A stretch of 64,000 bases of DNA. Source: Mytilus galloprovincialis (Eukaryota; Mollusca; Bivalvia; Mytilida; Mytilidae). The notes beneath the pieces were generated by a model. It did not search any database. It was given only the letters and a program-made list of their open reading frames with translations, and was not told where the DNA came from. The position numbers and the translations under genes are program-made. The DNA lies in the NCBI RefSeq assembly GCF_965363235.1, contig NC_134846.1:92684571-92748570 (forward strand). The letters are read 5' to 3'. Shown one piece after another: positions 1 through 64,000 of the stretch; the stretch's first letter is position 1; each line of letters begins with the position of its first letter.

Positions 1-1374
1 AAGGTAAGTCTGGACAACAAATCAGAGACCTACAGTGATCCTACCCTGAGACCTGTCTTCATGCTGAATAATTACAACTATATACTGAAATCTATAACAA
101 GGTAAGTCTGGACAAAAATCAGAGACCTACAATGATCCTACCCTAAGACCTGTCTTCATGCTGAATAATTACAACTATATACTGAAATCTATTACAAGGT
201 AAGTCTGGACAACACATCAGAGACCTACAATGATCCTACCCTAAGACCTGTCTTCATGCTGAATAATTACAACTATATACTGAAATCTATTACAAGGTAA
301 GTCTGGACAACACATCAGAGACCTACAATGATCCTACCCTAAGACCTGTCTTCATGCTGAATAATTACAACTATATACTGAAATCTATAACAAGGTAAGT
401 CTGGACAACAAATCAGAGACTTACAATGATCCTACCCTAAGACCTGTCTTCATGCTGAATAATTACAACTATATACTGAAATCTATAACAAGGTAAGTCT
501 GGACAACAAATCAGAGACCTACAATGATCCTACCCTAAGACCTGTCTTCATGCTGAATAATTACAACTATATACTGAAATCTATTACAAGGTAAGTCTGG
601 ACAACAAATCAGAGACCTACAATGATCCTACCCTGAGACCTGTCTTCATGCTGAATAATTACAACTATATACTGAAATCTATAACAAGGTAAGTCTGGAC
701 AACAAATCAGAGACCTACAGTGATCCTACCCTAAGACCTGTCTTCATGCTGAATAATTACAACTATATACTGAAATCTATTACAAGGTAAGTCTGGACAA
801 CAAATCAGAGACCTACAATGATCCTACCCTGAGACCTGTCTTCATGCTGAATAATTACAACTATATACTGAAATCTATAACAAGGTAAGTCTGGACAACA
901 AATCAGAGACCTACAGTGATCCTACCCTAAGACCTGTCTTCATGCTGAATAATTACAACTATATACTGAAATCTATTACAAGGTAAGTCTGGACAACAAA
1001 TCAGAGACCTACAATGATCCTACCCTGAGACCTGTCTTCATGCTGAATAATTACAACTATATACTGAAATCTATTACAAGGTAAGTCTGGACAACAAATC
1101 AGAGACCTACAATGATCCTACCCTGAGACCTGTCTTCATGCTGAATAATTACAACTATATACTGAAATCTATAACAAGGTAAGTCTGGACAACAAATCAG
1201 AGACCTACAGTGATCATACCCTGAGACCTGTCTTCATGCTGAATAATTACAACTATATACTGAAATCTATTTCAAGGTAAGTCTGGACAACAAATCAGAG
1301 ACCTACAATGATTCTACCCTAAGACCTGTCTTCATGCTGAATAATTACAACTATATACTGAAATCTATAACAAG
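1..1374 (+). repeat. 98-bp tandem array of an EXOC7 exon 3' part plus its 5' splice site
   Basis: Fourteen units, almost identical, each 98 bp (one is 97). Every unit encodes YSDP-LRPVFMLNNYNYILKSITR, the EXOC7 segment equivalent to human YEDPALSAIFLHNNYNYILK, and ends ACAAG followed directly by GTAAGT. Donor-type GTAAGT sits at 4, 102, 199, 297, 395, 493, 591, 689, 787, 885, 983, 1081, 1179 and 1277; the last unit ends in the weaker GTTTGT at 1375. Reading the exon frame through a junction gives an immediate AGG TAA stop, so only splicing at the first donor used keeps the protein open. The array is cut by the left window edge, so its full size is unknown. Confidence 0.95.
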
Positions 1375-4300
1375 GTTTGTCTTAATCAGAAAATATTGTA
1401 TACTTTGCTATATCTAAAAATCTGTTAAAAGTCATCTGACAAAGACATTATTTTTAAGATTAAGGTTGGGAAAATTTTTTTTAGTAATAATCATATGGAA
1501 AAAACGTTTTAAAAAAAAGGGAAACTAAATGTGTCAAAGCGACTTGAATGGCCCAGTCTGAAAAGTTGAAAAGTCTGCAATTTCAATAACACATGTGGAC
1601 ACAAACATGATGGTAGTCTCACATAAAAAAAAATCAGCTCAAAATCTGACTGCGTATAGAAAAAAAGTCTGTATAACTGTGATTTTCAACAATTTTCAAA
1701 GTTGTAAAGCCTTAATTTTGGCAAAAATTAGCAGAGCAGAAAAAAACTTAATCTTGATATGTAACTTATCATGAGTAATAACATTAACGGTACCAATTTT
1801 TCTGCACCAGATGCGCATTTCGACAATACATGTCTCTTCAGTGATGCTTGTGGCCAAAATATGTAAAATCCAAAGCTTATATAAAAGATGAAGAGCTATA
1901 ATCCAAAAGGTCCAAAAAGTATAGCCAAATCCGTGAAAGGAATCAGAGCTTTGCATGAGGGAGATACATGCCTTAATTTATAATAATTTTTAACTCGCAT
2001 ACCAAAAATCAGCCCAATATCTGAAAGCGTTTTGAAAAAAAGTCTGTATAACTGTGATTTTCAACAATTTATCAAAGTTCATAGCCTGTAATTTCGTCAA
2101 AAATGAGCCAAGGGGAACAAAACTTAAACTTCATCTGTAACTCATCATGGTTAACTCACATACCAAAAATCAGCCCAATATCTGAAAGCTTTTAGAAAAA
2201 AGTCTGTATTTATAACTGTGATTTTCAACAATTTATCAGTCCAAAGCCTGTAATTTTGGCAAAAATTAACCGAGCGGAATGAAACTTTAACTTGATGTGT
2301 AACTCATCATGGTTAACTCACATACCAAAAATCAGTCCAATATCTAAAGGCGTTTTGGTTTGTTGCGGAATGACAGAATGACGGAATTACAGAATTTCAG
2401 AATTACAGAATTTCAGAATTACAGAATTAGGGAATTTTGGAATGACTGAATTTCGGAATTACGGACAAGGGTAAAACTATATGGCACGGACAACTTTGTT
2501 GCGGGGCCATAAAAATGTGATGAAATCAACAAGATCTACAGACAAATCTTTATTAACAACATCTTTGGTTGACTCCTCATAAACTGTATTGTATTATAGG
2601 CCGGAAATGTTATGTATAGAGAGAACCTAAACATAGAAAAAAAGTAATCAGCAAAACAAGATAATAAATTATGTGAGGCGAACAAATATATTGATTGATT
2701 GATTGGTGTTGAATGCCACTCTCAATAATATTGTGCTATTTCATGGGAGGAGTCCCAGGAGAAAACCATGGACTTTAGTGGGAAAACTGACAATCCTAGT
2801 CAATTAAGGTTAGAATTGAGAGCACACACAGCAGTGAGGTTCTAACTCACAACCTCAGTGTTGACTGGCTAGTGATAACAGTAGTTGAACTACTTGGAAC
2901 ACTCATCTTTTGAGGCCTAGAGAACAATGGTATATACATATTATATATGTACATGTAACTTTAATTACAGTCAACCAACTAATTTTTGCAAGCAATTTAT
3001 CTTATGACTTTCTCGAATAGATGAATACTATAAACCCGGAAATTTTCGCACTGCCTTTATTTCGCTATTTGATAACACAATCTTAATTTGCGTCGTTTTG
3101 AATTCGCGATTTCCCTGTGACCTATATAAATATGTTTATAAATGATTTAGAAACAGAAATTTTCGCCATCGTTTTATTTTCACTTCTTACTTCTTACTGC
3201 GAAAATAGCAAAATTAAAACTGCTGTGAAAATTGAAGTATCCACTAAAATTATTTGGTTTACAGTAATCACTAATGTGAGTTAGTGTTAATTAACCCTGG
3301 TGTAGGTCAGTAGTGGCTTCTTACCATAATTAACCTCTATTGCAGGTCAGAGTTGACATATAACCTTAATTAACCTCTATTGCAGGTCAGAGTTGACATA
3401 TAACCTTAATTAACCTCTATTGCAGGTCAGACTTGACATATAACCTTAATTAACCTCTATTGCAGGTAAGAGTTAACCTGTGGCCTTAATTTGCAGTTAA
3501 GGGTTTACATGTAACCTAATTAACCTCTATTACAGGTCAGGATTGTTAAATTTGATTCATCTGTGTAATAAAGATGTTGGTCAGTACTATGAGGATCAGA
3601 TCCATGAACAGAAACGACTGTACTCTGAAAGGTAAGATCAGATCCATGAACAAAAACGACTGTACTCTGAAAGGTATGAGTAAATACTTGAACAGAAACG
3701 ACTGTTCTTTGAAATGTAAGAGAAGATCCATGAACAGAAACGACTGTTCTCTGAAAGGTATGAGTAGATCCTTGAACAGAAACGACTGTTCTCTGAAATG
3801 TAAGATCAGATCCATGAACAAAAATAACTGTACTCTGAAAGGTTAGATCAGATCCATGAACAAAAACGACTGTACTCTGAAAGGTATGAGTAAATCCTTG
3901 AACAAAAATGACTGTACTATGAAATGTAAGAGGAGATCCATGAACAGAAACAACTGTTCTGTGAAAGGTATGAGTAGATCCTTGAACAGAAACAACTGTT
4001 CTCTAAAATATAAGATCAGATCCATGAACAAAAATAACTGTACTCTGAAAGGTAAGATCAGATCCATGAACAAAAAGATTATATTCTGAAAGGTATGAGT
4101 AGATCCATGAACAGAAACGACTGTTCTCTGAAAGGTACGATCGGATCCATGAACAAAAATAACTGTACTCTGAAAGGTAAGATCAGATCCATGAACAGAA
4201 ATGACTGTTCTCTGAAAGGTATGAGTAAATCCTTGAACAAAAATGACTGTACTATGAAATATAAGAGAAGATCCATGAACAGAAACGACTGTTCTCTGAA

Positions 4301-7256
4301 AGGTATGAGTAGATCCATGAACAGAAACGACTGTTCTCTGAAATGTAAGATCAGATCCATGAACAAAAATAACTGTACTCTGAAAGGTAAGATCAGATCC
4401 ATGAACAGAAATGACTGTTCTCTGAAAGGTAAGATCAGATACATGAACAGAAACCACTGTTCTCTGAAATGTAAGATCAGATCCATGAACAAAAATAACT
4501 GTACTCTGAAAGGTAACATCAGATCCATGAACAGAAACGACTGTTCTCTGAAAGGTAAGATCAGATCCATGAACAGAAACGACTGTTCTCTGAAAGGTAA
4601 GATCCATGAACAAAAATAACTACTCTGAAAGGTAAGATCAGATCAATGAACAAAAATAACTGTACTCTGAAAGGTAACATCAGATCCATGAACAGAAACG
4701 ACTGTTCTCTATAGGTAAGATCCATGAACAAAAATAACTGTACTCTGAAAGGTAAGATCAGATCCATGAATAGAAACGGCTGTACTCTAAAAGGTGAGAT
4801 AAGATCCATCAACAGTCAAGACTATCCAGGAAGGAAGGATAAGATGTGTGTACAGTAAAGCATGTACTCTGAAAGACCAGATTTGATCTTTGAATAGTCA
4901 ATACTGTATTCTGAGATAATCTATGAAAGTTAAGATCTGATCCATAATGGCATTTATAAAGAGTCAAGACTGTATTTTGAAACACAAGGTCTGATCCATG
5001 AATAGTCAGAACTGTTTTCTGAAAGGTAAGATCTGTTCCATGAACAGGTAAGACTGTACTTTGAAAGGTCAGATCTGATATATTAATAGTCATGACTCAG
5101 AAAGATAAGATCTTATCCATGAACAGTCAATATATACATATATATATAAATAAAAGAAGATGTGGTATGATTGCCAATGAGACAACTCTCCACAAGGGCC
5201 AAAATAACACAGAAATTAACAACTATAGGTCACCATATGGCCTTCAACAATGAGCAAAGCCCGTACTGCATACTGTCAGAGCTGTATTCTGAAAGATTAA
5301 ATATGTTCCATGAACAGTCAAGACTGTATTGTGAAACGTCAGATCTGAAACATGAACAGTTAAGACTGTACTTTGAAATGTAAGATTTGAAACCTGAATA
5401 GTCAGAACTGTACTCTGAAAAATAAGATCTGAAACATGAACAGTAAAGACTGAATTCTGAAAGTTAAGATCTGGGCCATTGGTCATAACTTGACTCAGTA
5501 CTTGGAGTACAAATATGTGCTTGAAACATCAAATCAGTTTTCTGATTTCTGAGTCTGAATATGATAATAATGCTCAAATTTTTTACTACTGCAAGGCCAG
5601 GACTTTCTATCATAAAACTTAATCAGTACTCTTGTTACAAAATTTGTACTCGAAACACCAAATTCAATCTATTAATCAGTTGATTTTCCAATAATCATGC
5701 TCATGAATTTTATGACCACAAAGCCTGATCCCTGAACAGTAAAGACTACATTATGAAAGAGAATGCCTGCTCTGTGAACTTTTGAAAGTACAACTCTTTA
5801 TTTTCATCAAACAGAAAAGGCTGCATTCTGAGATATAAGATTCAATACAAGTTTGGTTATCTCATACTAATATTATTAAGAATTGTACTTATACAGTTCA
5901 GCAAGACTTACTTTGGAAATCCCTTTATGTATGACATTGCTTATTAGATTAACAGAATGACAGAAAGAATCATTATCAAATTTTATGACTATACATGTAC
6001 TTCTTTTTGAATTATGAAAGTAAAATCTTCAGTATTTTGTGTGGTGAACAGATAATTCTTATATTATTTATACATACACCTTTGTGCTTTGCTGAAAAAA
6101 ACTATACCTATATTTTTGATTCCTGGTTTTTTTTTTACAGTTGGAGTAAAGTCTTACATTATATCCTGGAGATTGATGAGCCATTGTCACAACAGAGATT
6201 AATGATGCCAGATGTTAAGGTAAGGTCATAATTTAGTATCCTAAGAGTTGCCACACGCACTTTAATTTGGAGTAAATACTAGAGTTATTATCATAACAGA
6301 GATTAATGATGCCAGATGTTAAGGTAAGGTCATAGTTCAGAATGACAAGAGTAAATACTAGGGATAGGTGAGCCATTGCCATAGCAGAGAATATAGATGC
6401 CAGATGTTAGGTATATAGAAAAGAAAAGGGTTGGTCATCATCAGCGCTCAATATTGTTATAAACATATTTATAGATATTTTTATTAATTGCAGTTAAAAG
6501 ACAAAGAGAAACAGAATATAAAGGATAAATTCTCTGTAAGTAAAAATTATCTTGAAATAAGACTGTCATTAAGTGGAAACATAAATTTGTTTAAACAATG
6601 AGTAGAAAAAGAGAACCTATCATTATTTATAATTCCCTTGATGATAACATTTATTTGACACATTTTGAAAATGTGTCAAAGAGGCAAAAACCTGACCAAA
6701 GAGCAGGCCACCAATGTGTCTTCAACACAGTGTAATGTGTACTGGTTCAGTACTCAGCAAAATGCCAATGCTAACGTCTTATACTTTAAAGCAAATTTTT
6801 TGAGATGTCAGGTTTTTTTAGATATAAGTAAATAATAAGAAGTAAAGAAGTAACTTGACAATCACTTGAAATCAGTCAACCAAAAAGTAAAAAAAAAATA
6901 TACCAAACTCCGCCGAAAATTCAAAATGGAAAGTCCCTAACTTTAAATGAACCAAGTAAGGAACACATCAATTAACAACTTCATTTTAACATTCGTATAT
7001 TTTGTATTTTTATTTCCAGGGTTTTAACAAAGAGCTTGAAGAGATTATGAAGAGTCAGAAAGGTTATGCTATTCCTGACCAAGAACTAAGAGAGGCCCTG
7101 AAGAAGGATAACAAAGACTTCATTATACCAAGATATAAAATGTTCCTAGAAAAGTATGAGAGAGTTAACTTTACCAAAAATCTGGACAAATATATCAAGT
7201 ATACTGCACCAGCTGTGGGTGTTATTGTTGATAAATTTTTTGACACATCTGCATAG
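1..7256 (+). CDS. EXOC7: EXOC7 (Exo70), exocyst subunit, C-terminal part; gene enters from the left edge
   Basis: Exo70 is the exocyst subunit that binds PI(4,5)P2 and tethers secretory vesicles at the plasma membrane. Exons visible: copies of one exon in the array 1-1374, then 3536-3631, 6141-6219, 6494-6535 and 7020-7256. With the AG carried from the preceding exon they give 456 nt, 152 codons including the stop, with all phases matching (2,2,0,0). Compared with remembered human EXOC7: YNYILKS matches YNYILKS, ERSWSKV matches QRSWLKV, LKDKEKQNIKDKF matches LRDKERQIIKERF, FTKNLDKYIKY matches FTKNPEKYIKY, and the FDTSA end is identical. Introns between the exons are filled with tandem copies of exon edges (separate entries). 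The N-terminal two thirds lie outside the window. Identity is near certain; which of the repeated first-exon copies is really spliced is unknown. Confidence 0.95.
1277..1374 (+). CDS. EXOC7: EXOC7 exon copy, last unit of the 98-bp array
   Basis: This unit codes for the NNYNYILKSITR segment and ends AG in phase 2, which joins exactly to G-TCA-GGA of the exon at 3536. Its donor is GTTTGT, poorer than the GTAAGT of every earlier unit. The functional exon may therefore be the first unit of the array, beyond the left edge, with all units here intronic. No acceptor for this exon is visible. Confidence 0.55.
1774..1990 (-). mobile_element. Hammerhead-bearing dispersed repeat, family R3
   Basis: A 217-bp insertion splits one 160-bp unit of the surrounding repeat cleanly. 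On the minus strand it carries the R3 body (ccttaatttataat, then ttcctttcacggatttgg type sequence) followed by a hammerhead core at 1847-1804. Related copies lie at 9945-10222, 10223-10390 and 50226-50500. The short open frame it contains is translated repeat and not a gene. Confidence 0.75.
1804..1847 (-). ncRNA. Hammerhead ribozyme core (R3)
   Basis: Minus strand: stem I GCATCA pairs with TGGTGC; CTGAAGA fits the catalytic CUGANGA box; stem II GACA-TGTAT-TGTC; GAAA; stem III is the self-complementary hexamer TGCGCA without a loop; then UC before the predicted cleavage site. All conserved hammerhead nucleotides are present. With so small a stem III, activity would be expected from a dimer. 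Confidence 0.8.
2690..2930 (-). mobile_element. Probable old tRNA-derived SINE
   Basis: On the minus strand a B-box-like GAGTTAGAACCTC lies in a tRNA-like head, followed by a body ending in a tgattgattgatt tail at 2692-2704. The A box is weak. A generic dispersed repeat is the alternative. Confidence 0.4.
3288..3535 (+). repeat. 40-bp tandem array of the 3' splice site of the next EXOC7 exon
   Basis: Units end in taacctctattgcag followed by GTCAG, the same junction as the genuine exon start at 3536 (tctattacag then GTCAGGATTG). GTCAG-type junctions lie at 3306, 3346, 3386 and 3426, with GTAAG at 3466, a variant at 3497, and the real exon at 3536. Each unit holds about 10 nt resembling the exon start and about 30 nt of intron end, so it presents a complete acceptor. 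The unit at 3466 has CAG followed by GTAAG and so reads as acceptor and donor at once. Confidence 0.9.
3536..3631 (+). CDS. EXOC7: EXOC7 coding exon (LLNLIHLCNKDVGQYYEDQ...)
   Basis: This is a 96-nt exon, phase 2 in and phase 2 out, with acceptor attacag and donor GTAAGA. It encodes SGLLNLIHLCNK and then DQIHEQKRLYSE, corresponding to the human SELIQLVAVTQK and EHIEQQIQTYQ segment in the C-terminal helical bundle. It is flanked by an acceptor array upstream and a donor array downstream, both built from its own edges. Confidence 0.93.
3632..5500 (+). repeat. 42-bp tandem array of the exon 3' end plus donor, with decaying tail
   Basis: About 27 clear units run to about 4800, then diverged units to about 5500, interrupted by a dispersed repeat at 5155-5262. 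The unit is GATCCATGAACAGAAACGAC, TGTTCTCTGAAAG and GTAAGATCA: the last 30 or so nt of the exon at 3536-3631 followed by its donor. Variant units (GTATGAGTA, GTAAGAGAA) alternate, indicating a higher-order repeat. In the EXOC7 frame each junction reads AGG TAA, a stop. Long open frames on both strands here are translated repeat. Confidence 0.93.
5155..5262 (+). mobile_element. Dispersed repeat R1 inserted in the 42-bp array
   Basis: Begins gaagatgtggtatgattgcc and continues through caactctccacaaggg to gccttcaacaatgagcaaag. The same sequence recurs at 9030, 20890, 36617, 41351, 44110 and 62780. There is no coding capacity. It is preceded by an AT dinucleotide run (5131-5152). Confidence 0.8.
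6141..6219 (+). CDS. EXOC7: EXOC7 coding exon (WSKVLHYILEIDEP...)
   Basis: This is a 79-nt exon, phase 2 in and phase 0 out, with acceptor ttttttttttacag and donor AAG-GTAAGG. It encodes (S)WSKVLHYILEIDEPLSQQ followed by RLMMPDVK, matching human SWLKVTDYIAEKNLPVFQ then PGVK. Its 3' end and donor are repeated twice downstream. Confidence 0.94.
6220..6411 (+). repeat. Two further copies of the preceding exon end plus donor
   Basis: The sequence acagagattaatgatgccag, atgttaag, GTAAGG of the exon end recurs with its donor at 6324 (spacing 104). A third, weaker copy (gtgagccattgcc ... gccagatgttag) has its donor at 6411 (spacing 87). It is a short version of the donor arrays elsewhere in this gene. 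Confidence 0.88.
6494..6535 (+). CDS. EXOC7: EXOC7 coding exon (LKDKEKQNIKDKFS)
   Basis: A 42-nt exon, phase 0 on both sides, with acceptor ttaattgcag and donor GTAAGT. The 14 residues match human LRDKERQIIKERFK. Confidence 0.92.
7020..7256 (+). CDS. EXOC7: EXOC7 last coding exon
   Basis: Acceptor ttttatttccag. It encodes 78 residues from GFNKELEEIMKSQKGYAIPD to YIKYTAPAVGVIVDKFFDTS-A and a TAG stop at 7254-7256. The human counterpart ends ...KYIKYGVEQVGDMIDRLFDTSA. The basic patch near FTKN...KYIKY lies in the C-terminal domain known to bind membrane phosphoinositide. Length and stop position agree with the vertebrate protein. Confidence 0.97.
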   Translation, partial: GFNKELEEIMKSQKGYAIPDQELREALKKDNKDFIIPRYKMFLEKYERVNFTKNLDKYIKYTAPAVGVIVDKFFDTSA

Positions 7257-7427
7257 AACATATGTAATGTAAAATTAATGAAGGTCACATGTGTCTATTG
7301 TTACAAGATGCTAGTGCTAATATTAATCTTGGATGTTTGGAATTAGTATTTATATATGATTTTGTCTCATAATTAGATACAATTAGTCTTCTTATTCTGA
7401 GTAATTAAGAAAGGGTATGTCAATAGA

Positions 7428-7575
7428 GGCGGATTAAGGGGGGCAGGGGGCCCTGGCCCCCTTTTTTGGAAATATTATGGTTGGTTATACAGGAAATCAC
7501 TGAAGCGTGACGGGAGTGGTTCCCTCTTAGGCAGTCAGTGGGCTCCACTTATGAAAAACTCTGGATCCGTCACTG
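7428..7575. mobile_element. Small MITE with GGCGGATTAAG / CTGGATCCGTC ends
   Basis: Begins ggcggattaaggggggcagg and ends aactctggatccgtcactg; the termini are near-complementary. A relative lies at 58656-58780 (ggcggattaag ... tgtatccgcc). Non-coding. Confidence 0.5.
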
Positions 7576-8144
7576 CTGTAATACTGGTATACTCCTGAAG
7601 AAGTCATCAACACTTACCAAAAAAATACTATTGTTTACTGTGAAAAATCACGGTGTCCTCTATCATGTCTATTTATGTGTAAATATTATTTTAGGGGTAA
7701 ACGGATGACGTTCAAATTCCTACTTACTAATGAAAAAGTTTAAATTAGCATTATTCCAGATGTTTTTTGTAATCTTTTTCTGTGCTTTATAACTTCAAAT
7801 TCGCATCTTTGCACAAATATGTACACTTCACATGTGTCAAGTTTGTAGTAGTATGTGCTTCAAGAAAACAGGAAAGAAATATATAGATAAACATGTATAA
7901 TTTTCTTATCTAGATTCTTGTGATTCAAATTTTGTTAAAGTTTAAAATTTGAATCTTACATCATGTACATCATACAAAAATCTAGATATCATCATATTAA
8001 AGCAATACAACATCACTCTACAGTTAGGATAAAACTCATGGGGGGGGGGAGGGGACATTGCCTTATATAATATTGGTAGCACAAACTGCAAAATTAAGGC
8101 GACAGTAGTTTACTAATGTTCATTATGAAGAGTAGTGGAGTAAG

Positions 8145-8150
8145 AATAAA
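8145..8150 (+). terminator. Candidate polyadenylation signal for EXOC7
   Basis: The first clean AATAAA after the stop, about 0.9 kb downstream (taagaataaatatatt). The stretch 7257-8145 would be 3' untranslated region with a small MITE inside. No transcript evidence. Confidence 0.4.
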
Positions 8151-8579
8151 TATATTTTGATTGTAAATTAATAGTGTGGTATTAATATATCACAGTGCTG
8201 AAATATCAATTGTGCAGTAACCATAATGTCATCAACACATTGAATTCATTTTATTTGTCATAAAATTGCTATTAGTAAGTCAAAATACAAATATACTTTT
8301 TAAAGTTGACACTACAAGATGTTAACTGGTAGATGTTTTATTGGGCCAAACAAATGGCATTATTACAGTTACTCCTTTAAGTTATTTATATGAATGTGCA
8401 ATATTATTTATATAAACTTATAAATCATTTTCTATCTTGTTATTTTATTTTTTTTCCATTCAAAAGGGATATGGTGTAATCATTCATGATACTAAAACTT
8501 TACAAATACATTTTAACAAACCTAGAGCAATACAACAGTGATTTCTATTGCAGTTCTGATCATGATTAAACTAATATTA

Positions 8580-9020
8580 TATTAAAACCCAAGCCACTCT
8601 CTGACATAATGTCAATGTGTCTCATAATCATGCCACTCTGTGATAAACTTTTCTATGTGTCATACATTCCCTTGATTCATTAGTATATAGTTTCATGTTA
8701 CTCTCTTGACAGATGATAATTGATGTAGATAAAATGTCTTTCCACTTTATGACCGATGATTTCAGTGTTATGTATAATTTTATGCCACTATCTCAACTAA
8801 TTTTTGTGGTATATAGAAAATTCAGGCTACACTTCAACAAATGATTTCAGTTTTATATGAAATTGCATGCCTTGTTGACAGATAGTTTCAGTTCTTTACA
8901 ATTACTTGTCACAATTTTTTCGAATTATATTTAAAATCTAGTTATATTTAAAATTTCATGCCACACTGACATTGTTAAAGTTGAACATAAAATTTTATGC
9001 CACACTGACAGATAGTTTCA
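8580..9020. repeat. Degenerate minisatellite, about 50-70 bp units
   Basis: Recurring words are tgccacactgacagatagtt, tcagttttatataaaattt and variants. Further diverged units occur at 10441-10550, so the array was probably split by the repeats inserted between 9028 and 10440. Confidence 0.5.
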
Positions 9021-9027
9021 GAGGTAC

Positions 9028-9145
9028 AAAAAAGAAGATGTGGTTTGATTGTCAATGAGACAACTCTTCACAAGAGTCCAAATGACACAGAAATTAACAA
9101 CTATAGTCCACTGTACAGCCTTCAACAATGGGCAAAGACCATACC
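9028..9145 (+). mobile_element. Dispersed repeat R1
   Basis: aagaagatgtggtttgattg ... caactctTcacaagag ... gccttcaacaatgggcaaag, as at 5155. Non-coding. Confidence 0.75.
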
Positions 9146-9589
9146 ACAGTGTACTATAGTATATATTTATTCCTGCTTCCTTCTGACGGAGGATTTTTTT
9201 TATCATTCAACTCTCTAACTGGTGTAATGCCACCATAGTTTCACATTGCATATAGGAAAATAACCATCATTGGAAATAAACCAATCAATTTTCTTTTTTT
9301 TTTTCCTGTGTACAAGCTTTAGTAACCATGTAACCCCAAGTTTCCAAAATATTCTGTAGAAACACCAACTAGAAAAAGGATGGTTTACTGCAATGAAATG
9401 TAGGATTAACTAGCTTCAACTGTCAAATTCATCTTTTTCACCCTTTTTTATATGCAACGAGTCGTTTGTTTTGCATATTTCTGTCATAATTCCTTGACTA
9501 CATGATACAGTTTAATTTAAATGGGAATTGATACAAAAATCCTTATATAAGAACACAAAAAGACTTTTTATGGATATGATTGGATATAT

Positions 9590-9790
9590 TAGAAAAGGGG
9601 TAAGCAGATCCTCTCCACATGTGGCACCCATCGAGTTGCGTATGTGATAACAAATCCGGTAAATAGTCTTATTCAGTAGGTCACATTTATGAAAGGGAAG
9701 GGGAATGTAGTTACGACGTAAGGAACATATCTGATATGATTTGAGAAACAGTTATATTATAACGGTCAACCAACTCTTGATGGCGTGCGT
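9590..9790 (-). mobile_element. 3' tail of a Penelope-like element (fragment)
   Basis: On the minus strand this carries the block tacgaagtgatgatttc ... ggtcaaccaactcttgatgg ... cacatgtggagaggatctgc. The same block follows reverse-transcriptase C-terminal remnants at 11620-11870, 19395-19760 and 28880-29250, and recurs at 10545-10790 and 56705-56950. No coding remains. Confidence 0.6.
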
Positions 9791-9971
9791 AAAATTTACG
9801 AAGTGATGATTTCTAAATGTTAGGTTGAAGTATAAAATTAGAATTTAAGACCTTAAACTGATACATTTTAGAAGTTAAACTTTTACCAGATGGTGCAAAA
9901 AGGTATTTGTCAATAAACTTATAACTTGTACAAAAAACCCTTACAATAACATTAACAGTAGCAATTTTCCT

Positions 9972-10015
9972 GCACCAGATGCGCATTTCGACAAAACATG
10001 TCTCTTCAGTGATGC
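9972..10015 (-). ncRNA. Hammerhead ribozyme core (R3)
   Basis: Minus strand: GCATCA, CTGAAGA, GACA-TGTTT-TGTC, GAAA, TGCGCA, UC, TGGTGC. All catalytic positions are present; stems I and II are fully paired. Confidence 0.8.
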
Positions 10016-10320
10016 TCGTGGCCAAAATATTTGAAATCCAAAGCTTATATAAAAGATGAAGAGCAATTGTTAAAAAGGTCCAAAAAGTATAGCCAAATCC
10101 GTGAAAGGAATCAGAGCTTTGCACGAGGGAGATACATTCCTTAATTTATAATAACTTCTAATATTTATAACAGCAAATTTTAATAGCACAAAAAATCCGT
10201 ATTTTCATACCAGTACCGAAGTACTAGCGGCTTGGTTGGTGATATTCTCGGGGACTAATAGTCAACCAGCAGAGGCATCGACCCAGTGGTAGTAATAACA
10301 TTAACGGTAGCAATGTTCCT

Positions 10321-10364
10321 GCACCAGATGCGCATTTTGACAAAACATGTCTCTTCAGTGATGC
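10321..10364 (-). ncRNA. Degenerate hammerhead core (R3)
   Basis: Same layout as 9972-10015 but GAAA is replaced by AAAA, which should abolish cleavage. Confidence 0.6.
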
Positions 10365-10544
10365 TCGTGGCCAAAAAATTATAATTTGAACAAACTTACA
10401 TCTTGTACACAACATATATATAATACAATTTCGTTTCAATCTGACATAATTTCAGTGGAATATATTATTCTGTGTCTTTCTGACAGGCAATGATTCATAT
10501 AGTTTCATTCCACTGTCTGACATCCTTTCAAATTTATGCATATT

Positions 10545-10790
10545 TCAGTGGCAAGTAGATCCTGCTCAACACGCGACACCCGTCCCGTTGCTCATGTTAT
10601 TACAACGCCGATAAATAGTCTAACTTGGTAGGTCACATTCATGAATAGGGAAGGGGATTGTAGTTACGACATAAGGAACATATCCGATATCATCGGTGAA
10701 ACGGCTATTCCAGAACGGTCAACAAACCCGTGATGGCGTCCGTAAAATTTACAAAGTGATGATTTCAACTTCATCATTTGGACTCTTGGT
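10545..10790 (-). mobile_element. 3' tail of a Penelope-like element (fragment)
   Basis: Second copy of the block at 9590-9790: cctgctcaacacgcgacacc ... ggaaggggattgtagttacg ... cgtccgtaaaatttacaaag. Non-coding. Confidence 0.6.
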
Positions 10791-10879
10791 CTAGGAAAAT
10801 GAAAATTCACAATTGAGAAAACGAAATCATCCCTTTTGTCGTAAAGTTTGTTTTACAAACGACCCTCATAGTCAATATC

Positions 10880-11110
10880 TCGATTATATAAGTCCTAATC
10901 AAATGGCAAAAATCTAAAGCCCAAGTACATCAAACGAATGGATAACTGTCATATTTCTGACTTGGCACAGGCTTTTTCTTTTGTAGAAAATGGTGGATTA
11001 AATTGGATTTTATAGCGCTAAACCTCTCACTTATAAGAATGTCGCATCAAATTCCATTGTATTTACAACGGTGCGTGAACAACTTTTCAAAACAGACATA
11101 ATAGGTAAAA
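10880..11110. repeat. Dispersed repeat R5
   Basis: Carries tcaaatggcaaaaatctaaa ... acatcaaacgaatgga ... tttctgacttggcacagg, recurring at 13045-13330, 41845-41960, 42880-42990 and 61385-61620 and inverted at 13400-13550. Non-coding. Confidence 0.6.
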
Positions 11111-11289
11111 TTGTCAAAATAGGGGTACATCAGCCAACGTATATACAAATGTCTTATATTCAGGAGGGCCAATTCATACTTTGTCAGATACCGGTACCAC
11201 TCTGATTCTAACAACTACTCTGAAAGAGAAATTATCAAGATGCTTGATTGCTTGATTGACAGCATCATAGCTACGTTTGGATGACTTGT

Positions 11290-11870
11290 TTCTGAACAAA
11301 CAATCGGCATTCCAATGAGAACCAAGTGTGCTCCTCTTCTTAGCGACCAATTATTTTATTCATTTGAGGTTAACTTCATACAGGATTGTCTTGTTAAGTG
11401 CATCTTTGTCTTCGAACTTGAATTAAAGTTAACAAAAGATACAGTAAAGTCTAACTCATATCGTGACTTGTATCTAGAAATTGACAATTGCAGCAGTATT
11501 CCAGCAGCGCCTTCATATGGACTATATATCTCCCAGGTAAAACGGTATTTCAGAGCTTGCATTTCCTATCATGATTACCTTGATGGACGGTTTCTGCTTA
11601 CAAGGAAACTATAAACGAAATGGAGTTCATAGCGGTGAATTTTATGAAAGCTATCAAGCATTGATTGACTGTTATGGATAAATCTGTTCGGTGACAATGA
11701 ATATGATCAAATAATAATCATAACCCGTCCGTCTCGAATGTGACCTACCGAATTAAACTCATCATCGGATTTGTTCTTTTACTTACAACACGACCGGTGC
11801 CACATTTGGAGCACATGTAATCATCCCTAGTTGTGTTTAAAGCGGGTTATTGTTGCTTGCTTTTGTGTGT
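11290..11870 (+). mobile_element. Penelope-like reverse transcriptase fragment and 3' tail
   Basis: Reads IGIPMRTKCAPLLSDQ, then after a gap PSYGLYISQ and a FLLTRKL-like stretch; these are landmarks of Penelope-like reverse transcriptase (IPMGTNCAPL..D and SYGVYISQL). Internal RT sequence is missing, including the catalytic YxDD region, so it is a decayed remnant. Followed by the tail block with ctaccgaattaaactcatcatc. Confidence 0.75.
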
Positions 11871-12164
11871 TGTTTTATACCGGTAACAGTCTCGTCTATC
11901 CCTTATCATACAAAACGTTTTTCTAATTAAAATTGTCACATTCACTAGTTAAAACATTTATTTTTGTTGTCTGCTATACGGTCGGGTTGATGTCGCTTTG
12001 ACACATTCCCATTTCCTTTCTCAATTTTATTTGACCCATGGTTTATGAATTTGGTGATGTCTTGGTGTTAGATATCAATTACCAATCAGCTATTGTGAGA
12101 TGACTTATCACTTGATATGAATTATCCATTTATCTTATAGAAATAACAAGTTTTGTGATCTCTT

Positions 12165-12330
12165 CTCTGGAGATTATCCACGGTTTAAGTCTAGTTCTAG
12201 TTGCTCAGTATTTAGTTTTCTATGGTATTTCAGGTTTTTGTCATGGCATTGTTGTTAGTTTGTCTTTTACTTATGACGTTCTTTTGTCACCTTTCGCCCG
12301 AGTCTCTTTTATAAAATTAGACATCATTCA
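12165..12330 (+). repeat. Dispersed repeat R4 fragment
   Basis: Diverged copy of the sequence that reads atcgaaaataaactgacaac / gatcaaagagggacgaaaga on its other strand (compare 31970-32085). The open frame here is not a gene. Confidence 0.4.
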
Positions 12331-13044
12331 AAAACTAATATTCGGCTTGAACATTCTTGATGACGGCGAATCCAGAAATGCACTTCGAATGCATGGCATT
12401 TAAACAGTGTTCATTTTATTATGGCGACAGTATAGTTAGCCGATGCTCACATCTCGTAACTCGATTAAGAAAAGAAATGGCAAGGTAAAAATCTTAGGGT
12501 ATCGCATGAACTCCAAAAGAGAGAACGATTGAAATATATTTGTTCTTTTTTGATAAACAGGATTTTTTTTTATCAATATGATGTCATGTTGAACATTCAT
12601 ATCTCAGATGAAACAAAATGTCTAAACTTGCATTTCCCATAATGATTATCGTGATGGAGGGTTTCTCCAACAAGTAAGCTTTCAAAACAAGTGTTTCGAG
12701 TGCTGAAGTTGAAGTCATCGTATCAACAATTTTCGGACATGATCAGTTGACCGTTATGGAACATCTTTTTCACAGATGACTATGGATATTTTGTTATTTG
12801 TCGTATCCGCCGTCCTTAACTGCGTATGAAGCATGATAAGACTTATCACCGATATTTTAAGACTTTATCTGCCTGACCTACCTTTAATCCAGAGTGAATC
12901 TGTCAATAAATATACTTGATTCTTTAAAATAATAAGTAGTAATCACCGGTTTTCTCTCAACATTTTTTTAATGATTGAACCGTAAAAACAGTATGATAGT
13001 AAACTATGAATTATCTGAAACAATTTTAAGAATATAGTTGTCTT

Positions 13045-13555
13045 GAAAGAGGGACGAAAGATATCAAAGGGACAGAAAGTTACAAAGTAAAGTAAGAAAA
13101 ATACCAAACTTCAAGAAAAATTCAAAACGGAAAGTTCCTAAACAAATGGCAAATGCAAAGCTCAAACACGCCAAACGAATGGAAAAACACGTATCATATT
13201 CCTGACTTGGTACAGGTATTTGGATGGCGGATGAGTCTTTGTTTGATGGCTTGCTAAAACTGTCACTTGTATGACAGTCATATAGAATTCTATTATATTG
13301 ACAGAAACCTTGTGTCATAGCTTGCTAAAAGTCTCACCTGTATGACAGTCACATATAATTCTATTATATTACTAACGATGTTGTCAAGATAATTGAATTT
13401 GATGCGACTGTCATACAAGTGAGAGTTATAGCGTCTAAAAGCCAGGTTTAGTCCACTTTTTTCCAAATTTGAAAATGTCTATACAAAGTCAGAAATATGA
13501 CAGTTGTCCGTTCGTTTGATGGTTTTATTAATATTTGATTTTACCATTTTATTAG
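13045..13555. repeat. R4/R5 repeats in inverted arrangement
   Basis: 13045-13330 reads gagggacgaaagatatcaaa ... aaacgccaaacgaatggaaa type sequence; 13400-13555 carries its reverse complement (agtcagaaatatgacagttg, cgttcgtttgatgg). The two arms face each other across about 70 bp containing two copies of a ttgctaaaa-ctcac-tgtatgacagtcata motif (13250-13370). Confidence 0.55.
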
Positions 13556-13559
13556 GGAC

Positions 13560-13815
13560 ATTTTTTTTTTTTTTATAAATTTCCTGTTTACAAAACATTG
13601 AATTTGTCGAAAAACTAAGGATTTTCTTATCCCAGACATAGATTACTTTAGCCGTATGTGGCACAACTTTTTGGAATTTTGAATCCTCATTGCTCTTCAA
13701 CTTCGTACTTGTTTGGCTTTATAAATATTTTGTTATGAGCGTCACTGATGAGTCTTGTGTAGACGAAACGCGCGTCTGGTGTACTAAATTATAATCCTGG
13801 TACCTTTGATAACTA
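13560..13815 (+). mobile_element. Hammerhead-bearing dispersed repeat R2
   Basis: About 255 bp from ataaatttcctgtttacaaa through cttcaacttcgtacttgttt to the hammerhead core and tataatcctggtacctttga. Full-length relatives lie at 15272-15530 and 38300-38545; partial ones at 34326-34420 (-), 39582-39770 (-) and 63925-64000 (-). Confidence 0.8.
13739..13782 (+). ncRNA. Hammerhead ribozyme core (R2)
   Basis: Stem I GCGTCA pairs TGGTGT; CTGATGA; stem II GTCT-TGTGT-AGAC; GAAA; stem III self-complementary CGCGCG; UC at the cleavage site. All core nucleotides are intact. Confidence 0.85.
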
Positions 13816-14089
13816 TTTACAGTCATAATAGGTAAAAATGCCAAACATTGAGGTTCATCAGTTAATATTGTTATATCCTCTTAATCGCATCAAATAAACA
13901 AATATGACAACAAAGAAAAACAAACATAGACACTCTATAGACAAACACATAATCCTGGTACCTTTTATAACTATAGGCAAAAATGAAAGACAAGAATAAA
14001 AAAAAAATGACAATAGCAAAAAATTGAAAACAAATCGTTTAATAATTTCTTGCGTCCGAAACGCTTTTCAAAATTGCAAAAGGGAGGAA

Positions 14090-14175
14090 TATATAAAAGA
14101 GGGACGAGAAATAACAGAGGTAAATATCGAACCACGCCAAAAGGACTTAACATTAAAAGTGAAAAAAATATACAA
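14090..14175. repeat. Dispersed repeat R4 fragment
   Basis: aagagggacgagaaataaca, gaggtaaatatcgaacc. Short and diverged; the rest of 13816-14515 shows nothing recognisable. Confidence 0.4.
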
Positions 14176-14519
14176 AGACATCTAAAGAACACTATCATAC
14201 GCTAATAAGATGATAAACAACGTCGGTACCTAGAATATATACTTCTTGGTATTTTCCATGAATCTTTGAAAATAAGGACGAGACGTTTTTGACATAACTA
14301 TTGCTCATCAACTTTCTGCTCATATACTGGCGACGTTTATAAAGCCTAAACAGCGGTTGCAAGCTCTGGAATACCGATTCATCATCAATGAGTTTGGAAA
14401 TACTATGAAGTAAGTATATTTCTGTTACGGTGTTGGAAGATCGATTCGTTTTTCATAGATTCTGGTACAGATAATTAACTTTTATTTCTGGAGGATAAAT
14501 TAATGGAACCCATTCAAAA

Positions 14520-15080
14520 AAAGGTTTGAGCATGATTAATGCATCAATGGTATGATACTTAACACCTAACGGGAGAATTTGTACTTGACTTTGATGTGAC
14601 GAATCAGTTTAATTGAGGTCTGGAGCTGGCATGTCAGTGAATGGTAATAGTCCTTTGTTCATTGATGTATCATTGTCATTTTGCTTAGTTTCTTTTGATA
14701 CCTATTCTGACAATCGACTCGGACTTCCGTTTAACTGAGTTTAACTGTGTATTGCTATGTGTTTCTTTATTCTACAGTGGCTAGAGGTATAAGGAGTAGG
14801 TTGAATACCTATTGGTGGCCTTCGGTTGTTGTCTGCTCTTTGGTCGGGTTGTTGTCCCATTTCCATTCTCAATTTTATCTGAATGTGAAATTAAATTATC
14901 TGGCTTCTTTGATCTTCTTGTATTTGACAAGTTTCTATAGAAACTTCGACTCCATGAGTGGTCGGCAAGAAGAGGTGCACAGTTAGTTCCCATATGAATG
15001 CAAACATTTTCTGAAAAAGACAGCCTCCACGTTTAACAAATATATGTTCAATAAGAGACTCCAGCATACCTATCACTAGT
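14520..15080. mobile_element. Penelope-like element pieces: 3' tail (+) and RT fragment (-)
   Basis: 14570-14880 matches the 3' tail that follows the RT at 24541-24760 (taacgggagaatttgtac, tcagtttaattgaggtctgg, agctggcatgtcag). 14900-15076 on the minus strand reads IGMLESLIEHIFVKRGG ... MGTNCAPLLADH, an RT fragment. Both are short decayed remnants. Confidence 0.6.
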
Positions 15081-15271
15081 TCCTCCGTGTAGCTTGATTT
15101 ACCTTTTTGTTAACTATTAACAACATTTATCTGCAAAATGTTACTCGGAAAAAAAATCTTGTCGAATCTTCAAACGTTTTAAATCAATTTTGTCAAGTTC
15201 AAATTCATTCACATAAAATATGAATACACAAATATACAAAGAAACACTATTCTTCCTTTGTTTGTTTAATT

Positions 15272-15530
15272 TTTTTTTTTATATAAATTTCCTGTTTACA
15301 AAACTAGGATTTTTCGAAAAATTCGGGATTTTCTTATCCCAGCAATAGATTACCTGAGTTGTGCTTGGCACAACTTTTTTGGAATTTTGGGTCCTAACTG
15401 CTCTTCAACTTTGTACTTGTTTGGCCTTAAAATTTTTTTATCTGAGCGTCACTGATGAGTCTTATGTAGACGAAACGCGCGTCTGGCGTATTAGATTATA
15501 ATCCTGGTACCTTTGATAACTACTTATACC
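15272..15530 (+). mobile_element. Hammerhead-bearing dispersed repeat R2
   Basis: Same 250-bp sequence as 13560-13815, same orientation, 1.7 kb downstream. Confidence 0.8.
15446..15489 (+). ncRNA. Hammerhead ribozyme core (R2)
   Basis: GCGTCA with TGGCGT, CTGATGA, GTCT-TATGT-AGAC, GAAA, CGCGCG, UC. Intact core with the best stem I of the R2 copies. Confidence 0.85.
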
Positions 15531-15772
15531 TTGAAACATTAAAACAGTTTCAACAGCAATTGCTTATTCTTGTTTTTTCAAAGAAACCAGTTTTATAATT
15601 GTACGTCAAACGCACGTTTCGTACCAAATTCTTCAGTAACGCTGAGATAAAAATAAAAGTTAAAAAAAGTCCAAACAAAGTACTGAGTTAAAGAGCATTA
15701 AGGTAAAACATAGAAAATAATTTTAAAATTTGATTGCTTTCTATAATCAAACAACTTTAAATATAGTTTTTC

Positions 15773-15778
15773 TTTATT
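15773..15778 (-). terminator. Candidate polyadenylation signal of the Kazal-domain gene
   Basis: AATAAA on the minus strand, about 50 nt past the stop codon at 15826-15828. Confidence 0.5.
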
Positions 15779-15825
15779 AGTGTAAAAATCTAATTGGTAT
15801 AAAAAGGTTGAAATTTTGCTCATTA

Positions 15826-28382
<12,557 letters not shown>

Positions 28383-28879
28383 GATACTAAATCATCATTG
28401 TGACAAAAGGAAACATTAAACAAAAAGTTTTATGATAAAATATGGGACACATTTGGGTTTCCTAGAGGATTAGATATGTGGGAGCGATGTTTCGGAATGA
28501 CAGGTGGATTTCATTTTTTTTTCTATTTCGTTGTTACGTTATAAATATTTTAATAACATATATCTGTCGCTTGCCTGTCTTTTTTTGAAAACAAGGTGAA
28601 GGGGATTTTGCTTTAGAAATGTTTTAGTTTTATGACAACGGTTGACCTAATTCTTACGTGACATACATGATTTCCACATAGAGCTACAGCGCAGCAACCA
28701 TGTTGAATTATTGCGTGCTTAAACTTAATCACCACAACGCTAACCTGAATTATGTAAATTTTCCCTGTTAGTTTAATATGAAACGCATGTATGCTTAATA
28801 CATATATATAATTGAAAGTATTTCAGCTTCCCAAATGTGAACCTTTCAATTATATGTAGCAACATTCCAGCTGCGCATG

Positions 28880-29250
28880 CATACGGTGTATATATTCCTG
28901 GACTTGTTTTTCCTATCATGATGTCCTTGATAGAGGATTGCTGCTAACTAAGAAGCTTTTAAACCAAGACTTCCATATGGAGAATCATCCCTTCATTAAT
29001 TTTACGGACAAGTTGGTTGGCCGTTATGGTGAAACGGATTAGTTCCTCATATCGTAACTATAATCCCGTCTTCTGTTCACGAATGTGAACTACTTAATTA
29101 GACTTGTTATCTTGTTTTTACTAACATGCGCAACATGACGGGTGCCACATGTGGAGCAGGATCTGCTTACCCTTCCGGAGCACCTGAGATCACCCCCAGG
29201 TTTAAGTAGGGTTCGTGTTGCTTAGTCTTTGGTTTTAAATGTTGTGTTTT
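28880..29250 (+). mobile_element. Penelope-like RT C-terminal remnant and 3' tail
   Basis: atattcctggacttgttttt, gatagaggattgctgctaac, aagaagcttttaaaccaaga parallel the 19430-19520 remnant; then cacatgtggagcaggatctg, cttacccttccggagcacct. Non-coding. Confidence 0.6.
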
Positions 29251-30584
29251 GTGTAGTATTGTTTGTTTGTTTGTGTGTTTTTTTTAATCATGGCATTGAA
29301 GCTTATAACCAAAGCTATTGATTCACGACATTTTTCACTTTGTAGTTTATGGGGAACACTGAAAATTGTGAAAACATCAATTAAATTGAAAGTCAGATCG
29401 ATGCATATTTTGACAAACTTTCGATCAAATGGATTCCACTTATATATTCCGTCCTTAAATGCTTTTTTTCATGTTACAATTTTCACATAATGAAAGAAAT
29501 AGTTTGATGAAATCGCTAGATATTTGAGAAGCCATTGTAACAAGGGAAACATTTACATAGTTATTATTAAGTTGTTGAATTATACGGTCTATGTAAACTC
29601 TGGGCAACTTTTGTTCAGCAAATTTCAACTAGATTAAACAAAACTTAATTAATCCTTGATATAGACGTAACCGGTTACAAACAACTGTATAGTCTGCTTA
29701 TTTTGCCTGTGAACTTTGAAATTTAGACCGATTAAAATGTGACCAAACAGTTATTTGTAATTCTCAGTCATATTTTGACACATGAAACACCTTATGTAAA
29801 TACTTTGTAAACAAGAAGTTTCCACTGAAATAATGTTTATAGGTCAGGGTATTAGAATTGACAAAAATGTGTATTTATAACACATCTTTATCTAACATTT
29901 GAAAAAACCCCAAACATTTCATCCTATTTCTGTGACATATAAAAGCACTTGAAGTAATATATCGGTCGCCAGACTTGGACTACAGAGAATAATAGGGGAT
30001 ATCAAATAGACTTCATGTAAACTTTAAGGTAAGGAGGCATATTATACATAAGAGGAGTGGATGAAGTAAAATGTACAGAATAAACTATTTATGTGCACAG
30101 TCTGGAAACAATTCAACTTCCATTAGATATGCTTATGCTTTCGGAACACAAACCTATTAAAAGTTAAAGACAAATGAAAAATTCTAACGGGACAACCAAA
30201 GCCGTACTGTTTAACTTTGCAGGTGAATTTGAAATACTCATACAAAGTTAAAATATATTTCGAAGTTTATGTACTTGAAGATGAGAGGAGAAATACCAAA
30301 GGGACATTCGAAGTCATAGATAAAAAATAAATTGAAAACACCATGGTAAAAATAAAAAAAATATAACAAATTACCTTCTGGCTACAAGACGAACTGTAGT
30401 TCTCTTAATACTGACGTACTGTATTTCCAACTGCAGTGGGACCGAAACAGTAGATAAGAAATACTGTCGTGTCGTTCTATTGAAAATGTAGATCAAATCG
30501 ATATATTATTAACATGCCCGACCGTGAATTGGAGAAGCCAGGGCCGGTTGGACGTTTTAATCCTCATCTTCGAATCCCTCCATA

Positions 30585-31130
30585 ATTCAATCGTCTATCC
30601 ATCCATTCGTTAATCTAGACAACCATACGTCAATGCGTTATCAATCTTGCAATCCCTATAACCCTCCACAATTCTTTCGCTAATCCATCAATCCGTCAAT
30701 CTATACAACTATACACCAATGCGTTGTCAGTCATTCATTCCTCCCTCCATCCCTCCAAAATTATTCCGTCCATCCATCCATTCATCAATCTATACGTCAA
30801 TGCGTTGTCAGTCTTTCCATCCCTCCAGAATTCTTCCGTCTATCCATCCATCCATCCATCTATACAACTATAAGTCAATGCGTTGTCAGTCTTTCCATCC
30901 CTCCAGAATTCTTCCGTCTATCCATCCATCCATCCATCTATACAACTATAAGTCAATGCGTTGTTAGTCTTGCAATCCATCAATCTATACAACTATAAGT
31001 CAATGCGTTGTTAGTCATGCAATCCATCCATCTATACAACTATAAGTCAATGCGTTGTTAGTCTTGCAATCCCTCCATCCCTCGATAATTCTGTCGTCTC
31101 TTCATTCATTATTCCATCTATACAACTATA
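30585..31130. repeat. Minisatellite with CCATCCATC-rich units
   Basis: Units of about 47-85 bp starting caatgcgttgtcagtctttc and ending atctatacaactataagt; two neighbours at about 30800 and 30878 are identical. Internal (CCAT)n runs. The open frame over 30719-30967 is translated repeat. Confidence 0.9.
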
Positions 31131-31186
31131 CGTAACTGTTTCATTCCCCTTCCGTTTATTTATCTATTACTATCAGTTCTCATTCT

Positions 31187-31200
31187 TATATTTATATATA
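31187..31200 (+). promoter_or_regulatory. Possible TATA element of the + strand gene
   Basis: TATATTTATATATA, 143 nt before the ATG at 31343. AT-rich surroundings make chance likely. Confidence 0.3.
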
Positions 31201-31342
31201 CCTTAGATTTTGATAATCAATATGTGCGTCCTTTCTTTTTTATTACATTTTTCTTCTGCGTTTTGACTGCCTCAATGAAAAGCATAGGAAACGCTTACAC
31301 GAATATGTTCTTGAACTTTCAGTTTCCTTCTCCCCAGTTAAC

Positions 31343-31397
31343 ATGTTGTCGATTAAAAGGATTGTAGTCATTCTCCTGGCAATCAATTACTGTCGAG
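31343..31397 (+). CDS. Exon 1, signal peptide
   Basis: MLSIKRIVVILLAINYCR, then G in phase 1; donor GTAAGA. Short basic N-region and hydrophobic core fit a cleavable signal. Confidence 0.82.
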
Positions 31398-34300
31398 GTA
31401 AGAAATATTTATATGAGAAGAAACATACACGTGTTTAAATAGATGAAAGAGAACGTGTATAACGAAAAATTTAACAAGATTTGTTGACAAAAAAAGATAA
31501 TGATGCGCCTTTTATATTTTTTTCTCGAATATCAAAAGTATGCATTTTGTTTTTCTGCATCCTTGATTTAAGTATGGAACATCAAATGGTGCTTTTGTGG
31601 TTAGGTTCTTGTCGAGAAGCTCGAAAATTCAAAGGACGCTGTTTTCTTGACTAATCGGTTATTGAGGTTGAAACCCTAATTGTCCTTAAATGTTCACCTG
31701 CCAATTAATTACAAAAAAGATCAAAAGTTTCAACAATCTTCGAAGCACTTAGTATGTCCTACGATAAGGTACAGATTGTCTTAGGTAGATGAGGATACAT
31801 TAGAAACCTTGCATTATTGATGTTTTTTTTCTAAAGTTTTATGAAAATGTTTGGATATTTTCACACAAAACTGCATATATCAACATGTAAGGTATTGAGA
31901 TCAACGTTAGATTAGCTTTCTGTTCCTTTAGATATACGTAAAGATACATTTTAGTTGTGCAAAATGCTTAAAAGAGGGACGAAAGATACCAGAGGGACAG
32001 TCAAACTCATAAATCGAAAATAAACTGACAACGCCATGTCTAAAATGAAATAGACAAACAAAAGTACACACGACACAAAAGTATGGTTACGTTTTAGTAC
32101 CATTTATATCATTATGAAGCTTATTTATTGTCTTGCAGCTGAACAAAAGTTTCTGAATGATGGAGTCATAAAGAGGATTAAAGACCCAGAACTCAAACAT
32201 TCATTAGCCATAGATGAAAGGGGTGAGTACGGTTAAAATTGTTGAGTTCGTGGTCTATTGGTTAAGACAGATGTCTGCAGGGCTACAGGTCCCGAGATCA
32301 ATTCTAACTCGGGTAACTGGAACTTTGAGTACATCAGAAGGGTGATTTTCAACCTACAGATCACATCTCTGCTACCCATATCGGAGTTTATACTACAATG
32401 AATTTCTTTGGGGTATCGGTAGGGAAAAGTTGCCCCGGACTTTGATCTAGAGATCAATCTGTTGATATCTATTCGGTTCCCGCCCAGGAGCCCGGTTGCG
32501 CTTTCCGTGTTCTTTCCTTACCATAGTAACCTAAATCCCGTTGTCATAGCACTGCCTTTGGGTTGGCGGTGAGAATTGTCATTGTAAACACTTTATTGAC
32601 ACATCTGCATTAATCATATAAGGGAGTGTACACGAATTTTACTGTAATAGTCTTATCACAAAAAGAGCTATCACTCCTTTGTGTTCAGCAAAATATTTAT
32701 TTAGTCCACAATCTTCATGTTATTCATTTCTAGGTATTGAGCTGTTGCACCGAGAGAAAAGAGGCTGGGGATCAGTTATATGTAAGTAAATACTATGCAA
32801 AATTAAGCTTGTCGACTACAACAGAGAGATAAAAGATACCAAAGGAACAATCAAACTCCTAAGACAGGAATGAACTGAAAACGCTATAGCTATAACAGGA
32901 AAAGACCAACAGAAAAACATCAGTATACAAAACACAACATAGATAATTAAACACCGAGCAATAAGAACCTGACGAAAAGTTCCCTTTTATCTAAAAGCTT
33001 GGTAAAAATGATACGCTATAATTGAAGACAACTGCTCACCTTTTTGCTGCACATAAGTTTTTTTATGTTCTCGTGTTGTTCAGTCTTTATAATTTTGTGT
33101 TTTTTTACATGCAGTGCTCTGTCTTCCAACTTTTGAGCTTTTCCCTTTTCTTATATATATGCAATTTTGTGATGGTCTCGTTTGAATTGTTTTACTTTTT
33201 GTTATGTCGAGGCGTTTAAAAAACTATAGTTGTTTACATCAATGTCATTTGGTCTCATGTAATAATACTGTATCTTCTTCCTTGTTTTTAAATACAATGC
33301 GAAACTTTTAAAACGTTTTTGTCTTGCAGTTTCCGGTGTTTCCATGCTAGTGAAGGCAACGAGCCTCGGTTTGACTCTCGGAAGTGCGCTATCAGGTAAG
33401 TAACTTGATACATGGTTCCTGTTATAAAATCAGTTAAGAGGAGTTTGTTTTCAGTATTTGTAGGGATTCTTTGATTAAGTGTTTTCTCTTTCTTGTCGAT
33501 TTGTAATTTTCTCGAAAAACAACATCTAGAGTGTTCAGAATAAAAGAATGTCGAAGAATTGAAAAATATATTTCGGAAAGGAATGACCTTCAAAATTGTC
33601 TTTTATGAATCTGACGTTAATTGTCAAAGTCGAACTAAGGATATGATCATAACCGACCTTATGGCATGAAAACTTCTTGTTAATCAAAATCCGAGACGAA
33701 ACAGTCAGGGGCATAATTTGAACTGACAACATCAGTGTTCATTGTAGATCAATTGTTTCGACCAGTCGGCCCCCGAGGCCTTAAACAAGCTGTTTACCTC
33801 TCTTCATCGAAATGAAACAAATAAACAAACTATAATGCTTAGAGAGAACATACTCATAAGATCTAAATTCTAAAAAAGGAGGACATGTAAGTTTCCCCCC
33901 TCACCTGCCAGATATTCATATACCTGAACGAAATCATGTACCTCGGCATTCGTCATTTGACGTCAGATCATAATATTTTTTTTTTTAATAATTTTGGAAA
34001 TTATGGTGCTGATGGAATACCTATGTTAGTTTATGTTGAACTATTCACAACGTTCTAGAAAAACAGATGCTCTCTAGAACTTGCAGTACATTGGCATATT
34101 TCTATTGTGTATGACTGTATGTTGACTTATAGATTGGTACCAAGTCAGGAATATGACTTTTGTTTTACTCTCGTTCTGTTGGTTGATATAGTGTGATTTT
34201 TATATTGCCACCTATTTAAAACATTATAATTAAGTTAAACATTTGAATTACAGATTAAGAGCAAGTTGCTTTCTTTCGGTATTGTTTTTTCAATTTAACT

Positions 34301-36495
34301 TTTTTCAAACGTCCATTAAAAACTCAGACACAATGATTACATATTGTTTGAAGCGCGTTTGGTCTACACAAACTCACCAGTGACGCTCGAATAAAAAAAT
34401 TAAAAGACAAAGACAAATAAAGAACGACTGGTATATTATACATTAAACAATATTCTATTGAACCGCTTTTCCCTAATTATTTGTAGAAGGATGCATGTAT
34501 TACCCAAGTATTTGCAGAAATAAAGATGAAATTGCACGCCTTGACGGGGAAATAAAAACCATGACCAGTAAATATGAAGAAGAATACATGCACAGTAAAG
34601 AAAGATATTATAACCTTAAAACGGCCACAACAAATAATGGATATATTGACTATTACATCAATCATACCCTTCAGGCTGTAGAAAAATTACAAGAGGTCGA
34701 GGAAGATCTGACATTACTATTGGAAATTAAATTACCAAAACTGTCACAAATGGCAGCTGCGACAACTAACGAAACGTACGAACACTATCTTGGACATGCT
34801 GTTGGTACCTTAGAATATCGACTTACCGATCTAAAGCAGATGTTACTTGAATATAAAAAGAGTGCTCTTTTGGGTATTGTTGTTCAGTTTGTGATTGAAG
34901 CCACTGTTAATAAGTTCATCAGTGCAATTCAAACAGCATACAAACAAGTTCTCAGTAGTGAAGACATTCTAGCTAGCACGTCTGAGGAATTGTGGTCAAG
35001 AATGGACGGGTCACGAGTAAGAAACACAAATACGAATTTCGGAGTAGTTAAAAAGTTGAAAATGGCTCCTAAGGTTTTAAAACAAATGGGAAAAAATTTC
35101 GGCGAAAGTCTCCGCAGTTTTGGAAAAAACATAAAAAAATGGACAGCTATCAAAACCTGGAAAGGATTTAAAGGAAAATTGAAGAGCACCTTTAAATCCC
35201 CATTACAAAAGTTAAAAAATGCGAAAGAATTCTTCTCTCCTTCAAAGAACAAGCTGTTTGTGAAGAACTACCGACTGAGTTGGTCACAGAAAGCAATGAT
35301 GGGCATCGGCATTATAGCTGATGGTATTTCCACAGCCCTCCAAGTCAAACAATGGAAAGATGTTGCAGACAAGATGGACAAAGCGCGCGAAGATTATCAA
35401 CACTATCATAATAACTTAACCAATGAACTCGAAACTATTGCAAATGAAACTGTCAAAATGGAAGGTATATGGACAGACGTTGTCCACACGTTCCAACATT
35501 TAAGTTTACCGTTTAAACAATTGGTGGAGAACTCAACAAACTTTAGTAACTTTTCTGACGTCATTGGACTTCCTCGCCTTCCGGTCGATACATCTGATCC
35601 TTTGTTTACTATTGATTTTAATTCTATAACAAAAACATCTATAAGATCTCAACAAATTAATGTCATAGAATTTTTGAAAAAGGTGAGCAATAACATGACG
35701 GAAATTCACGACAAAATGTTAGCGCGAACAGTCCTTTATAACAATACATTAAGTAAGTCGGAAATAGAAGAAACAGTAGGAGATATGCAGTCCGATATAA
35801 AAAGTATTTTAAAATTTAGCCCGTCAGGAACGATGCGAACATTTGGCGATTCTTTAACACTAGCCGATACAGTTTGTACAGTCTCTATATTAAGATATGA
35901 TCTGATAGAGTATGATTATTTCCCAATAGACAGTTTCAGGCCTCGTTGTGATGTCAATGCAACCACGTTTGACCGTTTTAACCGACAAGCTTATGCCAAG
36001 AGGAAATCCAAATTGATGCGAGACGTTATAGTTCGTTATGTAAATAGCAGCCAGTTGGAATCCTTATCAATGTTAGTTGATGCTGTACACAACGCGTATT
36101 CTGGTGTCGCCGACAAACATATCGCTTCCTTTGGTAAATCAATCACAGAACGAGACGTCATCTGTGTTTTAGTTGACACGTTCACTAATCTGTCCATTTA
36201 CGATTTTATCAATCTGAGTTCATTACGATCTGATTGTTCGACGGTCAGCACCGGACAGTTTCATAAAGTTCTAGAAGACGGTAAAAAGCTTAGAGACGTT
36301 ACTTTGGCTGTAAAAGCTGCTCTTGATGGTTGCATTCAATATAAATTTTGTCCATGTTTGTCAACGGTTGCAAGCACCAACCATGTTGCTGAAAAAGACA
36401 TTGTATATGCCGTACACCATATTGACCCCTCCTGGCAACCAAATAGATCCGCTCAGTTTTGTGGGCCTACAGGATGTGGATGTTCTCACCTTTGA
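31343..36495 (+). CDS. Secreted RxKR-processed helical protein, 753 aa, five exons
   Basis: Family not recognised; paralog of the minus-strand Kazal-domain gene. Exons 31343-31397, 32139-32222, 32734-32781, 33330-33395, 34487-36495 sum to 2262 nt, exactly 754 codons, all introns phase 1. Protein: signal peptide (MLSIKRIVVILLAINYCR); short acidic/basic stretch; REKR at 53-56; hydrophobic, Gly/Ser-rich 57-84; GCMYYPSIC 86-94; long helices with coiled-coil character; hydrophobic stretches near 211-223 and 349-371 flanking a Lys-rich region 273-333; many N-glycosylation sequons (NHT, NET, NLT, NST, NFS, NMT, NNT, NAT, NSS); Cys-containing C terminus ending QFCGPTGCGCSHL. Helix-hydrophobic-helix layouts occur in several membrane-interacting proteins, but no homology is claimed. 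Confidence 0.85.
31970..32085 (-). mobile_element. Dispersed repeat R4 in intron 1
   Basis: aagagggacgaaagatacca, gagggacagtcaaactcata, aatcgaaaataaactgacaa. Also at 30285-30368, 32822-32955 and 56562-56705 in the same orientation, and at 60745-60790 reversed. Non-coding. Confidence 0.7.
32139..32222 (+). CDS. Exon 2
   Basis: This is an 84-nt exon, phase 1-1, with acceptor tgtcttgcag and donor GTGAGT. It encodes AEQKFLNDGVIKRIKDPELK then HSLAIDER. Confidence 0.83.
32240..32600 (+). mobile_element. tRNA-derived SINE just after the exon 2 donor
   Basis: Head with A-box-like tggtctattggttaaga and B-box-like gagatcaattctaactc, followed by a 280-bp body (acaatgaatttctttggggt ... cgttgtcatagcactgcctt). 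Not a functional tRNA: no acceptor stem pairing and a degraded B box. Confidence 0.65.
32734..32781 (+). CDS. Exon 3 with REKR site
   Basis: This is a 48-nt exon, phase 1-1, with acceptor attcatttctag and donor GTAAGT. It encodes GIELLHREKRGWGSVI. The REKR fits a furin-type site and the hydrophobic region begins right after it. Confidence 0.83.
32822..32955 (-). mobile_element. Dispersed repeat R4 in intron 3
   Basis: gagagataaaagataccaaa, ggaacaatcaaactcc, ctgaaaacgctatagc. Diverged copy. Confidence 0.6.
33330..33395 (+). CDS. Exon 4, hydrophobic segment
   Basis: This is a 66-nt exon, phase 1-1, with acceptor tttgtcttgcag and donor GTAAGT. It encodes FSGVSMLVKATSLGLTLGSA then LS. Confidence 0.84.
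34326..34420 (-). mobile_element. R2 fragment with degraded hammerhead
   Basis: Minus strand: GAGCGTCACTGGTGAGTTTG, TGTAGACCAAACGCGC. The GAAA and CTGATGA boxes are both altered. Confidence 0.55.
34487..36495 (+). CDS. Exon 5, main helical body
   Basis: Acceptor taattatttgtag; EGCMYYPSICRNKDEIARLD onward, 2009 nt, stop at 36493-36495. The methionine at 34495 is internal; conserved EGC precedes it and the acceptor is strong. Confidence 0.9.
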
Positions 36496-36616
36496 TAGAA
36501 GGAGTAAGAACACAATGGAATACAGTGACCGAGTAAATTCAATTTTAATTATATCTGAAATTTTAATTTTTCTCTGCCGATTTGGAGTCTTTATGTAGTC
36601 GGATGAAAAAAAAATA

Positions 36617-36992
36617 GCTTTCGTTTTTATGTTGTACTGTTACAGCACTGTCCCAGGTTAGAAGGAGGGTTGGGATCTCGCTAACATTTTTAACCCCGCC
36701 ATATTATGTATGCATGTGTCTGTCCCAAGTCAGGAGCCTATGATTCAGTGGTTGTCGTGTTTACGTGTTACATATTTGTTTTTGTTTATGTTTTGTACAT
36801 AGATTAATCCGTTAATTTTCTCGTTTGAATTGTTTTACATTGTCATTTCGGGGCTTTATAAAGCTGACTGCGGTATGGGCTTTGCTCATTGTCGAAGTCC
36901 GCACGGCGAACTATAGTTGTTAATGTCTGTGTCTTTTGGTCTCTTGTGGAGTGTTGTCTCATTGGCAATCATACCACATCTTTTTTTTTGTA
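36617..36992 (-). mobile_element. Dispersed repeat R1, long copy
   Basis: Reverse complement of R1 extended by ggttagaaggagggttggga and gtgtctgtcccaagtcagga; ends at gcaatcataccacatctttt. Matches 41351-41693 in the opposite orientation. Confidence 0.85.
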
Positions 36993-37559
36993 ATCAAATA
37001 TAAGGCCAGGTTTGCTATCTTTTTCACTGTAAAGAAAAGTAGTTGTTAAAAAAACTTTTTCCCGCTTTACTTATCTTCTTATCCATAGCAAAATTTGAAC
37101 CACAGTTTTGACTGTTTTATAAATAAACAGAACCAGGAAAAACAAAATTTGACCCAAGGTATTTTGAACTTTGTCATATCCTCTTACAAAGTATTCACGA
37201 AATATTGCAATTTAGATAAAACCAAGCCTTTGTTTTTTTTTCTCTTTACTTAAAGTTAATAACTTAAAAGGTATTTAATATCTAAGCCTCCTTTGCTGTT
37301 GAAAAGCATTTCTAATATTTCTTGTTTTGAAGAGAGTATACGCCTCATTCTTCGCCGGTTATAATTTGTGATTAGTCGACCCTTACTCATATTGCACATT
37401 GGGTTCTTATTGGTAAATCGAGTTCATCGTTTTGAATGTTTTACTGGCGTCATCATGATTTGTTGACTGTTATGGAATACTGTATCTGTTTTATGTATAA
37501 TGTTCAATTGTTGTATCATGTCCTCTTGTTCTCGATTATTACATCACTGAATTTGAGAT

Positions 37560-38180
37560 ATTAACGAAGTACAATAGGTAACTGGGCCAGTATCCCTAAT
37601 GCGCCTCCCATTGAAGAACACAAAAGTTGCGCGTAAAAAAATATATACAAGTCTTAATTGAAAACAACGTTTAAACCTATGATTACGTTGGATAAAAACC
37701 GCAATTTTTATACGTGTGCATATAAAACAAATTTCGTTGTAGAGGGGTCTAAATATATCACAAACAATATTATTCAAAAGACCAAAAAAGTGAAAAGTAT
37801 ATTTTAACAAAACGCATTTGACTAACAGGTTGAAAAACTGATGTTATTAAATCCTGCTGACTACCGTTGACGATCACATAATGTAACAAAATGGATCTTA
37901 ATATTAATGTAATACCAAACAGAAAACAATAAGCTTGCGGCAAAGATGTTATACCACAATCATGAGGTGCAACAATTAGTACACCATATCCGGAATTCGA
38001 CAATTGATATCTCTTCAAAACAGTAATTGGAAGGTCATATAATTTTACTAAATTTAGGATAGACTCTTAAATTTTAAAGAGACGAGATAGGATAAACGAA
38101 TTATATGAACCGGAGGGAAAATATAATACAAGCTGAAACAAAAAAATAGAAAAAAGTCTAAATTGAAAGATTTATATATA
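37560..38180. repeat. Dispersed repeat A (uninterrupted copy)
   Basis: About 560-620 bp with ttgaaaacaacgtttaaacc, gtatattttaacaaaacgca, caaaatggatcttaatatta. The segment ttataccacaatcatgaggt corresponds to the site into which the 43342-47086 element is inserted in another copy. A degraded hammerhead (GAAT in place of GAAA) lies at about 37967-38010 on the minus strand. Confidence 0.75.
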
Positions 38181-38299
38181 TGAAAAATATATTGACTTCA
38201 AATAATGTGAGACATAGACTTATATTTCAACGTACAAACATTGTTTACACCCAGTAGTCAGCACTTTTTGGGCTGACATGAATTATCATTGCTATGGTT

Positions 38300-38545
38300 A
38301 TATTAATAAATTAACTGTTTACAAATTTTTGAATTTTTGAAATACTAAGGCTTTTCTACCTCAGGCATAGATTACCTAAGCTGGATTTGGCAAAACTTTT
38401 AGGAATTTTGGTCCCCAATGCTCTTCAACTTCGTACTGTATTTGGCCTTTTTAACTTTATTGGATTCCAGCGTCACTGATGCGTCTCTTGTAGACGAAAC
38501 GCGCATCTGGCGTATATAAAAAAATAGTCCTGGTATCTATGATGA
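38300..38545 (+). mobile_element. Hammerhead-bearing dispersed repeat R2
   Basis: gtttacaaatttttgaattt ... cttcaacttcgtactgtatt ... then a hammerhead-like core at 38470-38513 in which CTGATGA has become CTGATGC, so probably inactive. Confidence 0.75.
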
Positions 38546-39581
38546 GTTTATTTACCAGTTATGCAATCCATTAATTTTTAAAACCTATACTACACCAATA
38601 AATCTTATACAATAACAGCATGAATATACATGTGCATTAAAAATAGCCAACAAACGTACAAAAATGTAACACATTGACCGTGCTCTAAGTAAAAAAATAC
38701 ACGTTAATGTACTTAGCTTTTATTACTTCTGAATACAACATTGTCTACATTACTTAACAACCACATCAACTGAGAATGAATATTTTTAGTATAAGTAATG
38801 TTTTTTTTAATAGTTTTCCTTAAGCTAAAATAAGAAAATTGTGGACAGTTTGATTGAAAATATAACTCATCTTCAACTGAATTTATATTACATTACTTAC
38901 AAATCCTCTATTGGAAACCCAGAGAATACAACATATTGGAACTATATACAAAATATTATAATTGAAAACAGTAAACTGAAAAATAGGAAACCCAGCAAGA
39001 CATTTTGGTCATTTATACAAAAACCCAGAAAAGTGAAACCAAACCCCCCACGATTAGACTGAAGCACTATTCAATCAATTTAACATTTACCACACATTAA
39101 CCTTTAAAATTATCACACATTTGTGAACTAAAATCATTATAATCAACAATACACAAATCTGAAATGAAGCAAATCATTATCCCTCAGAAAGAACATCTGA
39201 ATTACCAAAAAAAAAAAAAAAACCCCACAAATAGCAATTGGTCCAGCCTAGTATCACCTCATTTTCAAAAAGAAGTTCACCATGAAATCTCACATTTTCC
39301 TTTTTGACTTGTTTGATTCATCAGTAAATACAGAAACAAACGACTACAGAGAGGCAATGGTTACACCAGTATTAAAAAAAGCAGAATCTAAACCTGAAAA
39401 CTAAAGGCCCAGCTCCCTAGCCTTTATTCCTAATAAATTATTAGAACACATAAGTGTATCATCTATAATGAATTATCTAAATACTTATCAAAGGTACCAG
39501 GATTATAATAATAATTTACTATACCCACTGCTGCATGGGTTCAGATCAAAAGTTCGCTGTGTAACACAACTACTAAATTGT

Positions 39582-39770
39582 TATCAAAGGTACCAGGATT
39601 ATAATTTAATACGCCAGACGCGCGTTTCGTCTACATTTCGAGCATTGAGGACCCAAAATTCCAAAAAGTTGTGCCATATACGGCAAAGGTAATCTATTCC
39701 TGGGGTAAGAAAATCTTTAGTTTTTCGAAAAAAAATAGTTTTGTCAACAGTAAACTAATTAAAATGACTA
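39582..39770 (-). mobile_element. R2 repeat nested in the LINE, hammerhead incomplete
   Basis: atcaaaggtaccaggattat, cagacgcgcgtttcgtctac then cttcatttgg-less variant to tttttcgaaaaa. The CTGATGA half is lost. The terminal word tatcaaaggtaccaggatta also occurs at 39487, 100 bp upstream. Confidence 0.6.
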
Positions 39771-39812
39771 TATAATTAATATTCATGTCAACACCGAAGT
39801 GCTGACTACTGG

Positions 39813-39848
39813 GCTGATGATACTCTCGGGGACGAAACGTCCATCAGC
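39813..39848 (+). other. Conserved three-way-junction-like motif
   Basis: GCTGATG pairs with CATCAGC, enclosing ATACTCTCGGG and a GACG-AAA-CGTC hairpin. A second copy at 10233-10268 has TGGTTG/CAACCA and GACT-AAT-AGTC, with paired changes. Confidence 0.45.
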
Positions 39849-40320
39849 AGTGGCAACATTCACACCACAAATACTTGATTATAGCAAACGGTAGACAAAC
39901 TAAGGTAATTATCCAAAATAGTTCGACAAACTAGACCACCATAGACACATCATTTAGACTTACATAAATTGGAACAATCGGAGCAAGAACCACTAATGTA
40001 TTTTAACCCAGACAAATGTGAAATTATCCACATTACAAAAAAAACCCATAAAACAATCATCTTTAAATACACACTACAGGATTATATATCAAAATTCACC
40101 GACAAAGCAAAATATCTTACCATTACTAACGATCTGACATAGAATTCACGTATAAATAACATCACAAATAAAGCAAATGCACCACTAAGACTTATTCAAA
40201 GAAACGTAAAAACAAACAAAATAAAAACAAAAGAACATCCATTCTCTCCCACAATTTACCGTTTTTATTCATTTTCCCCCCTGAACAAAAAGGTTATTGA
40301 ATTCCTTACCATACCAAGTA

Positions 40321-41345
40321 GATTGTAGCCCGGACGTAGAAGCATTTAGGTCTGGTGCAAAATCAAATATATATATATATATAATATATATTACTAGATT
40401 AAAATCATGTTTTTATCTATGTACAAACAAATTCCAAAAAGATGTTTAAAAATTATTGTAAATATATTCTGATTTCAATTGTTTTCCCTATATTGTGTGC
40501 CTTCTTGTAACCTTCAACAGATTAAAGTCAAAGAAGTATAATGTAGATGTATCTATGGGAGTTTTTGGCATAGAATATCTACCAATTTTAATAGGAAGGT
40601 TATGACACTGATCCTGAACCTTGTCATACTTACAAAAATGTACTCTATCATTATCATTATTTACAATAGACAATTTAGAAAAAAACATCATAGATAATTT
40701 ATATGTCCTCAACTGATCACTAGTTATTTAGTTTCTGCGACAAGTGTTTATAAAATATACACTGAATATACTTTCCTATTGCTAACAAGAAAATACTTTA
40801 ATAAATTACAGATTCTTATATAAGTGTGACAATCCACATTCGGTTAAAAAAAAAATAATACAACTTAGCCAGCATTGTTGTTTATTATCTATCAAAGAAA
40901 TATTTTCAGATAATGCTTCCGACAGTAAATTAAGGTTAATCATTATACAATCAAATCCAGTACTTAACGATTATGTTATAAACAACTGTAGAAGTTCAGA
41001 TTTTAATTTATTTTCGGAGCATATTTTCCTTTAAAACAAAGTGAAATTAAACAAACCACATCATTTAAAATCCTTATTAATGGAAGTTCAAAATAATTCT
41101 AATGGTTTCTGTAACCTTCTTGGTACTTTATATTTTCAACGATAATAGAAGCTTTGAATATTTTTGTTTTCGGTAATCATTGATGATTTATTTTGGAGAA
41201 CACAATTTATGTATCAGCTTAATAAGCTTTGTACTATTTTCAATTACTGCCAATTATGTTAGATTGGATCTTGTGAATGTTTTGATGTTTAACAAGTGTT
41301 CAGGTTAGAGGGATTCAGCGCTAACAAACATGTCTAACACATCTA
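40321..41345. other. No recognisable gene
   Basis: Short frames only; an AT dinucleotide run at 40369-40390; an R1-like scrap (gattcagcgctaacaaacat) at 41299-41345. Confidence 0.5.
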
Positions 41346-41350
41346 CATCT

Positions 41351-41693
41351 AGATGTGGTATGATTGCCAATGAGACAACTCTCCACAAGAGACCAAAATG
41401 ACACAGAAATTAACAACTATAGGTCACCGTACGACCTTCAACAATGAGGAAAGTCCATACCACATAGTCAGCTATAACAGGCACCGAAATAACAATGTAA
41501 AACAATTCAAACGAGAAAACTAACGGCCTTATTTATGTTAAAAAAAAATGAACGAAAAACAAATATGTAACACAAAAACAAACGACAGCCACTGAATTAC
41601 AGGCTCCTGACTTGTGACTGACACATACATACATATTGTTGCGGGGTTAAACATGTTTGAGGGATCCCAACCCTCCCCTAACCTGGTTTTTTT
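41351..41693 (+). mobile_element. Dispersed repeat R1, long copy
   Basis: gatgtggtatgattgccaat ... gagaaaactaacggcctta ... ttgttgcggggttaaacatg ... cccctaacctgg. Opposite orientation to 36617-36992. Confidence 0.85.
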
Positions 41694-41844
41694 TTCAATT
41701 CGCTTATTAGCGTTCATTATGGTAGGAATGTTTATACAACGTGCAAATTGTGTTTGAGGGAAATGGGAAAATTATTCAGTCAGTATCTCAAAATCTCTAG
41801 AAAGATTAAACCTGCTCATCATACATAACTATTGGTAAACAGTC

Positions 41845-41960
41845 AAAAGTAAAATAACAAAAATACCGAACTCGATTGCAAATCCAAAACGGTAGGTCCC
41901 TTAAAAATTGGCAATACAAAAAGCTCAAACACATCAAACAGATGGAAAACAACTGCATCA
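41845..41960 (+). repeat. Dispersed repeat R5
   Basis: aaaataccgaactcgattgc, aaaacggtaggtcccttaaa, caaacacatcaaacagatgg. A second copy lies at 42880-42990. Confidence 0.6.
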
Positions 41961-42194
41961 AATAACTGTCTTTCAGTTTAAATATTTTAACCAACTATTA
42001 CTCTATTCTCACTGACGATTTGTTGGTAACAAATTTCTCAATAAAAACAAAATGGTGTAACATTTCTGTTGACACTCAGTTTATTATTTTTACTAATTCT
42101 ATTGACATTTACTATATTAATTTCAATTTTGTATCAAACTTTGATATTACCACTTAGTGTATTAATCATAGTTTATGTGTCAAACTTCAGTGAA

Positions 42195-42410
42195 CATTTT
42201 TCTTTTTCACATATATATGGTGCTTTTCGGTTACACCCACCATCATTCCAAGTTGAACTATCATAGTTGTAAAGACGTACACAATTTCCCTCTCCTAATG
42301 GTTCTCCGGGGTTCCAATTAGTAAAACCAAGTTAAGAATTGTCAAAAAGCAAGCCATCTCTATTTTCCATTGACCTAGTATCCCAAGACAATAAGTCTTA
42401 GGTGGTCCAC
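42195..42410 (-). pseudogene. C-type lectin domain exon, decayed
   Basis: Minus strand: DLLSWDTRSMENRDGLLFDN, then LGFTNWNPGEPLGEGNCVRL, YNYDSSTWNDGGCNRKAPYI and CEKEK. WNPGEP, WNDGGC and APYICE are the C-terminal half of a C-type lectin-like domain, with Cys in the expected places. The domain frame has two in-frame stops (before DLLSW and after DNS). Acceptor tttcatttcag precedes it. Without other exons nearby it is best read as a relic; a misread allele is possible. Confidence 0.75.
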
Positions 42411-43089
42411 CTGAAATGAAATAACAAAGTATAATGAAATAAAGTCTTCAAAATAAAATCTTCCTTTTGTTAGAAAAGTATTTGCATACAAATGTTGATG
42501 CAGATACATTTTGAACTCATATTAACTGTCGACACCTTTATTTGAAAATAAAAAATTTCTATAAAGTACAGTAAAAGTAAAGTAAATTGTTTATTATAAT
42601 GACATGTGTAAATCAGCATAAATATATAAATTTGTACAAAATATATACAATGTAATACACCCGGCCCAATGGACCAATAAGTCACCTATATATTTATAAG
42701 TTATGAAAACTAACAAAACCATTCCTGATAAAAAAATAATAAAATGTAACTGTCATTTTCAATTTTTATCTTTAGTTAAAATGACCCGTATTTTGTAAAC
42801 GATTCGATTTGGACAATTTTCTGATTAGCAGATACAGAAAATGTTTGGAAAAACATATTTACTTTTAAGGTAGCAAAAAGTAAAATCACAAAAATACTGA
42901 ACTCTAATTGTAAAAGGAAAGTCCCTAAACAAATGTTAAAATCAAAAGCTCAAACACATCAAACGAATGGATACACAGTAAGGAGTGTTATACGGGGTGG
43001 TGAAGATGTCATATATTTGACAAAAAGTTGAATAAAACAAGAACTTCAATCCCTTGTAATAATATTTTTTCTAAAACTGTTTATATATA

Positions 43090-43336
43090 TATAGGTATAT
43101 ATATATTATACGAGTCTAAATTGAAAACTACGTTCAAACCTGAACAAAAAGGTGAGAATTATATTTAAACAAAAGGCATCTGACTAACAGGTCGAACAAC
43201 TGATGTTCTTAAACCCTGCTGACTGCCATTGGCGATTGCCAAATAAAATTGATCACAAGATGTAACAAAATGGATCTGAATATAAATTTAATACTAAACA
43301 GAAAACAATTAACTTGTGGCCACGATGATATGCCAC
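43090..43336. repeat. Repeat A, left part, split by the DNA transposon
   Basis: gtctaaattgaaaactacgt ... aacaaaatggatctgaatat ... gatgatatgccac, continuing after the transposon at 47092 (taaggtgttaatg). Compare the unsplit copy at 37560-38180. Confidence 0.75.
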
Positions 43337-44109
43337 AAACACACGGTGGGTATGGTTGTCCTGCGAGAGAACGTTCTGTGCTGGTGATTTGGTCCGTCCT
43401 GTCAGGTGCTGGTGGGTCCTGATTCTGTGCTGGTGGGTTTGTTTACATTGTATCAGAAGGTTGCTTAATTTTTCTCTGATGCGTCATAACTACCAAGTAA
43501 AATATATTACAACAATATTATATTGCAAAAGTCGTACAAGTTCGTTAAACGGAATTGTCCTGACGCTGTGCTGGTGATAAGAAAAACGGTCCTGGTTCTG
43601 TGCTCCTATGTCCTGGTTCTGTGACTTTATATTTTAGTTAAAAGTGGCATATATTCAAGATCATTGATGCTGTACTGTTATTGACTAATTAACTGTTGTC
43701 TGCTTTCTTGAAATTGACATTGCTGTGAATCTGTTTACTGTTATTATTATGAGAGAAAAAATACCCCTATTTTTTTGTTTTTTTTTTTAAAATTAACTGT
43801 AATCTTATTTATTGGTATGTTAATGGAACCCTTCTTGCCCCCTTTTAAGATAAGAAAATATGTTTACGATTTTCGGGATTACGATCATTTTGCAAGATCA
43901 CCAAAATACGTTGTAATTTTTACAATACTTATATATAGTAGATGATGTGTATGTTTGTTGTCAATGGACAAATTTCCATAAGAAACCAAAGGAAGTATGT
44001 GTTAATAACCATACGTCATCGTACGACCTTCAACAATAACCCATAAAATAAAAACGTAAAAGGTTTTGCATAAAAATGGAGAGCAAATTATAGATTTTTT
44101 TTTACATAA

Positions 44110-44302
44110 ATAAGGCCGTTAGTTTTCTCGTTTGAATTGTTTTACAGTGTCTTATCGGGGCATTTTATAGCTGACTATGCGGTATGGGCTTTGCTCATTG
44201 TTGAAGACCGTACGGTGAACTATAGTTGTTAATGTCTGTGTCATTATGGTCTTTTGTGGATAGTTGTCTCATTTGCAATCATACCACATCTTCTTTTTTA
44301 TA
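44110..44302 (-). mobile_element. R1 repeat nested in the transposon
   Basis: ataaggccgttagttttctc ... gaagaccgtacggtgaacta ... catttgcaatcataccacat. Confidence 0.8.
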
Positions 44303-44571
44303 AAACAATACAAATCTACACACACAAAAAACTGGCTTAATTTCAACTGGTTATCAACCCGAATCGCTATAAGATCATATATAAGCTCACCTGTGTCGAG
44401 GGGTCGTGTGAGGTTCATGTATTGTCTTGGCGTCCGCAATTACAAAAAGATCTTTTCTGAAATTACTTGACCAAATGTAACCAAATGATTTTTCAAGAGT
44501 GAATCTAGGAAAAACAATACCTCAACAAACATGACCACTGTCTGTTAAAATGTATTCGAGTTTTTAGTTAC

Positions 44572-44832
44572 AGTCGATTTCATTGAGTATGTAGGCAAAG
44601 GTAATATCTTTGGTTAGCTTGCTTGTTAGCTAAACCGTGAAGTCATTGTTAGGTAAGGTATACTACCCTCCTTTCGAAGTAGCCTGGTCCTACAGACAGA
44701 AAGATGTGTCATTTGTCGGACAAGTCTACTCTTAAAGTATGGTAGTTTACATAACCTAACAATGACTTTTCTGTTCAGCAAGCAAGATAACCAAAGATAT
44801 TCCCTTTGTCTACACACTCATTGAAATCGGCT
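44572..44832. mobile_element. Foldback element, arms about 105 bp
   Basis: gtcgatttcattgagtatgt, aggcaaaggtaatatctttg, gttagcttgc at the left is mirrored by gcaagataaccaaagatatt, ccctttgtctacacactcat, tgaaatcggc at the right. Non-coding. Confidence 0.75.
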
Positions 44833-44934
44833 TTAATATTGCAAAAGTTCAAGCAATTAGGGCAAAACTTACCGAGTAAAAAAAATTAAAAAAGGCTGAT
44901 GTCTATCTACCTTGCACATTTCAGAAAATTCAGA

Positions 44935-45141
44935 TCAGATAACGAAACTGGGTCCAGCAACATTTATAAGCAATTTAAGATTTTGACCCCACAGTTTCGA
45001 TTCACCACAAATATTCTCGTTACAACGAATCATTTTAAATACAAAAATACCAGTTGCAGCCTTTTGTTTATCTATTAATATATGTATAGGGATAAAGTTA
45101 TGAAAGGCTGCAGGGTCACCAGGGTGAGGAGTCCATGTCAT
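44935..45141 (-). CDS. Possible captured exon, unknown
   Basis: Acceptor-like agtatttatttcag directly before ATGACATGGACTCCTCACCC; frame reads MTWTPHPGDPAAFHNFIPIH and on for 68 residues with two Cys. Resembles extracellular repeat modules with a xxWTP start, but there is no clear donor and no neighbours. Confidence 0.2.
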   Translation of the reverse strand: MTWTPHPGDPAAFHNFIPIHILIDKQKAATGIFVFKMIRCNENICGESKLWGQNLKLLINVAGPSFVI

Positions 45142-45544
45142 CTGAAATAAATACTAAGCATAGATCTAGAAAGCGACAGATAATCATGACATTAAAAAAA
45201 CTCTCTTCTTTTCGACTTTTTTTCGAACAAATTGACACATAAAATGAATTATATAGTATTGTGGAATTTTTAACTTGTGTTCAATTCATTGGTTACATCT
45301 TTTACTAGGATAACAATCCTGTCAAGTATGAGCTGGGTAAAATATTTCAGAAAAGAAGATGGAAATGTGGAAATTTTCCGTGCGTCAGGTGCAACAGCAT
45401 ACGAACAGCTAACATGCCTCGTCAGGGTGGAAGCTAAAAAGTCCACGCAAATTTGATTTAAAACCTTATTTCGTTCCAACAAAGTTATTGAGATTTTGTT
45501 GAGGATTTAACCATCTACGACAACAAGAATTTTTTTTTAGAATT

Positions 45545-45832
45545 TACAGCTCTTCTATAAATATATGCAAAGCAAACTATTGATCAAATTGCTTGCTATG
45601 ATTGTTAGGATGTTTGTAAACGACAGGTAAGTAGTCTGTTTACTATATACTAGAATTTGTTTGGACAATAAACATTAGCTTCAATTCCTGTCAGTTTGTA
45701 TTTGTCCAATCAAATCCCAGTATGTATTGAAACTCCGCCTACCTATTGTTTGAAAACATCCAAGCAAACATAGCAAGCAAGTCAATCAAAGTTTTATTTT
45801 TTGCATGCTTTTATAGAAGAGCTGTACTATAT
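45545..45832. mobile_element. Foldback element, arms about 120 bp
   Basis: acagctcttctataaatata, ttgcttgctatgattgttag, gatgtttgtaaacgacaggt are mirrored by acctattgtttgaaaacatc, caagcaaacatagcaagcaa, tttatagaagagctgt. Confidence 0.75.
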
Positions 45833-47091
45833 AATGCAAAGGAGCTTTTAAGTTTTTCGCCAAAAAATACTATCAATTTCTTTTTGTCCTATGTAAACGT
45901 CCGTACCATATCCTTCCATTCATGATCATTAAATTGAACTGTAAAATATTTCTTGGTACCTTCTTAATTCCTTTATAAGTCTAATGTAAATATAATTATG
46001 ACAATAACTGTTGTGAGCACAAGATTCACTGCACACTTTTAAAGTTCTGCTTCATCAAACATTAAAATGTGAACTTAAGTTTTGAGACTTTTTTAATCGA
46101 CACAATTGGGAGTTTTGTATATGAGAACATGGTTTATCTATTAGTTGAAAATGCGGCTTTGAACTAGCTTTCAGTACCTACGAGCATTCGTTGTTCAATA
46201 ATGTGCGTCTTTGTCTTATTATTTTATGTGATAAATTGTTGTGTTGGTACACCACTGTAACAATGAAGGAGAAAATGAGGACGGTTGGTTGGGCGGAAGT
46301 GGGGAGGGGTATGCGGAGCGCTAACAAACATGTCAATGCGGCATGGGCTTTGATCATTGTTGAAGCATCAATGTAAGGGGCATTTAATATCTTAATAAAA
46401 CTATTCTTATTTTAGATACTATATATTGTTATCTTATATTGGACGAAAGATGTTGTCCTTTTATGTAATTATGAAAAACAAGTTACGATCATTTGAAAAC
46501 ACATATTAAACAGCCAAATGGATGCACAAGAGCTAAACTAGGAGTCATAGATCCTATGATCCTATTGACAACAATTATCTGCCCAGTTTTATTGATTTTG
46601 TAACATTTGTTTCAAAAATAACCAACTTTTTATCCAAAATCACCAGCACCGTATCAGGACCCACCAGCACAATGACAGGACCCACAAGCACAGTATCAGG
46701 ACATAAATAAATTGAGAAAATGCTAAATATTAATAAATTGCAATGTTTTTTCACAAAATAGTTTTGTCGTGTGGATTGCGGTATAGAAAGCGGACTCTAT
46801 GAGCATTTTTGTTTTATTTTTTCAGTTCTAGATTTTCTGAAAATTAGCATTTTTGTGTTACGCTTACTGAAACAGTTTAGAGTGTCAACTTTTTATTGGT
46901 ATATATATGAACCCATAAGAAACAAAATTGAAAAATCTCAACTGTTTTCTTCCATTTTTTATGAGTGAAAACGTCAAAAATCATCATTTTCGTCTTTGTT
47001 TACATTTTTTCATTGATCACCAGCACCCGTCAGGACCGAATCACCAGCACAGAACGTTCTCTCGCAGGACAACCATACCCACCGTGAAACA

Positions 47092-47575
47092 TAAGGTGTT
47101 AATGTTTTTTTGTACACCAGATCCGGATTTCGACAATAAATGTCTCTTCAGTATGTTAGGGATCGAAACGGTATTTGGAAGGCCATATAAAATGTACCCT
47201 CATTTTTAGATAGACTCTTGAATTTCAAGAGTCAATATAGGATGAACGAATCATATAAACCGGAGGGAAAATATGATACAAGCCCAAACGAAAAAATAAA
47301 AACGAGTCTAAATTGAAAACTACGTTCAAACCTATGATTGCGTTGCAATTTTTATACGTGTGCATGTAAAACGAATTTCGTTGTAGAAGGGTCTAAATAC
47401 AGCACAAACAACATTTTCCAAAAGACCAAAAAAGTGAGGAAGTATATTTAAACAAAACGCATTTGACTAACAGGTCGAACAACTGATGTTTTAAACCCTG
47501 CTGACTGCCATTGGCGATTGCCAAATAAAATTGATCACAAGATGTAACAAAATGGATCTTAATATAAATTTATAT
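47092..47575. repeat. Repeat A, right part plus a second truncated unit
   Basis: 47092-47300 continues the copy broken at 43336. A second unit starts at about 47300 (gagtctaaattgaaaactac) and stops at 47575. The first part has a hammerhead core at 47149-47114 on the minus strand. Confidence 0.7.
47114..47149 (-). ncRNA. Hammerhead-like core in repeat A
   Basis: Minus strand: CTGAAGA, GACA-TTTAT-TGTC, GAAA, self-complementary TCCGGA, UC, TGGTGT. Catalytic boxes are intact, but stem I is mostly unpaired. Confidence 0.55.
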
Positions 47576-47579
47576 AGAT

Positions 47580-48407
47580 TACTCTACAACAGATTTATCC
47601 ATCGGATCACCAGCAATGATGGTGATACATGGCTGTGTACATTACGTATATACAACTCGTCTAAACATCAACCCAACAATGTTAGATTTGTAAATTAGCT
47701 TTCTCAAATGTCGTTGTTCTCCTCTTATATTTAATGCGTTTCCCTCGGTTTTAGTTTGTTACCCCGATTTTGTTTTTTGTCCATGGATTTATGAGTTTTG
47801 AACAGCGGTATACTACTGTTGCCTTTATTTGATGTTATATTTGTTATTCTCGTGGGATTTTGTCTGATGCTTAGTCCGTTTCTGTGTGTGTTACATTTGA
47901 GTGTTGTGTCGTTGTTCTCCTCTTATTTTAATGCGTTTCCCTCGGTTTTAGTTTGTTACCCCGATTTTGTTTTTTGTCCATGGATTTATGAGTTTTGAAC
48001 AGCGGTATACTACTGTTGCCTTTATTTGTTCTTCCCTCGCCAGGATTCGAACCCATGCTACTGAGATATCGTGACACCAAATTGCCTGCACTGTAGCCGT
48101 CCTGCTAGACCACACGACCACCTGGGCTTCACAAAAATAAAGCTTTCGGTGGCCGTGTGTTACCTTTCCTCGTCAGTTTTAATCTAGCGTCGTACTACAG
48201 TACATGATATATAAGGCATGGATATGTTATTGTTACAGATCAGCTCAATTATCTATAGTAAAGGATCCTACAAATTAATGCAAGATACAGTCACAGAAAA
48301 TAATTATATTTATAGGTACGTCTGAGTCAGTGACAATTCTACAACAGATTTATCTATCGGATCACCAGCAATGATGGTGATACATGGCTGTGTACATTAT
48401 GTATATA
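47580..48407 (-). mobile_element. tRNA-SINE with duplicated body, between direct repeats
   Basis: SINE head on the minus strand at 48130-48031: A box TGGTCTAGCAGG (48112-48101), B box GGTTCGAATCC (48053-48043). Body: the block caacagtagtataccgctgt ... aaaccgagggaaacgcatta occurs twice (47711-47833, 47911-48030). The direct repeat caacagatttatcCatcgga ... atacatggctgtgtacatta lies at 47583-47652 and 48339-48407. Confidence 0.65.
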
Positions 48408-48409
48408 AA

Positions 48410-50225
48410 ATATATGCTTTCAGACATTTAAAAAATTGTAAAGGGTCTAAATAAAGATTTTTTAATAATCGTTTTAGTATGTGAAGTATTTAGATACATT
48501 ATTTGACACAGGTAGGATGGTTCCGGAAAGGTAATAAAATATGTGTCAACAAAAATTGAACGGTGTATTAACAATATTGACACGAACTAGTGTTTTGTAA
48601 TTCTGTGTAATCAAATAGATTTTTGATGAATTTTAGAATATTATTCAATATACAACAATTTCATCTGTCTTGTTTTGATAATATTATTAGCGAATTTCGG
48701 ACAATGAAAATAAGAAACTAGAGATTAAAAAATAATGAGATTTTGAGTGTTTTATTTAGTCTGGAGCAAGTCATGACTATGACAGTTGTTATCAATTCGT
48801 TTGATGTGTTTGATATTTTGATTTAGCTATTTGATTAGAGCTTTCCGTGTTGAATTTTCCTCGGAGTAAAGTTTTTTTTGTGTTTTTTCTTTAAACAAGT
48901 TTCGACTCTATGGAACTATATTTTTGTAACAAAAGAAATCTTCGTATAACCGATTACGGAGAGTCCATTCATTCAATTTATCACTTATCATAGTTCTCTA
49001 TGAATATTTCAGGATAAATGGCGGATACACTTTTTATTCTAAAATATTAATTAATCAGGCCATATTCTTCTGATTCTGTTTTTTACGAACGAAAAATATA
49101 GTTGCGTATAGCTTTATAAAATTTACTCATATTTTGAAGAATTTCGATGAAAACGATAAAAAAAAATATCATCAAAACAACTAAATTAGTTCATAAACAT
49201 ATTGACGTGGGTAATTAAAAAGTAATCCGAGATTTAACAGAACGGTTATCATTTGATACACTCTTCTGTTTGTAACAGATTGTTATTTTATTCGAATTTA
49301 AAATAGTAAGTTTATTATTTTTTTTATATTAACTTGACCTAAATTAATGATTAATGATTATTCAACGGAATTGTTAAAATAATTATATCAACATAGTCTG
49401 CTTTTGATTAAATTATATTAAAGGTTTGTAAAGCGTACATGTACAACACGCAATCTGTATATTTGATGTATAATGTATATTTTAAGGTTTTTCGTGGATG
49501 ATTACACACATATGAGTGTCCGGATTCATTTGGCAATCCTGCCACCCGAGGTGTGTTATACCACAAGAAACATATTAAAACGCGATAGTTTTGTCATTTT
49601 TACTTTTTTATACAACTCAATACAATATGTTTATTGTCAATCAAGACCGCCCCAATTTATGGCAGTATATTTACTAACAATTAATTACAATGATTATTAT
49701 CAAATCTTAATGATATATAATGACTAGATATCTGTCTATGGCAATCATGTATAACTCGTATTCCGTCAAAACTTTTTATTTATAGCAAGGATGTGTACAT
49801 TACAGTGTAATATGTTATAGAAAATGCTGTGTTATGGCTGCTCTAATCGTAAAACATACCGAGGGGGGGGGGGGGGTTAGGATTTATTAAATGAAAGATA
49901 GACTGTAGAGAGGTCTTTCTTTATATAATTCCTATATCACGGTGTATGTTATACGACAAGATATACCTACGTGGAGCTATTATTTTTCAGAACATAGGTC
50001 ATTCTTTTAAAGAATATACCAGGACGAGACCATGTTTGAATGAAATATGTTTGAAGGAATAAAATAATAACACGTTTCAGGTCATTATTTTCCTTGAAAA
50101 AATGCATGCTATGATTTACTTATTAATTATATTCGTTTAGGGATTTGTTTTTGATAGGTGATAGGTGTAGAAAAATCGTCATTACCCGCATTTTCATTTA
50201 AGAAAACAAATAATGTGAAGTTGTA
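48410..50225. other. No gene seen
   Basis: R5-like fragment at 48780-48870 (gacagttgttatcaattcgt) and a poly-G tract at 49862-49876. Only short frames. Confidence 0.5.
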
Positions 50226-50500
50226 GCCAGTACTGCGGTACTGGCATGAAAATACGTTTTTTTGTGTTATTAAATTCGCTGTTACAAAATGTTAAAAACT
50301 ATTATAAATTAAGGAATGTATCTCCCTCATGCAAAGCTCTGATTCCTTTCACAGATTTGGCTATACGTTTTGGAACTTTTGGATTATAGCTCTACATCTT
50401 TTATATAAGCTTTGGATTTTACATATTTTGGCCACGAGCATCACTGAAGAGACATGTTTAGTCGAAATGCGCATCTGGTGCAGAAAAATTGGTACTGTTA
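50226..50500 (+). mobile_element. Hammerhead-bearing dispersed repeat R3, near full length
   Basis: Begins with the palindrome gccagtactgcggtactggc, continues atgaaaatacgtttttttgt, ccctcatgcaaagctctgat, tttatataagctttggattt and ends with the hammerhead. Confidence 0.8.
50438..50481 (+). ncRNA. Hammerhead ribozyme core (R3)
   Basis: GCATCA with TGGTGC; CTGAAGA; GAC-ATGTTTA-GTC (one A-A mismatch in stem II); GAAA; TGCGCA; UC. Catalytic core intact. Confidence 0.78.
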
Positions 50501-53465
50501 AAAAAAATGTTATTATTATAGCTCAACACACATCATTATAATATATTTATACAAGATGAATATAAATGTAAAATTTTCATAACACTTTCAACAAGCCAGA
50601 TTTAACATATTCGTGTGTAAGATTTTGAAAATCTTATTGATTCATACTGAATATGAAATCATACTATGACCTACATGTATTGATATTCGTTTTCGTGTTG
50701 CATTTACATTTATCCCGATTCCGTGCCCCCTTTGAGTCTGTTCTTAACTTATTACATTTGTGTTTACCTTTTACTCTATCGAATGATCAACTTAAATACC
50801 CTCCACGTACCCTCATAATGGGTTACAGGGGCCCGGGGGGGGGGGGGGTGTTGGCTATAATTTTTTTATATCATTATATCATGATTATATCTGTTAATGG
50901 TGTATTTCTATTGAAAAGAAAATCGTTCTGAATATGTCATTCAAATCATTTAAATTAAATCGTTGAAAAATAAAAATTTGTTCGCGATAGAAATATCATT
51001 ACTAATAGAAAAAAACCAATAACACCCCCTTTTCATAAACTAAGATGGTGCATTAACACGGAAAAGCAGATAATTTTCATCCATTTTTCACAAATCTTTC
51101 TTATGTCTTGCAATAAATCTTTGTCTTCATACATTGAAATCTGGATCAAATATTAACAAAGTGTTGCTGAGAATTGTCATTTTATATGGTAAATGGTGTT
51201 TAGGTTCAGCCTTCAAAAACGGAGGAAAAGATTGTTTTTGATTTAAACTAAATATTAAAGATGGACAGTAAACCTTAATCAGCTATAGCAGGCGAATTAA
51301 ACGTTTATATACTCTGTACGCAGGTCTTTTCCAATGACTTGAAGCACATTTATTTGAAAAATTACATTTAATTTTGTTTCTATAAAAGAATTACCTGTCG
51401 GAAGAGAATTATTTATCCAATGTTTGATTAGATAATTAATTATTGAAGCTTGTTTAAGATTTATTTTGATGTAAACTAAAAGTCTCGAAGTGGTTGATGT
51501 TTTCGTCAATTTGACAAATATAGCGGTTTACATTTTCATTTTCTTGAAATGTACATTTATCATTTAGCATATTACTCATGGATATCCATTAAAACTCTTG
51601 TATCTTTATATTGTTTAAATACTGACCTTAAATTCTCCCAATGTTAATTGTTTCTGAATAGTTACTTCCATTAAGTTTGCCATTTTGGAGAACATTTGAA
51701 AACGTACGATTATATTTGAGATTTAAATCTTTAATGATTTAATTTTTTCGTTGTATAAGTTCATATTTTCAATGTTATTTCATTTCTTAACTCGAAACGC
51801 ACATTCTGGTTTTCGCAAGATTAAAAAAATTGCACGAAATATTTAGATATTGTCCGTTTAATTCTACAAAATTCGGAAATATAATTTCATTGATAAATAA
51901 ACGTCCTATAAATTTTATTTTATTGATATAAAACCAGCAGTGTTTGAATTTCAAAAGTCCTTGATAGTTTTTGTTTCACTTGTTAAAACCGAAGGGTATA
52001 TCGATGGTTTAGTTGTAAAGAGAATAGAAGTGTTACCAAATATCATCATATTAAAAACATATATTTGATTAAATGTCGTATGAATATTGTGCTTGAAACA
52101 AGACTATTTGTTTATAATCTGGTAAAATTCTGGTTACTGATTTATATCTATAACATTAAAATATGAATATTTACACGTCAAATCTTCATATCTCCCAACG
52201 CAAAGGGAAATGAATGTTTTATTCCACTGCCTATGCTTTGTTTACTATCTGAACATAAAATAACACTTTGCATATAATTGTTTTCCGCTGGTTTGTTTAA
52301 CTAAACACGACATACACATAGATAAAAAATACAAATCAAAAGTTAACAACGAGTCTTTTTGTTTTATTATCTGAAACAAATTTAAACACGAAAATCATTT
52401 TTGCCATTGATATTTAAAAACGAATGAAGTTCAAAACATTATGTACATTAGCCGCGCGTAACGTTATCCGATTCCGTCCCGACATTTCAGACTACAATAT
52501 GATACTGAGTGTAGAATATGTAGATTTATTCAATGACACATGGGATATTCTCAACCTCAAATATTAACTAAATATAAACTATCGATATGAATAAACAGTG
52601 GAACAATTACCAGTTGCATTCTAGCTTCCTTATTGTAATGAGCGAAGTTTTCTTTGCTTACCATTTTTGTTCCATGTACAATTACAAATTGCATTATTTA
52701 GGCATAATATATATTTTCCCTTGGTTTCATGACCGTTATAATTCAGCAAAGAATATCATATATTCAACAATTTCAAAGTATTATTAAGTTTTCTCCCTTT
52801 TGTATGGAAATTTAATTAAGTTATATATCCCTCCCCACCATTAAAATACGAGACAAAGATATATGTTATCTAAAGGTTGCACTTTGTAAATACAGCTGTT
52901 TCTCAAACCACGCTTCTTTTGGGAAGATTTAAAATATTCATAGAAAATTAATCTTGTTTACATTCTTGTTCCCAGTTATGCTCTCTGTGTTCTATCTCAT
53001 AGAGACATAACTTGGGAATGTTAGCAGTAAATAAACATGTGCATATCATTTACATTAAAATCTGTGATTACCCTTCATTCGAGGTAGGGGTAGTTAAGAA
53101 AATTAGTAATAGTTTAAACTCTGAAAAGTTCAGGGCATATAAACGTTGAAAAAATGCCGCACAGCCCTATATTTTGACCTTTGAAAAAAAATTGTAGCGC
53201 ATATGAACTTTCAATTCTTGGATAAGATTTTTTTTCAAAACTTCATAGTAAAAGTGGTACAGTTTAAGCGTAAAAGGAGTTCCTATGGGAAATTGCATTG
53301 TCGATATTTACAGAAATGAAACCTATAGGCTCTTGAACGCCTGTAACGCTCACCTGTATCTACTGTTGCTTTGGAAATCATGTAAATTCGGGTTATAATT
53401 AATATATTTAATAGCATTAGATACTCTAAGAGAAAATTTCTATGTTCTACTTTTAGCCTGATGGC
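50500..53465. other. No gene seen
   Basis: AT-rich with short frames. A G-tract at 50834-50849. A hairpin at 52968-53018 (ttcccagttatg ... cataacttgggaa), probably a small foldback repeat. Confidence 0.5.
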
Positions 53466-53469
53466 CATG

Positions 53470-53905
53470 TTGGTTGGGGCTTATCTGATTTTCATATGAC
53501 GAAGACAATATCTTTTAATCATTTTAATTGTGGTCTGGAGCTGTCACGTCAATAACTGGTAGTAGTCCTTTGTTAATTTATGTATACGTGTCTTTTTTGC
53601 TCAGTTTTGTCTGTAAACTAGTCTGAGATTTCGGCTTCTTTCGAACCTAGTTTTACTGTGCGCCTTGTTCTAAATTGGCTGGAGGTAAAGGAGAGGATTG
53701 AAATTCACTTAACACGTTAAACCCCGTCCCACTGTTGCGCCTGTTCCAAGTCATTGGGCTCTCGTCTTTGTTTCCCTTATGTTTTTAAAATTTAGTTCAT
53801 CTATATATTATGGAGTTTATAATCACGTCCATCTGTTTTTACTCTTAGTTCGGCTTTTTGTCTTTTTGACACATTCCCCATTTCAATCATCAATTTTATA
53901 TGTAA
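53470..53905 (+). mobile_element. Penelope-like element 3' tail
   Basis: gattttcatatgacgaagac, ttttaattgtggtctggagc, ctggaggtaaaggagaggat, ttgacacattccccatttca. Same tail as 24640-24760 and 14590-14880. Non-coding. Confidence 0.6.
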
Positions 53906-53967
53906 CTTGTAAGCTTTAACCAAAACGTTTTATACTGAAAACTCTTTCCATTATATCTTATACAGAT

Positions 53968-54209
53968 TCATGTGGAGCACTGAAAAACCTACGCGGATTT
54001 TTACAACCCCTATTACAAAAATGTATCTACTAGCGGATTTTGTCAGATCATTTGCCAAATTAAAAAGCTACCATAAAAAAAAAAAAAAGTGTGTTGTTTT
54101 TCTAGGTAGAGACTGTGTTATCACATGTTCAATGTTAGCCGAGTTAATGTCCACTGACTACGGCCAGTTCATTCGTTTCACACTATTTAAGAATGAGTTT
54201 TCATCTTAA
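53968..54209 (+). CDS. Small open frame after an acceptor-like site, unknown
   Basis: Acceptor-like attatatcttatacag, then attcATGTGGAGCACTGAAA; 79 residues MWSTEKPTRIFTTPITKMYL ... with a Lys-rich run from a poly-A stretch. No homology recognised; may be chance. Confidence 0.15.
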
Positions 54210-54894
54210 ACGTAAGTATATAAATTGTTATTAAAGACAATAAAATGTATGCATCTAGAATAAAGGTTGTCCACTTTTATATTAGGAATAAAATATTTTT
54301 TCAAATGCAACAGGATATTTTTATGTACCTGGAAATTACTTTTGTAAAATAAAGGCAACAGTGGACGTAAAACAATTTTCAAGCATATGTATGATTCTGT
54401 TAAACCTTGTTAGGCATTATTTCGGAAATTCCCTAATGCTGTTTGTGGCTTGTGTATTAAAAGTGAAAACATGTGAATAAACACGTTCTCATCTAAAATT
54501 AGAAATTCTCATATGCCACTCAACTTATTTTTGTGTGGAAAGGCTACAACATTTGGGATTATTGATATATTTCGCGTTAAAAACTCACTGTATAGCATTA
54601 ACAATATTTGTTTGTCATCTTTTGACAAGATTTGTGCTCTTTCTTTGTAAATGCGAACCAAAATTTCATCATTTTATCATAAACCTTTTTCATAGGATGC
54701 TAGAATGAACTATTTTAACACCAAGGAAATAGTTCAAGTAAATAAACCTTAAAAAGATACTCATTCTGCATTTTTGTTATACTTTTATGTCATTTTTGAA
54801 ATATATACATAACATAGCATTTACCCATCTTTATTTCAGATGTTTCAATGAAAAGAATGCTAAATTAAGTCTTTTTTCTCTTACTTGTATTTGT

Positions 54895-55740
54895 CAGGTC
54901 TGTATGCCTGCATACCACCCTGGTGTATGCTAAAACCTCACTGTATGTGTATACTAGAATTTGTCAGGTCTGTATGCCAGCATACCGACCTGGTTAATGC
55001 TAAACTCTCACTCTATGCATATACAAGTATTTTTCAGGTCTGTATGCTAGCATACCGACCTGGTTAATGCTAAACTCTCACTCTATGCATATATACTAGC
55101 ATTTTTCATGTCTGTATGCTAGCATACAGACCTGGTTAATTCTTAACTCTCACTCTATGCACATCCTAGTATTTGTCAGGTCTGTATGCTAGCATACCGA
55201 CCTGGTGTATGTTAAACTCTCACTCTATGCATATACTAGTATTTTTCAGGTCTGTATGCTAGCATACCGACCTGGTGTATGTTAAACTCTCACTCTATGC
55301 ATATACTAGTATTTTTCAGGTCTGTATGCTAGCATACCGACCTGGTTAATGCTAAACTTTCACTCTATGCATATACTAGCATTTTTCAGGTCTGTATGCT
55401 AGCATACCGACTTGGTTAATGCAAAACTCTCACTCTATGCACATCCTAGTATTTGTCAGGTCTGTATGCAATCATACCGACCTGGTGTATGTTAAACTCT
55501 CACTCTATGCATATATACTAGTATTTGTCAGGTCTGTATGCTAGCATACTGACCTGGTGTATGTTAAAAACTCACTCTATGTACATACAAGTAGTTGTCA
55601 GGTCTGTATGCTAGCATACCGACCTGGTGTATGTTAAACTCTCACTTTCTGCGTATATAAGTATTTGTCAGGTCTGTATTCCTGCATACAAATCTGGTGT
55701 ATTTAGAACCTTTAATATATTTATTTTGGCATAGTTAAGT
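54895..55740 (+). repeat. 70-bp tandem array of a 28-bp palindrome
   Basis: About 13 units with CAGGTCTGTATG at 54895, 54965, 55035, 55107, 55177, 55247, 55317, 55387, 55457, 55529, 55599 and 55669, then a weak one near 55739. CAGGTC.GTATGCTAGCATAC.GACCTG is a near-perfect inverted repeat. The rest of the unit is ttaaactctcactctatgca, tatactagtatttttcag. Confidence 0.95.
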
Positions 55741-56561
55741 TCTGTATGCCTGTATACGAACCTGGGATATGTAAACCGATTTTTTTTTTAATTTATTTTG
55801 GCTTTTTTTCTGCTAGGTACTTGTATGCCTGCATGGATTCTAAAATTTTATTCTGGATTCATGTTTGTATTGGCAAGTCTGTATGCCTGAATGCTAAGTA
55901 TTTACTGAGTAGTAACATTTCTTATTTAATTATGTTTGCATACCTCCCTTAGAAAATAAGGAGATGTGTATGATTGTGAAATGAAAAGGTTGAATTACAT
56001 GGATGTAAGGAATTACTTATGTATAGCCTTCAACTTCATTTGAATTTGAAAGAAACCTCTTAATTCTTAACTGCAACACTCAGGGGTTAATTCCCGTATA
56101 CTAACCCGCTTTTCAATAAACCCTTGTAAAACAATGGAATTCATGGGTTTGATTGTCGATATACCAACGTATAATCCTATACCCTTTGGAACATAAAAGT
56201 TTGCATATTTGTTTGACATTTTCAGTTCACGGTATTCTTGCATGCAACACTGGTGTACGGTGAAAGCTTATTTTTCTAGCATGGATACATACAAGCTTTA
56301 ATTGCTTGTATACCAATCTATGTTTTATTGAATTGCAGTTTTACATACATTCTAGTATTGTCAAACCAAGCTGGTGTTTAGTAAGCTTGTGTTATTGTGT
56401 ATGGTTTGCCCCAGTCTTAAATGTCTGCATATTTGGTGGCACTTATTAGATATTAAGCAAGCTGAATGGTTTGCATTCTAACCAGCCTTATATTGTATTC
56501 ATATTTTGAATTGCAAAACTATCATTTTTCATCATTCTCTAAGTTATAGACTTCAAGAGGG

Positions 56562-56950
56562 GCGAAAGATACCAGAGGAACAGGCAAACTCATAAATCGA
56601 AAATAAACTGATAACACCATGACATGAAATATACAAATTAAAGTACACAAGAAACAGCATAGAAAACAAACACAGTCTGAGCAATTAACACGAACCCTAA
56701 CCAAAAACTGGGGATGATCTCAGGTGCTCCAGAAGGGTAAGCAGATACTGCTCCAAATGTCAAACAGTGGCACCGCACCGTCGGGTTGCTCATGTTTTTA
56801 CAAACCCGATTTAACTAGCTTTATACAGTAAGTCAAATTCATGAAAAGGGAAGAGGATTGTAGTTATGACGTGAGAAACATATCCCATATCATCTGTGAA
56901 ACGGTTATTCCATAACGGTCAACCAACTATATACTATGGTAACAATTGTG
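56562..56950 (-). mobile_element. R4 repeat joined to a Penelope-like tail
   Basis: gaggggcgaaagataccaga, actcataaatcgaaaataaa followed by aggtgctccagaagggtaag, atttaactag, ggtcaaccaa. Nested in the TIR element. Confidence 0.65.
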
Positions 56951-56954
56951 TATA

Positions 56955-58650
56955 CACCGGAGTTGTAAAAACAAATCCTTCAACCAGGAAAGCCAAAGAA
57001 TGGATGCCTTTTCTAGTGAAGCCATGCATACATTATTAGCAGAAACAACAAAAAGACTGGTGTTGTTCATTGGTGTCATAGTTTTCTAGGAAGGCATTGG
57101 TTTAACCTAACCAGTCACTAAGAAGTGTTACAATTAAATTCATAAGCAACACATAAATAGTTACATGAAAGGTATAGCCAATGTTTGAAAAATAAAATGC
57201 TGAAACGAGAAATGGAAACTACATATTATATACATATACATATGCGAGTAAATATTTTACACTTCACAAATTTAACATTGATGTGGCGTGGTCAACTACA
57301 TCAAAGATTTGATGGTCAATTATACTTAATTTGTTGAATGATCTTTCATCTTGATTATTAAATGTGACAGTTTGCATGTACGGTACATTAGTTGCACAGT
57401 AGAATTGTAATAACATTTGGACGTTTATCAAAGCAAGGTTTAATGTAATTTAAGGACAGCGGTTCATAGCACGATTTTGTAAGAAACTTTGCATTGATCA
57501 CTTATATTGGTGTAGTAGCTTGAAGTAACAATTAAGTTGCGATATAGATTATAATAAAGTAACATGTTGTTTTATAGAGTTGGAACTAAGTAACGTTTTG
57601 TATTGGAATTTATAACTGTGAACCTGGGCTGTGAACCTTTTAAATATATCATATATACATGTACTTTTATATGATTAAACATGTGAACATTAAACAGACT
57701 TCGTTACTAGTATATAGACGGTAGTGAGTCTATATATATATGGTGAAATATTTAATATCTATTTCTTATGTAAACGGGCAAGAAGGATTAGATCCCAGAT
57801 ACATATATCCAAAATAATGACTGTCCAAAATACACAGAACAAAGACCCGTTTAGCGTTACATTTATATCACAATTACTTATTTTAAAGTTTATATGAACT
57901 AAGGGTTCTTTATAGTGGTTGAATTGAACTCGTTCCCTTGAAAAACAAATTGTCGCCATGCATGTGATTGATTGAAGATCAATGACATATGTCATTTCCT
58001 TAGTACTAGTAACATTCATTTTTCCAATTTGAACACTCTTGACAAATAGACAAGATGCAAATTATTGTAAGAACATAGTGATTTATTTAAGTACTTCATC
58101 TTGACAGTCGCTGCATGATTTTCAAAAAAAATAACTTACAAGGCCAAGACGACCCCCTACTGACGAAGTGGTTATCTTAAAAGTTTACATTACAGCAATT
58201 TTGCGCCTGTCCTAACTTGTAGCAAGGAACCTCTGGCCTTTTATTTTTCTTATAATGAATTTTGCGCAATAATTGCATGCTTTGTAAATGACACAAAAAT
58301 GGAAACAAACTACAAAACCTGCAAGACACAGACATTAATATACTTGATTTTTTTCAAATTGTCGAGTAAAAAATGCTGCTTTTCAGAAACGATTTTTAGT
58401 GGCAGGAAACGACTAGAATGCAGGATTTTATGCTATGAACCAAAGAGCTTCTGGGGCCCTTGAGCGGCTCCCATACCCTCTGCAGTAAGACGCTGGCGGA
58501 ACACTTCCGTGTCCCATATGTCTAATTTGCCAAAAAACGTACCATTATTTATGGGCCTGCTACGCCTATGTATTAGTGAAATAAAAGTATCTGAAGTATC
58601 TTAAAAAAAGATCTTCATAAATTACCCTGTTACAGTATTTATTTAAACAG
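56955..58650. other. Interior of the TIR element, no gene seen
   Basis: No frame with recognisable similarity. 57759-58019 (-) is a chance-sized frame. Confidence 0.4.
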
Positions 58651-58655
58651 TCTAG

Positions 58656-58780
58656 TGGCGGATTAAGATATTTTCATAAAGGGGGAGGGGGTTCCAGCCA
58701 AGGTTCAGTAATTCCTATATAATCAACCAAATTTTTCCCACAAAAGGGGGACAGGTACCTTTTGTATCCGCCTATGGGAC
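58656..58780. mobile_element. MITE related to 7428-7575
   Basis: ggcggattaagatattttca ... ccttttgtatccgcctatgg; complementary ends. Confidence 0.5.
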
Positions 58781-58994
58781 CCAACATGAAAAATAAGAAA
58801 TGATAATGCATAGCAAAACAATTTACGAAAAAGAAAAACCGGAAAAATATGAACCAATGACAACTTCAACAGTCAGACTTGGGAAAGGCATATAAAGACT
58901 ATATATGTGGCCGATTTTAACATGTGAGCGCTCAGCTTCCCCCTTTTTTTTTTACCTGGGAAAGTTGTTTCCCTAAAAGTTGTAAGAATAAGAC

Positions 58995-59336
58995 ATGAAT
59001 ATCCAGAAGTTTCATAAGGGGGATGAGATAGGGAGGGCACTGCATGACTTCTTTAGAGATGGACGCTTCAGTACTGTTTCCCTCAATAAATCAACTAAAG
59101 TTTTCCCACAAAGCACTGGCATAGCACCCCCTTATATAGATTCTACCTCTTGCTACATGTGTACATGTTCAAGTCGACCTCCAAAAAAGAGGGTGTTAAA
59201 TGAAGTCGTGAAAAATGTACAAAAACAGCTAGGTTTACTTACCATAAATATATCCGACATTCTGTTTTGCTTCTGGTTTATTCAAATCAAGGTAATACTA
59301 AATAGAGCGTATTTTTGTCCATTTTCTTCTCCGTGA
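58995..59336 (+). CDS. 113-residue open frame inside the TIR element, unknown
   Basis: MNIQKFHKGDEIGRALHDFF ... CYMCTCSSRPPKKRVLNEVV ... The longest frame in the element; CxxCxC followed by a basic patch. No family recognised, no promoter context. Could be a fragment of an element protein or chance. Confidence 0.25.
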   Translation: MNIQKFHKGDEIGRALHDFFRDGRFSTVSLNKSTKVFPQSTGIAPPYIDSTSCYMCTCSSRPPKKRVLNEVVKNVQKQLGLLTINISDILFCFWFIQIKVILNRAYFCPFSSP

Positions 59337-59581
59337 GGGGAACTCCTTCATTGATCATTCAAATTGTTTACATTTATAAATGACGTCATCTAGATGGAGT
59401 GCGTGACTCCGCAGATAAATAGTCCTTTTTTCTTTGACTTTTTAATAATTACCAATACCAAGTATGAACAAAACAGGTTGTTTTGTAATCAATTTCTATT
59501 ATTCTAATTAAGTGTGCTGGTAAGTAACTTGTGTAAGTCAAGGCTGTCCGTCTATATCCCTCCGCCTTACGTCAGAAGGTC

Positions 59582-59598
59582 TCTGACGTCATATAAAT
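59582..59598 (+). promoter_or_regulatory. CRE-like site next to a TATA-like site
   Basis: TGACGTCATATAAAT; a second TGACGTCA lies at 59382-59389. No gene follows that I can identify. Confidence 0.2.
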
Positions 59599-59892
59599 TT
59601 TTGTCAACAACTTTGAACTTGAAATTTTCCGTAATTTTAATTTGCAAACAAAACAGATAACTGCTAGGTCAATAAAGCAATCATAGTCATGGAACTTGAG
59701 AATTGGTTTTCATTTATAGATTTACAACAGTGAACGCTTTATCGGTTTGCCTTGCAAATTAACCGGCGCTTTTCTGTTTAACAACGGGAGAAAATAAAAA
59801 GGTCAGTGGTAGGCTTTTACATTAAAAAAAAACTTGAAATCGGCAATAAAGTAAAACCACAACTATACTGACGTAAAGGATTTTTTTAAACA

Positions 59893-60115
59893 CCCAGGTT
59901 CGTATGCTATCATACAGACCTGTGAACTACAACATCTGATTCAATATTCGCTGTTCTGCATACACCAGGTGCGTATGCTAGCATACATACCTGAGAAATA
60001 CAATGTATTAATTAAATTTAGACATTAGCATACACCAGGTACGTATGCTAGCATACAGGCCTGAGAAATGCAAGTTAATTTATTACAATTCAGTTCAGCA
60101 TACACCAGGTGTTAA
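59893..60115 (-). repeat. Inverted counterpart of the palindrome array
   Basis: Three to four units of caggt(g/t)cgtatgctagcatac...acctg, spaced about 65-75 bp. On the minus strand the units read like the 54895-55740 array (cctggtgtatgctaa following the palindrome). Confidence 0.85.
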
Positions 60116-60290
60116 ATATGCCATATTCACGATTTCCAAGTGCTTGATAAAATAAAAATGTGTTTTTTCCTTTATTTTTCTCTTTTTGCATAAGTTTGTC
60201 TTATGAGCAATAATTCGACCTATTTGAGCACGAATTATGACAAATTACCGATAATGAGAATTTCTAATTTTAGATGAGAACGTGTTAATA

Positions 60291-62770
60291 ATAATACTTT
60301 CATATGTGCAGAGAGACATGCTTACTACATAGTTGACTTCGTTCAACTGATCCTTATAACTACTAAGCCAATCTAAATGTTGCATTATTGTTTCCCCTAT
60401 TATTTATTTCATTCAAGCGTTGAACTTATGTACCCTTCAATGTTTACGATTCTCTTACTACAGCTGTGTATTACAAATGTCATTTCAACTGATCGGGCGG
60501 AGCTTACGTTTTAATTTGCATAAGAACAGTCTATTTGAAGATGTGTGTGATTAAGATGATTGCCGTTATAATTATTATTGATTTCTAATCACCTATCAGT
60601 GCAATCAAATGAATTTTCAAAAAAAATAATAACTGGACACTTCATTGGTGAGTTTATCCTTAAACATCTATCTATAGATGGAATGGTTTATTATGAGCGA
60701 AACGGTTAAACTCCGCCCAGTCAAGTGAGTAATACCTTATGTATGAGTTTGACTGTCCCTCTGGTGACTTTCGCCTCTCTTTTATACGCTTACGTATGGG
60801 TATAAATCAGTTTATGAAAAGTCACATATTTACTTATAGATAATTCCCTTTCTATATTGAATATCAGATCTAACTTTATCTTATTTAGACCTTCTTAATG
60901 TTACGAGCAAGGTAAATACGGATAATTATATTTTTAGTTATTTGTGAATTATTCCGACTCTGAAACTTTTTCTGTGATGACTTAATTTCATCTCTAATTT
61001 AAAATTTTGAAATTAGACACGACATTAACCTCTGCCGCTTTTGTCACTTTTGTCATGCTAAGATTAACTTGGCTAACTTGTGCTTCAAATTTCTAAATAA
61101 TTTGTCATTTAACAGGTTATTAATTACAACCTTGTTAATTCTTTCAATGTATTCATCTCCTTCTTGATTGTGTTTTTAACTTTATACCTTCAAACCTCAA
61201 TTTGCGCTTTTTTACCAATAAGAAAATCTATGAAATCTCTGAATATACAAAGTCTAATCTCTCAAATTCAATATCAGTCATGATTTGGATACGCTGAAAG
61301 ACTACTAAAGGACATATGAGAGAAACGATATTAAGAAATACATAATCGATTGTGTTTTTTCTTATTCAATAGAGCTATTCCATAAAAAGTAAATTTATCA
61401 AAATGCAAAACTCCATGGCAAATTCAAACGGAAATTATTTTAAACAAAAGCAAAATCAAGAGCTGTAACACATCAAACGAATGGAAAACTGTCATATTCC
61501 TGAAATTGGTTTAGGCATTTTTTGTGTATAGAAAATGATGATTTTAACCTGGTTTTGTGACTTCCAAAACCTCCCTATTGTGTGAAAGACGCACTGAATT
61601 GCATTATATAGACAACAAAGTTTGAGTAGAATCAATAGATAAATAATGTTACAAAGTTTTTTTTGTAATATATATTTTTACTTTTTTCATATCATTCTTA
61701 AGTCTCATTTACAAATAAAAATGTCAGCTAATGCTTTTGTAATAGCTCATACATATATGGTTAATCATAGTTGTTACGGATTTTAAAATACTAGGTCAAG
61801 AATACATTTCAGAATACATTTTGATTGAGCTCTATTTCTTAAACATATTATCAATGTTTGGCCATTTTTCTTTTATTCTTATTGCTTTCTTGGTCAAGCA
61901 CAAACTCATAGAAACCATGTTAATCCCATAGTAATGTCTACATGAGTAAACATATCTGTTTGGTATCAGAATACATATACTAAGAATACCTTTAAATACA
62001 TGATATTTAACACACAATATACCACTTGTTAAGGTTCAACGTATTTAATTAAACATAATTTTACGAGACTGGCATCAAAGTGAGAGGGTTAGCGCTATAA
62101 ACATGAATACACATGAGTGACCCTTTTCAAAATTTCTCCTCCCCTCTCATGTTTGTAGATCGTGCAAGTATTACAACAATGTCAGTATACTTTTTGTATA
62201 AATTCAAATCTAATGAGTTCCAGCCATTTTTCAAAAATGTTTACCAAAGTCAAATGAAAGCTTTATTCTGATTGGCTGAATATTGTTTTAGTATCAAATC
62301 AAAAACTACTTCTTCAATACTGTGGGTATAATACAATTTTGTACATTTATCGTAAGTCAATAGGTATAAATTTAAGACCAAGTTTATATTTTTAAAACTA
62401 TACCCAAAAAAAAAAAATAACAAATAATAACTTGAAGATATTTTGATATAAAAATGATTTAACATATGTTGAAATAATCTCTAGTAATTTTAAGAGTGTT
62501 TTTTGTATTAGATTTGGTAAGCGGATGAATTATATAGTAATTTTGATCCTTATTATTTAGTAATTTTAAGTAAAATGGTAAGGGATACCAAGTAATCCAA
62601 AGCAAATTTTAAAGTATTTCAAAGTATTATTTAAATAAATTTGCTAGTTATACAAACTTTTCCCGACTGTGCAACCAACATATATGTCGAAATTTTATAA
62701 CTAGGAAGCATTTAATATAAAAAAAAAAATTTAACCTCATGCAAGTGAACGACATTATGTTGTGCCTAAG
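60291..62770. other. No gene seen
   Basis: R4 scrap (60745-60790) and R5 copy (61385-61620: aaaacaaaagcaaaatcaag, acatcaaacgaatggaaaac, tgtcatattcctgaaattgg). Remainder is AT-rich without recognisable content. Confidence 0.5.
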
Positions 62771-62779
62771 CATACTTAA

Positions 62780-62882
62780 AAAGGCCGTACGGTGAGCTAT
62801 AGTTGTAAAACTCTGTGTTATTTTAGTCTCTTGTGGAGAGTTGTCTCATTGGCAATCATACCACATCTTCTTTTTTTTAAGT
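62780..62882 (-). mobile_element. Dispersed repeat R1
   Basis: aaggccgtacggtgagctat ... cttgtggagagttgtctcat, tggcaatcataccacatctt. Confidence 0.8.
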
Positions 62883-63924
62883 TAGTAATAAGAAGTTTTA
62901 TTTAAGAAGTACAATTTGTATATGTAATTCTTTAAATGTTTTGACTAAATTCAAGTAAATTCGTTCTACTTAAATATCTTTGTTAAAATAAAGGTTTATC
63001 TATGTAACTTGTAATGTTCATATATAAGTTTTTAATTCAAGTTTTGATCTAGACCTTTTTGAACTTATCTGTATATATTCTTATTTAGGAAACACAAATG
63101 TATGATTGACTTTTTTTTTAACTAAAAATAATTATTTTGATTAGGAAACTGGACAAAAATAAAGCATCGGATATATTTTAAAAATAAACCGAAATATACA
63201 GTTTATCAAACTCTTTTTTTAATAAGTTTTTTCGTTTTGATTTATTTTCAACAATTCATCCCTTATTTCCGTAAATAAGTTTTAAAAACACCCAATTAGA
63301 ACATGTTGTTCAATTGGCCAACGATATATGAATACTTGCATATATATTTGATTGAGCATTTTTTTTCCATTTCGACTGAATAGTCGGTGATTGGCTTTGT
63401 AATAATGTCAGATTTGATGGACATACATGTGCAGTATATGTAAAAATCGTTTTGTTTAAAACACAATGTAAAGAGACATATAAAGAGAAAGTGATGAACA
63501 ATTTAAGGTTTAATCAGTTGATCTAAACTAAGTTATAAAATATTACAAAAATGCACACGTAGAAAAGATTAGACAGCTTCTTTACTTCCTCTGTATTTTA
63601 TTTCTAATAGAAGTAATTTGCATATTTTTTTCAGGATCTGAATGCAGTTTTGTAACAGACAGTAATATTTCATGTTACATGTGACCAGTATAATAAAGAA
63701 TTTCACTGGATTGAGCTCTCTGTCTAAGTGTACTTTTAAGGTTCTTTGCACTGAGTTGAATTTGTTGATATGCGTTTTAATACCTTCTGTATGAATTTTG
63801 AAGATTTAAAAACAGACCATCCATATCTATATGTCCATGAAATGAAATTTTAGGTAAGATGTGGAAATATTTTGCATTATCTATCACAAAATAGCACATG
63901 GTACTACTAAAGCAATAATAGTTA

Positions 63925-64000
63925 CCAAAGGTATCATGATTATAATTAAGTACGCCAGACGCGCTTTTCATCTACATAAGACTTATCAGTGACGCTCATA
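63925..64000 (-). mobile_element. R2 repeat, cut by the window edge
   Basis: Minus strand: GAGCGTCACTGATAAGTCTT, ATGTAGATGAAAAGCGCGTC, TGGCGTACTTAATTATAATC. The hammerhead core at 63995-63952 has CTGATAA and a weakened stem II, so it is probably inactive. Confidence 0.7.

Follow-up and report, generated by a model that had tools for sequence, protein, structure and literature searches.

Tandem arrays whose repeat unit runs across an exon–intron junction recur in at least 12 unrelated genes of this Mytilus galloprovincialis genome, at donors and at acceptors, and with gene-specific units where these were checked. The units are 24–104 bp long and are arranged head-to-tail in 2 to 37 copies. On balance, we favor the reading that these are minisatellite-like arrays that arose from short local tandem duplications spanning exon–intron junctions, with joints near splice sites, and that splicing partly hides them from selection. 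The window referred to below is the whole stretch of DNA that was analyzed, 64,000 nucleotides in length.

RESULTS

Most tandem arrays of EXOC7 span a splice junction

The exons of EXOC7 are colinear with mouse Exo70 (spliced models; E 1.9e-86 and 1.6e-36), and the EXOC7 protein encoded in the window is 97% identical to a deposited M. galloprovincialis EXOC7 across 77% of the query. A 98-bp donor array occupies window positions 1..1376 (+), where 14 of its 17 copies are found; the exon heading this array (...KVLSALGLNLSNKSETYNDPTLRPVFMLNNYNYILKSITR) lies upstream of the window at L007:9686-9806, and the first array copy starts at L007:9722. Further downstream, the exon at 3536..3631 (+) (SGLLNLIHLCNKDVGQYYEDQIHEQKRLYSES) carries repeats at both edges. 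Its acceptor side is formed by a 40-bp array at 3287..3535 (+), called by TRF as two rows (3287-3474 and 3323-3491), whose unit bears ...CTATTGCAG/GTCAG, and its donor side is formed by a 42-bp array at 3594..~5473 (+), whose unit consists of 38 bp of exon end plus GTAA and in which 37 copies were detected at a 60% identity threshold. The next array-bearing exon, at 6141..6219 (+) (...EPLSQQRLMMPDVK), is followed by a donor-spanning duplication of ~104 bp at 6183..6411 (+), with two to three diverged copies, for which TRF made no call. Upstream of the window, EXOC7 has three more donor arrays with units of 49, 60, and 72 bp (TRF score ≥100).

We compared the position of these arrays with random placement, using our own estimates of gene length (23.4 kb) and junction number (34) and omitting TRF rows scoring below 100. 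Seven of the nine EXOC7 arrays spanned a junction, compared to 0.93 expected (P ~1e-6), which bears out the suggestion of the first-pass annotation that there are more junction arrays than chance would supply. When only TRF-called arrays were counted, that is, without the 104-bp duplication, the ratio was 6/8 against 0.79 expected (P ~1e-5). As EXOC7 had been selected because its arrays had been noticed, the newly fetched sequence provides the fairer test, and there all three arrays (TRF score ≥100) spanned a donor (P ~6e-4). The local array density was high, amounting to 15.3 per 100 kb (19 arrays) compared to 2.9 (4 arrays) in 14 arbitrary 10-kb stretches. An assembly artefact is unlikely, since the copies are diverged, as in the 42-bp array, and two arrays hold large insertions. 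One insert, of ~860 bp, lies in the 72-bp donor array at L007:7325-8185, has inverted ends (GTAACACTCCCAAACGTGTCC) and internal AACGTGTCC repeats, and looks MITE-like by eye. Separately, the acceptor edge of the exon bearing the 49-bp array seems to be present a second time upstream, in diverged form, at L006:7500-7700.

Arrays in the Kazal-domain gene and elsewhere in the region

In the Kazal-domain gene, the first coding exon (MDKNIKKSVTLSYRLVLIVLILFEHPA) is located at window 28301..28382 (-), and its donor heads a 66-bp array at 22842..28340 (-) with 16 copies and a related 53-bp pair at the far end. This array is interrupted by a 4.3-kb insertion at ~23496..27823 with reverse-transcriptase-like open reading frames (ORFs) in opposite orientations, which by eye we take to be Penelope-like. 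Because the insertion splits the array, the array seems to be the older of the two. At 18214..18419 (-), an 86-bp segment present in 2.4 copies covers the start of a first coding exon (MAIFAAVSVITAATTTTLHVVQS...), with a putative acceptor. The first-pass annotation had listed six junction arrays in EXOC7 and the Kazal-domain gene; TRF or reading recovered the 98-, 42-, and ~104-bp donor arrays and the 40-bp acceptor array of EXOC7, together with the 66-bp donor array of the Kazal gene, while the 86-bp acceptor array at 18242-18420 was not established.

Several other features of the region were recorded. A (TGA)49 microsatellite at window 20470-20617 starts ~11 bp into the intron beside the donor of a Kazal-gene exon. 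In a deposited M. edulis protein, Kazal-gene exons are continuous with sequence resembling the 518-residue ORF at 15826-17382; the exons and this ORF (window 15826-28382) could therefore belong to a single gene, or the protein could be a fused model. Two mutually similar arrays, at 54882-55702 and 59894-60110, are built from 70-bp units whose core, TGCTAGCATAC, is palindromic. Upstream, a 35-bp array of 26 copies at L005:3012-3915 lies at the apparent exon start of a minus-strand proline-rich gene, and its unit consists of TTTACAG followed by sequence resembling the exon start. This gene is presumably WBP11-like; a Pfam search with it returned no match.

Junction-anchored arrays in the rest of the genome

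The genome (1.38 Gb in chromosome-sized contigs, one assembly) was searched for two exact copies of a donor word spaced 34–64 bp apart. The donor word AAGGTAAGT gave 339 pair matches compared to 86 for the reversed word, and CAGGTAAGT gave 262 compared to 137; a permuted control word, AAGGATAGT, gave 110 and its reverse 94. The word rates rest on a composition model, which predicts that chance alone would produce about two occurrences of the reversed control for every one of AAGGTAAGT. As matches inside one array are not independent, we then grouped the matches listed for C1 to C5:81 Mb into tandem clusters, defined as at least two matches or as one match with an internal repeat in the text, omitting isolated pairs. 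The two donor words yielded 16 and 17 clusters and the two control words six and seven, that is, 33 compared to 13 (P 0.002, uncorrected for word frequency). Single-match clusters made up two of the 16 for AAGGTAAGT and one of the six for the control word TGAATGGAA, and the 137 reversed matches of CAGGTAAGT were left unclustered.

The upstream edge was read for the 16 and 17 donor-word arrays, and in the second set 16 of 17 were readable (L072 fills its stretch). With the first word, the start of eight of 16 arrays coincided exactly with the donor of an exon that looked coding and had an acceptor ahead of it. With the second word, nine of the 16 readable arrays began at such a donor, and one more (L075) was an acceptor array on the opposite strand. 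In total, 17 of 32 donor-word arrays were anchored at coding-looking exon donors, plus the one acceptor array. Database searches supported seven of the 17 donor exons, namely those of PTGR1, mucolipin, poly(A) polymerase, BORCS8, RasGEF, UBR4, and a thrombospondin type-1 (TSP1) exon, and the remaining ten were judged by eye on an open frame and splice signals. Pfam returned no family for the donor exons L023, L035, L062, L064, L067, L076, and L070 and weak matches only for L026 and L074; L077, which is too short for the database tools, is presumably CAMKK-like. Unit sequences are not shared among the listed anchored arrays. A dispersed element, introner, or satellite family was considered as their source and is not supported, a 27-mer of the 42-bp EXOC7 unit having two matches, both in that array. 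By eye, the unanchored array L030 resembles a dispersed repeat.

The control set comprised 11 arrays, of which L050 was unreadable and L046 shows one end only. None of the ten readable control arrays had a coding-looking exon edge in its unit as judged by eye, and L045 starts ~7 bp into an intron without spanning the donor. The difference in anchoring between donor-word and control arrays gave P ~0.001 (calculated by hand), a contrast that is partly built in, since a donor word seeks donors. Open frames did not discriminate, as a frame of at least 30 codons reached the array edge in eight of the ten readable control arrays; Pfam searches with the control frames gave no credible match, and one repeat-borne match fell below the Pfam cut-off. 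With database-supported exons only, the comparison was 7/32 for donor-word arrays against 0/10 for control arrays and was not significant. An anchored fraction near one half can count as enrichment only where most occurrences of the donor word are not true donors.

On the acceptor side, the word TTTTGCAGG showed no excess of pair matches (56 compared to 78 for the reversed word). Nevertheless, five of ten fetched acceptor-word arrays ended at exon-like sequence, the other five having no visible exon at the end, and the idea of a donor-only phenomenon was dropped on this ground. The acceptor arrays at PDE4, BCKDHA, and P450 exons have good database support, another exon matched prostaglandin reductase 3 weakly (E 0.095), and another was judged on its frame only, with no match in Pfam. 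Thus, ten array-bearing genes with database-supported exons were found beyond EXOC7 and the Kazal gene. The recurrence in unrelated genes that the first-pass annotation had noticed in two cases therefore holds more widely, and what stands is that junction arrays are not peculiar to these two genes.

The copied segment tends to end just beyond the donor

To locate the ends of the copied segments, we compared the second copy with the real exon in 16 genome-wide donor arrays (eight per word, L070 omitted) and divided each unit at the junction accordingly. The intron part was 2–9 bp long in 11 of the 16 arrays, compared to 3.1 expected if the junction could fall anywhere in the unit (P 2e-5), and was at most 15 bp long in 13 of them, compared to 5.4 expected (P 8e-5). 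EXOC7 and the Kazal gene showed a weaker trend, with an intron part of ≤15 bp in 4/7 arrays (P 0.045) and of ≤9 bp in 1/7 (P 0.59). Over all measured donor arrays, the segment ended 2–15 bp from the junction in 17 of 23. The copied donor segment is thus mostly exon and often ends just beyond the donor element. We read this as a joint that is drawn to the donor region, either through microhomology or through something acting there. An alternative possibility is that selection removes segments reaching farther into the intron, since these might bring along acceptors and make the copies exons; the origin of the joint concentration may be either mutational or selective.

Conservation and predicted use of the extra splice sites

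The window holds ~75 extra array copies, which agrees in order of magnitude with the earlier estimate of about 60 decoy splice sites, although fewer have an intact site: by motif count, GT is retained in 28 of the 37 copies of the 42-bp array. In this array, the most diverged one, the conservation of the donor word was 0.856 compared to 0.846 for the rest of the unit (GT 0.82), and the 98-bp array showed hardly any difference either. The donor word was slightly better conserved than the rest in the 72-bp array (0.94 compared to 0.86) and in the 66-bp array (0.97 compared to 0.92). Overall, the comparison gave no clear support to the idea that the decoys are conserved.

When we predicted the consequence of using donor 2 in 23 arrays, 13 added a stop, three shifted the frame, and seven added an open in-frame piece, so that the protein would be broken in 16 of 23 cases (12/15 in the first group and 4/8 in the second). 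Deposited M. galloprovincialis EXOC7 models have exon-proximal joins and no array-coded residues at four array-bearing donors, and a deposited M. edulis relative joins exons 1 and 2 of the Kazal gene at the exon-proximal donor; these deposited Mytilus entries are gene models, not RNA, and their assemblies may or may not carry the arrays. A 24-nt in-frame microexon encoding RLMMPDVK, at window 6300..6323 (+), matches copy 2 of the ~104-bp array, and two of the M. galloprovincialis EXOC7 models on deposit contain these eight residues.

DISCUSSION

The reading that we favor, short local duplications across junctions followed by tolerance, can be put as a sequence of steps. A duplication would arise by end joining or slippage, the joint on the intron side being attracted to the donor region, and the array would then grow through unequal exchange. 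It would survive if the spliceosome, for the most part, paired those sites that flank the real exon most closely, the extra copies leaving with the intron, while duplications lying wholly within coding exons would be removed by selection. On this reading, the decoys serve no obvious purpose, but a copy could turn into a microexon. The first-pass annotation had offered two explanations, a shared mechanism that duplicates splice-site segments and preferential tolerance of arrays carrying splice sites. Joints favoring splice sites fit the breakpoint data, and tolerance is also needed, given that use of the decoy would disrupt the protein in 16 of 23 arrays; neither explanation is proven.

A plainer account would do without any junction preference: tandem duplications are abundant in the genome, a few percent of them inevitably span junctions, and those that are tolerated persist. 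Eleven arrays with a period of at least 20 in 14 arbitrary 10-kb stretches scale to very many genome-wide, and in the region studied here the array density is five times higher. Moreover, the position of the genuine exon at one end of every array, a point raised in the first-pass annotation, is uninformative, since any tandem duplication across a junction has this geometry. However, chance would have placed fewer than one of the EXOC7 arrays on a junction, where six or seven of eight or nine are found, including all of those in the newly fetched sequence; donor-word clusters outnumber control-word clusters in the same territory, with the P value uncorrected for word frequency; and the 3ʹ joints crowd beside the donor, which uniform placement would not produce. 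We therefore consider chance with tolerance rather unlikely as the whole explanation.

The arrays might instead be functional, with U1-binding or competing sites that tune splicing, prevent premature polyadenylation, or make isoforms. Such a role would suit the seven of 23 measured donor arrays that are in frame and open through donor 2, the deposited microexon that matches an array copy, and the slightly better conserved donor words of the 72- and 66-bp arrays, but the donor words of the 42-bp array are hardly better conserved than their surroundings and most decoys would be damaging if used, which makes functional decoys quite improbable in our view. Intron gain through tandem duplication, the Rogers model (PMC4974935), appears very unlikely as the origin of the arrays. 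Their units consist largely of exon and end in a short GTAAG tail, as in the available parts of the accounts of that model and of the fission-yeast 24-nt repeats (PMC3629103), but the partner splice sites in EXOC7 lie outside the arrays, beyond unrelated intron sequence, and arrays also occur on the acceptor side. A further step would be that splice sites themselves direct the germline duplication, so that its 3ʹ joint falls on the boundary of the 5ʹ splice-site element (+2 to +9). A U1-bound or otherwise protected end of the nascent RNA, the end of an R-loop, or a break at the donor could, for instance, prime or template the extra copy. We hold this to be an unlikely extension of the local-duplication reading.

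If splice sites did direct duplication, mussel genes would be subject to a mutational process coupled to splicing, one that extends introns with ready-made sites and seeds microexons. Even if the joints were simply drawn to splice sites, the arrays would represent an unrecognized route to longer introns and microexons and would link splicing signals to DNA rearrangement. In either case, because many of the alternative sites would destroy the protein, the 2 to 37 related splice-site copies beside real exons in conserved genes amount to natural competition experiments on site choice by the spliceosome.

The arrays share with minisatellites and variable number tandem repeats (VNTRs) in genes the head-to-tail arrangement of tandem copies, a gene-specific sequence, and a unit length in the minisatellite range of about 10–100 bp (24–104 bp here); they differ in that the unit often spans an exon–intron junction and the genuine exon edge forms the terminal copy. 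Tandem exon duplication and the birth of microexons are known processes, and one array copy indeed appears as a 24-nt exon in deposited models, but elsewhere only the exon edge is copied here and not the whole exon. No description of junction arrays as a class was found in the open-access literature, including the accessible parts of PMC12783039, PMC4974935, PMC3629103, and PMC11782384, which is no proof that the class is unpublished. The nearest described idea, as far as the available parts of the two reports go, is intron gain by tandem duplication, in which the duplicated copies supply both ends of the new intron (PMC4974935; PMC3629103), with a fission-yeast case of multi-copy 24-nt repeats (PMC3629103). 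Common to both situations is a mostly exonic duplicated segment that carries splice signals (PMC4974935; PMC3629103). The difference is that in EXOC7 an array adds length to an intron that has its other splice site at a separate location, and that both donors and acceptors are affected here. Helentron elements carry satellite-like arrays in bivalves, according to the accessible part of PMC7492417; these too are short tandem arrays dispersed in a bivalve genome, whereas here every anchored gene examined has its own unit.
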